From a virus: a DNA stretch of 61,021 nucleotides. Where the stretch lies: the IMG/VR virus record IMGVR_UViG_3300030060_003974, positions 1-61,021 of that record. One strand, 5' to 3'. Shown piece after piece: positions 1 through 61,021 of this stretch. The first letter of the stretch is position 1, and each line of letters starts with the position of its first letter. The notes below the pieces were generated by a model. The model ran no database searches. It was not told the DNA's origin and saw only the letters and a program-made list of their open reading frames with translations. The position numbers were made by a program, and so were the translations under genes.

Positions 1-226
1 CACAGATTGCCTCGAGTAGATTGTCATCATAGTAGTACACATCCTCAAGTATGCTTGTTTTACCACTCATATCATCAGTAAAAATATAGACATCATAACT
101 GTCTGCAGTTTCCTGTGAATGAATCATATAATCTAGTCCACTAAAATCACTTGTAGTGATTTCTAGTCGTAGATGTTCGTTAACAAATTGCTTGAATGTT
201 AATACATTTAACTCGTGATTTTTCAT
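1..226 (-). CDS. Hypothetical protein, 3' end cut by window edge
   Basis: An open frame starts at the ATG at 226-224 and stays open for 75 codons to the window edge, so the C-terminus is missing. The visible part is acidic, with a Tyr/Asp-rich stretch near residues 60-70, and matches no family I recognise. The start is supported by its position: it lies 29 nt downstream of the predicted cleavage site of the hammerhead ribozyme at 249-347, and its leader carries the AATCACAATAAA motif seen before neighbouring genes. It is the last visible gene of the leftward small-gene operon. Function unknown. Confidence 0.7.
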   Translation of the reverse strand, partial: MKNHELNVLTFKQFVNEHLRLEITTSDFSGLDYMIHSQETADSYDVYIFTDDMSGKTSILEDVYYYDDNLLEAIC

Positions 227-248
227 AATTTGATAGTTTATTGTGATT

Positions 249-347
249 ATTATAAGACACCTCTCAGATAGTTTCGTTGCTATCACTAATCGAGCCTATT
301 CACTCTCTTCAAGGTGTTTCGGATTTTGAATCCTCATCAGTTATAAT
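249..347 (-). ncRNA. Type I hammerhead ribozyme (HHR-1)
   Basis: Read on the minus strand, all core elements occur in order: stem I 5' arm AUUAUAA (347-341), CUGAUGA (340-334), stem II hairpin GGAU-UCAAA-AUCC (333-321), GAAA (320-317), stem III arm CACCU (316-312), an insertion of about 49 nt that includes GAUAG...CUAUC, the stem III return arm AGGUGU (262-257), C17 (256), and stem I 3' arm UUAUAAU (255-249). A15.1-U16.1 is intact. Cleavage is predicted between 256 and 255. It starts 2 nt after the stop of the upstream gene and frees a 29 nt leader for the gene at 226. Type I because stem I is open. Confidence 0.93.
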
Positions 348-349
348 GG

Positions 350-550
350 TTAAGCATTGTTAATCGCACCCTCATAAGAGGTTAGATTATTAGATTCCAT
401 TTCTAGTATTGTTAGCTTTGCAACCCTGATACACATTGAATATTCTGCAGGAGAAATTGATGTGTTATTGTCAAACATTTTGTTAGCTACATTCATAGCT
501 ATTTTCATATCGTTTTCAGGTTCAATACTAATAGTTTTTACTGTACTCAT
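350..550 (-). CDS. Hypothetical small protein (66 aa)
   Basis: Small acidic protein of unknown function; the middle may form an amphipathic helix (residues about 30-58). No recognisable domain. The start at 550 is supported by its leader: predicted cleavage by the hammerhead at 570-669 leaves 26 nt before this ATG, carrying AUUAAUCACAAU. Its TAA stop is followed after 2 nt by stem I of the next hammerhead (249-347), so the gene sits exactly between two ribozymes. Probably an early accessory protein. Confidence 0.8.
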   Translation of the reverse strand: MSTVKTISIEPENDMKIAMNVANKMFDNNTSISPAEYSMCIRVAKLTILEMESNNLTSYEGAINNA

Positions 551-569
551 AATTGATAGTTTTTATTGT

Positions 570-669
570 GATTAATGACTACCAACCAAAGTGGGATACC
601 GACTTACCGACTAGTGCGTTATGGTTGATAGTTTCGTAGGTGTTTAAACCTTTACTCATCAGATTAATC
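570..669 (-). ncRNA. Type I hammerhead ribozyme (HHR-2)
   Basis: On the minus strand: stem I arm GAUUAAU (669-663), CUGAUGA (662-656), stem II 655-636 pairing GUA/UAC and GGU/ACC around UUAAAC with a two-A bulge, GAAA (635-632), and stem III of ten pairs, A15.1 plus CUAUCAACC (631-623) against GGUUGGUAGU (587-578) with one G-U pair. C17 is at 577 and stem I closes with AUUAAUC (576-570). Cleavage is predicted between 577 and 576. Helices I and III differ from those of HHR-1 yet pair fully, which is covariation inside one genome. It separates the 20-codon gene at 674-736 from the gene at 350-550. Confidence 0.93.
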
Positions 670-673
670 TTGA

Positions 674-736
674 TTAGATGAACACAACCTCAAATTCATT
701 TGAGATGTCTTCTAGAGCAATTTCATAGCTTTCCAT
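674..736 (-). CDS. Putative 20-residue peptide
   Basis: Twenty codons running from ATG at 736 to TAA at 674, acidic with a hydrophobic end (VVFI). Evidence is positional: the stop of the upstream gene (738) is 1 nt away, the overlapping leader carries TAATCACAAAAACTA as in neighbouring genes, and HHR-2 begins 4 nt after its stop, exactly as ribozymes follow real genes at 350 and 60320. It could also be just the 3' trailer of the upstream gene. Function unknown. Confidence 0.45.
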   Translation of the reverse strand: MESYEIALEDISNEFEVVFI

Positions 737-737
737 A

Positions 738-1088
738 TTAGTAGTTTTTGTGATTAATAATGTATTTGTTTAATTTGTATTTATTAGATGAATCTAGCAT
801 CATAAAGAATTCATAAAAGATGGTTGTTCCTGTTAAGGTCAACACTTGCGAATATTCATCATTTGTGATGGTTGGACTCACGTTTTTGTAACGCTTAATT
901 AACACTCTTTGCGTTGTTTTTAGCTTACTCATCAAGACATCCCATTTGTCATATAAATGGTCTCTCAAAGTAGGATTGTCTGCCCAAACTAATCTAATAA
1001 AATCATACTCAAAATTGTTCGCATAAACATTGAATTTGTTTATATGGTCAACTGAATTAGCAACTATATTACTATAAGTAGTTTTCAT
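738..1088 (-). CDS. Hypothetical protein (116 aa), first gene of the left operon
   Basis: Protein of 116 residues, mixed helical, Tyr/Asn-rich, with no domain I recognise. It is the promoter-proximal gene of the leftward operon: a TATATTTG box lies at 1253-1246 and a structured leader of about 150 nt separates it from the ATG at 1088. The leader ends with GATAGTCATTAATCACAATTAAA, the same sequence found after the cleavage site of HHR-2, although no complete hammerhead core is visible here. Function unknown. Confidence 0.8.
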   Translation of the reverse strand: MKTTYSNIVANSVDHINKFNVYANNFEYDFIRLVWADNPTLRDHLYDKWDVLMSKLKTTQRVLIKRYKNVSPTITNDEYSQVLTLTGTTIFYEFFMMLDSSNKYKLNKYIINHKNY

Positions 1089-1106
1089 AATATTTAAATT
1101 TAATTG

Positions 1107-1239
1107 TGATTAATGACTATCAAAACAAGTATTACAGGCACTGCATTCATCCTGAGATTATAGTGGTATGCGAGGTAGCCCACTTGTAGTTCATAACGCT
1201 ACGTAATTTTTATGCAGTAATACTCGGTATGTCAAAGAA
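1107..1239 (-). ncRNA. Structured 5' leader of the left operon
   Basis: On the minus strand GAGUAUU (1225-1219) pairs with AAUACUU (1133-1127), and the adjoining ACUGCAU (1218-1212) pairs with AUGCAGU (1146-1140). Together this gives 14 pairs with a 6 nt bulge. Inside it GUAG/CUAC and GUGG/CCAC can form two further hairpins. It lies between the TATATTTG promoter box and the first gene. CUGAUGA and GAAA are absent, so it is not a hammerhead. It may be a leader regulator, a stabiliser or another ribozyme class. Confidence 0.55.
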
Positions 1240-1245
1240 CAGGTG

Positions 1246-1253
1246 CAAATATA
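1246..1253 (-). promoter_or_regulatory. Bacteroidota-type -7 promoter box, left operon
   Basis: TATATTTG on the minus strand fits the TAnnTTTG consensus. No TTG at the usual -33 spacing is clear (the nearest is about 25 nt away). It would start the transcript near 1239, just ahead of the structured leader. Confidence 0.55.
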
Positions 1254-1646
1254 GTATATAAGTAGCATAATTCTATAACAACTTACTGACAATGTGTCTA
1301 CTTTCTTCTGCATATTTGTCACACTTTTAATGTTTTCTTTATCAATGACTTAAGTGTCAACACTACAATATAGTTTGTTTAGCAATGTAAGGTATCGTGG
1401 AGGTGTTATCCCTTTGCTATTGATGTGCAAAGGTACTTCGTAATTTAAACTTCGTTAAACGTAAGCTATGTGGGGTTACGTGGGATGGTCATTTTGGGGG
1501 AAGGTCAAAATAAAAAACCTAAAAAAATGCAGAAAAAATTTTCAGAATCAAGATTCGAAACAAAAAAAATATGACTTTCTATTATAGGGGGTGCAACGTA
1601 AGACGACATATAACCCTCAACCTCTAGATATCTAATATTTTTTTAT
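1254..1646. other. Non-coding divergent control region
   Basis: About 390 nt without a credible ORF between the leftward and rightward transcription units. I see A-tracts (1504-1570), G-rich spots (about 1470-1500 and 1587-1591), a small GAATC-aa-GATTC inverted repeat (about 1545-1556) and several imperfect TAnnTTTG-like boxes. It may hold early promoters or an origin. No single site is strong enough to call. Confidence 0.4.
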
Positions 1647-1654
1647 TACCTTTA
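1647..1654 (+). promoter_or_regulatory. Near-consensus -7 box (TACCTTTA)
   Basis: TACCTTTA differs from TAnnTTTG only at the last base and lies 16 nt before the ATG at 1670. No -33 TTG is seen. Confidence 0.4.
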
Positions 1655-1669
1655 CAAAAAAATAAAACT

Positions 1670-1849
1670 ATGGATGGACTAATTGTAAAAAACGGAAGAC
1701 TAATCAATGAGAGACGACCTGGTGAGTCTGGTATAGCAATGGCGGCTAGAATAAAGCGTGCTGTTACAAATGATCGTGAAATAAATAAAATAGCTGAAGG
1801 AATTCAGTTAGCAGAAAATAAAAAGAAATTTAACCAACTAGAGTTTTAA
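1670..1849 (+). CDS. Hypothetical protein (59 aa)
   Basis: A 59-codon frame from ATG at 1670 to TAA at 1849. The protein is basic and charged, with an Ala/Arg/Lys helix from about residue 22 to 53. It is flanked by a near-consensus promoter box and a rho-independent terminator, so it appears to be a single-gene transcription unit. No family recognised; a small nucleic-acid-binding or regulatory protein is possible. Confidence 0.6.
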   Translation: MDGLIVKNGRLINERRPGESGIAMAARIKRAVTNDREINKIAEGIQLAENKKKFNQLEF

Positions 1850-1880
1850 GTTTCCCATTTGTGTGTTTTGATTAGTAGTG

Positions 1881-1916
1881 AGAAGAGTATCTATTCAGGT
1901 ACTCTTTTCTTTTTTA
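1881..1916 (+). terminator. Rho-independent terminator
   Basis: AAGAGTA (1883-1889) pairs with TACTCTT (1900-1906) around a 10 nt loop and is followed by TTCTTTTTT. It ends the unit at 1670-1849. Confidence 0.75.
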
Positions 1917-1922
1917 ACATAC

Positions 1923-2004
1923 TATGTTAATTTTATGTTGATTTTAAAATTACTTAAGTTATTGATATTTATATATTTAAATACTATTTATGTTAATATG
2001 TTAA
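1923..2004. repeat. TATGTTRA operator/iteron-like element, copy A
   Basis: A TATGTTAA + TATGTTGA pair spans 1923-1945, a 40 nt spacer follows, and a second block with TATGTTAA + ATGTTAA spans 1986-2004. The same layout recurs at 55220-55299 with a 38 nt spacer. It lies 115-196 nt upstream of the groEL promoter. A phage regulator or initiator is the likely ligand (inference). Confidence 0.65.
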
Positions 2005-2080
2005 AAATTATATATAAAAAAATAATATAAAAAAAAATTACAGTGCTAAAGTTTTATAAGCCTAGTAATATTTATAAAAA

Positions 2081-2098
2081 AATCAACATATCAACATA
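2081..2098. promoter_or_regulatory. TATGTTGA pair upstream of the groEL promoter
   Basis: Two inverted TATGTTGA-type units, read as TCAACATATCAACATA on the plus strand, end 20 nt before the TATATTTG box at 2119. They therefore overlap the likely -33 region, as expected of an operator. Confidence 0.55.
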
Positions 2099-2118
2099 TT
2101 ACTTTTCATTTTAATTTA

Positions 2119-2126
2119 TATATTTG
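2119..2126 (+). promoter_or_regulatory. groEL promoter -7 box
   Basis: TATATTTG, an exact TAnnTTTG match, 22 nt upstream of the groEL ATG. No clear -33 TTG; the TATGTTGA pair occupies that place. Confidence 0.65.
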
Positions 2127-2148
2127 TACTAATCTAATACAATAAAAT

Positions 2149-3789
2149 ATGCAAACAGACTCAGGATACATTCCTAAAAACCTAGACTTTGAAGAACACG
2201 CAAGAGAAAAATTAATAAACGGAATTACTGCAATTTCTAAAGCAGTTAAGAGTACGCTAGGCCCACGAGGCAGAACAGTACTAATAGAGTCTCCACAACA
2301 TACTAACGGAATAACGGTAACTAAAGACGGGGTTACAGTCGCAAGGTCAGTTGCTTTACTTGATCCAGTTGAAAACTTAGCAATACAAATGATGCAGGAA
2401 GCTGCGAGTCGTACTGCAACTTCGGCTGGTGATGGTACAACTACCGCTATTGTTTTGACTGAAGCTTTAGTAAAAGCTGGACAAACCCATATTAAAGCCA
2501 AAAATAATGTGACCGAAGTTATTAAGCATGTTAATAGGTTGTCGGCTGAGATTATTAATGACCTTAAAAAAAATAGTAAAAAAGTTTCTAAATCAAAACT
2601 TGGTGCAGTTGCAGCTATTTCAGCAAACAACGATAAGGAGCTGGGAAGTATTATTGCTGATGCTTATAAGCAAGTTGGGTCAGATGGAATTGTTACAGTT
2701 GAAAAATCAATGACAGCTGAAACTTACGCAGAGGTTACTAACGGTATTAAAGTAGATAGAGGATATACTTCACCACTCTTTATTAATAACCAAAAGAAAG
2801 ATGAATGTATTTTAGAAGGAGTAAGAGTTTTAGTTTGTGACCAGGAGATTACTAATGTATTACAAATTGAGAATATTTTAAAACCAATAATAAATAAAGG
2901 TGATAAACTTTTAATTATAGCTGAGTGTAATTCTAATGTTGTAAACACACTTGCTGCCAATGTAGTTCGTAATGGTTTAAAGTTCTGTAATATCACACCT
3001 CCATCATTTGGTTATAAAACCCATGAACTAATGCAGGATATTGCTTTATCAGTTGGTGCAAAATACTTTTCTGAAAAGACTGGTGATGACTTATCACTTA
3101 TGCAGTTTAGTGATTTAGGTTATGCTGATAAAATAATTATAGGAAAAGACAGTTCGGTGTTAATTAAAAACCAAGAGATGACTGAGGAAATAAAAGAAAG
3201 AATTAGTCAGCTTAGAGAACAGCAAGAAAATACCACACACTTAGGAGATAGAAAGTTTATTAATGAACGTATTGCTAGTTTAGCAGGTTCTATCGGTTGT
3301 ATTTATGTAGGAGGTAATAGTGATGTAGAGCAAAAAGAAAAATTTGACCGAGTCGATGACTCGGTATGCGCTGTGCGCAGCGCCTTGCAAGAAGGAATCT
3401 TACCAGGCGGGGGACTAGCTTTACTTAAATTATCTGAGCAACTACAATCAAAAGACGCTAATGATGACGAAAAGGTTGCTGTTAAAATATTGAAAGACGC
3501 ATTAACAACCCCATGCAAACAAATATTAATAAACGCAGGAATAGATTATAAAGAAATAATTAGAAATCTTTCAGTAACTCAAACCCACACCCTTAAAGGT
3601 AAGGCAGGAATGTCGTATGGGTATGATGTGAAAAATCAAAAATACGGTGATATGTATACTATGGGGGTTATTGATCCTCTAAAAGTTACAAAGAATGCTT
3701 TAATAAATGCAGTATCTGTAGCAACAACTATATTAAGTACTAATGCAATTATAACCCATAAGAGATTAAATGAAGAAAAGAAAGCTTAA
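2149..3789 (+). CDS. groEL: Phage-encoded GroEL chaperonin
   Basis: Full-length chaperonin of 546 residues, which would form the ATP-driven double-ring folding chamber in the host cytosol. Landmarks: LGPRGR (37-42), TKDGVTV with catalytic D60, GDGTTT with D95, RVDDSV carrying the third ATPase Asp, a PGGG motif in the returning equatorial domain, and a C-terminal YGYDV...GVIDPLKVTKNAL block. It lacks the usual Gly-Met tail and ends in a charged NEEKKA. A promoter with a possible operator lies upstream, and GroES follows 322 nt after the stop. Together they probably fold capsid or other virion proteins. GroEL is rare in phages; identity is very secure. Confidence 0.97.
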   Translation: MQTDSGYIPKNLDFEEHAREKLINGITAISKAVKSTLGPRGRTVLIESPQHTNGITVTKDGVTVARSVALLDPVENLAIQMMQEAASRTATSAGDGTTTAIVLTEALVKAGQTHIKAKNNVTEVIKHVNRLSAEIINDLKKNSKKVSKSKLGAVAAISANNDKELGSIIADAYKQVGSDGIVTVEKSMTAETYAEVTNGIKVDRGYTSPLFINNQKKDECILEGVRVLVCDQEITNVLQIENILKPIINKGDKLLIIAECNSNVVNTLAANVVRNGLKFCNITPPSFGYKTHELMQDIALSVGAKYFSEKTGDDLSLMQFSDLGYADKIIIGKDSSVLIKNQEMTEEIKERISQLREQQENTTHLGDRKFINERIASLAGSIGCIYVGGNSDVEQKEKFDRVDDSVCAVRSALQEGILPGGGLALLKLSEQLQSKDANDDEKVAVKILKDALTTPCKQILINAGIDYKEIIRNLSVTQTHTLKGKAGMSYGYDVKNQKYGDMYTMGVIDPLKVTKNALINAVSVATTILSTNAIITHKRLNEEKKA

Positions 3790-3901
3790 TTCAAAAAACC
3801 CAAAGTACGCACCTAAAGAAGAAAAGAAAATAGAAACTATTAGGAGAGAACTAATAGCGAACAAAGGCAAAGTAAAAGTTTACGCTGTCTTTAAAGATTA
3901 A
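3770..3901 (+). CDS. Hypothetical basic protein (43 aa)
   Basis: Forty-three codons starting inside the last codons of groEL (ATG at 3770, 20 nt overlap) and ending 15 nt before the next gene. Lys/Arg-rich N-terminus, then a predicted helix and a KVKVYAVFKD end. Tight overlap with both neighbours suggests translational coupling within the chaperonin operon. No family recognised. Confidence 0.6.
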   Translation: MKKRKLNSKNPKYAPKEEKKIETIRRELIANKGKVKVYAVFKD

Positions 3902-3916
3902 TTTAAATTAAATATA

Positions 3917-4111
3917 ATGCCAATAAATAACGAAATATTTGACTCTTATAGATTAGAAGTAAAAAAAATTCACAACGCTATAAGATTATTAGCTAGACAA
4001 GGATACACTGTAATAGACTTAGAAGGTCAAGTCATTACTAAATGGAATGTAGAAAGCGGGAATTACCCCAACATAACATACAATAGAACACCTAAACAAC
4101 TAGATCACTAA
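3917..4111 (+). CDS. Hypothetical protein (64 aa)
   Basis: Small protein with an N-terminal helix (residues 4-28) and a short beta-like stretch (YTVIDLEGQVITKW, 30-43). Its stop codon overlaps the groES start by one base, so it belongs to the chaperonin operon. No known domain. Confidence 0.75.
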   Translation: MPINNEIFDSYRLEVKKIHNAIRLLARQGYTVIDLEGQVITKWNVESGNYPNITYNRTPKQLDH

Positions 4112-4368
4112 TGCAACCAATCGGAAAGTACATAGCAGTTAAACCTATAGAAGAAGAAATAAAAACTGATTCAGGGTTATTGTTATCTTCAAAAGAAGCT
4201 AAAGACTTTAGATATAAAAAAGGATCAGTAATAAAACCTGGCAGTGAAGTTACTGTAATAAAAGCTGATGATATTATATACTATGATAAAAACGCTGGAC
4301 ACTCTATGCTTTTAGATAATGAGTCTATGACTATTATTCAAGAGCGAGATGTCGTTGTAGTTGTATAA
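4111..4368 (+). CDS. groES: GroES-like co-chaperonin
   Basis: Protein of 85 residues, slightly shorter than bacterial GroES (about 95), which would cap the GroEL ring. It shows the GroES fold pattern: IGKYIAVKPIEEE at the start, the mobile loop TDSGLLLSSKEA with the hydrophobic LLL tripeptide that docks on GroEL (about residues 19-31), a KPGSEVTVIKADDIIYYDK segment and an ERDVVVVV end. The roof loop is short, as in some phage co-chaperonins. Its operon with groEL makes the assignment firm. Confidence 0.9.
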   Translation: MQPIGKYIAVKPIEEEIKTDSGLLLSSKEAKDFRYKKGSVIKPGSEVTVIKADDIIYYDKNAGHSMLLDNESMTIIQERDVVVVV

Positions 4369-4378
4369 ATAAATTTAA

Positions 4379-4386
4379 TATCTTTG
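4379..4386 (+). promoter_or_regulatory. -7 promoter box (TATCTTTG)
   Basis: Exact TAnnTTTG, 4 nt before the ATG at 4391, so the transcript would be leaderless or have a very short leader. TTG at 4355-4357 lies 21 nt upstream and may be the -33 element. Confidence 0.6.
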
Positions 4387-4390
4387 TAAG

Positions 4391-4918
4391 ATGCCTACAA
4401 AGAAAAAACCTAAAACTAAAGTCACTCGTGGTAAAGTAACACGTAGACAAGCTAGACGCTCTAGAGGTAAAGAGGTCTTGCTTCCAGATACTAGGACAAA
4501 AGCTCAAAAACAAAAAGACGCTAAAAGAGTAGCAGCTAAAACTAAAGTTTCTACTAAAACTACAAACTACAGTGTTACCAGAACTAAATCTAAAAAAGGC
4601 AAAACTAAAGTTAGATCAGGCAGTCAGTTTAGAACTAAAAGCAATCAAGACAGTAAATATTCTAGAAGTAAAAGCTCAGGAACAACAACTACCAATACCA
4701 GAGGAAAACAAACTTATCGTAAAAAATATTTTAGAAGAGATAAAGAGACAGGTAAAGAAATAGCTACTAGAACCAGAACAAACAAAAGAGGTACGACTAG
4801 GTACACTACAGTTACAGGCCCTAAAGCTTATAAGAAGTATTCTAAGTGGGAAAAGCAAGATAATAAAAAAGCAACAAGACAAGTAAAAAGAATTAAAAGA
4901 AGAACTAGAAAGACTTAA
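4391..4918 (+). CDS. Lys/Arg/Thr-rich basic protein (175 aa)
   Basis: Extremely basic, low-complexity protein made of Lys, Arg, Thr, Ser and Gln with almost no hydrophobic core. The C-terminus (about residues 158-175) is nearly all Lys/Arg. It resembles a disordered DNA- or RNA-binding protein and the 163-residue protein at 5403, so the two may be paralogues. Virion DNA condensation is possible (inference). Its 3' end overlaps the convergent gene at 4905-5351 by 14 nt. Confidence 0.75.
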   Translation: MPTKKKPKTKVTRGKVTRRQARRSRGKEVLLPDTRTKAQKQKDAKRVAAKTKVSTKTTNYSVTRTKSKKGKTKVRSGSQFRTKSNQDSKYSRSKSSGTTTTNTRGKQTYRKKYFRRDKETGKEIATRTRTNKRGTTRYTTVTGPKAYKKYSKWEKQDNKKATRQVKRIKRRTRKT

Positions 4919-5351
4919 TCTCTTCGTTTAATTTTTTAATATAGTTCCTATAAACCTTATCCATATACGAAGCATCACTCTTAAATAAAGGATTAGTTCT
5001 ATGATCTTCCCCAAACTCTTCGCCATTTAATTTCTTGTATATGGTATTAACTAATCGTTTACCTTTATACGTCAGTTCGTATAAAGTGGTCTCCTTAGCC
5101 TTACCCTTTCTCCATACATGTATCCAACCATCCTTTAGTAGTTTATCAAAACGATTGACATCCCATGACATTAATTCTTGGAATTCATTAAACTTTGTTT
5201 TATTAAAGACATCCTCACTATAAAGAAACAGCATCATATCTATATCAGGAGTTCCAATCTTGTATTTAGCTTTAACCCAGTACTTTATAATTCTCCAGTA
5301 TTTTAAGTAATCGTGTGTGGGAACTTTTCTGTCGTAATTTGGTCTTCTCAA
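4905..5351 (-). CDS. Possible winged-helix protein, lone reverse gene
   Basis: Protein of 148 residues on the minus strand within a long rightward block. The start is uncertain: the frame opens at a TTG at 5351 directly after an in-frame stop, and the first internal Met is near residue 39. The region FNEFQELMSWDVNRFDKLLKDGWIHVW...YELTYKGKRLVNTIYKKL (about residues 55-110) has the helix-helix-wing pattern of PadR/MarR-like DNA-binding domains. Its upstream region abuts the divergent promoter at 5371. A regulator of that promoter is a reasonable inference, not a demonstrated role. Confidence 0.7.
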   Translation of the reverse strand: MRRPNYDRKVPTHDYLKYWRIIKYWVKAKYKIGTPDIDMMLFLYSEDVFNKTKFNEFQELMSWDVNRFDKLLKDGWIHVWRKGKAKETTLYELTYKGKRLVNTIYKKLNGEEFGEDHRTNPLFKSDASYMDKVYRNYIKKLNEEIKSF

Positions 5352-5370
5352 AAGTATTTAATTAAATTGT

Positions 5371-5378
5371 TATCTTTG
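5371..5378 (+). promoter_or_regulatory. -7 promoter box (TATCTTTG)
   Basis: Exact TAnnTTTG, 24 nt before the ATG at 5403 and divergent from the gene at 4905-5351. No -33 TTG seen. Confidence 0.6.
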
Positions 5379-5402
5379 TGTAAATATAAAAATAAAAAAG
5401 CC

Positions 5403-5894
5403 ATGCCTGTAAAAAAACTAGTAAAGAAAATAAAATCAGCTGTAGCAAGAAGAAGAAGACCTGGAGTAGTCTCTAAGGTTAAAAAAGTTGTTAAAGGAAA
5501 AGACGGAAAGTCTAAAGTTAAAACAACTAGATCTACAGGAGTTACAAATAGTACAAGAAGTAGATATCGTACTTCCAATATGACCGACAAAGGTGTTGAT
5601 ATGACACGTAAACCAAAAGCAACTGTAACTAAAGACAACAGAAAAGGGACAGGTTATAGAAAGAAAACGGTTACTTTAGACAGAACGAAAGCTAGAAGCA
5701 GAAAAGACCTTGTAGGAAAAATTACCAAAACTAAAAGGAACATAGTGACTGGTAAAAAGAAGACTACAACGAAAAATGTTACAGCTAAAAAAGCTAGAAG
5801 AGTTTTAAAAAGAATGAACAGAAAAACCAACAGGATGATTAAGACTGCAGAAAGAAAAGGTAAAAGACAAAAAAGAAGATTAGAACTTAAATAA
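5403..5894 (+). CDS. Lys/Arg-rich basic protein (163 aa)
   Basis: I place the start at 5403, 24 nt after the promoter box and behind an A-rich leader; the longer frame opening at 5313 would run across the promoter. Low-complexity Lys/Arg/Thr composition, similar to the product of 4391, with an Arg/Lys tail. Probably a disordered nucleic-acid-binding protein. Many copies per virion or a role in genome condensation would fit, but this is inference. Confidence 0.75.
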   Translation: MPVKKLVKKIKSAVARRRRPGVVSKVKKVVKGKDGKSKVKTTRSTGVTNSTRSRYRTSNMTDKGVDMTRKPKATVTKDNRKGTGYRKKTVTLDRTKARSRKDLVGKITKTKRNIVTGKKKTTTKNVTAKKARRVLKRMNRKTNRMIKTAERKGKRQKRRLELK

Positions 5895-5902
5895 TAAAAA
5901 TT

Positions 5903-6064
5903 ATGCCAACAGTAAAATATAAATGTGGAGACACAGGTAAAATGAAAAAAAAGCAATTCCCTTACAATGCAGTAGGGAAAGCTCAAGCAGCTGAATTTGC
6001 CAAGACTATGAAAGGATCAATTAAAAACAATCCAGGTTATGGTATGGAGAAAAAAATGGGATAA
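5903..6064 (+). CDS. Small Lys-rich protein (53 aa)
   Basis: Fifty-three codons starting MPTVKYKCGD and ending MEKKMG. One N-terminal Cys, a KTGK/MKKKQFPYN patch, and an Ala-rich helix (about residues 22-38). Its stop overlaps the next start (ATAATGG). This short Met/Lys/Gly-tailed type is common among phage small proteins, but I cannot assign a function. Confidence 0.75.
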   Translation: MPTVKYKCGDTGKMKKKQFPYNAVGKAQAAEFAKTMKGSIKNNPGYGMEKKMG

Positions 6065-6252
6065 TGGCAGTAAAAAAAAAGAAAAAAGCAATAGCCAGAA
6101 AGAAAAAAGCAATAGGTGTCGCTAAAGATATGTTAAAGGGTAAGGTTAAAAAACCTTTACTTGTTTCAAGAAACCAAATTAAAAGAGACATTAAAAGAAA
6201 AACTAAGGCTATCGCAAGAAAAAGGAGAAAACTTAGTTCAAAAAAGAGATAA
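6064..6252 (+). CDS. Very basic small protein (62 aa)
   Basis: Lys/Arg-rich over its whole length (more than a third basic) with Ala/Ile spacing typical of a charged helix. One-base overlap with the preceding gene indicates translational coupling. Likely a nucleic-acid-binding peptide; no domain recognised. Confidence 0.7.
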   Translation: MAVKKKKKAIARKKKAIGVAKDMLKGKVKKPLLVSRNQIKRDIKRKTKAIARKRRKLSSKKR

Positions 6253-6262
6253 AATAAATCTT

Positions 6263-6270
6263 TATCTTTG
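6263..6270 (+). promoter_or_regulatory. -7 promoter box (TATCTTTG)
   Basis: Exact TAnnTTTG, 32 nt upstream of the ATG at 6303, with an AT-rich leader and no -33 TTG. Confidence 0.6.
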
Positions 6271-6302
6271 TTAATTAATTACTAACTAATAAATTTTTAA
6301 AA

Positions 6303-6503
6303 ATGAAAAAGCAAGGTTATAACGCTAGACTTGATGAGTCACTAGGCGGAAGACATAAAGGAAAACATTCTCAGTCTATGAAAGACAGAAGAGATGAAAG
6401 TAAAGCTATGTCTAAAAAAATGTATGGTCACTCTTATGGAGCTGACAAAGGAATGTCTTATAGACATACATCTTCTTGGAAAACTCACGATCATCTTAAG
6501 TAA
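6303..6503 (+). CDS. Small His/Lys/Met-rich phage protein (66 aa)
   Basis: Contains YNARLDESLGGRHKGKHSQS and SMKDRRDESKAMSKKMYG, which resemble short unannotated proteins found in many environmental tailed phages. Charged and rich in His, Ser and Met, probably disordered. Its stop overlaps the next start by one base. Probably a minor virion or nucleic-acid-binding protein; role unknown. Confidence 0.75.
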   Translation: MKKQGYNARLDESLGGRHKGKHSQSMKDRRDESKAMSKKMYGHSYGADKGMSYRHTSSWKTHDHLK

Positions 6504-6703
6504 TGGCTGGTCGTACTAAAAAAGAAAAGTTTCCTGAGATAAAAAAGTCTAGACAAGGCGCATTTACGTCTTGGGCTAAGAAAAATGGATTCAAAGATGC
6601 GTGTAGTGCTGCGTCAGCTGTCATGAAGAATACAAAAAAGTATTCTGAAAAGGTGGTTAAGATGGCAAACTACGCAAATAACTTTGGATGTAAAATGAAA
6701 TAA
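6503..6703 (+). CDS. Small basic conserved-type protein (66 aa)
   Basis: Pattern KSRQGAFTSWAKKNGF...CSAASAVMKNTKKYSEKVVKMANYANNFGCK with two Cys. I recall similar small proteins in phages and large eukaryotic DNA viruses, but with no known biochemical function. Predicted compact helical domain (residues 18-60). Coupled to the preceding gene by a one-base overlap. Confidence 0.75.
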   Translation: MAGRTKKEKFPEIKKSRQGAFTSWAKKNGFKDACSAASAVMKNTKKYSEKVVKMANYANNFGCKMK

Positions 6704-6720
6704 TAATTAAATTAAATTTT

Positions 6721-6984
6721 ATGGCTAAAAAGAAATTAACAGTTAAGAAAAAAAGTGTTGTCTCTAAAAAAGCGGTGAAAAAAAAGGTTGAAGAGCCTAA
6801 AAAAGTAGAAAAATCTGTAGTTAAAAAAGCTGATGAAGTACCAACTGAGGTAACTATGGAGAAAAAAGTTTGTCATGTTGCTTATGTTCCGCCAAAAAGA
6901 CTATGGTCGGACAAAAGACACCATCCAAACCCAGATGATCACCGATTTGACAGCAATCCTTTCTTAGGAGTAGAAGAAAAATAA
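6721..6984 (+). CDS. Lys-rich protein with Pro/His C-terminus (87 aa)
   Basis: The N-terminal half (residues 1-40) consists of Lys/Val/Ser repeats like histone-H1 tails. The second half (50-87) has a KRLWSDKRHHPNPDDHRFDSNPFLG segment. Likely a disordered DNA-binding head with a short binding motif at the tail. Part of the small basic gene cluster. Confidence 0.75.
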   Translation: MAKKKLTVKKKSVVSKKAVKKKVEEPKKVEKSVVKKADEVPTEVTMEKKVCHVAYVPPKRLWSDKRHHPNPDDHRFDSNPFLGVEEK

Positions 6985-6989
6985 AAATT

Positions 6990-7133
6990 ATGGGAAAAAT
7001 ATTAGTAAAATTAGGCTTGTGGCTACAAAAAGCTTGGTGTAAATTATTATGCAAGTGGAACTGGTTAATATCTAAACTAATTGTAGACGTTAAAGAGTGT
7101 CCTGTAGCACAATGCATGTGTAAGAAAAAATGA
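6990..7133 (+). CDS. Small Trp/Cys-rich amphipathic protein (47 aa)
   Basis: Forty-seven codons with five Trp or Cys residues in KAWCKLLCKWNW, then KECPVAQCMCKKK at the end. The first 34 residues may form a membrane-seeking amphipathic helix; the Cys-rich tail could bind metal. Its stop overlaps the next ATG by 4 nt (ATGA). Function unknown. Confidence 0.7.
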   Translation: MGKILVKLGLWLQKAWCKLLCKWNWLISKLIVDVKECPVAQCMCKKK

Positions 7134-7300
7134 AAAGAACTAAAGTAAAATCAAAAGGCTTTGGCGACACAGTTGAAAAGGTTGCAAAGGCAATCGGAGC
7201 TGATAAAGTAGCTAAAGCTTATGAAAAAGCCACGGGTAATGACTGTGGTTGTGGAAAAAGACGGGATACATTAAATCGAGTTTTTCCATATGACAGATAA
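7130..7300 (+). CDS. Small protein with CGCGKRR motif (56 aa)
   Basis: FGDTVEKVAKAIGADKVAKAYEKATGNDCGCGKRRDTLNRVFPY matches a short protein type I have seen in many phages, where a CGC-K-R motif precedes LN-FPY. The Cys pair may bind a metal. Starts by ATGA overlap with its neighbour. Role unknown; the location next to structural and lysis genes suggests a minor virion or tail-related protein. Confidence 0.8.
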   Translation: MKRTKVKSKGFGDTVEKVAKAIGADKVAKAYEKATGNDCGCGKRRDTLNRVFPYDR

Positions 7301-7330
7301 AGAGAATTTTTAACCCTCAATAATAAAAAA

Positions 7331-7864
7331 ATGGCATATCCAAAAATAACCGTAAACACGGGCAAAGCATTATCACTAATCGCTAGTGATACAATTCCAA
7401 TTCCTTACGTAGACTCAATACAATTAGTAGGAACAACCTCAGCTACTACTGCAAACAAGCTAGTTGCTGTAGGATCTGATTTTTCTAACGTAACAGTTGG
7501 TGATATTGTGTATAACACTACAGACAACACTTCAACTACTGTTACTGCAGTAGACACCTCTACAATACTTTCTGTTGCAGACGATATATTTACTTCACCT
7601 GAAGACTTTATAGTATTTCAAGCAGGGCCTGTTTTTGAAAGAAGAACAAATTCGGCATCTGGATGTTTATTGTATGTAGGAAGCAGCGAAGGAACTATGG
7701 ATGTAGCAAAATCATTCGTAGATGTAAAAGTAAAAACAGTAGCTGGAAGTATAGTTACCTTTAGTAATTTTCCTGTAGGAGATTACCTACCATTACAAGT
7801 AGTACAGTTATATGCTACAGGTACAGACGCAGCTGCAGATAATAATTGTTTAGCAATCTGGTAA
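7331..7864 (+). CDS. Putative virion/decoration protein (177 aa)
   Basis: Beta-rich Thr/Val/Ser protein with no Lys-rich stretches, unlike its neighbours. Residues about 34-97 (ANKLVAVGSDF...VGDIVYNTT...) match a segment of the large tail protein encoded at 29963 (residues about 1027-1096). This shared domain suggests a virion surface or tail component. It ends with a small beta fold. Exact role unknown. Confidence 0.75.
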   Translation: MAYPKITVNTGKALSLIASDTIPIPYVDSIQLVGTTSATTANKLVAVGSDFSNVTVGDIVYNTTDNTSTTVTAVDTSTILSVADDIFTSPEDFIVFQAGPVFERRTNSASGCLLYVGSSEGTMDVAKSFVDVKVKTVAGSIVTFSNFPVGDYLPLQVVQLYATGTDAAADNNCLAIW

Positions 7865-7865
7865 T

Positions 7866-8150
7866 ATGGCGCAGCAAATAGGAGAAGATACAAAAGTCAC
7901 ACTTGATTTAAAAACTATATCCATGATTATTGGATTTACAGTTTCTTTATGTAGTATGTATTTTGTATTACAGGCGGATATAGCAAAAGCAATGGAGCTG
8001 CCAGCACCAGAAGTTACTAAAACAGAATTTACTTATAAGGATCAAATAATACGAGACGCTATTATGACGACTCAAGAAGATGTAAAAGAAATGAAAGCTA
8101 CTCTTGAAAAACTAGATGAACGTATATTTGAGTTAACAAATGAAAGATGA
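7866..8150 (+). CDS. Single-TM protein with coiled coil (94 aa)
   Basis: A transmembrane segment at about residues 18-38 (ISMIIGFTVSLCSMYFVL) is followed by a C-terminal coiled coil (about 58-92, VKEMKATLEKLDERIFEL). This layout fits an inner-membrane lysis accessory protein such as an i-spanin, but no partner lipoprotein is evident. Overlaps the next gene by 4 nt (ATGA). Confidence 0.75.
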   Translation: MAQQIGEDTKVTLDLKTISMIIGFTVSLCSMYFVLQADIAKAMELPAPEVTKTEFTYKDQIIRDAIMTTQEDVKEMKATLEKLDERIFELTNER

Positions 8151-8485
8151 GATTATGTATACTAATATTATTTTTAATCCCAACCTTAACTTTTGCTCAA
8201 TCTTATAAAGACGGTATAGTTGTAGTTCAGTATTCAGCTGACTTTGTAAAAGCCAACGAAATAGATATTAGCAAGTTAGAAGGCGCAGACCTTTTACGTC
8301 TAGCTATGTCTGAACATCCCAAAATTTTTGAAAAAGAAGAAATAAAATTTCTACCCACTGTTTGTTTATATCATAATCGTAAACTAATTTTAAAGGTAGA
8401 AAGCGATATATCATTAAAGCTTCCAGAAGGCTCTATTGATAAAATACAAAAACATATTAATAAAATAGTAAAAAGTAAATTTTAA
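8147..8485 (+). CDS. Secreted, possibly thioredoxin-like protein (112 aa)
   Basis: N-terminal signal peptide (residues 1-17, LCILILFLIPTLTFA then Q). The mature part contains VVVQYSADFVKANEIDI and IKFLPTVCLYHNRKLIL, a strand-helix-strand pattern with a cis-Pro-like FLPT, suggestive of a thioredoxin fold. The CxxC active site is absent, so it would not be a disulfide oxidoreductase. Probably periplasmic and linked to the following outer-membrane protein gene. Fold is inference. Confidence 0.7.
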   Translation: MRLCILILFLIPTLTFAQSYKDGIVVVQYSADFVKANEIDISKLEGADLLRLAMSEHPKIFEKEEIKFLPTVCLYHNRKLILKVESDISLKLPEGSIDKIQKHINKIVKSKF

Positions 8486-8487
8486 AT

Positions 8488-9768
8488 ATGAATAGAAAAA
8501 AAATAACCGAGAAGTTTGCATTAGACGCTATCCTATATATTATAGTAATTTATATAATAGGATTTTTAACTTTTAGTGCGCAGGCTCAAGTAGTACAAGA
8601 GCCTACAAAAAAAGAAGTAAGAAAATTAAAAAAAGGATTTAATAAAGAAAATATTTTTGACAAAGTATACAAAGACCTTTTAAAATATGGAACTTTTTAT
8701 ATTGCAGGTGACGCTAGCAATCCTTATCAAAAACAATCTATCGACTATGTTGTTAGAACTAATCCTAGCGGAAACCTTTATGATGTTCCAGTGGTTCAAG
8801 ACGCAACCGAATATCATGAGTTTGATTATAGGTATGGATTTGGAATAAGACGTATAGCTCGTTTTGATTATGAAAATAAAGAAAAAGCATACTATGATGG
8901 TACAGAAAAAAACGTAGCGCTGTCTTCTCCAACAGCTGCATTTAGTGGGTTTGAATACCTGTTTCATTGGGAAAAAGAAAGAGAGCGAGGTGAGGTGTTT
9001 GAAAACCACCGTTACTTTCTTAGGCATACGGGTAAGCATCACATTGTTAAGGTCGAATCAAGGGCTGAAGGAAATGTAGGTTTTGAATATAATTCAGCTG
9101 AAGTCAGAGGGAGATTACCTATAGGGAAAAAGTTTAGTATATCAGCTGGAGTAATAGCAAGAACTCATGATCAGGCTTTTGGCTACAATCCTGTAGAGAT
9201 ATGGCTAAACGAAACTGATGAAGATGGTTACGCATTAAACCCATGGTACACTTTAGGTTTTGAATATGGGTATGATGATATAGCTTACAATCAAACTGAC
9301 CAATATGGTAACGAGGTCTTTGATTGGTACTGGATAGATGAGCAGGGTGAAATAGTGGCACATACGGATTTAGAATTTCGTGAGACAGTTTTTGCTGACT
9401 TAATGAACAGATACAACAGAGAGCAGTGGGATTTATTAGATGCTTTTGCAGAAGTAGCTCCTATTGTGGGAGCTGATTGGTACAGCTATACTGACAAAGC
9501 TTGGGTTCATGCTTACGCTAATTACATATTACCTTACCATAAGTATTTTAAGGGAGATGAGGATTTTAGTTATTTAAACAGAAACAATTGGGGATTAGGA
9601 GGCTTAAGGCAAGACTCAAAGCTAGAACAATGGGATGACTATCAGTTTGGTTTAATACTAGGCTGGAACATTACTTCAAAATTAGGTATATTTGTAGAAG
9701 GAGAATATACAAAGTTTTGGGATGCTGAAATATTTAAATCAACTATAGGACTGAATATTGAATTATGA
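8488..9768 (+). CDS. Putative outer-membrane beta-barrel protein (426 aa)
   Basis: Hydrophobic export signal at residues about 15-33 (ILYIIVIYIIGFLTFSAQAQ). The rest alternates aromatic and charged strands (FDYRYGFGIRRIARFDYE, VGFEYNSAEVRGRLP, YQFGLILGWNI, GIFVEGEYTKFW) and ends IGLNIEL, like the closing strand of an outer-membrane barrel. It overlaps the M15 peptidase gene by 4 nt, so it is in the lysis block. A phage-made barrel could block re-infection, alter the surface or aid lysis. No specific family recognised. Confidence 0.75.
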   Translation: MNRKKITEKFALDAILYIIVIYIIGFLTFSAQAQVVQEPTKKEVRKLKKGFNKENIFDKVYKDLLKYGTFYIAGDASNPYQKQSIDYVVRTNPSGNLYDVPVVQDATEYHEFDYRYGFGIRRIARFDYENKEKAYYDGTEKNVALSSPTAAFSGFEYLFHWEKERERGEVFENHRYFLRHTGKHHIVKVESRAEGNVGFEYNSAEVRGRLPIGKKFSISAGVIARTHDQAFGYNPVEIWLNETDEDGYALNPWYTLGFEYGYDDIAYNQTDQYGNEVFDWYWIDEQGEIVAHTDLEFRETVFADLMNRYNREQWDLLDAFAEVAPIVGADWYSYTDKAWVHAYANYILPYHKYFKGDEDFSYLNRNNWGLGGLRQDSKLEQWDDYQFGLILGWNITSKLGIFVEGEYTKFWDAEIFKSTIGLNIEL

Positions 9769-10223
9769 AGATAAGCGATCATATAACATATGCGGAAGCT
9801 ATTCATTCAAATACAGCTAAGAGAAAAGGAATAGATAATACACCTAATCCAACTCAAGTTGAAAACATGAAGTTGACAGCTGAGAAAGTGTTTGAACCAC
9901 TAAGAAGATGGGTGGGCGGCCCTATAAAAGTTAACTCTTTTTTCAGGTCTCCTGTTTTAAATGAAGCGATTGGAGGAGTTAGTTCCAGTCAGCACTGTAA
10001 AGGTCAGGCAATTGATATTGACGATGTATATGGATATAAAAGCAATGCCGAAATGTTTACATATATTAAAGAAATGTGTGACTTTGATCAGCTCATATGG
10101 GAATTTGGGACAGACATGAATCCTAATTGGATACATGTTTCATACGTTTCAAAAGAAGATAATAGAGGAAGATGTTTAAAGGCTTATAAAGAAGATGGTA
10201 AGACAAAATATAAAATGATATAA
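9765..10223 (+). CDS. Endolysin, M15 peptidase family
   Basis: Zn-dependent peptidoglycan peptidase of 152 residues, the usual size of single-domain M15_3 enzymes. Visible motifs: RSP near R61, S-x-H-x-x-G-x-A-x-D (75-84) with zinc ligands H77 and D84, and WIHVS (122-126) with the third ligand H124. It would cleave D-Ala-D-Ala or L-Ala-D-Glu links in the host wall. No signal peptide, so it needs the holin encoded at 11171. Identity is secure, bond specificity is not. Confidence 0.93.
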   Translation: MKISDHITYAEAIHSNTAKRKGIDNTPNPTQVENMKLTAEKVFEPLRRWVGGPIKVNSFFRSPVLNEAIGGVSSSQHCKGQAIDIDDVYGYKSNAEMFTYIKEMCDFDQLIWEFGTDMNPNWIHVSYVSKEDNRGRCLKAYKEDGKTKYKMI

Positions 10224-10381
10224 TGGCTAAAAAAGGAAGAACAAAAAAGAAAGGTAGTAAAATATGTCCAGCTGGAATAGCTTGGGCTAAAAGAACATTT
10301 GACACTTACCCTAGTGCTTATGCTAATATGGCTGCAAGTAAATATTGTAAAGACCCTAATTACGCTAAAAAAAGTAAGTAA
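10223..10381 (+). CDS. Small basic protein (52 aa)
   Basis: Contains KICPAGIAWAKRTFDTYPSAYANMAASKYCKDP with two Cys, a short motif I recall in phage and giant-virus small proteins. Lys/Arg-rich N-terminus. One-base overlap with the endolysin gene. Role unknown; one of the basic cluster. Confidence 0.78.
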   Translation: MAKKGRTKKKGSKICPAGIAWAKRTFDTYPSAYANMAASKYCKDPNYAKKSK

Positions 10382-10398
10382 ATAAATAAATAAATAAA
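10379..10398 (+). repeat. (TAAA)5 tandem repeat in a translation leader
   Basis: Five TAAA units run from the stop of one gene to 2 nt before the next ATG at 10401. A-rich leaders drive translation in Bacteroidota, so this array may tune expression and is prone to slippage. Confidence 0.6.
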
Positions 10399-10400
10399 TC

Positions 10401-10649
10401 ATGGCAAAAAAAAGAAAAAAGAAACTTAAACCGACCGTAGGTTCAACAAGATTTACTGAGGCAAGAAAGAGAAATGTAAAAGTCAAACCAGTAAATAAAA
10501 AAGCAGCAGCTAAAAGAAAGGCTATCATCTCTAAAGTTAGAAAAGCTGGTGAAGCTAAAGTAAGTGCATCTGTAAAAGCAAGAAATAAACGTATAGGAGG
10601 AAGAAGCGTGAGGATAAATCAAAACACCATGCGTAGAAGAAATAGATAA
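10401..10649 (+). CDS. Very basic protein (82 aa)
   Basis: Lys/Arg-rich throughout, with Ala-rich helix stretches (residues 33-60) and an RINQNTMRRRNR end. Looks like a disordered nucleic-acid-binding protein, perhaps packaged with DNA. One-base overlap with the next gene. Confidence 0.72.
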   Translation: MAKKRKKKLKPTVGSTRFTEARKRNVKVKPVNKKAAAKRKAIISKVRKAGEAKVSASVKARNKRIGGRSVRINQNTMRRRNR

Positions 10650-10891
10650 TGGCAGGAGCGTTAAAAAAGTGGCGGGATCAAGATTGGGTTCGTATTGGTA
10701 GTGATGGAAAAATCAAAGGAAAATGCGGTACTTCAAAAGATAAAAAAAATCCTGATAGGTGTTTGCCTAGGTCAAAAGCAAATAGCTTATCAAGAAGACA
10801 ATTAGCTGCCACTGCACGCAAAAAGAAAAAAGCGGGAGCAAAAGGTAAAACTGTAGTTAGCAACACTAGAGCTGCAAAAGTAAAATCATAA
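10649..10891 (+). CDS. Conserved small basic protein, resembling DUF5872-type proteins (80 aa)
   Basis: Pattern W-x-x-x-x-W-V-R-I-G-S-D-G-K-I-K-G-K-C-G-T-S, then KKNPDRCLP, then RQLAATARKKKKAGAKGKTVVSNTRAAKV. This arrangement is shared with small proteins of phages and large DNA viruses; the Pfam name is from memory. Two conserved Cys. Function unknown, possibly virion-associated. Confidence 0.78.
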   Translation: MAGALKKWRDQDWVRIGSDGKIKGKCGTSKDKKNPDRCLPRSKANSLSRRQLAATARKKKKAGAKGKTVVSNTRAAKVKS

Positions 10892-11169
10892 TGGCAATAA
10901 GAAGAACAACAGGTAGAGGGGGTAATTATAGGTCGACTAAGTCTGGCGCTGGAATGACTAAAAAAGGTGTGGCTGCATACAGAAGAGCAAACCCTGGGTC
11001 TAAGTTGAAAACTGCAGTTACAGGCAAAGTAAAACCAGGAAGTAAAAGAGCTAAAAGAAGAAAATCTTATTGCGCAAGAAGTTTAGGGCAATTAAAAAGA
11101 AGTAGTGCTAAAACAAGAAATAATCCTAATTCTAGAATTAGACAAGCTAGAAGAAGATGGAAATGTTAA
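10891..11169 (+). CDS. Conserved small basic protein, resembling DUF6321 (92 aa)
   Basis: Contains GAGMTKKGVAAYRRANPGSKLKTAV, KPGSKRAKRRKSYCARS and NPNSRIRQARRRWKC, the hallmark blocks of a small family found in phages and giant viruses. Two Cys and strong positive charge. Overlaps the previous gene by one base. Function unknown; the family's spread suggests a packaged or DNA-contacting protein. Confidence 0.82.
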   Translation: MAIRRTTGRGGNYRSTKSGAGMTKKGVAAYRRANPGSKLKTAVTGKVKPGSKRAKRRKSYCARSLGQLKRSSAKTRNNPNSRIRQARRRWKC

Positions 11170-11170
11170 T

Positions 11171-11581
11171 ATGAAAGATATATTATTAAAAATATTTGGA
11201 GGTTCAGCTGGAGAAGTCACTAATAGACTTTCTAATGTGGTGGATAAATTTGTAAGAACAAAAGATGAAAAAGCCGCTTTTGAAAAAGAGATGACGCAAA
11301 TATTAATTGAAGCTGAAGCAGCTATGCAAAAAAACGTAACTGATAGATGGAAAGCAGACATGGCATCTGATAACAAACTTTCAAAATCAGTAAGGCCTTT
11401 AGTTTTAATTTTTGTTATTGTCTGTACTATGGTGCTAATTTTTATTGACTCAGGATTTATTAACTTTGCAGTTGAAGAAAAATGGTCAGATTTACTTCAA
11501 ATGCTTCTTATTACAATTGTTGCAGCATACTTCGGAGGAAGGTCTTATGAAAAAGGTAAATCGATAAAAGGTAAAAAATAA
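11171..11581 (+). CDS. Putative holin (3TM-holin type)
   Basis: I use ATG at 11171 (136 residues), which directly follows the previous stop. A charged N-terminal domain (1-65) is followed by DRWKADMASDNKLSKSVRPLVL and two clear membrane helices (about 77-95 and 101-121) ending GGRSYEKGK. This matches holins of the 3TM/gene-transfer-release type, although only two strong TM segments are seen. It would permeabilise the inner membrane and release the M15 endolysin. Confidence 0.8.
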   Translation: MKDILLKIFGGSAGEVTNRLSNVVDKFVRTKDEKAAFEKEMTQILIEAEAAMQKNVTDRWKADMASDNKLSKSVRPLVLIFVIVCTMVLIFIDSGFINFAVEEKWSDLLQMLLITIVAAYFGGRSYEKGKSIKGKK

Positions 11582-11586
11582 ATTAA

Positions 11587-12327
11587 ATGGCAAGAATAAG
11601 TACCTACGAAAAAGATTTAAATATAAATCCAGATGATAAATGGATTGGTACAGATGCCGATTTTCTAGACGCTACCAAAAACTTTACAGCTGGAGCTGTA
11701 GCCACATGGATTGCGCAGTTTAATTACGTAGACAATCCCTTCCCAAGATACACATATAAAGATATGACCATACCAGCTAATATAGCCGCTGGTAGAGAGT
11801 GCGGAACAATTACTCAAGATCCAGCAGTAGCTGGAGTTATTCCTTTTTCAACTCTTACAGATTTTATGCTAAGCATTTATCAAAAAAACAGATGTACTGT
11901 AGATATATCAGGTTACTATACTGCGCCTTTAGTGGGGTCAACAGTTATAATAACTAAATGTACAGACATGTCAACATGGGGTATTTTTACTTGGGCAGCC
12001 GCTCAAGTTGACCCTTTAGAAACAAGCTTTTTCGATATTCAAGTTACTTATATTGCAGGTAATGGAGGCTTCGAAAATGATCAAGATTATTTTATATCTT
12101 TGTTGGACTATGGAACTAATGTTCCTGGCGATAAAAATCACGTTGCAACTTTAACGCCTGCAGCGTCAACTTTTAACGTAAACCACGGTCTTAATAAATT
12201 TTCATCAGTCACAATAGTTGACCCAAATGAAGAAATAGTTGAGGCTCATGTAGATTACACTAGCGCTAACTCTGTAACCATAACGTTTTCAGAAGTAGTA
12301 AACAATTATAAGGCGTTTTTTAATTAA
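11587..12327 (+). CDS. Virion-associated/tail fibre accessory protein (246 aa)
   Basis: Beta-rich protein; residues about 100-175 form a mixed aromatic domain. The C-terminal 60 residues (NVNHGLNKFSSVTIVD...VEAHVDYTSANSVTITF) resemble the last 70 residues of the long fibre encoded at 12346, a terminal module common to phage fibres. It is therefore likely a fibre or baseplate accessory protein. Confidence 0.75.
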   Translation: MARISTYEKDLNINPDDKWIGTDADFLDATKNFTAGAVATWIAQFNYVDNPFPRYTYKDMTIPANIAAGRECGTITQDPAVAGVIPFSTLTDFMLSIYQKNRCTVDISGYYTAPLVGSTVIITKCTDMSTWGIFTWAAAQVDPLETSFFDIQVTYIAGNGGFENDQDYFISLLDYGTNVPGDKNHVATLTPAASTFNVNHGLNKFSSVTIVDPNEEIVEAHVDYTSANSVTITFSEVVNNYKAFFN

Positions 12328-12345
12328 TAAAAGAAAAAAAATATT

Positions 12346-14886
12346 ATGGCAGAAATTAATTATTATGCAGATATTGACTTAAATAATGGTCAGGTAAAGA
12401 ATTTTAAAGTAGACAACTCTACTTCTTTTCCAAGTATAGCTGGTGTAGGTCAACTACGATACGATACAGGTAACTCAGTATTAAAGTATCATACAGGTGG
12501 TGGAACATGGGTAACTATTGGAACAAGTACAGGTGGAGTAACAACTTTTACAAACACAAACAATGGAACATTCGTAGCTTACGGAACTGCAAACGCAGCA
12601 GCATCAGGAGGGGTAAATATTGGAGATGTTGACTTAACAGCAACTGGGACTCCAAGTGCTACTACATTCCTTAGAGGTGATAATGTGTGGGCAACCCCAG
12701 CGGGTGCGTATACGTCTTGGACGTTAGCAGGCGACTCTGGTTCGAGTCAAGCAATCGCAGATGGTAATACAGCTACTTTTGCGGGAGGCACAGGTATAAC
12801 AACCGCAGCTTCAGCAACCGACACCTTAACTATAACAAACAGCCTTCCGTTTAATAATATTGGAACTGCTGGTGATTCTGGTTCATCAACCATTACCAAT
12901 ACAGATACAATTACAATAGCAGGTGGTACAGGTATTACAACAGCCGATAATGGTTCGGGAACAATAACTATTACAGCTTCAGGAAGTGGAACAATGTCTT
13001 CTTGGACATTAAGTGGAGACAGTGGTTCAAGCCAAACTATTAGTGATGGTAATACAGTAGATATTGCTGGAGGTACAGGTGTGAATACAGCTGCTTCATC
13101 TACAGATACACTTACTGTTAATATTGATATGGTTGGAGCTGACAACTATATTGAAGTTAACGCAGCTGCCGCTATAGCATCTGGTGACTTCTTAGCGTTT
13201 AGTGATATTAACGACTCTAACACAGTAAAGAAAATTACATTCGCTAACTTATTTAGTGGTTATATGCAAGGCTTCTTTATAGACGCTGACACAAATGGTG
13301 GTGCGGTAACAGCAACTAATAACTACATGGATATTGCTGGAGGTACTGCAATAAGCACAGCATGGACAGGAGTTGGCTCAGGCCCTCAAATTCAAACTGT
13401 AACTGTAAATCACAATACTTTCGGATCTGCAGGAACATATACATACCCTTCTTCAGTAACAACTAATTCAACTGGTCACATCACAGCGATTACAAGCGGT
13501 TCAGCTCCTGGCACAATGTCAAGCTGGACATTGGCTGGAGATAGTGGTTCGTCACAATCAATAACAAACGGTAACACAGCTACATTTATTGGTGGTACGG
13601 GTATTACTACAGCTGCATCAGCAACTGATGATTTAACAATTACAAACTCTTTACCATTTAATAGCATAACATTAGCTGCTACAACTGGAAGTAATTCAAC
13701 AATAGTTAACTCTGGAACTATAACTATTGCTGCAGGATCAAACATTTCTACAACAAATAATGGTAGTGGTCAAGTAACAATAGCGTATACAGGCGGTACA
13801 GGTTCAATGTCTTCATTTACTTTAGCTGGCGACTCAGGTTCGGCTCAAACAATAAGTAACGGAGATACGCTTACGGTTGCTGGATCTGTAGGAATTGACA
13901 CGGTAGCTTCGGCAACTGATACTGTAGAAGTTAATTTAGATTTATCTGAACTACAAACAGTAACAACTGTTGACCCAGCTGCAGATTTCTTAGTAGGTGT
14001 AGACGGATCGCAAAACGAAAAAATATTATACCAAAATGTACACTTAGACCAATGGGGTGATGCAGAAGCAGATGTAGACTTTGGCGGTAATAAATTATTA
14101 GATGTTGCAACTGGTACAGCTGGAACTGACGGTGTTAATTTAGCGCAAGTACAGTCTATTGCAGCAGGAGTAGGAGTCTTCCAAGGTGGTTATAACGCAA
14201 TAAATAACACTCCAGCATTAACAGGAGGTAGTAACATCGCTTTGGATCAAGGGGATTATTATGCTGTAACAGATTCTAATCAATCTTCTTTCTTAGGAAC
14301 TGTAGTAGAAGTAGGAGATTTAATATTTGCGAACAATGCTATTTCAGCGAGTTCGACTCCAAGTGCTTCTGACTATACGATAGTTCAATCGGGACAAAGT
14401 ATTGCAGGGTCTGGAGCTACAGATGGAGCAACCGTAAAAGGTATTGCTGGATTTGACAACGCAAACTTTACAGTAACTGGAAACGGATGGGTTTCATTAA
14501 ATAATCAAGGAACAAACGGAAACTACGGTTCTGCCTCAGAAACTGTAACGCTTGCAGTTAATGCAGACGGTATTATAACCTCAGCTTCAGAGCAAAGTAT
14601 AGCTATCACATCAGGACAGGTTACAAACTTCTGTACAGATGTTGAAACTTGTGTTAACTCAGCATTCTTCTATCAAGTAACCTTTGGTAATGCAAGTGAT
14701 ACTGATTATGCTATATCTCATGGATTCAATACTACGGATGTTATGTGTCAAATTTATGATGTTTCTTCTGGAGACACTATTTACGCTGAAGTGGAAAGAA
14801 CAAATGCCACAACCGTAACCGTAAGAAGTAATTCTGCACCTGGAACAAATGCTTGGAGAATTTTAGTAACTAATGTTTCTGGATAA
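12346..14886 (+). CDS. Long tail fibre with internal repeats (846 aa)
   Basis: Ser/Thr/Gly/Asn-rich fibrous protein with at least four copies of a repeat beginning SWTLAGDSGSSQ-I-x-x-GNT and continuing GGTGITTAASATDTLTI, near residues 121, 217, 391 and 488. The C-terminal module (about 775-846) is shared with the product of 11587. It would mediate host binding. The gene shares the same repeat with its downstream neighbour, which offers recombination targets. Fibre role is well supported; the receptor is unknown. Confidence 0.88.
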   Translation: MAEINYYADIDLNNGQVKNFKVDNSTSFPSIAGVGQLRYDTGNSVLKYHTGGGTWVTIGTSTGGVTTFTNTNNGTFVAYGTANAAASGGVNIGDVDLTATGTPSATTFLRGDNVWATPAGAYTSWTLAGDSGSSQAIADGNTATFAGGTGITTAASATDTLTITNSLPFNNIGTAGDSGSSTITNTDTITIAGGTGITTADNGSGTITITASGSGTMSSWTLSGDSGSSQTISDGNTVDIAGGTGVNTAASSTDTLTVNIDMVGADNYIEVNAAAAIASGDFLAFSDINDSNTVKKITFANLFSGYMQGFFIDADTNGGAVTATNNYMDIAGGTAISTAWTGVGSGPQIQTVTVNHNTFGSAGTYTYPSSVTTNSTGHITAITSGSAPGTMSSWTLAGDSGSSQSITNGNTATFIGGTGITTAASATDDLTITNSLPFNSITLAATTGSNSTIVNSGTITIAAGSNISTTNNGSGQVTIAYTGGTGSMSSFTLAGDSGSAQTISNGDTLTVAGSVGIDTVASATDTVEVNLDLSELQTVTTVDPAADFLVGVDGSQNEKILYQNVHLDQWGDAEADVDFGGNKLLDVATGTAGTDGVNLAQVQSIAAGVGVFQGGYNAINNTPALTGGSNIALDQGDYYAVTDSNQSSFLGTVVEVGDLIFANNAISASSTPSASDYTIVQSGQSIAGSGATDGATVKGIAGFDNANFTVTGNGWVSLNNQGTNGNYGSASETVTLAVNADGIITSASEQSIAITSGQVTNFCTDVETCVNSAFFYQVTFGNASDTDYAISHGFNTTDVMCQIYDVSSGDTIYAEVERTNATTVTVRSNSAPGTNAWRILVTNVSG

Positions 14887-14898
14887 GAAATATTAAAT

Positions 14899-14906
14899 TA
14901 TATTTG
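14899..14906 (+). promoter_or_regulatory. -7 promoter box (TATATTTG)
   Basis: Exact TAnnTTTG, 6 nt before the ATG at 14913; a very short leader is expected. Confidence 0.5.
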
Positions 14907-14912
14907 TAACAT

Positions 14913-16892
14913 ATGGCAACTACCAATTATTATAATGATTTAGTTGTTACAGGAGCGGCGACTTTTTCGGACACTGTAACAGCATCTAATGGTAGTCTAA
15001 TACTAGGAGGAACAGGGCGTATACAAGGTGTTGATAGTATTATCGCTGGTACAGACGCTGTTAATAAAACTTACGTAGACAATGCCATCTCAGGTGTGCC
15101 TCAAGGCACAGTTACTGGAACGGGTAGTGCAAATACAGTAGCAAAGTTTACTTCAAGTACAGCTATAGGAGATGGCCCAATAACATTCTCAACTAATGAT
15201 TCAACCTTTGCAGGTACTATAACAGTAACCAATGGTACACACATAGGTCTTACTATTGTAGGTTCGGGTACTAGCCATACACAAGGTGCTATTGCTCTTA
15301 AAAGTTCAACTTCAGATACTCCAGAGGCTAGAGGTCAAGGCGTGTTTATGTTTAACGAAGGTGATGATTCTACTTGGTATACAGGTACTCAATACCAAGA
15401 TGCTGATACGTGGATGTTAGGTAGAGTTGCGGGAACATCTTTAGATACTGCTGCTGCTACAACTGGAAATGCAGTGATAGAAGTTAGTAATAACGGAGCA
15501 GTAAAATTATCTACTATTGCTGCAGTTGGTACTGATACTGATAAGTTTTTGATGTCTAACAATGGTACAATAGCGTTTGCAACTGGTGCAGAGGTATTAT
15601 CTTTTATAGGTGCTGGAACAGGAAGTGGATCAATGTCTTCTTGGGATATAGATACTGCTCTTGGTACAGCCTCAACAGTTTCTAATGGAGATGAAGTAAC
15701 CCTTACAAGTAGCGCTAATAATCTTAGTATAAATAATTCAGGGTTAACTGTAACTCTTGATTTAGCATCTAGTATATCCGTAACTGATGTAATTACCTGT
15801 GGCTCTGATATGACTGTGGGTGATGAATTAACCGTAGACACTATTAATAATGACACAAATGCTGGAACTAAGTTTTTAGTTCATGCCTCTGGTGATAAAA
15901 TAAAATATCGTACAGCTGCAGAAGTATTAAGCGACATAGGCGCTGGAACAGGTTCTGGCACAATGTCATCTTGGACGCTTGCGGGAGATTCTGGTACTAC
16001 TGCAATTAGTAATGGCAACACAGCTACAATAGCGGGAGGAACAAATATAACCACTTCTGAAAGCGCTGGCACTGTTACTATAAATAATGGGATTACTAAT
16101 AATAATCAATTAACTAATGGCGCAGGATACACAACTAATACAGGAACAGTAACGGGTACTGGAGTATCAGGAAGAGTAACATATTGGAACGGAACTAGCT
16201 CAGTAACATCTGACTCGGACTTAACATTTAATGGAAGCGATTTAACTATTGGGGGAGACTTATCTGTCAATGGCGGTGATATATCAACTAATCAAGTAAA
16301 AACAATTAGTAACGCAGCCTCTCAAGCCACATTAAAAATAGGAGATATTGACGGTAATGATGATATTACTCAAATAGACTTTATGGCTCAAGCAAATACA
16401 AACATGAGTTTAGGTGATGACTCGATACAATTTAATAGCTCAGCTATAAACCTCCCTTCTGGATCTTCAACACTTAAGAACGGGTACGGTACACATAAAG
16501 AGTATGAGTTACCACCTATGACTAATTATCAAGCAAACGGTGAAACAATTTCTCTATATTCGACAAGTGTAACTGCAGGAAAAATTTATTCTTTGAGTAA
16601 TGCTTTTGCGGGGTGGGAACAAACTGACGCTGATGATGACAACACTACAAATATGCTAGGTATGGCCCTTGGAACTTCTTCAGGAAGTGGAATGTTATTA
16701 CGAGGAGTTATAAGATGGCCATCCCATGGATTTACTGCGGGAAGACCTTTATATGTTTCAAACACTCCAGGTGCTTTTACGTCAACAGCACCAACAGGTG
16801 CTTCTGATTATGTTAGAGTCATAGGTTATGTAATAGACAGTAGTCGTATATTTTTCTGCCCTGATAATACTTGGGTTCAACGCCCAGCTTAA
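14913..16892 (+). CDS. Tail fibre (659 aa)
   Basis: The N-terminal region (residues 1-60) has LVVTGAATFSDTVTASNG, typical of fibre shafts. Middle segments near residues 240 and 350 repeat GSGxMSSW, and the second continues TLAGDSGTTAISNGNTATIAGGTNITT, as in the upstream fibre. The C-terminal 100 residues (GRPLYVSNTPGAFT...VRVIGYVIDSSRIFFCPDNTWV) form a recognisable fibre-tip domain. Probably the second host-recognition fibre. It may have its own promoter. Confidence 0.87.
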   Translation: MATTNYYNDLVVTGAATFSDTVTASNGSLILGGTGRIQGVDSIIAGTDAVNKTYVDNAISGVPQGTVTGTGSANTVAKFTSSTAIGDGPITFSTNDSTFAGTITVTNGTHIGLTIVGSGTSHTQGAIALKSSTSDTPEARGQGVFMFNEGDDSTWYTGTQYQDADTWMLGRVAGTSLDTAAATTGNAVIEVSNNGAVKLSTIAAVGTDTDKFLMSNNGTIAFATGAEVLSFIGAGTGSGSMSSWDIDTALGTASTVSNGDEVTLTSSANNLSINNSGLTVTLDLASSISVTDVITCGSDMTVGDELTVDTINNDTNAGTKFLVHASGDKIKYRTAAEVLSDIGAGTGSGTMSSWTLAGDSGTTAISNGNTATIAGGTNITTSESAGTVTINNGITNNNQLTNGAGYTTNTGTVTGTGVSGRVTYWNGTSSVTSDSDLTFNGSDLTIGGDLSVNGGDISTNQVKTISNAASQATLKIGDIDGNDDITQIDFMAQANTNMSLGDDSIQFNSSAINLPSGSSTLKNGYGTHKEYELPPMTNYQANGETISLYSTSVTAGKIYSLSNAFAGWEQTDADDDNTTNMLGMALGTSSGSGMLLRGVIRWPSHGFTAGRPLYVSNTPGAFTSTAPTGASDYVRVIGYVIDSSRIFFCPDNTWVQRPA

Positions 16893-16902
16893 TTAATTTA
16901 CT

Positions 16903-17592
16903 ATGCCAACAATAAACGCTTCGAAATATGGTTATTTGGTGCAATCTTCTACTACAAGTTTTATTGCTCTAAGGAATGCCACAACAGCTTTACAAGTAAA
17001 TAACCAACCTACAGGTAACAAAATTGCCGCAAGATTTCGTTACTTAACAGGAAGTAAAGGAAGTGAATGGCAAATGCATAGGTCTTATTGGGCTTTCGAT
17101 GTATCAGCATATCAATCAGGATACACAATAACCGACCTTGAAGTAAAGTTTGATCCAACAAATTCTACTACAACCAACTTTCCTATTGCAATAATAAAAT
17201 CAACAGCACAAGGCAATGCTAATTCTAATTTAGTTTCTGGTGATTGGGATAGCTTAGATTTTAACACTTTATATTCTGACAATAGCTCATCTAATTACTG
17301 GCCAGACACAAATAACGTAAGCACTATTGAATTAAACTCTACAGCTATTAGCGCATTTAGCACAGGATACCTAAAGCTATGTGTAGTTTGGTGGTTTGAC
17401 TATACAGGAACAGGAGGGCTTGTTTCCCCTACAACTATTAACGCATATCAAAATACGACTTATGTACCGAGACTTGAGTTTACTGCAACAGCTACTGGAT
17501 ATGGTAATAGCGTAATAGGAGTAGCCTCTGAAAATATTGGTAGCATAATAGGAGTATCCACTGCAGATATTGATAAAGTAATAGGCGTGTAG
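16903..17592 (+). CDS. Virion surface protein with jelly-roll-like domain (229 aa)
   Basis: Beta-rich protein with FRYLTGSKGSEWQMHRSYWAFDVSA and an aromatic core, suggesting a carbohydrate-binding type sandwich (inference). The C-terminal 30 residues repeat VIGVASENIGSIIGVSTADI, a short motif often seen at ends of phage surface proteins and linked to trimerisation or attachment. Next to the tail fibres, so a fibre-associated or decoration protein is likely. Confidence 0.72.
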   Translation: MPTINASKYGYLVQSSTTSFIALRNATTALQVNNQPTGNKIAARFRYLTGSKGSEWQMHRSYWAFDVSAYQSGYTITDLEVKFDPTNSTTTNFPIAIIKSTAQGNANSNLVSGDWDSLDFNTLYSDNSSSNYWPDTNNVSTIELNSTAISAFSTGYLKLCVVWWFDYTGTGGLVSPTTINAYQNTTYVPRLEFTATATGYGNSVIGVASENIGSIIGVSTADIDKVIGV

Positions 17593-17610
17593 TAATTCAA
17601 AAAAATTAAC

Positions 17611-17618
17611 TATCTTTG
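17611..17618 (+). promoter_or_regulatory. -7 promoter box (TATCTTTG)
   Basis: Exact TAnnTTTG, 27 nt upstream of the ATG at 17646. No -33 TTG. Confidence 0.6.
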
Positions 17619-17645
17619 TTTTACTAATTAATAAAATATAATATA

Positions 17646-17909
17646 ATGAAAAATTTAACTCAAGAAGAATTAAAATCAGTACAAGACATTCACAACCAAT
17701 ACACTAAGGCTAAAATAGACTTAGGGGATCATGTCTTACAAAGAAGATCGTTGTTAGAAAACATCGATAGATTAAAAGAAGAATTTGCTGTAGTAGAAAA
17801 AAAATTAATTACAAAGTACGGTAAAGATTCTGTTATTGATTTAGTTTCAGGAGAAGTAAGATCAGCTGAAGAAGCAGACAAAGTAAAAGAAAACTTAACA
17901 AAAGCCTAA
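17646..17909 (+). CDS. Small coiled-coil protein (87 aa)
   Basis: Almost entirely helical and charged; heptad-like pattern in residues 5-58 and an acidic tail. First gene after a promoter. One-base overlap with the next gene. Possibly a chaperone-like or structural helper; no family recognised. Confidence 0.75.
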   Translation: MKNLTQEELKSVQDIHNQYTKAKIDLGDHVLQRRSLLENIDRLKEEFAVVEKKLITKYGKDSVIDLVSGEVRSAEEADKVKENLTKA

Positions 17910-18430
17910 TGTCAAAAATAAGTAACCAATCCGCATATCCTGCCTTAAATAATCCTCACTTAGATGACTATTTAGTTATCACGGATTATGATAATAAATT
18001 AAAAACAAAAACTGTTACTTTAAATACAGTTAAAAATTTATTTCAGGTAAGTTATAATGATGTTACTATTGAGGTTAGTGCAGCTGAAATGAAAGCTTTA
18101 TTAGGTTCTCCAAAAACTTTAATCGCTGCGCCAGGTGCAGGTAAAGTATTAGAAGTGTTTAGTATTTTTGTATACCTAGATGCAGGAACAACTGCTTTTG
18201 ACTTCGGAGACCCTGTTCAAGTTTTACAAGGAGTAGCGCAATGGGCGAATATACCAACCTCACTTTTAAATAATGTAGTGGACGATGCAGGTCATTTTCA
18301 AAAAGACGTTGTATCATGTCCTATAAATACTGCGATTACATTGCAAGCTCAAAATTCAAACGCAACTGTAGGAAACGGTGTTGTAAAAATTAATATCCGC
18401 TACAGAACATTAGATTTACAAACATTCTAA
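17909..18430 (+). CDS. Putative virion protein (173 aa)
   Basis: The N-terminus (residues 5-45) has SNQSAYPALNNPHLDDYLVITDYDNKLKTKTVTL, a segment common at the start of phage structural proteins. A beta-rich domain follows with NVVDDAGHFQKDVVSCPINTAITLQA and VVKINIRYRTLD at the end. A fibre-attachment or decoration role is plausible. Coupled to the previous gene. Confidence 0.72.
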   Translation: MSKISNQSAYPALNNPHLDDYLVITDYDNKLKTKTVTLNTVKNLFQVSYNDVTIEVSAAEMKALLGSPKTLIAAPGAGKVLEVFSIFVYLDAGTTAFDFGDPVQVLQGVAQWANIPTSLLNNVVDDAGHFQKDVVSCPINTAITLQAQNSNATVGNGVVKINIRYRTLDLQTF

Positions 18431-18431
18431 A

Positions 18432-18656
18432 ATGGTTATTAGAAAAATTTCTATCGGTGCTGATTATAAATCAGGCGCAATGCATTATATAGTTGGTCAA
18501 GAAGTTTTAGGAGGAAGTTATAAAATTCATTTAATACAACATGATGAGAAGGGTCAATCTTATCAAATCTGGGTTGATAAAAAATCAGAGATATTATTAT
18601 GGAAAGAGTTTAAAACCACCTTACCTATTTCGCTTGAGTATAATATAAATTTCTAA
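18432..18656 (+). CDS. Hypothetical protein (74 aa)
   Basis: Small mixed alpha/beta protein with IVGQEVLGGSYKIHLIQ and two Trp in the second half. Overlaps the following gene by one base. No domain recognised; it lies in the operon leading to the terminase. Confidence 0.72.
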   Translation: MVIRKISIGADYKSGAMHYIVGQEVLGGSYKIHLIQHDEKGQSYQIWVDKKSEILLWKEFKTTLPISLEYNINF

Positions 18657-19225
18657 TGAAATCTCCCCATTCATTTATTGTTAAACCTATTGGTAACAGA
18701 AGGTATGATAATATAAAAAAAATTGGAAACATAGATTTTATAACTAGTACCTCAGAAGAGGATTACACAGTATCTAATAGATATGCAAAAGTTGTAGAAA
18801 CACCAATAAATTACAAGGGAGAAGTTAAAAAAGGAGACACACTTTTAGTACACCACAACGTCTTTAAATTTTATAATGACATGTATGGTAAAAGAAAAAG
18901 CGGTAAAAGTTTTTTTAAAGAAGATTTGTTCTTTATTGATCCTGATCAGTTTTTTTTGTTTAAAAGAGCTGACAAGTGGCATGGGTATGGTAAATATTGT
19001 TTTGTAAAACCTGGGAAGGTAAGAGATAGTTTTTTAAAAAAATCAGGAACTGTTGAGCCTTTAATCGGAACTTTAATTCACTCTAATGCTCAACTAAAAA
19101 AGAAAGGATTGAAAGAAGGGGATGTAGTTTCTTATCAACCAGATTCTGAATATGCATTCAAGGTAGATGGAGAGACTTTATACAGGATGTTTACTAACAA
19201 TATAACTCTTAAATTAAATGGATAG
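18656..19225 (+). CDS. GroES-like co-chaperonin-related protein (189 aa)
   Basis: Residues 5-70 show SFIVKPI, a disordered loop, then YAKVVETPINYKGEVKKGDTLLVHHN, following the strand order of GroES. Residues about 115-180 repeat the theme: YCFVKP, PLIGTLIHSN, KKGLKEGDVVSYQPDSEYAFKVDGETLYRM. It therefore looks like two GroES-like barrels joined by a linker. It may assist the capsid protein or a specialised folding chamber. This is a fold inference; a separate canonical GroES is encoded at 4111. Overlaps the next gene by 8 nt. Confidence 0.62.
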   Translation: MKSPHSFIVKPIGNRRYDNIKKIGNIDFITSTSEEDYTVSNRYAKVVETPINYKGEVKKGDTLLVHHNVFKFYNDMYGKRKSGKSFFKEDLFFIDPDQFFLFKRADKWHGYGKYCFVKPGKVRDSFLKKSGTVEPLIGTLIHSNAQLKKKGLKEGDVVSYQPDSEYAFKVDGETLYRMFTNNITLKLNG

Positions 19226-19493
19226 TAAAAGTATAAAACTACAAATTATAAGCGCAGGGGAACAAGCTGTAAGCCAACTTATTAAAGTTGCAAAGGAAGA
19301 TATAATTAAATATGACAAAGATGATGAGTTGGCGGCAGACAGATTAAAGAACGCTGCAGCAACCAAAAAACTAGCTATATTTGATGCTTTTGAAATTTTA
19401 CAAAGAATTGAAGAAGAAAAAGATTTATTGAATGGAGTAGACAAAACAACAACTAACACCCCTAAAGGATTTGCAGAATCAAGATCAAAATAA
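19218..19493 (+). CDS. Putative small terminase subunit (91 aa)
   Basis: Helical, charged protein with EQAVSQLIKVAKEDIIKYDKDDELAADRLKNAAATKKLAIFDAFEILQRIEEE. Directly upstream of, and overlapping, the large terminase gene, the usual place of TerS. It is shorter than typical TerS proteins and has no obvious helix-turn-helix, so the call rests on position and size. Confidence 0.55.
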   Translation: MDSKSIKLQIISAGEQAVSQLIKVAKEDIIKYDKDDELAADRLKNAAATKKLAIFDAFEILQRIEEEKDLLNGVDKTTTNTPKGFAESRSK

Positions 19494-21711
19494 ATTATAT
19501 CGATTAGCAAACAAACAAGTTCCTAAGTCTGTTATAGCTACAAAGAATAGAGCTAAAAGCTGGCAGTATGGGTATAATGAAAAATACAACATTGTTGTTA
19601 TATCTAAAAACGGAACTATAGGAGATATATATAATATTAATAACCTACTTATTGCACTTCCCGCAACACCTAAATTAAAATCTGAAAAAAAGAAAAAAGA
19701 CCAGTACTGGGAATCTTTTATTGTACCTAAAGAAATAAAAAAACTACAAACCATATTTCACTGGCATCAAACACCACCTCATTTTAAATCTAAATGGGTA
19801 GACTTTATAGAGAAAGAATTTGATAAAAGAGAGCAAGGACATTGGTTTTTAAACAACGGAACGCCTACATATGTAACAGGAACACATTATATGTATTTGC
19901 AGTGGACAAAAATAGACGTTGGGCATCCAGATTTTAGAGAAGCAAATAGAATTTTTTATTTGTTCTGGGAGGCGTGTAAGGCGGATGTAAGAAGTTTTGG
20001 TATGTGTTATTTAAAAATAAGACGTTCAGGCTTTTCATTTATGAGTTCTTGCGAAGGAGTGAATCAAGCAACAATAACGAAAGATGCACGTGTCGGTATC
20101 CTTTCTAAAACAGGAGCTGATGCAAAAAAAATGTTTACTGATAAAGTTGTTCCTATTTCTAATAATTACCCATTCTTTTTTAAACCTATTCAGGATGGTA
20201 TGGATAAACCAAAAACTGAATTAGCTTATCGTGTACCTGCTTCTAAGATTACTAAAAAGAATATGTATGTTACTGATGAAAAAGACTTAGAGGGTTTAGA
20301 TACAACTATAGATTGGAAAAATACTTCAGACAACTCTTATGACGGTGAAAAATTACAATACCTTTTACATGATGAAAGTGGTAAATGGGAAAGACCAGAA
20401 AATATATTAAACAACTGGCGTGTTACTAAAACATGTTTACGTTTAGGTAGTAAGATTATAGGTAAATGCATGATGGGTTCTACCTCTAACGCTTTAGATA
20501 AAGGAGGCGCAAACTTTAAAAAACTTTACGAAGATTCAGACTGTTTAAAAAGAAATCAAAATGGTCAGACTAAATCTGGATTATATAATTTATTTATACC
20601 GATGGAATGGAATTTCGAAGGGTATATAGATAAATATGGAATGCCTGTTTTATATACACCTACAGAACCAATCGAAGGTATCGATGGAGAAATGATAAAA
20701 ATAGGAGCAATAGATTATTGGAAGAACGAAGTAGAGTCTTTATCTCAAGACGCAGATGCTTTAAATGAATTTTACAGACAGTTTCCTCGAACTGAATCTC
20801 ATGCTTTTAGAGATGAAAGCAAACAATCTTTGTTTAATTTAACAAAAATTTATCAGCAAATTGATTATAACGACTCTTTAATAAAAGAGCATTTTATTAC
20901 TCAAGGATCATTTCATTGGCGTGATGGGGTTAAAGATTCTACGGTTGTGTGGAGTCCGAACAGAAATGGAAGATTTTTTGTAACTTGGCTACCAAGAAAA
21001 GATTTACAGAATAGAGTAGTAAATAGAAATGGAAGAAAGTATCCTGGCAATGAACATTTAGGATCTTTCGGATGTGACTCTTACGATATTTCTGGGGTGG
21101 TTGTAGGGAAAGGTTCTAACGGATCTTTACATGGTATGACTAAATTTAGTATGGAAGAAACACCTAACAATCATTTCTTTTTAGAATATATAGCTAGACC
21201 ACAAACTGCGGAGATATTTTTTGAAGAAGTTTTAATGGCCTGCGTCTTTTATGGTATGCCAATATTAGCTGAAAATAACAAACCCCGTTTGTTGTATCAT
21301 TTTAAAAATCGTGGCTATAGAGGATTTTGTATGAATAGAGTAGATAAAAAATTAAGTAAATTGTCAAAAACTGAACGTGAACTAGGAGGTATTCCTAATT
21401 CATCGGAAGACGTAAAACAATCACATGCTTCAGCCATTGAGTCATATATAGAAAAACATATAGGGCTTGATTTAACTGGAGAATATAGAGACAAAGAAGA
21501 AATGGGGGAGTTATATTTTCAAAGAACTTTAGAGGACTGGGCTAAATTCGATATAAGTAATCGAACTAAATTTGACGCATCAATTAGCTCTGGATTAGCT
21601 ATAATGGCTAATCAGAAGCACTTATATACACCGACTAAAGAAAAATCAAAAATAAGCGTTAACTTTGCACGATACAACAACTCAAGCTCTTACAGTCAAT
21701 TAATAAAGTAA
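19471..21711 (+). CDS. terL: Terminase large subunit
   Basis: Packaging motor, 746 residues. ATPase part: degenerate Walker A KIRRSGFSFMSS (about 181-192), Walker B YLLHDE (about 297-302) and coupling motif GSTSN (about 335). Nuclease part begins near FGCDSYDISG (about 532-541) with the first catalytic Asp. The start is a TTG at 19471, inside the upstream gene; no upstream ATG was seen. It would bind the portal encoded next. Assignment is strong by motifs and by order with portal and capsid. Confidence 0.92.
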   Translation: MQNQDQNKLYRLANKQVPKSVIATKNRAKSWQYGYNEKYNIVVISKNGTIGDIYNINNLLIALPATPKLKSEKKKKDQYWESFIVPKEIKKLQTIFHWHQTPPHFKSKWVDFIEKEFDKREQGHWFLNNGTPTYVTGTHYMYLQWTKIDVGHPDFREANRIFYLFWEACKADVRSFGMCYLKIRRSGFSFMSSCEGVNQATITKDARVGILSKTGADAKKMFTDKVVPISNNYPFFFKPIQDGMDKPKTELAYRVPASKITKKNMYVTDEKDLEGLDTTIDWKNTSDNSYDGEKLQYLLHDESGKWERPENILNNWRVTKTCLRLGSKIIGKCMMGSTSNALDKGGANFKKLYEDSDCLKRNQNGQTKSGLYNLFIPMEWNFEGYIDKYGMPVLYTPTEPIEGIDGEMIKIGAIDYWKNEVESLSQDADALNEFYRQFPRTESHAFRDESKQSLFNLTKIYQQIDYNDSLIKEHFITQGSFHWRDGVKDSTVVWSPNRNGRFFVTWLPRKDLQNRVVNRNGRKYPGNEHLGSFGCDSYDISGVVVGKGSNGSLHGMTKFSMEETPNNHFFLEYIARPQTAEIFFEEVLMACVFYGMPILAENNKPRLLYHFKNRGYRGFCMNRVDKKLSKLSKTERELGGIPNSSEDVKQSHASAIESYIEKHIGLDLTGEYRDKEEMGELYFQRTLEDWAKFDISNRTKFDASISSGLAIMANQKHLYTPTKEKSKISVNFARYNNSSSYSQLIK

Positions 21712-24147
21712 ATGAAAGAAGTAAAAATAAATATTAAGTCCGCTGTATTTCCAGATCAATTCGCATCCGATGCACAGAAAAAAACAGAAGAATTTGGATT
21801 ACAGGTAGGGCAAGCTATACAATACGAGTGGTTTAGAAAAGACGGTGGGAGCTGTAGGTTTTATGACCAATGGACTGCTTTTAATAGATTAAGATTATAC
21901 TCTAGAGGAGAGCAATCTATAGCAAAATACAAAAACGAATTAGCTGTAGATGGAGACTTAAGTTACTTAAATTTAGACTGGACTCCTATTTCTGTAATTC
22001 CTAAGTTTGTAGACATTGTTGTGAACGGAATGTCTGACAGGTTGTTTAAAGTAAAAGCGTATGCTCAAGACGCTATGTCTGCAGAAAAAAGAAACAAGTT
22101 TCAAAACATGATTGAAGGACAAATGATTGCTCGTCCTTTACTAAGTCAAATAACACAAGATTTTGGTGTGGATGTGTTTAGCGTACCTGAAGAAACATTA
22201 CCTGCTGATGATCAAGAGCTGGAGCTTTACATGAATTTGAAATACAAACCAGCTATTGAAATTGCTGAAGAAGAAGCGATAAATACTTTATTGGCTGAAA
22301 ATCATTACGAGGATTTGAGAAAAAGAGTTGACTTAGACTTAATGGTGTTAGGTGTAGGTATGACTAAACATCAGTTTTTATTAGGACAAGGGGTAACTCT
22401 GGATTATGTAGACCCAGCCAATGTAGTGTATAGCTACACAGAAGATCCTTATTTTAAAGATTGTTTTTATTGGGGGGAAATTAAAACTATTCCAATAACA
22501 GAGTTGGTAAAAATTGACCCAGATATCACCAACGAAGAAATGCAGGAAATTTCAAAATACAGTCAGTCGTGGTATGATTATTTTAATGTAGCGCAGATGT
22601 ATGAAAACAGTATGTTTGCAAAAGACACCTGTACCTTATTATATTTTAATTACAAAACCACAAACACTTTTGTATATAAAAAGAAAGAAATAAGTGAAGG
22701 GGTATATAAGACGGTAGAAAAAGACGATCAATTTAATCCACCTGAAGATATGATGTCTGAAGGAAAATTTGAAAAAGTAGAAAAGAAGATTGACGTATGG
22801 TATGAGGGTATTATGGTTATGGGAACTAACATAATATTAAAATGGGAAATGATGGAGAATATGGTTAGGCCAAATTCTGCAAATCAATACGCATTACCTA
22901 ATTATGTTGCTTGCGCTCCTAGAATGTATAAAGGAAATATAGAATCATTAGTAAGAAGAATGATTCCTTTTGCTGACTTGATACAAATGACTCATTTAAA
23001 AATTCAACAAGTAGTAGCAAGAGTTGTGCCAGATGGTGTGTTTATAGATGCGGATGGTCTTAATGAGGTTGATCTAGGAACAGGAAACGCTTATAATCCC
23101 GAAGATGCTTTAAGATTGTATTTTCAAACTGGTAGTGTTGTAGGAAGAAGTTACACGCAGGATGGTGAGTTTAATAACGCTAGAATTCCTATTTCTCAAT
23201 TAACATCAAATAGCGGTCAAAGTAAAATGCAAATGTTAATAGGAAACTATAATCATTATTTAGATATGATTAGACAAGTGACTGGCTTAAACGAAGCAAG
23301 AGATGGGTCTACTCCAGATCCTAATTCATTAGTTGGGGTTCAAAAATTAGCTGCACTAAATTCAAACACTGCTACTAGACATATATTACAATCTAGCTTA
23401 TATATTACTAAAACATTAGCCGAAGCTTTAGCTATTAGAACTGCAGATATTTTAGAGTATTCTGATTTTAAAGATGAGTTTGCTATGCAAATAGGAAAAT
23501 ATAATGTTGCAATTATAGAAGAAATTAAAAATTTATATCTACACGATTTTGGAATATTTATAGAGATGTCTCCAGATGAAGAAGAAAAAGCATTATTAGA
23601 ACAAAATATACAAATGGCGTTATCTCAAAAAGATATTAGCTTAGAAGACGCTATTGATATAAGAGAAATACATAATCTAAAAATGGCTAATCAATTGCTA
23701 AAAGTTAAAAGAAAAGCTAAACAAGAGGCTGAGCAACAACAACAAATGCAGCAACAACAAATGCAGGCTCAAATGCAAATGCAGCAACAACAGGCCGCAG
23801 CTCAGGCAGAAATGCAAAGAACTCAAATGGAGTTGGAAGGTAAAATGCAATTAAAGCAAGCTGAGATTAGTATGGAAATAGAAAAACAGAAAAATGAAGC
23901 TACATTAAAATCTCAATTAATGGCGGAAGAGTTTCAGTATAACATGCAAATTAGAGGAATGGAGCAATCACAAATAGATGCTCGTGAACAAAACAGAGAA
24001 AAAGCGAAAGATAAAAGGATTAATCAACAATCTACGAATCAATCAAAAATGATTGAACAAAGAAAAAGAAACACTCCTTCTATAAATTTTGAGTCTAACG
24101 AGGACAGTTTAGATGGATTTGATTTAGCTGAATTCGACCCACGATAG
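21712..24147 (+). CDS. Portal protein
   Basis: Protein of 811 residues, the size of podovirus portals, starting immediately after TerL. It has a wing/stem pattern, including VNGMSDRLFKVKAYAQD near residue 104 and a GLNEARDGSTPDPNSLVGVQKLAALNS segment (about 525-550) that I associate with portals. A Gln/Met-rich coiled-coil tail follows (about 670-700). It forms the dodecameric ring for DNA entry. The long Q-rich tail may be the barrel extending into the capsid. Confidence 0.9.
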   Translation: MKEVKINIKSAVFPDQFASDAQKKTEEFGLQVGQAIQYEWFRKDGGSCRFYDQWTAFNRLRLYSRGEQSIAKYKNELAVDGDLSYLNLDWTPISVIPKFVDIVVNGMSDRLFKVKAYAQDAMSAEKRNKFQNMIEGQMIARPLLSQITQDFGVDVFSVPEETLPADDQELELYMNLKYKPAIEIAEEEAINTLLAENHYEDLRKRVDLDLMVLGVGMTKHQFLLGQGVTLDYVDPANVVYSYTEDPYFKDCFYWGEIKTIPITELVKIDPDITNEEMQEISKYSQSWYDYFNVAQMYENSMFAKDTCTLLYFNYKTTNTFVYKKKEISEGVYKTVEKDDQFNPPEDMMSEGKFEKVEKKIDVWYEGIMVMGTNIILKWEMMENMVRPNSANQYALPNYVACAPRMYKGNIESLVRRMIPFADLIQMTHLKIQQVVARVVPDGVFIDADGLNEVDLGTGNAYNPEDALRLYFQTGSVVGRSYTQDGEFNNARIPISQLTSNSGQSKMQMLIGNYNHYLDMIRQVTGLNEARDGSTPDPNSLVGVQKLAALNSNTATRHILQSSLYITKTLAEALAIRTADILEYSDFKDEFAMQIGKYNVAIIEEIKNLYLHDFGIFIEMSPDEEEKALLEQNIQMALSQKDISLEDAIDIREIHNLKMANQLLKVKRKAKQEAEQQQQMQQQQMQAQMQMQQQQAAAQAEMQRTQMELEGKMQLKQAEISMEIEKQKNEATLKSQLMAEEFQYNMQIRGMEQSQIDAREQNREKAKDKRINQQSTNQSKMIEQRKRNTPSINFESNEDSLDGFDLAEFDPR

Positions 24148-24172
24148 CTTAAATTTATATTAAATTAAGTAT

Positions 24173-24180
24173 TAACTTTG
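24173..24180 (+). promoter_or_regulatory. -7 promoter box (TAACTTTG)
   Basis: Exact TAnnTTTG, 16 nt before the scaffold ATG at 24197. No -33 TTG. Confidence 0.58.
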
Positions 24181-24196
24181 TAAAAAATTAAATAAA

Positions 24197-25303
24197 ATGG
24201 AATTAAAAGTAAAAGAAGTAAAATTCGAAGAAGAAAAATCTGCTCAAGAAATTGAGGCACAATTATTAGATGATCACGCAAAAAAGCAAGAAGCTCAAGA
24301 AGTTACAGATGAGCCGAAAGCTGAAGAAAAAGAAAATGTTTCGACTGTAAAAGAAGAAACACCTGCTCCCGTGTCAGAGCTAAGTGACACAGATGTTCTT
24401 TCATATATTAAGAAGAGATATGATAAAGACATAAATTCAGTGGATGAATTGTTTGCTCAACAAAAAGAAAACGAGCCATTACCTGAAGATGTTGCAGCAT
24501 ATTTCAAATATAAAAAGGATACTGGACGTGGTATCGAAGACTTTTATAAATTACAAAAAGACTACGATAACATGGATGGTGACCAACTGTTAGCTGATTA
24601 TTATGGCGCTACCGAAGAAGGTTTAGACGCTATAGATATTCAAGATATGATGGAGGATAAATTTAATTTTGATGAAGAGTTAGATGATCCTAAAGATATT
24701 AAGAAAGTTAAATTAGCTAAAAAACGAGAACTTGCGAAAGCAAAGAAGTTTTTTAATGAACAGAAAGATAAATATAAAGCTCCTCTTGAGTCAAGTGGGG
24801 GTGGGTTATCTGATGAACAAGAAAAAAATCTTAATGCTTATAAAAGTTATATAGAGGAATCTAAATCAGTTGAAGAGGCAAATTCCAAAAGATATGACCA
24901 TTTCTTACAAAAAACAGAAACTGTTTTTAACGATGAGTTTAAAGGTTTTAAATTCGATATCGGAGAGAAATCAATATCTTTTAAGCCTGGTACAGCACAA
25001 GAATTAAAAAGCAAACAATCTGATGTAAACATCTTTTTAGAAAAGTTTATGAAAGATGGTTTGATAGCTGACGCAGAAGGATACCATAGGTCTCTTTCAA
25101 TAGCGATGAACCCAGACAAATTTGCAAAGTTTTTCTACGAGCAAGGAGTTGCCGCAACCGTAGATAATGTTGCTAAGAAATCTAAAAACATTAATATGGA
25201 TGTAAGACAAGCTCCAAAGACTTTATCGAAAGATGGGTTAAAAATTAGAGCGGTAGGAGATACTTCAACAGGTAAAGGACTCAAAATTAGAAGTATTAAA
25301 TAA
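24197..25303 (+). CDS. Putative scaffold/head assembly protein
   Basis: Protein of 368 residues between portal and major capsid. The first 60 residues are Glu/Lys-rich and disordered; long charged helices follow, and the C-terminus ends with a basic KGLKIRSIK. This acidic helical layout and the position fit a scaffolding protein that templates the procapsid and is then lost. No protease motif seen. Has its own promoter, consistent with high expression. Confidence 0.78.
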   Translation: MELKVKEVKFEEEKSAQEIEAQLLDDHAKKQEAQEVTDEPKAEEKENVSTVKEETPAPVSELSDTDVLSYIKKRYDKDINSVDELFAQQKENEPLPEDVAAYFKYKKDTGRGIEDFYKLQKDYDNMDGDQLLADYYGATEEGLDAIDIQDMMEDKFNFDEELDDPKDIKKVKLAKKRELAKAKKFFNEQKDKYKAPLESSGGGLSDEQEKNLNAYKSYIEESKSVEEANSKRYDHFLQKTETVFNDEFKGFKFDIGEKSISFKPGTAQELKSKQSDVNIFLEKFMKDGLIADAEGYHRSLSIAMNPDKFAKFFYEQGVAATVDNVAKKSKNINMDVRQAPKTLSKDGLKIRAVGDTSTGKGLKIRSIK

Positions 25304-25328
25304 ATTATTAAAATAAAAAAAAGTAATT

Positions 25329-26765
25329 ATGTCAGTATTATTAAACCCAAATTTTCAATTACAGCCCTCTGCACAGAGAACTGTGTTGCAATCTAACTAC
25401 ATAACAGACTTTAATTTCTTGAATCAGTATTTACCAGATACATATGAAAAAGAATTTGAGCGTTATGGAAATAGATCAGTAGCATCTTTCTTAAGACAAG
25501 TAGGAGCTGAAATGCCAACTAATTCAGATTTGATTAAGTGGGCAGAACAAGGTAGATTACACGTTAAATATACAAATGTAAACGCAGACAACTTAGCAGC
25601 ACAAGGTGCAGCAGCTGCTGACTTTACAGTTAACGATGTATTAAACCCTGCGACTAACGCAGCCGCAAACATTTCAGGACAAATCGCAATCAGAATTGGT
25701 CAAACAATTATGATTTCTGATAACACTCCTGGATCAACATTAAGTAACAAAGCAGTTGTAACAGCAGTAAACTATGCTACAGGAGTAGTAACAGTTGCAT
25801 TCTATGAGGCAGGTGGTCAGACAATGGCACAAAACTCTACTGTAACTATTTTTGTTTACGGTTCTGAATTTAAAAAAGGAACTGATACAATGGCTGAATC
25901 ATTAACTTCAGATGATTTCATTTTCCAAAATTCACCAATCATTATCAAAGACAAGTATAGAGTTGCTGGTTCTGATATGGCGCAAATTGGATGGATTGAA
26001 ATTTCAGGAGAAGATGGAGCAAACGGATACTTATGGTATCTAAAGTCAGAGCATGACACTAGACTGAGATTTGAAGATTACCTAGAAACAGCAATGGTGG
26101 AAGCAGTTCCAGCAGCAGTTGGTTCTGGTGCAATCGCAGCTGGTGGTGATGTCGGAGACAAAGGTTCTGATGGAATCTTCTATGTTGTTGAGCAAAGAGG
26201 TAATGTGTGGGGTGGAGGAAACCCTGTAACACTTGGCGGATTTGATTCAATGATTCAGAGATTAGACAAGCAAGGAGCTATTGAAGAAAATGTACTATTT
26301 GTAAATAGATCATTCTCATTTGATATAGATGATATGTTAGCAGCACAAAACTCTTACGGAGCTGGTGGTACTTCATACGGTCTATTTGACAATGATGCAG
26401 ATATGGCTTTAAATCTTGGATTTACAGGATTCAGAAGAGGTTATGACTTCTACAAGTCAGACTGGAAATATCTTAACGATGCAACTATGAGAGGTGATTT
26501 AGTTGGTGGAGCAGTTAATGGACTATTAGTTCCAGCTGGTTCAACTACTGTATATGACCAAATCTTAGGTAAAAACGCTAAGAGACCATTCTTACATGTA
26601 CGTTATAGAGCTTCTGAAACAGAAGACAGAAGATATAAAACTTGGATTACTGGTTCAGCTGGTGGTGCATCATCTTCTAACTTTGACAGAATGGATGTTA
26701 ACTTCCTTTCTGAAAGAGCTGTATGTACTTTAGGTGCAAACAACTTCTTCTTATTCAAGCAATAA
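25329..26765 (+). CDS. Major capsid protein
   Basis: Protein of 478 residues with even composition, following the scaffold gene and followed by a strong terminator. Features: DFNFLNQYLPDTYEKEFERYGNRSVASFLRQ in the N-arm, an inserted beta domain (about residues 80-180), and FVNRSFSFDIDDMLAAQNS with LSERAVCTLGANNFFLFKQ at the end. Probably an HK97-fold capsomer. The call is based on position, length and abundance signals; no family name is claimed. Confidence 0.85.
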   Translation: MSVLLNPNFQLQPSAQRTVLQSNYITDFNFLNQYLPDTYEKEFERYGNRSVASFLRQVGAEMPTNSDLIKWAEQGRLHVKYTNVNADNLAAQGAAAADFTVNDVLNPATNAAANISGQIAIRIGQTIMISDNTPGSTLSNKAVVTAVNYATGVVTVAFYEAGGQTMAQNSTVTIFVYGSEFKKGTDTMAESLTSDDFIFQNSPIIIKDKYRVAGSDMAQIGWIEISGEDGANGYLWYLKSEHDTRLRFEDYLETAMVEAVPAAVGSGAIAAGGDVGDKGSDGIFYVVEQRGNVWGGGNPVTLGGFDSMIQRLDKQGAIEENVLFVNRSFSFDIDDMLAAQNSYGAGGTSYGLFDNDADMALNLGFTGFRRGYDFYKSDWKYLNDATMRGDLVGGAVNGLLVPAGSTTVYDQILGKNAKRPFLHVRYRASETEDRRYKTWITGSAGGASSSNFDRMDVNFLSERAVCTLGANNFFLFKQ

Positions 26766-26778
26766 GATAAGCTAACCA

Positions 26779-26820
26779 AATATTAAGGGGGGTGTAATAC
26801 CCCCCTAATATTTATTTTAA
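26779..26820 (+). terminator. Strong rho-independent terminator after the capsid gene
   Basis: AATATTAaGGGGGGT (26779-26793) pairs with ACCCCCC-TAATATT (26799-26812) over a tight GTAAT loop and is followed by TTATTTTAA. It probably lets the capsid transcript end or attenuates downstream genes. Confidence 0.8.
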
Positions 26821-26842
26821 AATTTAATTAAATTATATTACA

Positions 26843-27592
26843 ATGAAAAAAACAAATAAATTTGTCGCTAAGACATACAAATTAAAAAGTCACGCTACAC
26901 CTCTTTCTTATATGTTAGCGTCACGAAATTCAACAAGATTTCCTTTATTACATTTTGATGAAGAACAAGGAATTAACAGGCCTTTGCGTTATGCAAGAAA
27001 TCAAAAATCTCCATTTGAAGATGAGCAAGATGGTAATGCTATATTAGAACCAATAGTTTTTGAAGATGGTTTTTTACATGTTCCAAAAGAAAACCAAATA
27101 CTACAAAAATTCTTGCATTATCATCCACAAAAGGATAAGGTGTTTACTGAAGTAGATAAAAATAAAGATGCAAGCGAACAAGTAGAATGGATGGATTTTG
27201 TTCTAGAAGCTCAAATTCAAGCAAGGGAATTATCAGTATCTAAATTAGCTAGTCTTGGTAGAGTTATGTTTGGACAAAAGGCTGACAAAATGACTACAGC
27301 TGAGTTAAAAAGAGACATGCTTGTATACGCTCAAAGTGACCCGCAAGATTTTTTAGATACTTTAAATGATCCTATGATTCAGGTTCAAGATGAAGTGGTT
27401 CAATTTGTAAGCGCAGGATTATTAAGAATTAACAATAATAAAGTTAATTTTAATTTACCAAGCAATAAGAAAAAATTAATGACAGTTCCTTTTGGCGAGG
27501 ATGCTCATTATATTTTAGCTTCTTATATGCAAAGTGATGATGGTTTAGAAATTTATAAGTTGTTAAAAAAACACCTCAAGAAAGCTGAGTAA
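26843..27592 (+). CDS. Hypothetical protein downstream of the capsid gene (249 aa)
   Basis: Protein of 249 residues, mostly helical, with a charged N-terminus and a KLASLGRVMFGQKADKMTTAELKRDMLVYAQSDPQDFLDTLND segment (about 130-175). Located between the capsid and the connectors, so a head-completion or neck role is likely. No homologous family recognised. Confidence 0.75.
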   Translation: MKKTNKFVAKTYKLKSHATPLSYMLASRNSTRFPLLHFDEEQGINRPLRYARNQKSPFEDEQDGNAILEPIVFEDGFLHVPKENQILQKFLHYHPQKDKVFTEVDKNKDASEQVEWMDFVLEAQIQARELSVSKLASLGRVMFGQKADKMTTAELKRDMLVYAQSDPQDFLDTLNDPMIQVQDEVVQFVSAGLLRINNNKVNFNLPSNKKKLMTVPFGEDAHYILASYMQSDDGLEIYKLLKKHLKKAE

Positions 27593-27599
27593 TATTTAG

Positions 27600-27607
27600 T
27601 ATCTTTA
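27600..27607 (+). promoter_or_regulatory. Near-consensus -7 box (TATCTTTA)
   Basis: One mismatch from TAnnTTTG, 38 nt before the ATG at 27646. Confidence 0.4.
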
Positions 27608-27645
27608 CAGCTAAAATAATTATTAACCCATTAAAATTTTTAACT

Positions 27646-27975
27646 ATGGTAAAATATCTAAAATTTAGAGTAAGTGACGCTGATTATTTAATTCCTATTC
27701 AAAATATGTTGGGAATTGAAGTAGGCGCTAACACTAAGGTAAACATTCTTTCAAGTGCAGTAGGTCACAGAGCTACTGGCGTGTCTGAAGTATTAGGATA
27801 CGAAATCACTGCTAGTACAGCAAGTGATGCGGCTAAGACTAAAGAGCAACTTAATAGCATCGTGGATGCTATGGAGCAAGCTCTAAGTACAAGCTGGCAA
27901 AGTCCGTATTTTGAATTGAAGCCTAAGTACCCTATAACAGGTGTCGCTCAAATCGAAGTAGAGTGGTCTGCATAA
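27646..27975 (+). CDS. Hypothetical virion protein (109 aa)
   Basis: Compact protein with a beta-rich start (VKYLKFRVSDADYLIPIQNML) and a helix (TKEQLNSIVDAMEQALS). Bracketed by a possible promoter and a strong terminator, so it may be made at high level, for example as a capsid decoration protein (inference). Confidence 0.72.
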   Translation: MVKYLKFRVSDADYLIPIQNMLGIEVGANTKVNILSSAVGHRATGVSEVLGYEITASTASDAAKTKEQLNSIVDAMEQALSTSWQSPYFELKPKYPITGVAQIEVEWSA

Positions 27976-27995
27976 GACAACTTAACTAAAAAGAG

Positions 27996-28029
27996 AAAGA
28001 GGCTTAAAAAATTAGGCCTCTTTTTTTTT
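27996..28029 (+). terminator. Rho-independent terminator
   Basis: AAAGAGGC (27996-28003) pairs with GCCTCTTT (28016-28023) and runs into nine T's. It ends the small decoration-like unit. Confidence 0.88.
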
Positions 28030-28032
28030 GCG

Positions 28033-28040
28033 TATATTTG
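28033..28040 (+). promoter_or_regulatory. -7 promoter box (TATATTTG)
   Basis: Exact TAnnTTTG immediately after the terminator, 18 nt before the ATG at 28059. It should drive the connector and tail operon. Confidence 0.65.
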
Positions 28041-28058
28041 TAAAAATAATTATACACT

Positions 28059-29036
28059 ATGCCAGCAAATATTAATGAGGTAAGAAACACTGTTTTAGCT
28101 ATTGCCAATAAAAATAATTATGGCTACATATCTCCACAAGATTTTAACTTGTATGCTAAACAAGCACAAATGGATATGTTCGAAGATTATTTTTATCAAT
28201 TTAATAATTGGAAAAATAAACAAAACGCCAGAATATCAGGTACTGGGTATGCTGATATAGTTAAAGGATTAGTTGAAGTAATAGATTCATTTTCTGTAGA
28301 AGCTTTTTTAGTTCAAACTTTAGCTAATACATATCAATTACCAGCTGATTATTATTTAATTAACAAGATTTTTTATTACCCTAAAGTGCTTTCTAGCGGA
28401 ACAAACACTACGGTAACAGCATTTAAATTAACAGACTCGGCTGCAAGTTTTTCAAATTTAACCTCACCATACACTCCGCCTATTTCAAGCTTAATAGTTA
28501 ACACAACTACTTTAGGTCAGGCGTTTGTAACAAATGTAGACAACCCATCTGTACTGTCTATTAGCGGAAACATTATGAATTTAAATGATAGTTATGTTAT
28601 TTATGATAACACAAAAATTACAGAAGTAGAGAGAGTTAGTCAAAATAAAATATTTTATTTAACTAGCTCCCCACTAACCGCTCCTTCTGCCCAGTTTCCA
28701 GCTTACGTTCTAGACGGAAACACTGTGACTGTATACCCTACAGTATTAGGGCCTAATGTGGGGAGCAACATATTTAGTCAATGGACTGCTTCTAGTATAA
28801 TGTGTCAGTATGTAAGATACCCTCTTACGCCACAGTGGACGTATGTAACATTAACTGGAGGTGAGCCTTTATTTGACAACACTTCAGCTAGTTTTCAGGA
28901 ATTTGAATTGCCTGACTCAGACGAGCCAGCGCTAATTGCTAGAATTTGTCAGTATGTAGGTATAGAAATTAGAGAAGCTGATGTATATAATTTTGGAGAA
29001 AAAGAATTAATAGAAGAAACACAAACAACAACATAA
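28059..29036 (+). CDS. Head-tail connector/structural protein (325 aa)
   Basis: Starts MPANINEVRNTVLAIANKNNYGYISPQDFNLYAKQAQMDMF, a helical start shared with connector proteins of podoviruses, followed by a beta-rich middle. Overlaps no gene but ends 1 nt before the next start. Its order after the capsid genes and before the tail proteins suggests a neck/adaptor role. Family name not claimed. Confidence 0.75.
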   Translation: MPANINEVRNTVLAIANKNNYGYISPQDFNLYAKQAQMDMFEDYFYQFNNWKNKQNARISGTGYADIVKGLVEVIDSFSVEAFLVQTLANTYQLPADYYLINKIFYYPKVLSSGTNTTVTAFKLTDSAASFSNLTSPYTPPISSLIVNTTTLGQAFVTNVDNPSVLSISGNIMNLNDSYVIYDNTKITEVERVSQNKIFYLTSSPLTAPSAQFPAYVLDGNTVTVYPTVLGPNVGSNIFSQWTASSIMCQYVRYPLTPQWTYVTLTGGEPLFDNTSASFQEFELPDSDEPALIARICQYVGIEIREADVYNFGEKELIEETQTTT

Positions 29037-29037
29037 C

Positions 29038-29961
29038 ATGGCATATATAAATGATTATCAATATTACGAGAACGGAGGAAATCTTCCTGCAGATGCTAAT
29101 TGGGGTTCGTATCAATATGTGTCGTTGGAAGAGGTCGTTAATAACTTCATGTTAATGTACACTGGTAACAATGAATTATTAAATAATGTTGAAAGATATC
29201 AGGTTTTGTTTTATGCAAAAAGAGGAATACAAGAGCTGAACTATGATGCTATGAAAGAGATTAAAATCTTAGAGTTAGATGTGTGTAATTCTTTAAGATT
29301 TGTTCTTCCTCAAGACTATGTAAACTGGGTTAGAATATCTATATATAAAAACCAGGTGTTACTACCTTTATCTGAAAACATACAAACACTTTGGAGTGGT
29401 GCGTATTTACAAGACAACAATTGTAACATTCTATTTGATCAAGACGGTAATGTGTTAAAACCACAGCATTCTTCTTTAGATATGGATAGAATAACTGGAA
29501 CGAAAAAAAGTATTTATCTTAATGAAGACAGTCCGTTCAATCAGCAACTAGGCTACAACGTAGATGGATACTGGTATTTTGATTATGCAATTGGAGCAAG
29601 GTTTGGATTAAATACAGAAACCGCTAATCAAAACCCAACATTTAGCATCGATAAAAAAGCTGGTGTTATCAATTTTAGCTCAGGGACATTAAATGAATTA
29701 GTTATTTTAGAATATGTATCAGATGGTATGGAGAGTGGTAATAATGCAAACATAGAAGTAAATAAACTTTTTGAAGATTATTTATATGCATATATTAGAT
29801 ATTCTCTGTTAAACGGAAGATTAGGAGTGCAAGAATACATAGTAAATAGAGCAAGAAAAGACAAGTCTTCTCTATTAAGAAATGCAAAAATAAGATTAAG
29901 TAATATACACCCTGGAAGACTCTTACAAAACTTAAGAGGTCAGGCTAAATGGATAAAGTAA
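29038..29961 (+). CDS. Tail adaptor/tubular-type protein (307 aa)
   Basis: Contains NNVERYQVLFYAKRGIQELNYDAMKEIKILELDVCNSLRFVLPQDYVNWVRISI, a pattern I associate with gp11/tail-tubular-A-like adaptors in podoviruses. The C-terminal NKLFEDYLYAYIRYSLLNGRLGVQEYIVNRARKDK helix is typical of an adaptor helix. It would join the portal to the tail. Confidence 0.75.
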   Translation: MAYINDYQYYENGGNLPADANWGSYQYVSLEEVVNNFMLMYTGNNELLNNVERYQVLFYAKRGIQELNYDAMKEIKILELDVCNSLRFVLPQDYVNWVRISIYKNQVLLPLSENIQTLWSGAYLQDNNCNILFDQDGNVLKPQHSSLDMDRITGTKKSIYLNEDSPFNQQLGYNVDGYWYFDYAIGARFGLNTETANQNPTFSIDKKAGVINFSSGTLNELVILEYVSDGMESGNNANIEVNKLFEDYLYAYIRYSLLNGRLGVQEYIVNRARKDKSSLLRNAKIRLSNIHPGRLLQNLRGQAKWIK

Positions 29962-29962
29962 T

Positions 29963-32900
29963 ATGGCTTTAATAAGCACAAATTTTGTACAAGGTAAGAT
30001 GAATAAGAGCGTTGATGAGCGCCTTATTCCTGAGGGTCAGTATATTGACGCTATGAATGTGCGTTTAGGGTCTACTGAAACCACTGAAATAGGTGCTGTA
30101 GAAAACTCTAGAGGTAATACTCAGCTAACTAATATTTCTGATTTAGGAGGTAACCCAAGATGTATTGGAGCTTATGATGATGGTATAAGCGAAACTATGT
30201 ATTGGTTTATTACATCTGACACAACAGATATGATTGTGTCTTACCATACCCCTACACAAGTAACTACTAAACATGTAGTTTCTGTAAGTGTATTAAATTT
30301 TAATTCTCAGTATTTAGTAACAGGTGTAAACTTAATAGAAGACTTGTTGTTTTTTACAGACGATTTTAACCCACCTAGAAAGATAAATATAAACAGGAAT
30401 TACCCTGAACCAAGTGGAAGTCCTTTAGTAGATAATATTACACCTGAAGATTTAAACGTAATACTAAAACCGCCAGGATACGAGCCTTTAGACAACTTAC
30501 CAGCGCCTGATGTTAGTTTATTAAATATTCCAGGAGAAGAAAATTATATTGAAGATAGGTTTGTATCTTTTGGTTACAGATATAGATATCAAGATAAAGA
30601 ATATAGCGCTACATCTTTATTTACAGTTCCTGCTTTTCAACCAGGCACTTTTAGTTTAGACCCTAATAATTATAATAACAGAGGAATGGTAAACAACTTT
30701 AACTCTGCTAATGTAACTTTTGATACAGGGCCTTCAAGAGTAATTGAAATTGATGTGTTATATAAACTAACTACCTCTACTACTATTTATGTAATAGAAA
30801 GATTTGTTAAAGAAGATTTAGGGTGGGGTGATAACACTAACCAAACAATTTTATTTACTAACAGTAAAATATATACAACTTTAGGATCAGACGAACTATT
30901 AAGATTGTATGATAATGTTCCACGTCTAGCAAAAGCACAAACCATTATGGCTAACCGTTTGGTGTACGGAAATAATGTGGACGGATATAATATAGCAAAT
31001 TCAGCTGGACAAACACTTTCTCAAAATTTTAACACTAGCTTAGTAAGCACTGAGCTTTCTTTAACTGAAGGCCCAAGCCCATCTTTTAACACATCCGTTT
31101 CTGGTAACGCCAACTCAATTGATTATGATATAAACCCAAACAGTCTAAACTTTACATATGCTAATAGTACAGTTACTTTTGACTTATCAGACTTTGTAGC
31201 TAATGTTCCAGCTGGCCTTCCAAATAAACTTTTAAAAGGAACTCAGCTTAACTTTAATTTTAATGTTGAAAGTTACACATGGCAATCAACCTCAACTGAT
31301 GTAACAGGAACTACAGTTACCACCTGTACAGCAGCGGGTGCGCCTATAGCAGACTGTTCTTGTTTTCCTACATGGAGCGGAACAGACTCTCCTTTTGATA
31401 TATCTTTTACTTTTAGATTAAACCAAGACTACACTTCTGTTTTTGATATGGTGAATAGTTCTGAGTTTCAAGCACAAGTAGGAACTCAGTTAAATCTTAA
31501 TATGACTGCAATCTCAGCGTGTGGAACTGCTAATCAAGGAACATCTATGGCTGATAACTTTAATTGTTCTGTGGCTATACCAACTGTATGTGCATATACA
31601 AAATTTAATAGTAGTATAAATTCTGCCGCCCAACAAGGTTTTAGGTTAACTACAACACCAGGAAGCAATCAGTTCTCATTGCAATTAATTGCAATGAATT
31701 CACGATTTGTAGATGGAGGAGGAATTACTCATAATGTGTATGAATACTTTAGGTTTGTAAACGCTAGTTTTTTCTATATTAGCGACCAAAACACTTCAAG
31801 CCTACATAGTAATAGAGATTATGAAACAGGTATTGTTTATCTTGATGATTACGGAAGAGCGTCTACAGTTTTAGTTTCTTTATTTAACACTGTATTTGTT
31901 CCACCAGCTCAGTCTATTGATAAAAATCAAATACAAGTAACTGTACCTGCTTTTGACCAGCCTCCATACTGGGCTAACTCATATAAATTTGTAGTAAAAC
32001 CAAGCTCGACAACTTACGAAACTATTTTTGTAAACTTCTTTTATGTTGACCCGCTTACTAATATTACTTATTTTAAATTAGAAGGTGATAATATAAATAA
32101 AGTAAGAACAGGACAAACCTTAATTGTAAAGAAAGATACTAACGGGCCGACAACACAAGAAATTAAAGTAACCGTATTAGATACGTCAGCTCAAGGAAGA
32201 AACTTTTTAAACTCCGACCCTACAACCCCTACACCAGCAACATTTGTTCAATTAGCTGGGTATTATATGCAGTTAAAAGCTATTAACTTTTCAGCTGCCG
32301 CACAAGATGGTGATGTAATAGAAACTTGGCCTACTAAAAGTGCAGGTCAAATACAAACAGGGGTTTTTCCTTGTTCAGGTGGTTATGATTGGATTGGTAC
32401 AAGATCAAGACAAAATATAGCGTCTGTTAATTACAATAGATGGATGTATAGACTGGCTCAGTTTGACGACTTGAATAACCCTGATTATAACAATATGAGT
32501 AATATTGATTTACCTGCAGGGTCAGTAGTGCAAATTAAAATTGAAAACAAAAGAAATGAAAGAGGAAGTAAGTGTGAAGGGTTGGAATATATATATGACA
32601 AACAATATGTTGTGTCGCAAGACTATGCTTCTTTTAGCGCTTGGTGGTTTGGTGACAACATCGCTATTGATACAGGAGATGTAATCGCTGGTAACTTAAC
32701 AAACACTTTTAATAATACTGCAACTATACCTCCTTGTAAATCTGACATCCCAGACCCTCCTGGATTTGGACAAACACAATATCATTTTATAAAAGACTCA
32801 AACGGTATTGAATATTTTGCAATTGCAGTTGCTATCCCAGCCTGTGCAGGATCTGTATTTGCAACCGTAAGAGACTCAATATCTTCAATGGAGCTTGTAG

Positions 32901-35089
32901 TGTACAGAGCAGATAATGCAATTATATTCGAAACTGAACCAGCTGATGCTGACCCAGACTTGTTTTATGATTCGTCAGAAAAATATCCAGTTGTTCACGG
33001 AACTCAAAGAGCTTATCACGCAACAGGCCCTGTAAAAGCTAACTCAACAACGACTAGCGCTTCAGCTAATAAATTAATTGACAGTACAGCAAGTTTTATT
33101 GGGGTAGTTGCTGTAGGTGATTACGTATATAATACCACTACAGCTGGAACTCCCAATACAGCTTTAGTTACAGCGATAGATAGCGGCACTCAATTATCTT
33201 TAGATGCTAATATTTTTATTTCAGGTGCTGAAAACTACACAATAATAAGACCTTATGCGGGTAACACAAATCAAAACAACACAACTAATGCCGAAATAGT
33301 ATTGCCTTTTATGAATTGCTATACATTTGGAAATGGAGTTGAAAGTTTTAAAATAAAAGACGCTTTAGATGGAAGGTCTTTTAGTTTAGGAGAAAGAGTT
33401 TTAGCTGTATCAAACGCTGATTATAAAGAGGCGGATAGATTTGCAGGACTAACATATAGTGGATTATATAGTGGAACAAATAATTTAAATAATTTAAATG
33501 AGTTTAATTTAGGTCTAGCTAATTTTAAAGACTGCGAAACTTCATTTGGCCCTATACAGTATTTACACGCAAGAAAGACAGATATACTTACTCTTCAAGA
33601 AGACAGAATAACATATGTTTATGCGGGTAAAAACATACTAACAGATGCAGTTGGTGGAGGCTTAGTTACCTCAGTACCTGAGGTTTTAGGTGAGCAAATC
33701 GCAAGAATAGAAGAATATGGAATTAGTTTTAATCCAGAAAGTTTTGCTTCATTTGGTTATGACATGTACTTTACAGATACTAAGCGTGGAGCTGTTCTTC
33801 AGTTAAGCGGATCAAGCGCCTCTAACGATGTATTAAATGTGATTTCAGAACAAGGAATGCGTTCATGGTTTAGGGATCAGTTTTACGCACAACTTTTAAC
33901 TCAAAAAATAGGAGGTTACGACCCTTATATGCAAGAATATGTGTTAAACAGCAACACTATAGAAGTTCCTTTTGAAGCACCTAAAGTTCCTTGCGGTCAA
34001 GTATTAACTCAATCAAGCAGAACCACACCTTATGAATACACAGTGGATTCAGGGAACGTAATTGGCACGGTAGCTATTAATTTAACTGTTGCTGGAGGAA
34101 GTGGAGATGTACAATTAACAGCGGTTTGGAACGGTATTAGTTTCCCTAATGCGCCTGTAGGCCCTGGGACGTATAACTTTACAGTTAATAAAACAGCTAA
34201 TTCTCCTAGCGATATAATCGTAACAGTTACTCCTTCAAGCACAGCAACCTACACAGTCGAAGTTAAATGCCCTCCACCTGTTTATATTACTGTAACTCAA
34301 GTGGTAGTAACCACAGCTCAGGATGTTGGAAAATATATTCACGCAGAATATTACTGGTCAAATAACGTAGTAACAAGCCCTATCTCAAGTTCAATGGTTA
34401 CTTTCGGAAGCAGCACCACAACAGCTTCACTTTTCTATTCTCAAACAGGAGTGCGTTCTGTAGGTGTTTTCCCTTATGATGGGGTAAATTTAATTTTAAG
34501 AAGCAATAAAATTAATTTTGACGACTTTGATTTTGATTCTGCAAGTAATAAGTTTAGATGGTTAAGCACAAACACGGTTTATCAAAACACACCAACTGAC
34601 ATCCAAACATTACTTACTGGAAGTAATAATATTACACCTATAACTAACCCGCAAACTGGTTTATACCAAGCGCAAGTAACTGGAGCTAGTATACCAGCTA
34701 ATCAAACTCAATTATATTTGGTGTATGATTTAAGAGAAGTAACAGCTCAAAAACTTTGTTATAGCGCAGTAAGTGCAGCAGAAGCTTGTTGTGATTGTTT
34801 AAGTACAGGTGATGGATGTACAGCTGACCCAGCGTGTTGTTTTGGGTGTACGTCTTTTGCGGCATCGCAATTAAGATACACTCCAGCTGATGCGTGTGTT
34901 GCGCCAGATGGATCAAATCTTTATCATTCAGGAACTGGTACTTACCCAATAATTGGTGATATCGTATATTCTTCTACTACTTGTGATAGTGGATCACATG
35001 TAGCTCAAGGATATTATAAAGTAAAAGTAGAAAACACAGTAATAGAAGTAGGAGTTCAAGGATTAGTAATTAGTAAAACAACATGTTAA
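29963..35089 (+). CDS. Large tail/stabilisation protein (1708 aa)
   Basis: N-terminus MALISTNFVQGKMNKSVDERLIPEGQYIDAMNVRLG resembles the start of tail-nozzle/tail-tubular-B proteins. The middle is beta-rich, and residues about 1027-1096 repeat a domain of the product of 7331. The last 110 residues are Cys-rich (EACCDCLSTGDGC...CCFGC) and may form disulfide-bonded tips. It likely forms the tail tube or nozzle. Very large for this class, so a fusion of nozzle and receptor-interaction parts is likely. Confidence 0.78.
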   Translation: MALISTNFVQGKMNKSVDERLIPEGQYIDAMNVRLGSTETTEIGAVENSRGNTQLTNISDLGGNPRCIGAYDDGISETMYWFITSDTTDMIVSYHTPTQVTTKHVVSVSVLNFNSQYLVTGVNLIEDLLFFTDDFNPPRKININRNYPEPSGSPLVDNITPEDLNVILKPPGYEPLDNLPAPDVSLLNIPGEENYIEDRFVSFGYRYRYQDKEYSATSLFTVPAFQPGTFSLDPNNYNNRGMVNNFNSANVTFDTGPSRVIEIDVLYKLTTSTTIYVIERFVKEDLGWGDNTNQTILFTNSKIYTTLGSDELLRLYDNVPRLAKAQTIMANRLVYGNNVDGYNIANSAGQTLSQNFNTSLVSTELSLTEGPSPSFNTSVSGNANSIDYDINPNSLNFTYANSTVTFDLSDFVANVPAGLPNKLLKGTQLNFNFNVESYTWQSTSTDVTGTTVTTCTAAGAPIADCSCFPTWSGTDSPFDISFTFRLNQDYTSVFDMVNSSEFQAQVGTQLNLNMTAISACGTANQGTSMADNFNCSVAIPTVCAYTKFNSSINSAAQQGFRLTTTPGSNQFSLQLIAMNSRFVDGGGITHNVYEYFRFVNASFFYISDQNTSSLHSNRDYETGIVYLDDYGRASTVLVSLFNTVFVPPAQSIDKNQIQVTVPAFDQPPYWANSYKFVVKPSSTTYETIFVNFFYVDPLTNITYFKLEGDNINKVRTGQTLIVKKDTNGPTTQEIKVTVLDTSAQGRNFLNSDPTTPTPATFVQLAGYYMQLKAINFSAAAQDGDVIETWPTKSAGQIQTGVFPCSGGYDWIGTRSRQNIASVNYNRWMYRLAQFDDLNNPDYNNMSNIDLPAGSVVQIKIENKRNERGSKCEGLEYIYDKQYVVSQDYASFSAWWFGDNIAIDTGDVIAGNLTNTFNNTATIPPCKSDIPDPPGFGQTQYHFIKDSNGIEYFAIAVAIPACAGSVFATVRDSISSMELVVYRADNAIIFETEPADADPDLFYDSSEKYPVVHGTQRAYHATGPVKANSTTTSASANKLIDSTASFIGVVAVGDYVYNTTTAGTPNTALVTAIDSGTQLSLDANIFISGAENYTIIRPYAGNTNQNNTTNAEIVLPFMNCYTFGNGVESFKIKDALDGRSFSLGERVLAVSNADYKEADRFAGLTYSGLYSGTNNLNNLNEFNLGLANFKDCETSFGPIQYLHARKTDILTLQEDRITYVYAGKNILTDAVGGGLVTSVPEVLGEQIARIEEYGISFNPESFASFGYDMYFTDTKRGAVLQLSGSSASNDVLNVISEQGMRSWFRDQFYAQLLTQKIGGYDPYMQEYVLNSNTIEVPFEAPKVPCGQVLTQSSRTTPYEYTVDSGNVIGTVAINLTVAGGSGDVQLTAVWNGISFPNAPVGPGTYNFTVNKTANSPSDIIVTVTPSSTATYTVEVKCPPPVYITVTQVVVTTAQDVGKYIHAEYYWSNNVVTSPISSSMVTFGSSTTTASLFYSQTGVRSVGVFPYDGVNLILRSNKINFDDFDFDSASNKFRWLSTNTVYQNTPTDIQTLLTGSNNITPITNPQTGLYQAQVTGASIPANQTQLYLVYDLREVTAQKLCYSAVSAAEACCDCLSTGDGCTADPACCFGCTSFAASQLRYTPADACVAPDGSNLYHSGTGTYPIIGDIVYSSTTCDSGSHVAQGYYKVKVENTVIEVGVQGLVISKTTC

Positions 35090-35092
35090 GTT

Positions 35093-36085
35093 ATGGCAGG
35101 ATGTATAGGAACATATTATTATGATGGTACGAGTTTTTCCAGCTCGACATCAATTTATACCAACGCTTCACTATCAACAGTAGCAGCGGATGGATGGTAT
35201 AGTTTAAATGGAATAAGTAGGGAAATGGTTGGAGGTGTGTTACAAGGCCCACTCGCCTGTGTCACATGTGCTTCTCCATGTACTGTAACACCGTCAGCAA
35301 ACAGTTCTGGTAGGGGTCAGTTTAAAGCAACAATCGATTTAGGTACAGCTACAGGAGCTGTTATATTAAAGTTTAGACCACAGGGTATTCCTGATAAATT
35401 AACCTGGACTTATGACAGTACAACTGCATCGGAATACTCTTCACCAGCTTATGGTTATTTACAAGGCTTAATAGGTCAAATTGCAGCTGCAGGATTGACA
35501 TCTTGCGATAGTAATTTAGGTTTAGGAAGTGGTCTTGACAATGCAACTGGAAGTAATGGAGGGTCTTATCCAAACACTCCTGTTTATAATTGGGATGCTG
35601 GAAGTAATTCTTTTGTAGCTTCAGGCCAAACAACAACATTAGGCCCTTATACTAATCAAGCCGCAGGAGGTGTAGATTTTACAGCCAACCCCCCAGCAGC
35701 TTCAAATGGTTGGGTATTTATGGTAGTACCAAAACCGAATGCAACACCAACTCAAATGTTAATAGATGTTGAAGCTCCTTGTAATGGTACAGCGTGGAGT
35801 ATGCAAAGCTCTTGTCCAGCGGCTTTAACTGGAAACTCTACATTTACCGTAGCAAAAGCTTCTGCAACTTTAGCATGTGCTGAAACCACTAGAGCAACAA
35901 CTTTATATAATGTGCCAGTTAACGGAACTGCAGGTGTACCAGGACTGTACGACTGGGTATTTACTGATCCTAATGGAGTCACTCCAGCATTAGGGTTTTA
36001 TTCAAGCGGCCCTCAAGGGACAGGCGCACCATGGATAGAAGTAGGAACAGATGGAGTAGTAGTAGCAACAGGAACTTGTCCGTAA
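35093..36085 (+). CDS. Cys-containing tail tip/receptor-binding candidate (330 aa)
   Basis: N-terminus has an IYTNASLSTVAADGWYSLNGISREMVGGVL motif, a short repeat style also seen at the C-terminus of the 1708-residue protein. CVTCASPC follows near residue 60. Gly/Ser/Thr-rich thereafter. Likely a tail-tip or adhesion protein. No catalytic motif is visible. Confidence 0.68.
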   Translation: MAGCIGTYYYDGTSFSSSTSIYTNASLSTVAADGWYSLNGISREMVGGVLQGPLACVTCASPCTVTPSANSSGRGQFKATIDLGTATGAVILKFRPQGIPDKLTWTYDSTTASEYSSPAYGYLQGLIGQIAAAGLTSCDSNLGLGSGLDNATGSNGGSYPNTPVYNWDAGSNSFVASGQTTTLGPYTNQAAGGVDFTANPPAASNGWVFMVVPKPNATPTQMLIDVEAPCNGTAWSMQSSCPAALTGNSTFTVAKASATLACAETTRATTLYNVPVNGTAGVPGLYDWVFTDPNGVTPALGFYSSGPQGTGAPWIEVGTDGVVVATGTCP

Positions 36086-36095
36086 AAAATTAATT

Positions 36096-36884
36096 ATGTC
36101 AGGAACATCAATACCAACTTGTCCAACGCTATCTTATAGCGGGCCTCCAGTAAATGGATGGCCATCTTTTTATTCCTTTTGTCCTGATTGGATGCAAGGG
36201 ATGAATAACTTTTTTTACAGTTTTAAAGCTGGGCAATTATATAGACATAATACCAATAATGCTAGAAATACTTATTACGGAGTGTTTAGTCCTTCAACAA
36301 TTACAGGTGTATTTAATGCTGAATCTCAAACAATAAAACTGTTTAAAACAATGTCTTTGGAGTCTAATGCTTCTTGGGCAGCCACTGAATTATTTACAGA
36401 TTTAAGCACAGGATCAATGCTTAATACATATTTTGAAGAAAAAGAAGGAGAGTGGTTTTCTTTTATTAGAGCCAATGCAGGAACTATAAATTGGAATATG
36501 CGTTCAGCAAATGGTATAGGAAATAACAATGCAGTGTCAGGGCCTTTAGCAGCTACAGTAATAGGTTTTGCTGCGCCAAATTCACCAGGCTTTATAATAT
36601 CTGTAGGAGATAACGCTTATTATAATAACGGAGGTGTACCTGTACTTATAGGGCCTGTAACCGCAATAAATAACAGTAACACAGTTAACCAATCAACTAT
36701 AACAGTAGATGGTTCAGGTAATGCGCAACCACCTATAGGCTCATTTATAATGTATATTAAAAATGCTGTAGCTGAATCACATGGAGCTAGGGGTTATTAT
36801 ATGCAATTTACAATTTCAAACTCTTTAACTACGCCTGTTGAATTATTTGCTGTAGGTAGTAGTGTGATGAAAAGTTATCCATAG
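36096..36884 (+). CDS. Putative tail protein (262 aa)
   Basis: Beta-rich, aromatic protein (WPSFYSFCPDWMQGMNNFFYSF; NNNAVSGPLAATVIGF). No family recognised. Between tail and ejection genes, so a tail component is the best reading. Confidence 0.65.
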   Translation: MSGTSIPTCPTLSYSGPPVNGWPSFYSFCPDWMQGMNNFFYSFKAGQLYRHNTNNARNTYYGVFSPSTITGVFNAESQTIKLFKTMSLESNASWAATELFTDLSTGSMLNTYFEEKEGEWFSFIRANAGTINWNMRSANGIGNNNAVSGPLAATVIGFAAPNSPGFIISVGDNAYYNNGGVPVLIGPVTAINNSNTVNQSTITVDGSGNAQPPIGSFIMYIKNAVAESHGARGYYMQFTISNSLTTPVELFAVGSSVMKSYP

Positions 36885-36892
36885 ATTTTTAT

Positions 36893-36900
36893 TATCTTTG
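36893..36900 (+). promoter_or_regulatory. -7 promoter box (TATCTTTG)
   Basis: Exact TAnnTTTG, 5 nt before the ATG at 36906, driving the GNAT and ejection-protein genes. Confidence 0.6.
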
Positions 36901-36905
36901 CGTAA

Positions 36906-37316
36906 ATGGATTTATATATTAGAGTATTAAAAGAAGGAGATTACGAAAATATATTAGTAGATTGGTGGAAAGATTGGCGATGGACTCCTCCTTCAAAAGA
37001 ATTTTTACCTGATGATGGTAAGGGTGGGTATATAGTTTATGACGGTGAAGTGCCTGTATGCGCAGGATTTATGTATCTTACAAACTCAAAAGTAGTGTGG
37101 TGTGATTGGATAGTTTCTAATTTTCACTATAAAGATAAAGACAAAAGAAAAGAGGCTATTTATTTATTAATAGCAACTATAAGCCAAATGGCAAAAGATT
37201 TAGAAAAAAAATATGTTTATGCTTTGTTAAAAAATCAACCTTTAATAAACGCATACAAACAGCTAGGGTATCAAGAAGGAAGTACTTATACTCAAGAAAT
37301 GATAAAAATATTATAA
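36906..37316 (+). CDS. GNAT-family N-acetyltransferase
   Basis: Protein of 136 residues with GNAT features: IRVLKEGDYENILVDWW start, GGYIVYDGEVPVCAGFMY beta hairpin, WIVSNFHYKDKDKRKEAIYLLIATISQMA helix that would bind acetyl-CoA, and NAYKQLGYQEGS near the end. Such enzymes are common between tail and ejection genes in podoviruses. Substrate unknown, perhaps a virion or host protein. Confidence 0.8.
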   Translation: MDLYIRVLKEGDYENILVDWWKDWRWTPPSKEFLPDDGKGGYIVYDGEVPVCAGFMYLTNSKVVWCDWIVSNFHYKDKDKRKEAIYLLIATISQMAKDLEKKYVYALLKNQPLINAYKQLGYQEGSTYTQEMIKIL

Positions 37317-37317
37317 T

Positions 37318-38121
37318 ATGGCAGCAGTAACATCAGCAATAGTAGGGGTAGCTTCAGGAGCTTTCGGTGCTTATCAGTCGTTTTCTCAAGCGGCAGCAGC
37401 AAAATCAGCTGCAGCTAAAGCCGCTAAAGATTCAAAAAAATTAATGGCGGAAGCAAAGATTATGGCTGAGAAAAATTATTTCGAAGGATTAAATGTTCCT
37501 ATGGATGCATATGAAAGACAAAGAGAAGAAAATTTAGTAGCTGGACAACAAGCTATTTCAGCATTACAAGAAGGGGATCAAAGAGCTTTAGCTGGAGGAG
37601 TAGGAGCAGTAAATCAAGCACAATCAGTGGCTTCAGAAAAATTAAGAGGAGACTTAGGTCAAGCATTATATGATAATGAAAAAATGAAAGCTGAAGAACG
37701 TAAGTCTATTAATGAAAACTTAATAGCAGCAAATGTTGGTGAGGCTAAAGATTTAAGAGCTGAAGCAGATTATCAAGAAAAAGCTAGAAAACAATCTATG
37801 CTGTCGGGAGTTACTTCGGCTTTAGGAGCTGTAAGTTCTGCAGCAGATCTAGTTCCTTTATATGGTAAGAGTCAGTCTTCTAAAAGAGCGGAAGGTATTT
37901 ATAAAGCAAACGAAAAAGCATTTAAAGAAAGAGGTATAGGTTCAGCAAGAGCGCAAAGATTATTATCTAATTTAGATAAAAATCAATTAAAAGATTTATC
38001 TAAAGAGGGCGCTATGTTTGATTTTGACACTATTTTTGGTAAAGGTAGAAAAAATGCTGCTGGAACAATGACGTTGTACGATGGAGACATAGGATTCTAT
38101 GATGATCCTTCAGACGATTAA
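37318..38121 (+). CDS. Small internal virion (ejection) protein (267 aa)
   Basis: Ala/Ser-rich hydrophobic N-terminus (SAIVGVASGAFGAYQSFSQAAAAKSAAAKAAKDS), then long helices and a second small hydrophobic patch (ALGAVSSAADLVPLYG, about 163-180). This layout resembles T7 gp14-type ejection proteins that form a channel in the outer membrane. It is followed by two larger proteins, as in the T7 gp14-15-16 order. Function by analogy. Confidence 0.7.
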   Translation: MAAVTSAIVGVASGAFGAYQSFSQAAAAKSAAAKAAKDSKKLMAEAKIMAEKNYFEGLNVPMDAYERQREENLVAGQQAISALQEGDQRALAGGVGAVNQAQSVASEKLRGDLGQALYDNEKMKAEERKSINENLIAANVGEAKDLRAEADYQEKARKQSMLSGVTSALGAVSSAADLVPLYGKSQSSKRAEGIYKANEKAFKERGIGSARAQRLLSNLDKNQLKDLSKEGAMFDFDTIFGKGRKNAAGTMTLYDGDIGFYDDPSDD

Positions 38122-38130
38122 AATAAAAAT

Positions 38131-40296
38131 ATGGCTAATTTAAAAGATAAAAATTTCTGGTCAGTCAGAGGTGAAAAAAGTGTAGCGGATACACAAATAG
38201 ACTGGAGTACAGTATCTAAAGATATAACTACAACTTTAGAAACAATTCGTGATGAAAGAGCTTCAGCCAAACAAGCTATAGAAGATTCTACCAATGAGAT
38301 GATGAAAGAGTTGATGAAAGGTGAAGACATCAACAACGCTACATTATCTACAGCATTAATTGACGGAGGGCAGAGTGGAGCTGACGCTTTACAAGTTCAA
38401 TTTGACTTACTGAAAAAAGGTTTAATAAAGCCAAAAGATTATAAAATCTTTATGCAGAAACAACAGAACGCATATACTAACCTTAAAAATGTTGTTACTA
38501 ACTGGGATGCGTGGGATACTAAATCTAAAGAAAGATTAGCTATCGACCCTGCTACTGGGCTTCAACTTGCCTCACAACTAGAACAAGATTTTAACATAAG
38601 TACTTCAGCTTTTGGAAACATGGAAAACGTAAAGTTTATACCAACTGAAGATGGGGGTATGGAGGCTGTTAGGTTTATATACGATGAAGATACAAAACAA
38701 TACGTAATGCCTGATAGGGACACGAACCCTGAAAACTTTATGAATCCTAATGTTATTGGTGCAAGACAAAGATTTGAAATGAATACCACTGACATTACGA
38801 CTTCAATGAAAAAACAAACTGACGCTTTAGGTACATTTTTAAGAGAAGAGCAAATACGTTCTGGTAGAATATTTCAATCTGTAGAAGACTTTAAAGATTC
38901 TCCTAGTTATTTAACAGCAAAAGAAGACGCTATAAAAGCATTATCTACTACTGATTTACAGAAAGCCAATATAGCTGGTCAAATGGGTTATAGGTTTGCA
39001 ATGAGTGAAGCTCAAAAAACCAAAATGATTAGCGAAGGAGTAGACGCAAGTAAAATTATTATGTATTCTTCTAACGATGGAAGGCCTAATTTTAAAGATG
39101 ATGCATTTGATAATGTGGGTATAGAAGAGTTTTTAGGAAATAGATTTGATTCTCAATTAACAGATACATTAAAATTAGAAAAAGGTATCGACCCAATAAA
39201 GCCAACATCTACTGAAACTCAATTAGAAGAACTAGATAAGCTAAAAGGTACAACCATAAAAGATTACAACAAAATATTGACTTCAGACAACTTACCAGAT
39301 GTTCAAGCAAGTTTAGAAGGATTAATAGAAAGTCATAACCAAGGAGTAACAGATAGTGGAAAAGGAAAAACTATTGTTGGATACAACTTAACTGATTCAG
39401 AAATCATATTTAAGTATTCTGATGGTAGTTCAAGTGATCCTATTGAAAGAGTAGACCTTGGGCCTGATGGAGAATTAGGAACAGATGACGATACAGATGT
39501 CGATATTCAGTCGCAAATATATGCTATAAGTGAAGCTCTTACGCCAGATGTGTTTAGGAACTCTACAGAAGTAAGTGATTGGATTAGTGAAAATAATTTT
39601 GAAGTAGGAGAGCAAAGAAGAATAACTAGCGAACAAGCGGATGCTATATTTGTTTCAGAAGACGATAATGATAAAAAGATTGTGCAAGAAGCCAAAGAGA
39701 GATTACAAAATAGAGATGAAAACCCGATTCAAAATCCTACATCTGATCAGATTAAAAAAGAAATTATGAGGTTTGGAAAAGATGCCTATGAAGTAGACCT
39801 TGGAGGTACTGAACCATTTACTATGGATGACGCAACAGGAAGTGCGGATGATTTCTCTGGAGGTATAGTTACACCTAATGAAGACACCATAATGAATATG
39901 ACCGCTGGAATCAATGAGAATCTTGGAGATATAAACGCTTCACTATTACAAGCTGTTAACAGTATGTTCCCGCAAGAGATGATAGACTACATGAATGATA
40001 ATGGCTTCCCTATATCCATAAGTTTGAGTGAAGAAGGTTATTCTGATAAAGATGCTAATCAAATAAAAGACGGAAATGTAGATATAGTTATAACAATAGG
40101 TGATGAAGAGTATAGAATTACACAGGAAGATGCGAAAGAAAAATACGCTAGTGATGACATATCTAATGTTCCTTTTTATTCTATAATGAAAGACATAGAA
40201 AAAACTATTGTTAGAAATACTTATAACAAAGTAAACAAAAAAAGAGGGAAGAAAACTCAAAAAGGTAACATAGGTGGAAAACCTAAAGGATATTAA
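38131..40296 (+). CDS. Middle internal virion protein (721 aa)
   Basis: Acidic, mostly helical protein of 721 residues with a basic C-terminal tail (NKKRGKKTQKGNIGGKPKGY). By its position between the gp14-like protein and the giant protein it may be the gp15-like ejection protein of the tripartite injection apparatus. No catalytic motif seen. Confidence 0.65.
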   Translation: MANLKDKNFWSVRGEKSVADTQIDWSTVSKDITTTLETIRDERASAKQAIEDSTNEMMKELMKGEDINNATLSTALIDGGQSGADALQVQFDLLKKGLIKPKDYKIFMQKQQNAYTNLKNVVTNWDAWDTKSKERLAIDPATGLQLASQLEQDFNISTSAFGNMENVKFIPTEDGGMEAVRFIYDEDTKQYVMPDRDTNPENFMNPNVIGARQRFEMNTTDITTSMKKQTDALGTFLREEQIRSGRIFQSVEDFKDSPSYLTAKEDAIKALSTTDLQKANIAGQMGYRFAMSEAQKTKMISEGVDASKIIMYSSNDGRPNFKDDAFDNVGIEEFLGNRFDSQLTDTLKLEKGIDPIKPTSTETQLEELDKLKGTTIKDYNKILTSDNLPDVQASLEGLIESHNQGVTDSGKGKTIVGYNLTDSEIIFKYSDGSSSDPIERVDLGPDGELGTDDDTDVDIQSQIYAISEALTPDVFRNSTEVSDWISENNFEVGEQRRITSEQADAIFVSEDDNDKKIVQEAKERLQNRDENPIQNPTSDQIKKEIMRFGKDAYEVDLGGTEPFTMDDATGSADDFSGGIVTPNEDTIMNMTAGINENLGDINASLLQAVNSMFPQEMIDYMNDNGFPISISLSEEGYSDKDANQIKDGNVDIVITIGDEEYRITQEDAKEKYASDDISNVPFYSIMKDIEKTIVRNTYNKVNKKRGKKTQKGNIGGKPKGY

Positions 40297-40298
40297 TT

Positions 40299-43200
40299 AT
40301 GGAGGAAAGATTAAAAAAGCTGTATGAAAATGCTTTAAAGTATTTCGATTTACCAGAGTATGAGCAGTTTGCTGTAGACATGCAAGATGCTGAAAAAATG
40401 GAGAGACTTAGAGATAATATGGTAGAGCATTATGATATGCCGCCCATAGAACAAATGCTCCAAGATTTTGGGGTTGAAAAAAAAAATCCCGATGGCGTTC
40501 CTGTCGTACCTGGTGGGCCTGGTTCACCAGACGCTCCATCAAATTTCAATCCAGATCAGGAAGATACGGAATCTCCTACCACACCCCAAGAAACACCACC
40601 TTCATCGGATACTGGAAGCGAAGAAATAATTGAAGAAGAAGTTATTCCTGTTGAAGAGGAAGCTCCAGTGGAAGAAGTGGAAGAAGAAGGTCTGTTTGAT
40701 ACTATCACTATAGATAATGTCGGAGAAGCTCCTGTAATAGCAGGAGGTTTTAACCCGCAAGGAGAGCGATTAACTGCAATAGAAAAATATTTAGGCTATA
40801 ACGATGTAACTGATTTTTTTGGAGACATGTATCGTGCTTCTGAAGTAGGTGCAGCACAAGCTGACGCTGTTGATGAGTACATGGCTTTAGCAACTAAATC
40901 AGCTGAAAATGTTACCGCTAGCGATATAGAAGATTACTTAAGAGTTTTGGAAAAACTTGAGAATCAGCCTGAATCTAAAGAAATGGAACAGTTTAGAAGA
41001 GTCTCTGCAGCTAACGGAGGTGGGTTTATGGGTATGATGGTCGGTCTAATGCAAAACTTTTCTATTGCTCCAGCTGTAATGATACAATCTATTCGAAGTA
41101 TGATGAATGCTTATTCACTAGCTACAGGAGGTGTAAGTGCAGTAGCGGTAGGAAAAGCTTCGGCAGCAGCCAGTGCTGGTTTAGCTTCAGCAGCCGCTTC
41201 ATGGACAGGGCCTGGTGCGGCAGCCGCAGGTGCTTTAGGGGGATTAATAGGTGGAACTGCAGGAGCTATCGGAGGATTTATTGGAGGAGCAACAACTGCT
41301 TTAGAAGGCGCACTATCTTTTGGAGAATTTTTTAAAGAAGAAATGGAAAGGCAAGACCTTCCAATAAACGCTGAGAGTGTTAGAGAAATTTTAAACCAGC
41401 CAGCCACTATGTCTAGAGTTAGAAACAGAGCTTTAGCTAGAGGTTTTACTATTGGTGGAGTAGAAGCGTTGACATTTGGCTTATCAAAAGGTGCGGTTAC
41501 AGGAATAGCAAAAGTAGGAACACAAGGAGTAAAAACAGGAATATTAAAAGGAACTATAAAAGGAACTAAAGCAATTCAAGCTAGTAATATTTCGGCTGGA
41601 ATTGCAGCTTATACTATAGAAGCAGGAGGTGGTTCATTAGGTGAGGTGTTAGGTAGAGTGGCGGCAGACCAAGAAATGGATGAAATAGATATCTTTTTAG
41701 AAGGTATTGCTGGAACATCTACAGCGCCAATATCTTTAGCATCAGGTTTATTAAAAGTTCCTAAATATAAAATTAATGGTCAACTGGCTACTCAAGCTGA
41801 CATAGATGCTTTAGTTAAAAAAGTAGAAGATGGAGGGATGACAATGGAAGAATTAGCCTCTCCTGAGTTAAACATTGAGGTTTTTAATGATCCTGCTAGG
41901 AAAAAAATTATTACTGACGCAAGGTCATATGCAAAACTAGGATTAGAGTTAGACCCTAACATTACAGAGTTTGCTGATAAGAAATTAGCTATAGATTTAG
42001 AGTACAAGAAAAGAGCAATTAAAAATCCAGATTTAGAAACATCAAAAGAAACTATTAAAAAAATTGATAAAGTATTAAAAGCTATATCAAATAAATACAA
42101 CGGAACATTAGATGCGGAAGCAAAAGCAGAATTAATAAAAGAAGGTGTGGAAAATCCCACCCCAGAACAAATAAAAGAAAAATCAGATGCCATTTTTAAG
42201 CAAGTCACAGAGAGCGTGGATGTACAAAAACTTACCACAGGTCGCAGCAAAGTGGGAAAGAGAGACGAATCCGAACAAGAAACTACCGAACAAGGTCAGG
42301 AAAAGACCGAAGCTGAAGTTGCCGAGACAGAGAAGACGGAAGTAACAGATCAAGATGCTATAGACGCATTGAACGAAGAAGGTATTACCGACCCTACAGA
42401 CAAACAAGTAACCGACAAGAAACAATCTTTACAAGTAGAAGTCGATAAACTAGAAGAGCAAAAAGAACCAGCCATGCAGCGTAATGAGTCTACAGAAACT
42501 GAGACCACTACTAAGGATGGTTCTAAAATTAAAGTTGCAGTAGAAAAGGTTATGGATAATTTATTTAATTATCAAGGAAAACCTATAACAAATAAAGTAG
42601 CAAGAGTAGCTTATAATAAAACAGTTAATATAGCAAAAAGAGCAGCTAAAGCTGTAAAAAAGATACTTCCTGAGACTAAAATAGTTTTAGTTGAAGACCC
42701 TGATACTTTTACATTACTTACAGGTAAACCAGATGCTGCGGGTGAATATTCCGTAGCTGACAATACAATATATATTAACACCTCAAAGGCCACTACAGCC
42801 ACTATAGCTCACGAAGTAGGGCATGCTGCATTTATACAAGCTCTTAAAAAAAGTGAAAAAAATATTACTGGAGTAACAACTAGAATGTTTGAGTCTTTAA
42901 GAAAGTCTAAAGCTTTAGATAAAATTAGCGTAACCTATACAGATGTTAGAACAGGTAAAAAAGTTAAGGAAAGTTTACAGGATTATTTAAATAAGTTCGC
43001 TGAACAATACGAATCTAATTTACAAAATGAAGAAAAATTAATGGAAGCTATAGGTTTTTTAGCTGGTAACTTTTCAAGGTTAGATATAAAAGAACAGGGT
43101 ACTGTAAGAAAGTTTGTAAACAAAATTCTTAAAGCTTTAAAATTAGATAGATTTGTAAACGAAGTAACTAAAACAGATAAACAAATTGTGCAATTTATGA

Positions 43201-46200
43201 ATGCTATTGCAGGAAAAGTTGCATCAGGTACTGAGTTGACTACAGAGGACTTATCTATATTAAAAGAAATAGAAAAAGAAGTGGCTGCTGAAGAAAAATC
43301 TGCTCCTAAAAAGAAAGCACCTAAAAAGAAAGCACCTAAAAAGAAAGTGCCTAAGAAGAAAGCACCATCCAAAAAAACTCCTAAGCCAAAGGCAAAACCA
43401 AAAGCTACTACTAAAAAAGCAGTAAGAGGACAGCAAGAGGAAGAGGCGGTTGTCGAAAAACCAACACAAACTGAATTACAGTTTGAGGAAGATTTGTCTG
43501 AAACAGGAACAGCTGCTGTAGGAAACCCTACAGAAATAGCTAATCCAGAACAAGAGCTGCAGAATAAGATTAATGATATTGAAATAGAAAGAGATGGAGA
43601 TATTGAAATGGTACAAGAAGAAATAAGTTCAGTAAAGATAGATTTAAAAAATGATTTAAAAAAACCTGGCCTTACTAAAATTGAAAAATTAGAACTTAGA
43701 GAAGATGCAAAAGCAACTCTTGATGACCTTAAATTTGATATAAGTGAAATAAAAGCTGAGGCTAGAAAAGCAATAACTCAAGCCAAAAAAGACGCAAAGA
43801 AAGGAATAAGCGATAGAAGTCAAATAAACTTCAAACAAAGCTATGATATGTCATTAGTAAAACCATCAGATAAAATAGACATAAACTCTCTTATAAAAGA
43901 TATACAAAATAAAAAACAGAAAGTTTGGTTCTGGACAGCCGATCAGCTTGGTGCAGGTATGGTAGACGGGCAGATGATGGATGCTGGCCCGAGCTATGCT
44001 TTACAGCCAGAAAACAGAGAAAAAGGTATTATATGGGCTGCTTCAAAGTCCCCTAAATTAATTAATGACAAAATAAAAGAATCAGATTATATTTTTATAA
44101 TGAGTGGTTCTCCAACAAAATCTCAACTGTTTAATAAAAAAGTATATGATGCTTTTGTAAATAAACTAGGAGACTTCAATGTATTTAAAAAAGAAGTACT
44201 TGGTATGAAAAAAGTAGTTGGAGTTGTTAAGAATATTTTAAACAAACATGAGGGGTGGGCTTCATTAAGAAGAAGCCCTGAAAGAAAGGCTTTTTTAAAT
44301 GCTCTAGTAAATCAATTTGATAAAAAAGGTACAGAATTAAAATTACTTTTAGAAAAACAAAATGCTGTAATAGATTTAAATAAATTTAGAGATGGCTTCT
44401 ATAAGGCAAACAACTTTGGCATGAATGATATTATGCTAGTTTTAAAACCAACTAAAGCTGGTGGTCAGTCTCAACATTCTACTTATGGTACTGATATTTT
44501 AGGAGAGGTAGTAGGTGTTCCTGACAGAAAAGTAAACGCATTCAATATAATGCCTGCAGAACTAAGAGCTAAATATGAAAGACCATTAACTTTATCGGAA
44601 CAATCTCAAGCTGTAGCTCCTTATGGTATTGGTGTAAGAGATGTGGAGTTAACTGAAAGACAGCAAAAAAACTTTGCAAGGTTTATTGATAACTACCAAA
44701 TTAATGAAAGAGGATTTATGCCATCTACGGTATTTGACGTAGGAAGATTAAAAAGAGAAGCAAAGGAATTTGGATATGGTGTAAGAGTCGCAAGATACAG
44801 AGAGGGGTATAGAGCTGGAGAAATATCTGGGTATTACTTAACTAAAGGTGGTAAATTCTTTAATCCTCGTGCTAGATATCAAATGATAGATTCTAACAAT
44901 CCTATTGAGGTTGTTGTTGATGCTAGAAAAAACAAAATATCAGACGCAGCTATAAAAATAAAGCTTAGAGCAGATGGGTTAACCACCTCTCAAATAGCTG
45001 CAGCTTTAGAAAACGCTGAACTTTTTGCAGACATAAGCACTCAAGTGCCTTCAGCCTTTTTAATTTTAGGTGATAAGGTTGGAAGAAAAGTATATAAACG
45101 TGTAGTTGACTTTGTACAAAAAACAAATATAGAAAACGCTAAAAAGAAATACAGAATAAGCGATGCAGAAATGGCTGCTATAGCTGATAAAAAAGAAAAG
45201 GCGTTAAGAAAAAAAGCTAAATTAAAATCTCCTGATACAATTAAAGATGAGATAGCTGACTTTACAGCAAGGATGAAAAAGAAAAATCCAAAGCTTACTC
45301 AAGATGAATTGAATGAGTTGGCTGTAAAAAAAGCTAATGATATAAATAGAGTAGAAGAGAAGAAGCTTAATACAGTTAACAAAGCCATGAGAAAGTTTCG
45401 TGAAGACCAGGTTAAAAGAAATAACTCTAAACCAGCTAAACTAACAAAGGCAGAAATTATTGATCAAGCCATAGAGGTTTTACAAACTGACCCTGCTTAC
45501 ATAGATGCTGCAGGTAAAGTAGAAGGTAAGTCAGACTTACAAAGTCTAATGGTGGATCAGCTAATTGTGGCGCTGTCTACCAAAGCTGCGCTTGATACTA
45601 ACACCAAGGTTGAACAAGCTAAACAAAGAATAAAAAAACAAACTAAAGGTAAGGTTAAGATAAACACTAAGAAAGATTTATTTTATACACAAACTCAGTT
45701 AATTAATTTAATTAAGAAAACCATACCAGCTGCTCAGTTTAACAAGAAGCAAGTTAAAGACCTTATGGCTAAGGTAAGAGATTTAGTGAAGCCAGGGATA
45801 AATGTAGAACAAATATTTGACGAGGTTGTTGCTGAAATAAACACTATCAATAGTAAAATTTTACAACAAGAAATGACTGGTATACTAACTAAAAAGTATG
45901 AGAGTAAAAGTGGTGGTGTAACTAAAGCAAAACAGATAATAGGTGATGTAGCGGCTAGAATCAAAAACATACTTAAAAACTCTTTAGTAGAAGAAAATAA
46001 AAACTTAGACCTAGCTGAATTAGACAACCAGGTGACTAAGAAAAATGCTCAGCTTCAAGATAGGATGAATGAATTAGAGGCTGAAATAAAAGGTACTCCA
46101 GAAAACGTTGAGGAGCTTGTAAACGAGATGGCTGATATACAATTAGCTATGATGATTAACAGCACTTTAACTTTAGAAGACAGCTCTACAGCTAAAGTAC

Positions 46201-48965
46201 AAGAGTTAAGCGCTATATTACAAAACTTAGATGAGTTGCTAATAGATGGTAATACACAATTAAAACTTGCTAAACAAGCTCAGTATCAAGCCCATCTTGA
46301 AAATATCAATGCGGCATATGAAGCTATTACAGGGGAGAAATTAGATTTAGGTATAAAAGAAAACATAGAAAAGGCTAAGAAAAAAATTGCTGAGACTAAA
46401 ACACAGAAAGAACAAAATGCTTCTAAGATATTTTTACTTAGTAGAATGATGAGTACAATAGCTTCAGGGTTAAGCTACTTCCGTGATGCTACTTCAGGTC
46501 TTTCATTATTGATGGAGAAAATTGATGTACTTCCTGGTGAATTGTTTGGTGGGGTGATGCAAGATTTAGTGTACGAAAAAATAAACGAATCTAGTTATGC
46601 TTTTAAACAGTTTCAGATTGATAATCAAAAAATGTTAGAAGACAAAGCTATTGAATTATTTGTAGACCCTAGGTTCTTAGGTATCAAGAAACCCTCATTT
46701 ATAAAAAGAAGACAGGCTCGTAACGCTTTGCGAGACATGAATATTCCTGCTAATAAAAAAGGAGGGTTACTAGGTAGGGCTGGAAGGAAACTAAGATCTA
46801 TGTTTACTAGAGCGGGTGCAAAAGAAATTTATACCACTTTTACTAAAGGAGTTAGAAGAGATGCTGATGGTAACCCTATATTTAGAGACCAAGCTGCTGT
46901 TGACCAGGCGTTAGCTGATTATAAAAATGCTACAGGATTTTTTAACAGACTGCGTAAGAAAGCCATACTAAGAGGGGTGATGGATAAAAACGTAATTGAT
47001 TTAAGTGATGGACAAACTTATTATTTATACAATCAATACAAAGACCCTCGTAATCATATAAATTTTGAAAACTCTCCAGATATTGGGAAGGATCATGCTC
47101 GTATTATGCAACAGCTTGAGGAGTCTATGTCAGATGAATTAAAAGCTTGGGCTGACTGGCAAGTGAATGAGCTTTATCCTTTTCTATATACAAGATATAA
47201 CAGAGTGTTTAAGAAATTATACCACACTAATTTAAACTGGAATAGATACTATGCAGGTAGATTATATTTAGATGGAGTAGAAAGAGATGCTGTAAACTTA
47301 ACAGGTAAACCTAATATTTATAAAAAAGATGGTGTTACAAGCGCATCTATGTTTGATAGAGTCCACCATAATAATGCTATTGAACTAGCAAATGGTAATG
47401 ATGTGTTGTCTACATACTTGACTGATATGGATTGGTTTGCTGCTTACGGAGAAAGTATAAACGAAATTAGTAAGATGTTTGGTAATTCAGTTATAGCTGG
47501 CGCAATAAAAGCTAAAGAAGGAAAATTCTTTTACGATACTGTTATTAAAATTATAGATGAAATAGCAGGTAGAGGAATACAAGCTTCAGGAGCAAATAAA
47601 TTTATTAACGTAACAAATAACTTCTTCTTAACTACACGATTAGCTTTAACACCAATTCTTGCAATAAAACAATTATTATCTACGGTAACGTATGTAGGAG
47701 ATATTGGTGTAGTAAACTGGTTAAAATACGCAGGTATGATGACAGCAAACACTCTAACTTTTGGAAAGTTCGGTAAAGGTTTTGCGGGAGCTGCAAAAGA
47801 AATATTTGCAAACTCACCGTACATGAAAGACAGATACAGTGCAGGATTCCAAAGAACACTAGAGGCTTATGATGGAACAAAAGAAACAAGATTAGTAGGA
47901 TCGAGTGGTCAATCGTATCTACAGTTTGTTATGGACTTTAACTTATTTTTCTCAAAGCTGGGTGATGCTGGAGCGATATTCTTAGGTGGTATTCCTAACT
48001 ATTTGTACTTTAAAGAACAGGCTCGTAAGACTAACCCTGATGCTACAGAACAAGAAATTATTGATATTGCAATAAAGCAGTTTCAAAGAAACACTAAAAA
48101 TACTCAGCAGTCTTCAGACCTTCAAGATAAAGATATTTACCAAATGGGAGGTAGCGCCTTAAGGTATTTAAATATGTTTAAAACATCTCCTAAACAATAT
48201 TTAAGAAACTCTATGTATTCACAGATACAATTAGGTAGAAAAATTGGAGCTGCAACCAAAGCAATATTCCAAGGTAAAAATCCCTTAACAGCGATGAGTC
48301 AAGCAGGAAAAGGAACATTTGCAGAAAACTTAAGAAACTGGTTCTTATACCACGTTACAATGCCTGTTAGTTTCCAGTACGTAAGTATGGGATTGCCTGG
48401 TTTATTAAAGCCAGAGTTTGATGATGAAGATATTAATGATTTAGCTAGAGCTGCTGTATTAGGTAATGTAAATGCTGTATTTATTTTAGGTGACTTAATT
48501 AAAGCAGCTACAGATTTAACGATAGGAGGAAAAAGATATGGTGAAGATGCAGGTATCAATTTACCTATCTATGAGCTGTATGAAAACTTTGGTAAAAACT
48601 ATGTAAAAATGATAACTGTAAAAGACCCTCAATTAAAATATTTCTATGCTGTAAAAGCTTTTGCTGGTATAGGAGACATGGTAGGTCTTCCAGGATCAAA
48701 AGGAGTTCAACTGTTCCATCATTTAGATAAAATAAGTAATGGACGAATAAGTAATAATGAAAAGTTAATGAGAGCTTTAGGATTTAGCGAGTATATAGTA
48801 AAGCAAAGTTTCCCACAAGAAGAAAAACCACCTGTAGGGTTAACTAACAAAGAAAAAAGAGAGTGGAAAATAAAACAAGAACGAAAGAAAAGTGGTAAAG
48901 GCCCAGTCTTAACTAATAGGGAAAAAAGAGAAAAGAAAATGAGAGAAAAAAAGAAAAGAAAATAA
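40299..48965 (+). CDS. Giant polyvalent virion/ejection protein (2888 aa)
   Basis: The largest gene. In order: acidic Pro/Glu-rich segment (about 70-120), Gly/Ala-rich membrane-seeking region (about 240-347), zinc-metallopeptidase motif HEVGH with H838, E839 and H842, Lys/Ala/Pro tail-like repeat (about 1001-1045), a mixed domain (about 1190-1470), long coiled coils (about 1600-2060), a C-terminal domain with hydrophobic helices (about 2440-2490), and a final Lys/Arg-rich tail. It fits the polyvalent-protein class injected with phage DNA and the gp16 position of an ejectosome. The peptidase may cut host or wall proteins. Role by family logic. Confidence 0.82.
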   Translation: MEERLKKLYENALKYFDLPEYEQFAVDMQDAEKMERLRDNMVEHYDMPPIEQMLQDFGVEKKNPDGVPVVPGGPGSPDAPSNFNPDQEDTESPTTPQETPPSSDTGSEEIIEEEVIPVEEEAPVEEVEEEGLFDTITIDNVGEAPVIAGGFNPQGERLTAIEKYLGYNDVTDFFGDMYRASEVGAAQADAVDEYMALATKSAENVTASDIEDYLRVLEKLENQPESKEMEQFRRVSAANGGGFMGMMVGLMQNFSIAPAVMIQSIRSMMNAYSLATGGVSAVAVGKASAAASAGLASAAASWTGPGAAAAGALGGLIGGTAGAIGGFIGGATTALEGALSFGEFFKEEMERQDLPINAESVREILNQPATMSRVRNRALARGFTIGGVEALTFGLSKGAVTGIAKVGTQGVKTGILKGTIKGTKAIQASNISAGIAAYTIEAGGGSLGEVLGRVAADQEMDEIDIFLEGIAGTSTAPISLASGLLKVPKYKINGQLATQADIDALVKKVEDGGMTMEELASPELNIEVFNDPARKKIITDARSYAKLGLELDPNITEFADKKLAIDLEYKKRAIKNPDLETSKETIKKIDKVLKAISNKYNGTLDAEAKAELIKEGVENPTPEQIKEKSDAIFKQVTESVDVQKLTTGRSKVGKRDESEQETTEQGQEKTEAEVAETEKTEVTDQDAIDALNEEGITDPTDKQVTDKKQSLQVEVDKLEEQKEPAMQRNESTETETTTKDGSKIKVAVEKVMDNLFNYQGKPITNKVARVAYNKTVNIAKRAAKAVKKILPETKIVLVEDPDTFTLLTGKPDAAGEYSVADNTIYINTSKATTATIAHEVGHAAFIQALKKSEKNITGVTTRMFESLRKSKALDKISVTYTDVRTGKKVKESLQDYLNKFAEQYESNLQNEEKLMEAIGFLAGNFSRLDIKEQGTVRKFVNKILKALKLDRFVNEVTKTDKQIVQFMNAIAGKVASGTELTTEDLSILKEIEKEVAAEEKSAPKKKAPKKKAPKKKVPKKKAPSKKTPKPKAKPKATTKKAVRGQQEEEAVVEKPTQTELQFEEDLSETGTAAVGNPTEIANPEQELQNKINDIEIERDGDIEMVQEEISSVKIDLKNDLKKPGLTKIEKLELREDAKATLDDLKFDISEIKAEARKAITQAKKDAKKGISDRSQINFKQSYDMSLVKPSDKIDINSLIKDIQNKKQKVWFWTADQLGAGMVDGQMMDAGPSYALQPENREKGIIWAASKSPKLINDKIKESDYIFIMSGSPTKSQLFNKKVYDAFVNKLGDFNVFKKEVLGMKKVVGVVKNILNKHEGWASLRRSPERKAFLNALVNQFDKKGTELKLLLEKQNAVIDLNKFRDGFYKANNFGMNDIMLVLKPTKAGGQSQHSTYGTDILGEVVGVPDRKVNAFNIMPAELRAKYERPLTLSEQSQAVAPYGIGVRDVELTERQQKNFARFIDNYQINERGFMPSTVFDVGRLKREAKEFGYGVRVARYREGYRAGEISGYYLTKGGKFFNPRARYQMIDSNNPIEVVVDARKNKISDAAIKIKLRADGLTTSQIAAALENAELFADISTQVPSAFLILGDKVGRKVYKRVVDFVQKTNIENAKKKYRISDAEMAAIADKKEKALRKKAKLKSPDTIKDEIADFTARMKKKNPKLTQDELNELAVKKANDINRVEEKKLNTVNKAMRKFREDQVKRNNSKPAKLTKAEIIDQAIEVLQTDPAYIDAAGKVEGKSDLQSLMVDQLIVALSTKAALDTNTKVEQAKQRIKKQTKGKVKINTKKDLFYTQTQLINLIKKTIPAAQFNKKQVKDLMAKVRDLVKPGINVEQIFDEVVAEINTINSKILQQEMTGILTKKYESKSGGVTKAKQIIGDVAARIKNILKNSLVEENKNLDLAELDNQVTKKNAQLQDRMNELEAEIKGTPENVEELVNEMADIQLAMMINSTLTLEDSSTAKVQELSAILQNLDELLIDGNTQLKLAKQAQYQAHLENINAAYEAITGEKLDLGIKENIEKAKKKIAETKTQKEQNASKIFLLSRMMSTIASGLSYFRDATSGLSLLMEKIDVLPGELFGGVMQDLVYEKINESSYAFKQFQIDNQKMLEDKAIELFVDPRFLGIKKPSFIKRRQARNALRDMNIPANKKGGLLGRAGRKLRSMFTRAGAKEIYTTFTKGVRRDADGNPIFRDQAAVDQALADYKNATGFFNRLRKKAILRGVMDKNVIDLSDGQTYYLYNQYKDPRNHINFENSPDIGKDHARIMQQLEESMSDELKAWADWQVNELYPFLYTRYNRVFKKLYHTNLNWNRYYAGRLYLDGVERDAVNLTGKPNIYKKDGVTSASMFDRVHHNNAIELANGNDVLSTYLTDMDWFAAYGESINEISKMFGNSVIAGAIKAKEGKFFYDTVIKIIDEIAGRGIQASGANKFINVTNNFFLTTRLALTPILAIKQLLSTVTYVGDIGVVNWLKYAGMMTANTLTFGKFGKGFAGAAKEIFANSPYMKDRYSAGFQRTLEAYDGTKETRLVGSSGQSYLQFVMDFNLFFSKLGDAGAIFLGGIPNYLYFKEQARKTNPDATEQEIIDIAIKQFQRNTKNTQQSSDLQDKDIYQMGGSALRYLNMFKTSPKQYLRNSMYSQIQLGRKIGAATKAIFQGKNPLTAMSQAGKGTFAENLRNWFLYHVTMPVSFQYVSMGLPGLLKPEFDDEDINDLARAAVLGNVNAVFILGDLIKAATDLTIGGKRYGEDAGINLPIYELYENFGKNYVKMITVKDPQLKYFYAVKAFAGIGDMVGLPGSKGVQLFHHLDKISNGRISNNEKLMRALGFSEYIVKQSFPQEEKPPVGLTNKEKREWKIKQERKKSGKGPVLTNREKREKKMREKKKRK

Positions 48966-49213
48966 TGTCACAGTTTGATGAGCATAAATGTATGGATCAA
49001 AGCTATCAGGTAATTACTGGTAGAAAATCTTTTGAAGACCTTTTAGAAGAAGAGGAAGATGTGGCTCTTATGTTTAATCCTACCCGACCAATTATAGTAA
49101 TGGTAGATGATATCTACGACATACTAATAGATTACTTCGCCTCAATTGAGGAGTATGAAAAATGTCAAGAAATTTTAGATATAAAAAATTTAGCAAAGGC
49201 GATTCAAGAGTGA
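48965..49213 (+). CDS. Hypothetical acidic protein (82 aa)
   Basis: Last rightward gene; overlaps the stop of the giant gene by one base and the convergent gene at 49204-49368 by 10 nt. Contains LLEEEEDVALMF and a helical end. No domain recognised. No terminator is visible between it and the opposing module. Confidence 0.72.
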   Translation: MSQFDEHKCMDQSYQVITGRKSFEDLLEEEEDVALMFNPTRPIIVMVDDIYDILIDYFASIEEYEKCQEILDIKNLAKAIQE

Positions 49214-49368
49214 AATATTCTAGGCCTTCTTACTTTGATGAGGTCTATCGAAGCTATTGATCTGTTACGCATATATTGCTCTATAGACTTATCAATGTCA
49301 TCAGTTCTTAATTCTACAGAATCTTTAGTCCCATCTGTCAAAGTATATTTTACTAGGTAAGTTTTCAT
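49204..49368 (-). CDS. Hypothetical small protein (54 aa)
   Basis: Fifty-four codons, ATG at 49368. Starts MKTYLVKYTLTDG with a beta-hairpin-like pattern, then DDIDKSIEQYMRNRSIASIDLIKVRR. It abuts the stop of the phosphoesterase gene, so it is the 3'-most gene of the leftward replication operon. Function unknown. Confidence 0.65.
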   Translation of the reverse strand: MKTYLVKYTLTDGTKDSVELRTDDIDKSIEQYMRNRSIASIDLIKVRRPRIFHS

Positions 49369-50460
49369 TTAAAAATAATGTGTTAGTCTAGCGACTTGAC
49401 CAGTGGTTTTTTCGTGTATAAAACCCTCGCAAGCTAAAGGTGCGCCAGTGTAACCTTTTCTTGAATGCCAGCTATCTGCTGAAGAAGGAGATCTCATATA
49501 CTCTACAGTCACTCCTATAAAATCTTTTCCGTCTCTCCATTTGTGTTTTATTTTATGATGCAAATGATGTAAGTACCAATACCTATGGGTAGTTAATGCC
49601 CAGTCTTTCGGGTTTTCTTGAGCCATTAATAACGGGAGGTTATCCATCTTCGCTCCATCCCCATGCTCTATCCCAAGCAAATTAGTTCCATAAGAATAAT
49701 ACTTTCGATGAGAAACACTGATGTCAAACTTTACATCTTTAGCTTTTCTAAACCAGCTTTTTAAAGTATGAGCTAAATGAAAACCTGATTGGTAATCGTG
49801 ATTACTCATACTATGAACTACATCTACAGGCCCTATCTTTCTTAACATTTCCACACACTTTACATAAAGCATTAAAGCTATCTCATAATGCTCCCACCAT
49901 TTACCATCAGTATCTTGATAAGTTCCTTTAGTAGTAGTAGAGTAAACATTGTCAATATGTAAAATATCGTTTCCTATGCAGAATAAAACACGATCTATAT
50001 CAAACCCTTTAGATTTTTCAATCAACCCTGTAACACCCTCTAAAACTCTTTTAACAGCAGTTTCACAATCATATTTCTGATTTGTCTCTATCTCGTTTGC
50101 ATATTTCCCAATATGTACATCAGCAGGGTTTATAACCAACAGGTGTGATCCTTTTTTTCTTTTTATGGTTGGGTAGTCTGGAGAATAGTCAGCTACAAAC
50201 TTATTAACTTTAGCAAACAACTGCTGTTCATCTAGCCCGATATTCTCTTTGGTTACAATAGAAAATCTATATTCGCCACTCCCACTCTGCCAGTGTTTAA
50301 CACTTACGACATCCTTTTTATCTATACCTCTTTCATCTAGATGTAGATCAAGAGCTGTGTTGTTGTTTATATTATCTAGATTTGTGGCTCTTTTTTGTAG
50401 AATATAATCTACCTCTTCGTGAGACAGCCTTAGTCTTTTACCGTAATTTTTAGATTTCAT
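49369..50460 (-). CDS. Calcineurin-like metallophosphoesterase
   Basis: Protein of 363 residues. The metal-binding signature is present in order: D-x-H in NPADVHIGKY (about 110-118), GND (about 164), NHD in SMSNHDYQSG (about 218), HGD in GIEHGDGAK (about 265), and a His cluster HHLHHK (about 297) in place of GHxH. These are the five motifs of the Mre11/SbcD-like fold. It could be a phage DNA nuclease/phosphatase acting with the replication module. The substrate is unknown; an Mre11-type nuclease is one option. Confidence 0.85.
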   Translation of the reverse strand: MKSKNYGKRLRLSHEEVDYILQKRATNLDNINNNTALDLHLDERGIDKKDVVSVKHWQSGSGEYRFSIVTKENIGLDEQQLFAKVNKFVADYSPDYPTIKRKKGSHLLVINPADVHIGKYANEIETNQKYDCETAVKRVLEGVTGLIEKSKGFDIDRVLFCIGNDILHIDNVYSTTTKGTYQDTDGKWWEHYEIALMLYVKCVEMLRKIGPVDVVHSMSNHDYQSGFHLAHTLKSWFRKAKDVKFDISVSHRKYYSYGTNLLGIEHGDGAKMDNLPLLMAQENPKDWALTTHRYWYLHHLHHKIKHKWRDGKDFIGVTVEYMRSPSSADSWHSRKGYTGAPLACEGFIHEKTTGQVARLTHYF

Positions 50461-50641
50461 CAGATAGAGATTGAATTAAGTCAGCAAGAACTTTAATTAA
50501 ATTTTGTGCCTTCTTCCTTGCTTCCTCATGCTCTCTATCCATTAAGTCTTCGTAGATATCATTTCCAAAGTCGTGAATACTATTAGACACGAAGTTAATG
50601 TGGCTAATGGTATTAACGTCATCTCTGGAAACTCTAGACAT
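50450..50641 (-). CDS. Hypothetical small protein (63 aa)
   Basis: Charged helical protein, overlapping the phosphoesterase start by 11 nt and the upstream gene's end by 8 nt. No domain recognised. The acidic C-terminus (LIQSLSDEI) suggests a protein-interaction tail. Confidence 0.7.
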   Translation of the reverse strand: MSRVSRDDVNTISHINFVSNSIHDFGNDIYEDLMDREHEEARKKAQNLIKVLADLIQSLSDEI

Positions 50642-51056
50642 TTATTTTTTCTTGGATAGCTTTTATATTATTAGATAGTTCTTGTACTTGTAAATTTAGT
50701 AATTTATTTTGTTTAACCAAATTATTCACGGTGTTTTTAAGTAACACAGGATTTAGCTCAATGTATTCTTGACAGTCCATTTTCCATACTTGCATGGCTT
50801 TAGAATAGTTTCTGTTAAGGTTTTTATCTACTTCAACTTCATTTTTAAAATTTCTTAACGCAGACATTACAGTAACATGATTCATACCGAATTGTTTTCC
50901 GATGAATTGATAAGTCATTCCTAACTCTTGTCTTAAAATAGCGTAACAAATAGCTCTAGCTTGAATAAATTCTGTTTTACGACATCTTAGAGAAGGATCT
51001 ACTCCTAATATATCTTTAACTATTCCCTTTAAGGCGTTGGTCTTTGCAATATTCAT
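50634..51056 (-). CDS. DnaA domain IV-like DNA-binding protein (140 aa)
   Basis: Residues about 22-75 match DnaA domain IV: FIQARAICYAILRQELGMTYQFIGKQFG, then NHVTVMSALRNF as the recognition helix. The rest (about 105-140) is a coiled coil (LLKNTVNNLVKQNKLLNLQ). It lacks the AAA+ ATPase. It may bind origin-like DNA or act as a regulator. A second protein of this type is encoded at 57491, so the phage makes two. Confidence 0.82.
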   Translation of the reverse strand: MNIAKTNALKGIVKDILGVDPSLRCRKTEFIQARAICYAILRQELGMTYQFIGKQFGMNHVTVMSALRNFKNEVEVDKNLNRNYSKAMQVWKMDCQEYIELNPVLLKNTVNNLVKQNKLLNLQVQELSNNIKAIQEKINV

Positions 51057-51372
51057 TTGATTTTATATATAAATTTAAATTCATTAAGTCTAAATATTCA
51101 TCCATAGAAATTATTTCTATGTCAGAAAGAATTGGGTTGTCTCCTAAAGGTCTTACAAGTTCTAATGCAAAAGCCACTGGCTTATTATTATACATAACCA
51201 ACCCGCCTACTACATAAGAAACTAAGTTACTGCTAGGAATATACCTGAGATTCTTTTCGATAAACTCAGCTATTCTTACACTTAACGGAAACTCTATGTC
51301 TTGTAGGTTTTCAATAAAGAAATCATCTATATCGTACTTCCTAACCTCTGTATATTTCGGTTTTACATCCAT
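51016..51372 (-). CDS. Hypothetical protein (118 aa)
   Basis: Mixed alpha/beta protein overlapping both neighbours (41 nt with the DnaA-like gene, 32 nt with the VRR-NUC gene). Contains SVRIAEFIEKNLRYIPSSNLVSYVVGGLVMYNNKPVAFALE. No family recognised. The long overlaps make translational coupling likely. Confidence 0.68.
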   Translation of the reverse strand: MDVKPKYTEVRKYDIDDFFIENLQDIEFPLSVRIAEFIEKNLRYIPSSNLVSYVVGGLVMYNNKPVAFALELVRPLGDNPILSDIEIISMDEYLDLMNLNLYIKSNEYCKDQRLKGNS

Positions 51373-51580
51373 GATCTCTAAGTTGTTTTAATCTAAATTC
51401 TTGAAGCCGAGAAACTTTACCACCCGATGTTTTGCATTCACTAAACAAAACATCTGCGTCAGGTGGTATAGCTAATAAATCGGGAATACCGTTCTTATTA
51501 GTCTTAATGAGTTTAATAACAAAATACCCCTCGCTTTCCAACTCTTTTATTCTCTTGCTTTGTATTCTTTGTTCTGTCAT
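51341..51580 (-). CDS. VRR-NUC domain nuclease
   Basis: Stand-alone VRR-NUC domain of 79 residues, of the PD-(D/E)XK fold, common in phages. Seen: NGIPDLLAI (30-38) with the catalytic Asp, FSECKT (46-51) with E-x-K, and GGKVSRLQEFRLKQL. Likely a structure-specific endonuclease, often resolving flaps or junctions. Adjacent to the SNF2-type helicase, with which such nucleases commonly pair. Confidence 0.88.
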   Translation of the reverse strand: MTEQRIQSKRIKELESEGYFVIKLIKTNKNGIPDLLAIPPDADVLFSECKTSGGKVSRLQEFRLKQLRDHGCKTEIYRG

Positions 51581-51583
51581 TTA

Positions 51584-52831
51584 CTACAAATCTAACAAAT
51601 CTCTTTTAAAATGATTAAGAGTGTAGTCCTTTTTCTTTAACACAGCCTTGTATATTTTATACTCAATACCACCTTCAGAAAACACCCAATAAATTTTATT
51701 ATACTTTCTCTCTTTAGTAGTCATCCTATCTCTTGATTGCCAATAAGATGTAGCGCTGAAATCAATATTGTAATAAACTAAAGCTTCAGCATTACGTAAG
51801 CTTATACCTTCCCTACCACTTACAATTTGTAATGCAATATTCTTGTTGGTATGGTCAAAAGTGTAAAGATCAGTACACACACTATCTCCAAATATTTTCT
51901 TAATAGCATTCAGCTCTTCCTTAAATTTGTAAAATATAGCTATCTTTTTAGTACCAAATTGTTTTCTAATAAAATTAGCTTTATTATAATTTAAAACAGT
52001 AGAGTTTCCAGACTCAAACTTTACAGTACCTGAATATAATTGATGTAGCTTCATCATAAGTTTTACTGCAGTGTCAGCCAAGACAACCTCTTCCTTACCC
52101 TCAACAACCAAGTTTTTCTTTAACAACCTAATCACATCAGCAGTGTATTTATCTATAGGAACAGTAAGTATTTCTTCATTAGTCTTAGTAATGAATCCCG
52201 CATCCTTTTGAGAATAATTAATAGTATAGGGTTTCATCTTTCGTAATATTTCCTCTCTACCACGTGAGTAATCATTTACCATTAAACTGCTCAACTTTTT
52301 TTGAAACACATCAACATATCTTTTACAAAAAGAATAAAAGTTTTTATGTTCTGCAAAAGGATTCATAGGTATACCATAAACCTGATGATACATTTGACTG
52401 TAAGACTCAGGAGTAGGTGTACCACTCATTAGAATAACATAAGCGTTACGTGATATACGAAGTAATTCTTTAACATCCTTTGCTCTTTTACTAGGCTTAG
52501 GAAATGCACCCAAACCATGTGCTTCATCTATAATTACTGCATCCCATAAAATCACAGGTAGTTTATGCATAGACTCATAATTAATAACGTGTAAATCAAA
52601 AGATGGTTTTAATAAATCGTAATCAGCCTCAATGCTTGAGATAGCTTTTTTCTTTGTAAGAAACAAAACCTTTGGGGTTTTTTGAGAATGATTTAGAATC
52701 CTATGACATAAACCCATTGAGGTTAAAGTCTTTCCTGTTCTAACTTCCATAGCTAGATACAGAAACTTATATTTTTGTAACACCTGTAACCCTTGTGTTA
52801 TAATTAACTTTTGATAATCTCTAAATTCCAT
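51584..52831 (-). CDS. SNF2/DEAH-type SF2 helicase
   Basis: I choose the ATG at 52831 (415 residues, MEFRDYQKLII), which overlaps the upstream stop by 11 nt; an earlier frame opening lies inside the primase gene. Motifs: I EVRTGKT (about 30-37), II DEAH (about 102), III SGTPTP (about 134) and VI QSRDRM (about 363). Phage SNF2-type DNA translocase/helicase, probably for replication or recombination with the VRR-NUC nuclease. Confidence 0.9.
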   Translation of the reverse strand: MEFRDYQKLIITQGLQVLQKYKFLYLAMEVRTGKTLTSMGLCHRILNHSQKTPKVLFLTKKKAISSIEADYDLLKPSFDLHVINYESMHKLPVILWDAVIIDEAHGLGAFPKPSKRAKDVKELLRISRNAYVILMSGTPTPESYSQMYHQVYGIPMNPFAEHKNFYSFCKRYVDVFQKKLSSLMVNDYSRGREEILRKMKPYTINYSQKDAGFITKTNEEILTVPIDKYTADVIRLLKKNLVVEGKEEVVLADTAVKLMMKLHQLYSGTVKFESGNSTVLNYNKANFIRKQFGTKKIAIFYKFKEELNAIKKIFGDSVCTDLYTFDHTNKNIALQIVSGREGISLRNAEALVYYNIDFSATSYWQSRDRMTTKERKYNKIYWVFSEGGIEYKIYKAVLKKKDYTLNHFKRDLLDL

Positions 52832-55214
52832 CTTCGTATTTTTTATTTTCAAAATGAATCCACTTACCAATCATATCTCTACCTATTGAAACTTTTAACG
52901 TATCTTTATAGATTGCATAAGAATTTAACCATTTATTAAATTTAGTTCTGGAGATAGTAAATTTAGATTTAGGTGCGTAGTCAGGATATTCATTTATAAA
53001 GTCATTATATAAATCGGACATATAAATTCTTTTATCCATTATAAACTTCTCGCTTTCAGTATTATTAATTATACCAAGCCATTCTAAAAAGTCGTGACTT
53101 GTTTCTGCAGATAACTTTCTAATCCTTAGGTTAACAAACTCACTTTTCATTAAACCATTCATTAAGTAAAGCTGAAGGTTGTTAATCATATAATTATCAA
53201 ACTGACACCACTCATCATCATCCCACTCTCCAAACATCATTTTTCCAAATTCAACTAGAGGGGTAAAATCTTTATTGTAATGTTGTGTTAATTCTAACTC
53301 CCATTTTCTTCTTTCAAAACTAGCACCCTTACCTCTTATAGCGTAGTTGGTAGTAATAGCAACTTTAGGGCTTTTGCTAAAAGGAATTTTAATTGCATCT
53401 TTATTTTTCTTTTCTAAAGTTAGACCCTCAGTTACTACACTAAATAATCTTTCAAAGTCAAATGCTTTTTTTACATCATCGAAACATAGTATTTGTGTAT
53501 CAGCAGAAACTAATTGATAAGCAAAACTCTTTTCAAAATTAAAAGATTTACCATCAATAACCACTAACTTTTTCATATGAGATAGTCCGTTCATAAACAA
53601 TCCTTTTCCTGTACCACCTTCAGGGTTTTCAGATATTACCTCATCATTTAAAATAGTAGCGGGACTGTAAGATAAATTTTTCCATCCATGTAGTAAGTAT
53701 CCTATAGTGGAACGCATAGAGTTTATACGACTTTCATTCTCGCCACAAATGTTAGAAATAAATACTTTGTAATCACACTCCTTAGGTTTGCATAAAGTAA
53801 AAGTCCTGTCTATAACATGATCCTTCCACACATAACCACCCAAATCTATGTAATCAATCATAGTAACTTTGTCTTGTGTAATTTTTACTGCACTGTTTTT
53901 GTAATATAAATAAGCAGTATCTTTATCGTCCTCTATAAAATAAACATCTATAGATGCTAAAAGGGTTAGAAACTCCTCTCTAAAATACCTTGTGTGTTCA
54001 GCAAAATAATTATAGACACTGAAGTCATCAATACCTAAAAGATAAGAAAGTATAAAGTCTTTAATTTCTTTTTCACTTGTGTGGTCTATTAAGTTATTAG
54101 TAACCTTAACAAATATATAACTCTTACTACCCTCTGGGTTAAATTTATAAAAACCATTCTCTTCTAAAAAGTTTTTAAATAAAATGTGTACAATTTTAAT
54201 TGTCCCTTTTTCGTTCTTAGTCCAAAATTTATGATTCGCTTGTTCTTCTTCAAGCCTGTTAATCACATTGTCTGCTATACCGACCTCAATCTTGGACTCT
54301 TCTAACTGAGATCTAATTTCTTTTTTTGATACTCCTCTTTTAAGTTTTTCTTTTACTTCATTGATTTTATCTTCATCCTGATAATATTTTGTACCGAAGT
54401 TTTGTTTATGAGAATAAGCAGACTGAATTGTTCTACGTACTTCATTGGAAGGAAAATCCCGTGATGCAAATCTATTCATTACATACTCAGCTAGGTTTTG
54501 ATTTACACCAAAGTCATTAAAAGCTGAGGCTAATATATAAACATTATTGTTTCGTTCCCCCTCTATCATACCGTATTTTCTAGTCCACCATTTAAGTAGG
54601 ATGTCAACTATTTTATTTTCATCAGTAATTGGAATGGTAGGTATATCTACGTGTTTAGTTATCTGCTCATACTCCTGTTCTTCTATATCTTCCCATACAC
54701 TTGCTAGTGTGTTTATATGGATTAGTGGGTCATAAGACTCATAACAAACTCTAGATAAATTTTTAGAGGTTTTGTCAAAGTGTGGAGAATCAAAATGTTT
54801 TTGTAAAGCAAGAAAGTATCCTTTATGATTAGCTATATCCTCAGGTATACGAATTAAAGCCTTTAATCCTTCCCCACTTGGACTTATAAATACCGAGTAT
54901 ACATACTTGCTTTTAGATAGTCTTTCTTTTTCTTGTAGTAATTCTTTGTTAGACTTATAACCATCAAAGTCTAAGCATATTATACCACTGTGGGTGTTTA
55001 AAGAGTTGTCGTTTCTTTTTGTAAATTGACCACTAAAACATATAGCGGGTAAAGATTGTTTAAGTAAATTACGTTTGGTCTTATCCTTTTCTTGTCGGAT
55101 TTTCTTTACTAAATCCTTAGATTTACCCTCCTGAATTCTATTTAAAACAACAGCAATATCTACAAAAAAGGGCTGTGAAGTCTCTTTTATGTTTTGAAAT
55201 ATGGTAATTTTCAT
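52821..55214 (-). CDS. Primase-SF3 helicase with VirE/BT4734 N-terminal domain
   Basis: Protein of 797 residues. N-terminus (about 40-150) resembles the VirE/BT4734-type primase-like domain common in Bacteroidota, with CLDFDGY near residue 83. A helical linker follows (about 200-260), then a D5/SF3 helicase: Walker A EGGTGKG (about 531-537), Walker B LCFDD (about 577) and ITTNY (about 620). It would start and unwind phage DNA. Upstream lies the duplicated TATGTTRA element, which suggests shared control with groEL. Confidence 0.88.
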   Translation of the reverse strand: MKITIFQNIKETSQPFFVDIAVVLNRIQEGKSKDLVKKIRQEKDKTKRNLLKQSLPAICFSGQFTKRNDNSLNTHSGIICLDFDGYKSNKELLQEKERLSKSKYVYSVFISPSGEGLKALIRIPEDIANHKGYFLALQKHFDSPHFDKTSKNLSRVCYESYDPLIHINTLASVWEDIEEQEYEQITKHVDIPTIPITDENKIVDILLKWWTRKYGMIEGERNNNVYILASAFNDFGVNQNLAEYVMNRFASRDFPSNEVRRTIQSAYSHKQNFGTKYYQDEDKINEVKEKLKRGVSKKEIRSQLEESKIEVGIADNVINRLEEEQANHKFWTKNEKGTIKIVHILFKNFLEENGFYKFNPEGSKSYIFVKVTNNLIDHTSEKEIKDFILSYLLGIDDFSVYNYFAEHTRYFREEFLTLLASIDVYFIEDDKDTAYLYYKNSAVKITQDKVTMIDYIDLGGYVWKDHVIDRTFTLCKPKECDYKVFISNICGENESRINSMRSTIGYLLHGWKNLSYSPATILNDEVISENPEGGTGKGLFMNGLSHMKKLVVIDGKSFNFEKSFAYQLVSADTQILCFDDVKKAFDFERLFSVVTEGLTLEKKNKDAIKIPFSKSPKVAITTNYAIRGKGASFERRKWELELTQHYNKDFTPLVEFGKMMFGEWDDDEWCQFDNYMINNLQLYLMNGLMKSEFVNLRIRKLSAETSHDFLEWLGIINNTESEKFIMDKRIYMSDLYNDFINEYPDYAPKSKFTISRTKFNKWLNSYAIYKDTLKVSIGRDMIGKWIHFENKKYEDGI

Positions 55215-55219
55215 AAGAT

Positions 55220-55299
55220 TATGTTGAATTTATGTTGATTTTGTGTTTTGTAAGTTCCTCATTATCAATATTTAACTAATATTTATGTTGAAATGTTAA
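55220..55299. repeat. TATGTTRA operator/iteron-like element, copy B
   Basis: TATGTTGA + TATGTTGA spans 55220-55242, a 38 nt spacer follows, and a TATGTTGA + ATGTTAA block spans 55281-55299. The layout and sequence match 1923-2004. The two spacers also share TAAGTT about 10 nt in and an AT-rich ATATTTA. It starts 6 nt upstream of the primase-helicase ATG, so it covers its promoter or leader. Confidence 0.65.
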
Positions 55300-55340
55300 T
55301 AATGACTACATAATGTGAAGGTAAGTAATTTAAGTCAAAT

Positions 55341-55368
55341 AAAAAAGGACAGGGGAGAAAAACTCCCC
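55341..55368 (-). terminator. Rho-independent terminator (minus)
   Basis: On the minus strand GGGGAG (55368-55363) pairs with CTCCCC (55357-55352) over TTTTT, and TTTTTT follows at 55346-55341 after a short spacer. It ends the recombination operon before the primase gene. Confidence 0.7.
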
Positions 55369-55398
55369 CACCCTTATATAACCTACCTTAGATTATGG

Positions 55399-55656
55399 CT
55401 AGAAAGGTAAGTCTGGCTCAGCTTGTGGTTCAGCTTCTTCCTTTTTCGCCTCAGGCTTCCAAGTGTCCACTGCAACATAATGCGTTTTACCATACTGATC
55501 AGCCTCTCTTTTCTTCTGAACGATTAGCTTTACATACTTCTTACCATTGTATTCGAACATGTGTTCCTGTGGTAAATCTGATAAACATAAACTACAAGCG
55601 ACTTGGTCTCCATCAAATTTGGAAACCCCGCTACCTACATAGATTTTTTCTGACAT
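55399..55656 (-). CDS. Small SSB-like protein with acidic DLPF tail (85 aa)
   Basis: Starts MSEKIYVGSGVSKFDGD, which I recall from small Bacteroidota phage proteins, and contains CSLCLSDLPQE (two Cys, about residues 21-24) and a beta-rich YVKLIVQKKREADQYGKTHYVAVDTW. It ends EAEPQAEPDLPF, similar to the acidic C-terminal tip of ssDNA-binding proteins that recruits repair partners. The operon with exonuclease and annealing genes supports a role in ssDNA handling. Too short for a normal OB-fold SSB, so the role is inference. Confidence 0.7.
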   Translation of the reverse strand: MSEKIYVGSGVSKFDGDQVACSLCLSDLPQEHMFEYNGKKYVKLIVQKKREADQYGKTHYVAVDTWKPEAKKEEAEPQAEPDLPF

Positions 55657-55820
55657 AATTTATTTATTTTAATGTTTTGTTCCATATGATTAATTGTAGA
55701 TATGATGATATCATCCTTATCTTGTCTACTATTACAGGACATTGGAACTTGAATCCACATAATAGAATTGCTTGGTGTTTTTTTTGGTATCCAAGACCAA
55801 AGTTTATTAAAGATTTTCAT
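55635..55820 (-). CDS. Hypothetical protein (61 aa)
   Basis: I choose the ATG at 55820, which overlaps the last codons of the exonuclease gene (ATGAAAATCTTTAA). It ends 22 nt inside the SSB-like gene. Contains PMSCNSRQDKDDIIISTINHMEQNI. It may be real by tight coupling, but the overlap with the start of the SSB-like gene makes it uncertain. No family recognised. Confidence 0.5.
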   Translation of the reverse strand: MKIFNKLWSWIPKKTPSNSIMWIQVPMSCNSRQDKDDIIISTINHMEQNIKINKLCQKKSM

Positions 55821-56550
55821 AATGAATGTATTGATTAATATCTTCATTTGCATTTTCTGAAAAGAATCTATTATATACAATCACTGCTTCAGCAACCTTT
55901 TGTTGACCACTAGCTAAAAATATTTCAGTCGGCTCATATATACCTAAGTTGTGTGTTTGTTTATCAACTACATAAAAATGTAGAGGTTTATCAAACAACA
56001 TTTGATATATATATGCCTGACTGTCATATCCAAAAGCACGAGCCTTTTTAGGAAACTGAGAAAGCGAACTTGTTGTCTTCAGATCAATTAATATATTCTC
56101 TGAAACAATATCTGCTTTACCTTTCCAATTTAAACCCATATGATTACCTATGTTAGCAACCTCAAACTCATTACCCTCTCTATATATATCCTCAAAAAAG
56201 GTAAGGTTTTGCTTCATTGCATCTGCACATTTATTTAAATTATCTACCTCACTCTGTAACAATAGAATATCCTCTTTACTTTCGTAAACAGTTTCTTTGT
56301 AGACCTTAGTAGTACGTGTTGATGCATCAACTATTTCGTATTGATTTAGTTTTTCAGGCTCAAGCATAAGGGTGTGAAAATAACTACCCTCAAGCATTGC
56401 TTTAGTTTTTTCAACAGTCTGATGAAAATCCTTTGGGTTATCTCTCAATGTTTTTATGTCGGAGTTTGATAACCATTTTTTTCCAAAGTCGCCATAATAA
56501 CGACTGTCATCCTTCAACATATTAAGGATGTCTGTTTTGTTTAACTCCAT
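55807..56550 (-). CDS. RecE-like/PD-(D/E)XK exonuclease
   Basis: Protein of 247 residues. Active-site pattern visible: GSYFHTLMLEP with H59, E130 in EFEVANIG, D147 in KGKADIV, D156-L-K158 in LIDLKTT, and Q178-x-x-x-Y182. This is the RecE/Cas4-like (DUF3799-type) fold. It would degrade one DNA strand 5' to 3' to give 3' tails for the annealing protein encoded next to it. Confidence 0.9.
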   Translation of the reverse strand: MELNKTDILNMLKDDSRYYGDFGKKWLSNSDIKTLRDNPKDFHQTVEKTKAMLEGSYFHTLMLEPEKLNQYEIVDASTRTTKVYKETVYESKEDILLLQSEVDNLNKCADAMKQNLTFFEDIYREGNEFEVANIGNHMGLNWKGKADIVSENILIDLKTTSSLSQFPKKARAFGYDSQAYIYQMLFDKPLHFYVVDKQTHNLGIYEPTEIFLASGQQKVAEAVIVYNRFFSENANEDINQYIHYENL

Positions 56551-56551
56551 A

Positions 56552-57097
56552 TTAAGAAAGTTTAGCTAGTTCCTTTTTAACAGATGCTTTTATACTGTAT
56601 TTAGTTTCTAACTGTGGAATTATTTTAGCTAGACCTAACGCTTTGTTCTTCGCTATATAACTTAATACGTTATACCAATTTTCATCCCCTATGTCTAATA
56701 CAATCTTTTTTTGTTGAGTTTTGATTGTAGATTTTTTAGGGCTTGGCTTGGATTGATTAGCTATTGCGTTTTCAACTTCGTTAGCTGAGGCAACAGATGT
56801 GTCAATACCAATACCAAAATTCCCTAATGCTCTACCCCACGCTGATGTTTCGCAATTTTCAACGTAAGATGTTTTGTTAATGAAGGTACTCCCTTTTTCT
56901 TCCTCAGCCATACCCGTTGCTATGACTCTACCATCTTCATTTATAATAGATGCGAGGATTAGGATTGATTTGTCAGTTTTCTCCAACACTTCTGATGTTA
57001 AAGAAAATTTAGGATATGTTTTTCTAAAATAGATTAACCTTTCGTTAACCTCAACATACTCCTTACCTTTGATGTTTACTGTTTTTAATTTTCCCAT
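56552..57097 (-). CDS. Putative single-strand annealing protein (ERF/Rad52-like)
   Basis: Protein of 181 residues. SYVENCETSAWGRALGNFGIGI (about residues 77-99) is the ETSAxGRALA-type signature of phage annealing proteins, preceded by a beta-rich domain (about 45-75) with LASIINEDGRVIATGMA. A linker and a small helical C-terminal domain follow. Placed 1 nt before the exonuclease, like recombination exo/anneal pairs. The superfamily name is inference; a database profile would decide. Confidence 0.72.
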   Translation of the reverse strand: MGKLKTVNIKGKEYVEVNERLIYFRKTYPKFSLTSEVLEKTDKSILILASIINEDGRVIATGMAEEEKGSTFINKTSYVENCETSAWGRALGNFGIGIDTSVASANEVENAIANQSKPSPKKSTIKTQQKKIVLDIGDENWYNVLSYIAKNKALGLAKIIPQLETKYSIKASVKKELAKLS

Positions 57098-57102
57098 TTG
57101 AT

Positions 57103-57504
57103 TTATTTTAATTTAATTAATTTGATTTTGTGTTTTGAGTATCTATTTAAAATACCCTCTCTTCTTGTTTTTAAATTCTGAATGTGCTTGTCGTTTTTAC
57201 GTGTGTTAACCTCAACTTTCATCTTGTTTTCAATCAGATCAAGTTTATGTAAGCAATTATTCATTGCAGTTATAACGCATCCACGTTTCCACCCATTATT
57301 AAAAAAAACTTCATACTCGGTTTCGGTTAACTCCTGAAAGTAATCTCCACCTTTAGAACAATTAAGTATTTCTATATAGTCGGTAAACTTTTGCAACTTA
57401 ACTCCCATATTTAAAAACGACTCTCCTCTACTCATAGTACAATAAATAGAAGATTTGTCTTCCTGTGCTTGTTCAAATATTTCTTGTAAACTATACTGCT
57501 TCAT
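57103..57504 (-). CDS. Hypothetical protein (133 aa)
   Basis: Contains YCTMSRGESFLNMGVKLQKFTDYIEILNCSKGGDYFQELTETEYEVFFNNGWKRG, then a long basic helix that continues to the C-terminus. The fold is not recognisable. The end is basic and could bind DNA. It overlaps the DnaA-like gene at 57491-57787 by 14 nt. Function unknown. Confidence 0.72.
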   Translation of the reverse strand: MKQYSLQEIFEQAQEDKSSIYCTMSRGESFLNMGVKLQKFTDYIEILNCSKGGDYFQELTETEYEVFFNNGWKRGCVITAMNNCLHKLDLIENKMKVEVNTRKNDKHIQNLKTRREGILNRYSKHKIKLIKLK

Positions 57505-57787
57505 TAATTGATTCTATAATATTTTTATAATCCTTATCGTTATCAATTGTCTGCTTTGCTTTTTTATATCCGTGAATGATGGTAGTGATGTGAACATCAA
57601 GACCAGCTTCAGACATAAATCTTTTTATATAAGCAACACGTATAGGTCTTTCCATGCATAAGTAGTAAAGCATTTGTCTTGCATCTACTTTTTCTTGTTT
57701 CCTACTTTTGTCAAACATTTCATCTAAACTTAAATGAAACTGTTTTGATATAGCAGTAGCGTAGCTATTAAATATTTCTTTTTTCAT
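57491..57787 (-). CDS. Second DnaA domain IV-like protein (98 aa)
   Basis: Residues about 35-75 match DnaA domain IV: VDARQMLYYLCMERPI...IKRFMSEAGLDVHITTIIHGYKKA, where HITTIIH replaces the usual DHSTVIHA. No ATPase domain. Together with 50634 this gives two small DnaA-type binding proteins. They may act as origin-binding or repressor proteins. Confidence 0.8.
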   Translation of the reverse strand: MKKEIFNSYATAISKQFHLSLDEMFDKSRKQEKVDARQMLYYLCMERPIRVAYIKRFMSEAGLDVHITTIIHGYKKAKQTIDNDKDYKNIIESINEAV

Positions 57788-58023
57788 TATTTCTTTTTTT
57801 CGTTTAATCTCTCTATTTCAAATTCTAAATGTGCAATCGCCTTACGTAAATCCTCGACAGGAGTTTGATGTTTCCTAGAACTACGTAAGCAGTAAGTAAC
57901 TGCAGTTCCGATATTGTAAGTGCAATCAAAATCACTAACAACATATCGTGCTTGATAATTTCTTTTTTTATTTGTACCTACATAATAATGTGGTACTCTT
58001 CCATCTGTGGAATTTATACTCAT
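57787..58023 (-). CDS. DUF3310-like phage protein (78 aa)
   Basis: I use ATG at 58023 (MSINSTDG), since upstream sequence lies in the next gene and the A-rich leader fits. The block CTYNIGTAVTYCLRSSRKHQTPVEDLRKAIAHLEFEIERL resembles the DUF3310 pattern (YxxGNAIKYL-R--RK--EDL-KA--YLE-EI). Function of that family is unresolved, linked to nucleotide kinases in T7-like phages. Confidence 0.72.
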   Translation of the reverse strand: MSINSTDGRVPHYYVGTNKKRNYQARYVVSDFDCTYNIGTAVTYCLRSSRKHQTPVEDLRKAIAHLEFEIERLNEKKK

Positions 58024-58027
58024 TCTT

Positions 58028-58231
58028 TTATTTTTTAAATTTATATTTCGACATATCATTATTGATAATCGTTTTTGGATTTGCTTTAGGTGGGAGTGGC
58101 TCAATAAATCTTTTTTTATATTCTATTTTACCACTGTATTTAAAGTAGTTATTTAAATCAACAAACACGTTTTGGTGGTGCTGATCTAATAATTTTTTCT
58201 GATATAATTCTTTTATAAGATGTGTAGGCAT
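58028..58231 (-). CDS. Hypothetical small protein (67 aa)
   Basis: Charged Lys/His-rich protein starting MPTHLIKELYQKKLLDQHHQNVFVDLNNYF. The first gene after the structured leader at 58232-58355 and its promoter, hence a candidate target of that leader's control. No domain recognised. Confidence 0.7.
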   Translation of the reverse strand: MPTHLIKELYQKKLLDQHHQNVFVDLNNYFKYSGKIEYKKRFIEPLPPKANPKTIINNDMSKYKFKK

Positions 58232-58355
58232 TGATTAGTATTTAAGAGAATATCAGGGGGGACAAAAACATTTAATATTATGGGTTTCTTACACCCTTAA
58301 GATTATTGGCTATTATTAACCTAAACCCCCCTGTATATCCACATTATGAAAACAC
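58232..58355 (-). ncRNA. Structured leader RNA (novel class candidate)
   Basis: On the minus strand CAGGGGGG (58333-58326) pairs with CCCCCCTG (58261-58254) to close a 64 nt internal region. Inside, GGGT (58296-58293) pairs with ACCC (58285-58282), and a weak GGTT...AGCC hairpin is possible. This gives a multi-branch structure between a near-perfect promoter and the gene at 58231. ORFs are absent. It may be a regulatory leader, riboswitch-like element or origin. CUGAUGA is absent, so not a hammerhead. Confidence 0.6.
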
Positions 58356-58361
58356 ACGTAG

Positions 58362-58369
58362 CAAAACTA
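58362..58369 (-). promoter_or_regulatory. Promoter -7 box with -33 TTG
   Basis: TAGTTTTG on the minus strand is an exact TAnnTTTG, and TTG (58392-58390) lies 20 nt upstream, close to the Bacteroidota -33/-7 spacing. The best promoter in the window. Confidence 0.75.
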
Positions 58370-58374
58370 TATAA

Positions 58375-58521
58375 TTACTTTTGAATATGCAAGTTATTAT
58401 TTGACTTATTTTTAAGCATTGCATAATGCTCTATTGTTAATTGTTGTAGCCATCTTATGTAGTCATAATTTGGCTTGTCTTTTAACTTTTCTTTTAAAAT
58501 AAGTTTCTCTAATTCATTCAT
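58375..58521 (-). CDS. Hypothetical small protein (48 aa)
   Basis: ATG at 58521, TAA at 58375. Helical, Lys/Asn-rich, with DKPNYDYIRWLQQLTIEHY (residues 15-33). Two nt after the stop of the Api92-like gene. No domain recognised. Confidence 0.65.
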   Translation of the reverse strand: MNELEKLILKEKLKDKPNYDYIRWLQQLTIEHYAMLKNKSNNNLHIQK

Positions 58522-58523
58522 AA

Positions 58524-59324
58524 TTATCCAAATATTATTGGTTGATTTCCTTTTCTATCTTTATGACAGTGATACTCAAACACTTCTTTAAGTGTCTTCC
58601 CATAGTATTCGTTTAAACTATAGCATTCATACCACCCCTCTTCATATGTATCACAAGCATTGGTGTGTTCTGTGCGTAGGTAAGATACTTCACATAAAAA
58701 CTTGTACCCCTCTTCATATTCTACTACTTTGGTTTCGTGATTGTATACTCCAGACATTTCTTTAATGACTCCTCTGTCGTTAATAGCAAACTCTTTAGAA
58801 TCATCCCAATGTGGCTCTTCATACTGTCCACCACCAATAAACTCTCCATCTTCATACTCCATCCATCCACCCCATCCTGATTCCTCTTCATAAAAATAAG
58901 AAAATCCTTTAACAAGTTTTGCAAACTCTAAGATTAACTCTTCATCAAGTGGACTCCAAGCAGTAGTAAAGACATAGGTTTTGGTGTCTTCGTGAAATTC
59001 GTTGTCATAGCAACCCCACTTTGTACCCCAATTATCTAACGCCCAAGCATACCAATTATCAACTCCATATTTGGATTTGAATTTATTAGACATTTCTAAG
59101 GTTATCCCTGTGTTCCATATTCTCTCGCCTGACTCTCTTTTCTTCTCTTGATCCTGATATTCCTTTTCAGAAATAATAGTAGCTGGAGAGCTGGTGTGGT
59201 TTAACTCTTTAGGCATTGGATAAAGGTATTCAGCTAAACCTCTTTCTAGTTTTGCAATTTTTTTAAGTAGTTTGCAATCTTCTTTACTGTCCAATTGAAT
59301 TGAACAAAAAACGTGATTAGGCAT
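58524..59324 (-). CDS. Api92/YubB-like ferredoxin-fold protein (266 aa)
   Basis: Starts MPNHVFCSIQLDSKED and contains YGVDNWYAWALDNWGTKWGCYDN and YVFTTAWSPLDEELILEFAKL, the diagnostic blocks of the Api92-like/DUF1281-type family with a ferredoxin-like fold. A C-terminal GEFIGGGQYEE tail is acidic. Such proteins are found on phages and plasmids, with no established function. Confidence 0.82.
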   Translation of the reverse strand: MPNHVFCSIQLDSKEDCKLLKKIAKLERGLAEYLYPMPKELNHTSSPATIISEKEYQDQEKKRESGERIWNTGITLEMSNKFKSKYGVDNWYAWALDNWGTKWGCYDNEFHEDTKTYVFTTAWSPLDEELILEFAKLVKGFSYFYEEESGWGGWMEYEDGEFIGGGQYEEPHWDDSKEFAINDRGVIKEMSGVYNHETKVVEYEEGYKFLCEVSYLRTEHTNACDTYEEGWYECYSLNEYYGKTLKEVFEYHCHKDRKGNQPIIFG

Positions 59325-59370
59325 AATATTATATTTAAATTAAACTTCGATTCGTTATCTACCACGAAAA

Positions 59371-59394
59371 GCCCGACACATTTACGTGCCGAGC
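59371..59394 (-). terminator. Hairpin with T-run (weak terminator candidate)
   Basis: On the minus strand GCTCGGCAC (59394-59386) pairs with GTGTCGGGC (59379-59371) through nine pairs including G-U, followed by TTTT. Probably ends the 59416-60979 operon, though the T-run is short. Confidence 0.5.
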
Positions 59395-59415
59395 TATTCG
59401 CAGAACAAACCACAA

Positions 59416-59511
59416 TTATAAACATTTACTCAATACTATCAATATGAATGTTATTACTACTCCTAAAAAAGAATAGAATGTTGCTTTTGCTTTATCTTCG
59501 TATTTACTCAT
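59416..59511 (-). CDS. Tiny membrane protein (31 aa)
   Basis: ATG at 59511, overlapping the stop of the upstream gene by 8 nt. A charged N-terminus (SKYEDKAKA) is followed by one hydrophobic helix (TFYSFLGVVITFILIVLS). Single-pass inner-membrane peptide; could be a host-membrane modulator. No family. Confidence 0.55.
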   Translation of the reverse strand: MSKYEDKAKATFYSFLGVVITFILIVLSKCL

Positions 59512-59845
59512 CTTCTTGCATTTTATCTGCGTACTTACACGCAGAGTTATAAATATTTCTATCGTACTCTTGTACAAAGTCAACAAAGTAATTCATCCAT
59601 TCGTACAGTCCTGTATTCATAAAGCTATCCATCTCTCTTACTTCAATATCATCCTCATACTTCAATCCATTGATAGAATTTACAACATACTTGTCAGGTG
59701 CGATTAAGTCGCACAATTGTTGGATTTGACATACATCATCTTCTGCCTCCCAACCTTTACCAAATTGTAAGTCAGCAATTTTTTCTAAATTGTTTGCCGA
59801 CACAAAACTATATGTAGACATATAGCGTTCAGTTTTTATTCTCAT
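59504..59845 (-). CDS. Hypothetical protein (113 aa)
   Basis: Acidic helical protein; contains DDVCQIQQLCDLIAPDKYVVNSINGL and EWMNYFVDFVQEYDRNIYNSACKYAD. No known domain. In the right-hand early operon, downstream of two small genes and the methyltransferase. Confidence 0.72.
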   Translation of the reverse strand: MRIKTERYMSTYSFVSANNLEKIADLQFGKGWEAEDDVCQIQQLCDLIAPDKYVVNSINGLKYEDDIEVREMDSFMNTGLYEWMNYFVDFVQEYDRNIYNSACKYADKMQEDE

Positions 59846-59856
59846 AATTTTAAATT

Positions 59857-60042
59857 TTAATAGTTGTCCATTCCTAAAAAGAGGGTGATGCTTGAATCAC
59901 CCCCATCCTCCCACACTTCTATAATGTCGAGGATGTTGTCTCTATCAGGAATATTTGCTTTAGTTAAGTTCGCCACAGGCAGAATCTCAGCATCCTGAAA
60001 TTCACAATCCTGTAGCATTTTTACTAGTTCTTTTACTTTCAT
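59857..60042 (-). CDS. Hypothetical small acidic protein (61 aa)
   Basis: Starts MKVKELVKMLQDCEFQDAEI and shows beta-hairpin stretches with an acidic middle. Overlaps the upstream gene by 4 nt. No domain recognised. The MKVKELVKMLQ opening resembles a helix-capping pattern in several small phage proteins. Confidence 0.7.
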   Translation of the reverse strand: MKVKELVKMLQDCEFQDAEILPVANLTKANIPDRDNILDIIEVWEDGGDSSITLFLGMDNY

Positions 60043-60224
60043 AATTTTAAATGTTTAGGGTCGTAATTTTTACCATCTTGATATTCGAGGATTGCATAAA
60101 CATCTGCTTTGTTATCATAAGCAAACTTCATTGCCTCTTTTTTAGTTTCAAATTCATAGTCATTCTCTATGTAATCTCCACTCTCTGTGTACTCTCGTAA
60201 TTCTACTATATAATTCATATTCAT
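60039..60224 (-). CDS. Hypothetical small protein (61 aa)
   Basis: Starts MNMNYIVELREYTESGDYIENDYEFETKKEAMKFAYDNKADVYAILEY, a beta-alpha-beta pattern. The ATG at 60224 lies 13 nt after the predicted cleavage site of the hammerhead at 60232-60329, which supports the start. Function unknown. Confidence 0.78.
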   Translation of the reverse strand: MNMNYIVELREYTESGDYIENDYEFETKKEAMKFAYDNKADVYAILEYQDGKNYDPKHLKL

Positions 60225-60231
60225 ATGTTTT

Positions 60232-60329
60232 GGTTAATAAGGAAGATGATACGACATATAATCATCTATTACATTGTTGGTTTCTCCTAACAACAACCTT
60301 TTCGGATATTGAATCCTCATCAGTTAACC
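60232..60329 (-). ncRNA. Type I hammerhead ribozyme (HHR-3)
   Basis: On the minus strand: stem I arm GGUUAA (60329-60324), CUGAUGA (60323-60317), stem II GGAU-UCAAU-AUCC (60316-60304), GAAA (60303-60300), stem III AAGG/CCUU (60300-60297 with 60242-60239), A17 (60238), and stem I return UUAACC (60237-60232). The insertion holds UUGUUG/CAACAA and AGAUGAU/AUCAUCU hairpins. The TGA stop of the methyltransferase is inside CUGAUGA. Cleavage between 60238 and 60237 frees a 13 nt leader for the gene at 60224. H17 is A, which is tolerated but less common. Confidence 0.88.
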
Positions 60330-60979
60330 TCTATTGATTTAATTATTTCCTCGCATAGCTGAGGTGGTATCTTGCTTCTCTCGTGATTACCTTTTAGTCC
60401 CTGTGTACCTGTTTGGCTTCCTCTTGGTGCTGGTGTATGACACGAGTCCCCATTCTTACACATTGGTCGTGGAGTCCATCCCATATCGTTAGTCCAAATG
60501 TCAGTAGGTTTCATTCTTGAGTCGCCATATTGACAATAGGTAACAGTTTCTCTTCTGTGTTTCATATCCTCCCAATGAGGTGCTTTTCTCATTTTACCTC
60601 TTGGGTTTTCTACGTACCACAATAGCTTTGGATTCTTGTCTAGATAATCAGAAATGATTCCTAATGTTTTCTCGAAGATTTTTAAGCCGATCATCTCAGG
60701 ATCACGAGGGGTAAAATTCTCTCCTGACACCCATTTCTTACCTATACAGGCAACAGAAAAATCAGTACAGGGTGGAGATGCCCAAATGACATCAGGAATC
60801 CACAACTCATCTAACTCTCCTACATTCATTTCATTCATACGATAGTCCCAATCCATAATATCGCCCACCCAATTTGTATTGGGATAAGCTACATTATCAA
60901 CAGAGAATACCTCGTGACCACGTTGCTCGGCAACTTTGCCTACACTACGTGAACCACTAAATAGTTCTAGTATTTTCAT
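60320..60979 (-). CDS. C5-cytosine DNA methyltransferase-like protein (219 aa)
   Basis: Residues 5-12 ELFSGSRS match motif I (SAM binding), SPPCTDFS (68-75) is the catalytic PC motif with C71, and YVENPRG (122-128) is a variant of the ENV motif. At 219 residues it is shorter than typical C5 enzymes and a target recognition domain is not evident, so it may be specialised or need a partner. It could protect phage DNA from host restriction. Its last codons form part of HHR-3, and it has a hammerhead-like leader upstream. Confidence 0.82.
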   Translation of the reverse strand: MKILELFSGSRSVGKVAEQRGHEVFSVDNVAYPNTNWVGDIMDWDYRMNEMNVGELDELWIPDVIWASPPCTDFSVACIGKKWVSGENFTPRDPEMIGLKIFEKTLGIISDYLDKNPKLLWYVENPRGKMRKAPHWEDMKHRRETVTYCQYGDSRMKPTDIWTNDMGWTPRPMCKNGDSCHTPAPRGSQTGTQGLKGNHERSKIPPQLCEEIIKSIEVN

Positions 60980-60991
60980 AATTGTTGGTTT

Positions 60992-61021
60992 TGATTAAGA
61001 CACAAGAGTAATAAGCTACCA
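60992..61021 (-). ncRNA. Likely 3' half of a fourth hammerhead, cut by window edge
   Basis: The leader of the methyltransferase reads CUUGUGUC then UUAAUCAAAACC on the minus strand. This matches the stem III return arm, C17 and stem I return arm seen at the other ribozymes, and UUAAYCAAAAC is shared with the leader after HHR-3. The 5' half (CUGAUGA, GAAA) would lie beyond 61021. Only the 3' half is visible. Confidence 0.45.

Follow-up and report, generated by a model that had tools for sequence, protein, structure and literature searches.

Serial type I hammerheads between the genes of a putative early phage operon, and their predicted role in RNA processing

The early mRNA of phage T7 is polycistronic and is cut in its intergenic gaps by host RNase III, which leaves 5'-phosphate ends, while T4-like phages carry promoter-stem-loop cassettes, repeated elements that sit in the gaps between small early genes, bear promoters and are subject to modular gain and loss. 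For hammerhead ribozymes, Perreault et al. (2011) described prophages in which multiple copies flank single genes or short blocks, implying that a long transcript is processed; tandem arrangements were shown to cleave in vitro, one of them in E. coli as well, and 14 of the 18 consensus hammerheads tested cleaved in vitro (PMC3088659). A mapped early-transcript 5' end of halovirus HF2 lies at most 3 nt from a hammerhead cut, before a start codon (PMC3088659). The HDV-like theta ribozymes of gut phages, found at tRNA 3' ends, have been proposed to replace host RNases (PMC10879173), and the role of prokaryotic hammerheads in general has been called an open question (PMC6155905). The initial annotation of the DNA analysed here took serial hammerheads for an undescribed phage system, a claim that we withdraw, since Perreault et al. 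had already proposed such processing (PMC3088659).

The window analysed is a stretch of 61,021 bases, positions 1-61,021 of a virus record of 64,683 bases. A virion structural protein and a primase-like protein put it close to Flavobacterium phage elemo, Maribacter phage Panino, Cellulophaga phages and the uncultured MW202828, and the relatedness of these two proteins makes a host among the Flavobacteria likely. MW202828, the nearest sequenced genome, has no hammerhead, and we rejected the idea that hammerheads are a trait of the whole family, as 4 of 14 terminase relatives carry one or two copies and the others none. Record positions 64335-64683 repeat window positions 1-392 with 85% identity and an indel in the loop of a hammerhead helix III; this contig-end repeat points to an assembly that combines two strains of a genome that is either circular or terminally redundant. 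A GroEL-like chaperonin gene (2149-3789, plus strand; phrog_5725, E 4e-138) stands at the head of the operon that runs opposite to the one described below. Replication genes (primase-, helicase- and exonuclease-like) continue on the operon strand and structural genes lie on the opposite one, and for this reason we take the operon to be early.

We searched the record with an independent descriptor requiring a CUGANGA core, helices I, II and III, the A15.1-U16.1 pair and an NUH site. The three complete type I hammerheads annotated initially were all recovered with complete cores, the same first base after each predicted cut and exactly the same leader lengths. Hammerhead B (minus strand, 669..570), in the gap between genes g2 and g3, has a GUC site with a predicted cut at 577/576 and a leader of 26 nt; its helix I is GATTAAT/ATTAATC and its helix III ACTATCAACCA/TGGTTGGTAGT, helix II is unusual, bulged and 20 nt long, and its core strand is identical in the relatives L052, L044, L095 and L290. 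Hammerhead A (minus, 347..249), between g3 and g4, would be cut at 256/255, also at GUC, leaving a leader of 29 nt, and has ATTATAA/TTATAAT as helix I; a second allele at record 64638..64583 (minus), near the contig end, is a short copy with a 4-nt helix III loop. The hammerhead between g15 and g16 (minus, 60329..60232) has a UUA site, a predicted cut at 60238/60237 and a leader of 13 nt, and it is retained in L128 with the site UUC. The element at the right edge that had been called partial belongs to a fourth hammerhead, before g15 (minus, record 61072..60993; predicted cut 60999/60998, leader 19 nt), of which the window contains the 3' part (60993..61021); 10 consecutive N, where the window ends, break up its helix III. 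Further minus-strand copies lie outside the window at record 62254..62200, 62892..62834, 63269..63214 and 64158..64055, so that the record holds 8 distinct type I hammerheads, or 9 if the duplicate is counted, and every one of them is on the minus strand and in the same operon. By the descriptor, the plus strand has none and neither have 30 dinucleotide shuffles of the whole record.

The core and the helices of the type I class are found: a CUGANGA...GAAA core with A15.1-U16.1 and G10.1-C11.1, three helices around it with helix I open, and an NUH site at which self-cleavage is predicted. The Rfam hammerhead models report none of the hammerheads of this record at gathering or permissive thresholds, although a model match is a criterion of detection and not a defining feature of hammerhead ribozymes; a covariance model that we built from 26 related copies of the survey described below does detect them. 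Among the copies folded, the short ones are predicted to adopt the full hammerhead as their minimum-energy structure. Several copies of this record have inserts of 26-56 nt in helix III, and for the long-loop copies 249-347 and 60232-60329 energy minimisation predicts something other than a full hammerhead.

Read leftwards from a -7 box at 1253, the operon consists of a structured leader, g1, g2, hammerhead B, g3, hammerhead A, g4, a hammerhead, g5-g6-g7, a hammerhead, g8, a hammerhead, g9-g10, a hammerhead, g11-g12, a second hairpin element (hp2), g13-g14, a hammerhead, g15, a hammerhead, g16-g17-g18-g19, hp2 and g20. Ten gaps among these 20 genes measure at least 50 nt, and eight of them hold a hammerhead and two hp2; the remaining gaps are of 18 nt or less, four being 4-nt overlaps. 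All 8 hammerheads fill their gap from the upstream stop codon to the downstream start codon. The initial annotation had each one begin at or just after a stop codon, which must be amended for 60329..60232: there the upstream stop TGA sits inside the CUGAUGA core, so that ribozyme and g15 overlap. The first gene, g1 (minus, 738..1088), encodes 116 aa and has no Pfam match, and none was found for the operon genes where tested. Next comes a 20-codon ORF directly before hammerhead B, g2 (minus, 674..736; MESYEIALEDISNEFEVVFI), which is 100% identical in L052 and L290 and 70% in L044, and is likely a real microprotein gene. Hammerheads B and A flank g3 (minus, 350..550; 66 aa). The contig end cuts g4, leaving its 5' part (minus, 1..226), and a complete 135-aa allele is found at record 64560..64153; given the record ends and the N gap, we infer the g3-g4 order across the contig ends from the overlap. 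At the other edge of the window, g15 (minus, 60320..60979; 219 aa) is DNA-methyltransferase-like (phrog_757, E 1e-31), and g16 (minus, 60039..60224; 61 aa) lies 3' of the cut at 60237.

Cleavage at these sites would yield the units g1-g2, g3, g4, g5-g7, g8, g9-g10, g11-g14 (in which a hairpin other than a hammerhead separates g12 from g13), g15 and g16-g19 onwards, and the genes within one predicted unit mostly overlap or almost touch. The proposal that an early transcript is divided into single-gene messages thus agrees with the data as regards serial intergenic hammerheads with predicted cuts always between intact genes, and has to be relaxed in that not all units are single-gene. The cluster is presumably co-transcribed as one operon, judging from gene order and a single promoter-like box: a Bacteroidota-like -7 box, TATATTTG (minus, 1246..1253), is the candidate operon promoter, with an unconvincing -33 box. 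No promoter-like box occurs in the ten gaps of at least 50 nt, and on the minus strand of the operon TAnnTTTG is found only upstream of g1 and within coding sequence.

The operon begins with a structured 5' leader RNA (minus, 1126..1225), a GGGCTACCTCGCATACC element kept in L044 and L290, where its outer stem covaries; the core GTGGGCTACCTCGCATACCACTATAATCTCAGGATGAATGCAGTG is the same in L044 and differs by one base in L290. It has no Rfam match and could be a regulatory RNA. The sequence AUUAAUCACAA, noticed initially as a related start of the leaders, does follow predicted cuts; it is also found at minus 1114 before g1 and before the 20-codon g2, genes that no complete hammerhead precedes, and is therefore a leader motif in its own right. 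In addition, the g1 leader starts with a half-site (minus, 1108..1121), GATAGTC followed by ATTAATC, which copies the 3' (substrate) half of hammerhead B. Only this half was found there, with no 5' half nearby and no complete hammerhead. Half-sites of this type (GATAGT-H plus a helix I strand) occur in the g1 leader of L044, L290 and L095 too, and in L095 the upstream leader is unrelated, yet the half-site fits the altered hammerhead arms of that genome. It may serve as a second substrate or be left over from a duplication.

The element hp2 lies in the g19-g20 gap (minus, 59359..59403; CTGCG-AATA-GCTCGGCAC..GTGTCGGGC-TTTT-CGTGG-TAG), with a second minus-strand copy at record ~61604-61670, and is also present in L052, L076, L091, L095, L103, L117, L128, L050 and L015. 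It is built of a 5-bp outer stem, an inner hairpin CCUCA/UGGGG with an invariant U-G pair, UUUU or AUUU, and then UA(C/G). The outer stem varies in a paired manner by eye; RNAalifold recovered the inner hairpin and not the outer stem, and no Rfam match was found. Like the hammerhead, hp2 occupies gaps, and in relatives it substitutes for the hammerhead before the methyltransferase gene. One may speculate, though we consider it doubtful, that every sizeable early gap carries either a hammerhead or an interchangeable hp2, that hp2 too acts in processing, perhaps as a new self-cleaving or nuclease-recruiting motif, and that hammerhead B cuts the leader half-site as a second substrate; if true, this joint reading would amount to a general RNA punctuation code of these phages.

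Orthologous genes in L052, L290, L044/L128 and L095 mostly retain their hammerhead with the helices changed on both sides. Before g9, whose protein is 81% identical in L052, helix I reads ATTATAA/TTATAAT here and GATTAG/CTAATC there. In front of g4, helix I has the 3' strand TTATAAT in this genome, ATTAATC in L044, TTAATC in L095 and TTAACC in L106. In front of g11, helix I is unchanged and helix III reads ACACCTACA in this genome and ACTATCAC in L128. Related phages that kept the genes and lost the stems without compensation had been named as the case against the hammerheads; these two-sided changes favour the structure instead. Pairing persists in 16 of 16 pairs, with 125 two-sided changes in 26 copies, copies that had been selected for pairing, so that the ortholog pairs form the independent part of the support from covariation. 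Loci picked by protein alone yielded 21 hammerheads, every one of them on the coding strand. In front of the same methyltransferase gene some relatives have a hammerhead and others hp2 or nothing, so that a given gene can do without the ribozyme. We also dismissed the possibility that hammerheads are tied to one gene, because they are lacking at the majority of loci that carry a related methyltransferase gene.

In a wider survey, a pattern of core and helix II matched at least 119 viral-contig stretches; among the viral matches listed, 92 of 119 stretches hold 184 hammerheads by the descriptor. Among 118 bacterial-genome stretches bearing this core pattern, the descriptor accepts only 4, of which 2 seem genuine. 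A chance origin is ruled out by the shuffles, the strand bias and the difference between viral (92 of 119 among the matches listed) and bacterial (4 of 118) stretches. In two bacterial assemblies of ~4.2 and ~4.3 Mb the matches listed are confined to one contig each; the richer contig, C748 (assembly labelled Aliivibrio), has genes 34-40% identical to those of this phage and may be a stray phage contig. Comparable arrays occur in many uncultured phages, reaching 14 hammerheads in one 22-kb contig, and the richest records, counted with our covariance model, hold 14, 11, 10, 9 (our own record), 8, 8, 7, 6 and 6 copies. Across nine arrays, 45 of 56 gaps of at least 45 nt contain a hammerhead and none of 41 shorter gaps does. 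No isolate with an array was found in the survey; cultivated phages with single copies are the Flavobacterium elemo phages, Cellulophaga phi19:3, Methylophilales MEP301, Pelagibacter HTVC201P, Jormungand (plus Ran by DNA match) and Agrobacterium OLIVR1.

Two of the densest arrays, L048 and L124 (14 and 10 copies by the model), lie on fragments that both encode a 479-aa GHKL-ATPase-like gene and have AGGAGG after the cut in their leaders. The L048 gene matches the 485-kb phage LR745208, in which no hammerheads were found. The Pelagibacter phages L255 (38225) and L259 (2268) have one hammerhead shortly before a MarR-type regulator and an integrase gene, with ArdA genes close by in L255, a setting like that of the Agrobacterium triple hammerhead of Perreault et al. 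(2011).

The 182 distinct hammerheads share a common anatomy: a stop codon, a 6-bp helix I between A and A, a U-first pentaloop, a leader of ~23 nt and a start codon. An ATG-started ORF begins at most 120 nt from the cut in 174 of 182, compared with 53% of random same-strand positions and 28% on the opposite strand; the leader has a median of 23 nt and an upstream stop is present in 171, overlapping helix I or the core in 80. The cleavage site is GUC in 130 of 182, and helix I is exactly 6 bp in 155. An A stands directly before helix I in 173 of 182 and directly after it in 155, and the pentaloop (loop II) is U-first in 163 of 163, with U-N-A-N-U in 125; neither the A flanks nor the loop letters were required by the descriptor. 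Contacts between loop II and stem I are typical of fast natural hammerheads, and the conserved A-A flanks with the U-first loop, being as expected of a loop-stem tertiary contact, suggest such a contact here. A Shine-Dalgarno-like motif lies between cut and start in 53 of 174 leaders. Helix I is AU-rich (27% GC, median ~-3 kcal/mol) and helix III stronger (50% GC, ~-10 kcal/mol), with a median helix III loop of 4 nt in the wide set. Anatomy, position, strand and compensatory conservation can all be read directly from these sequences.

We think it probable that the early RNA is self-processed co-transcriptionally into messages of mostly 1-4 genes; cleavage itself, its timing and its benefit are what we infer. 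The early genes would be read leftwards as one long RNA, in which a type I hammerhead would fold in most sizeable gaps and cleave its own strand, probably while transcription is still under way; the cut would fall at or behind the upstream stop codon, 13-29 nt short of the next start codon. By type I geometry six to seven ribozyme nucleotides would stay on the downstream message, which would thus receive a short AU-rich leader with a 5'-OH end and the helix I 3' strand as its sole scar, released by the weak 6-bp helix I. The upstream message would gain a structured 3' end with helices II and III and a 2',3'-cyclic phosphate, helix III remaining as a cap. Message stability and translation would be uncoupled in this way with no need of a host nuclease. 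In Bacillus, the 5'-OH left by the glmS ribozyme accelerates decay by RNase J1 (PMC3997798), so the effect on stability could be stabilising or destabilising.

A different emphasis would make the hammerheads mainly recombination joints, portable gap cassettes through which small genes are gained, lost and shuffled, with cleavage tolerated or secondary. Hammerhead-bounded units do come and go between close relatives: g3 with hammerhead A is absent from L290, g8 with its hammerhead from L052 and L290, g3 is relocated in L044 and g13 in L128, and the joint before g9 in L052 resembles the hammerhead upstream of g7 fused to the g9 leader. Recombination alone, however, does not require that pairing and core persist while both helix sides change, and A-A flanks, U-first loop and 6-bp helix I are maintained across the 182 copies; we regard recombination as an unlikely main role. 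The two roles are compatible and can both be true.

Self-processing could also be conditional, with cleavage controlled by upstream translation, through stop codons within the ribozyme, or by ligands or proteins at long helix III loops. The 80 overlapping stops and the helix III inserts of this record speak for such switches, but the median loop in the wide set has just 4 nt and one allele of hammerhead A lacks the entire insert of the other, which is thus dispensable in nature; regulation of this kind appears quite improbable, and constitutive, co-transcriptional separation is the simplest reading. It is most improbable that consecutive cuts serve to make circular or re-ligated single-unit RNAs, the 5'-OH and 2',3'-cyclic phosphate ends being joined by ribozyme or ligase. 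Units in L223 (8 of 8) and L087 (3 of 3) could re-form a hammerhead from their own ends, yet compatible consecutive pairs are few in this genome (2 of 8), L062 (0 of 2) and L124 (1 of 6), and no RNA ligase (PF09414) or RtcB was found in 26 records in which the controls matched, although a host ligase is possible. Perreault et al. sought circular or spliced products and found none (PMC3088659).

Arrays of 6-14 hammerheads per operon with a strict anatomy, together with their relatives, make the role of prokaryotic hammerheads directly testable, with one transcript and eight predicted ends, and the cultivated Flavobacterium elemo phages and Cellulophaga phi19:3 offer single copies for the purpose, at minus 17270-17210 in NC_062741 (elemo) and minus 21817-21766 in NC_021789 (phi19:3). 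The arrays also reveal a large set of phage ribozymes that the present Rfam models fail to detect. We found no longer hammerhead arrays in the open-access literature searched; if confirmed, self-processing of this operon would represent RNA-only operon processing in phages on a scale beyond that literature.

Clustered phage hammerheads, the processing proposal and tandem cleavage are already known from Perreault et al. (2011). New here are long, regular intergenic arrays in an early operon, their shared anatomy and a second, interchangeable element. As in the prophage clusters of 2011, several hammerheads lie in gene-strand orientation and flank genes or short blocks, but the largest cluster named there has three, whereas we find eight per genome and up to 14 per contig, of type I, mostly with a 6-bp helix I, filling most gaps of the early operon. 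The HHphage hammerhead of haloviruses HF1/HF2 (PMC3088659; PMC7230728) likewise precedes an early polycistronic unit, 13 nt ahead of its start codon, with a mapped 5' end near the cut; it is, however, one copy with a variant core in an archaeal virus, and it heads the unit instead of separating all of its genes. Like theta ribozymes, the hammerheads would be small phage-encoded ribozymes processing RNA instead of host RNases, although they lie between protein genes and not at tRNA 3' ends. As with the T4-like cassettes, elements recur in the gaps between small early genes of the operon and are associated with modular gain and loss of genes, but its gaps are filled by a ribozyme and have no promoter-like box. 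Finally, as in the RNase III processing of T7, an early polycistronic phage RNA would be divided into messages of one or a few genes, here by predicted RNA-only cutting that leaves 5'-OH ends.
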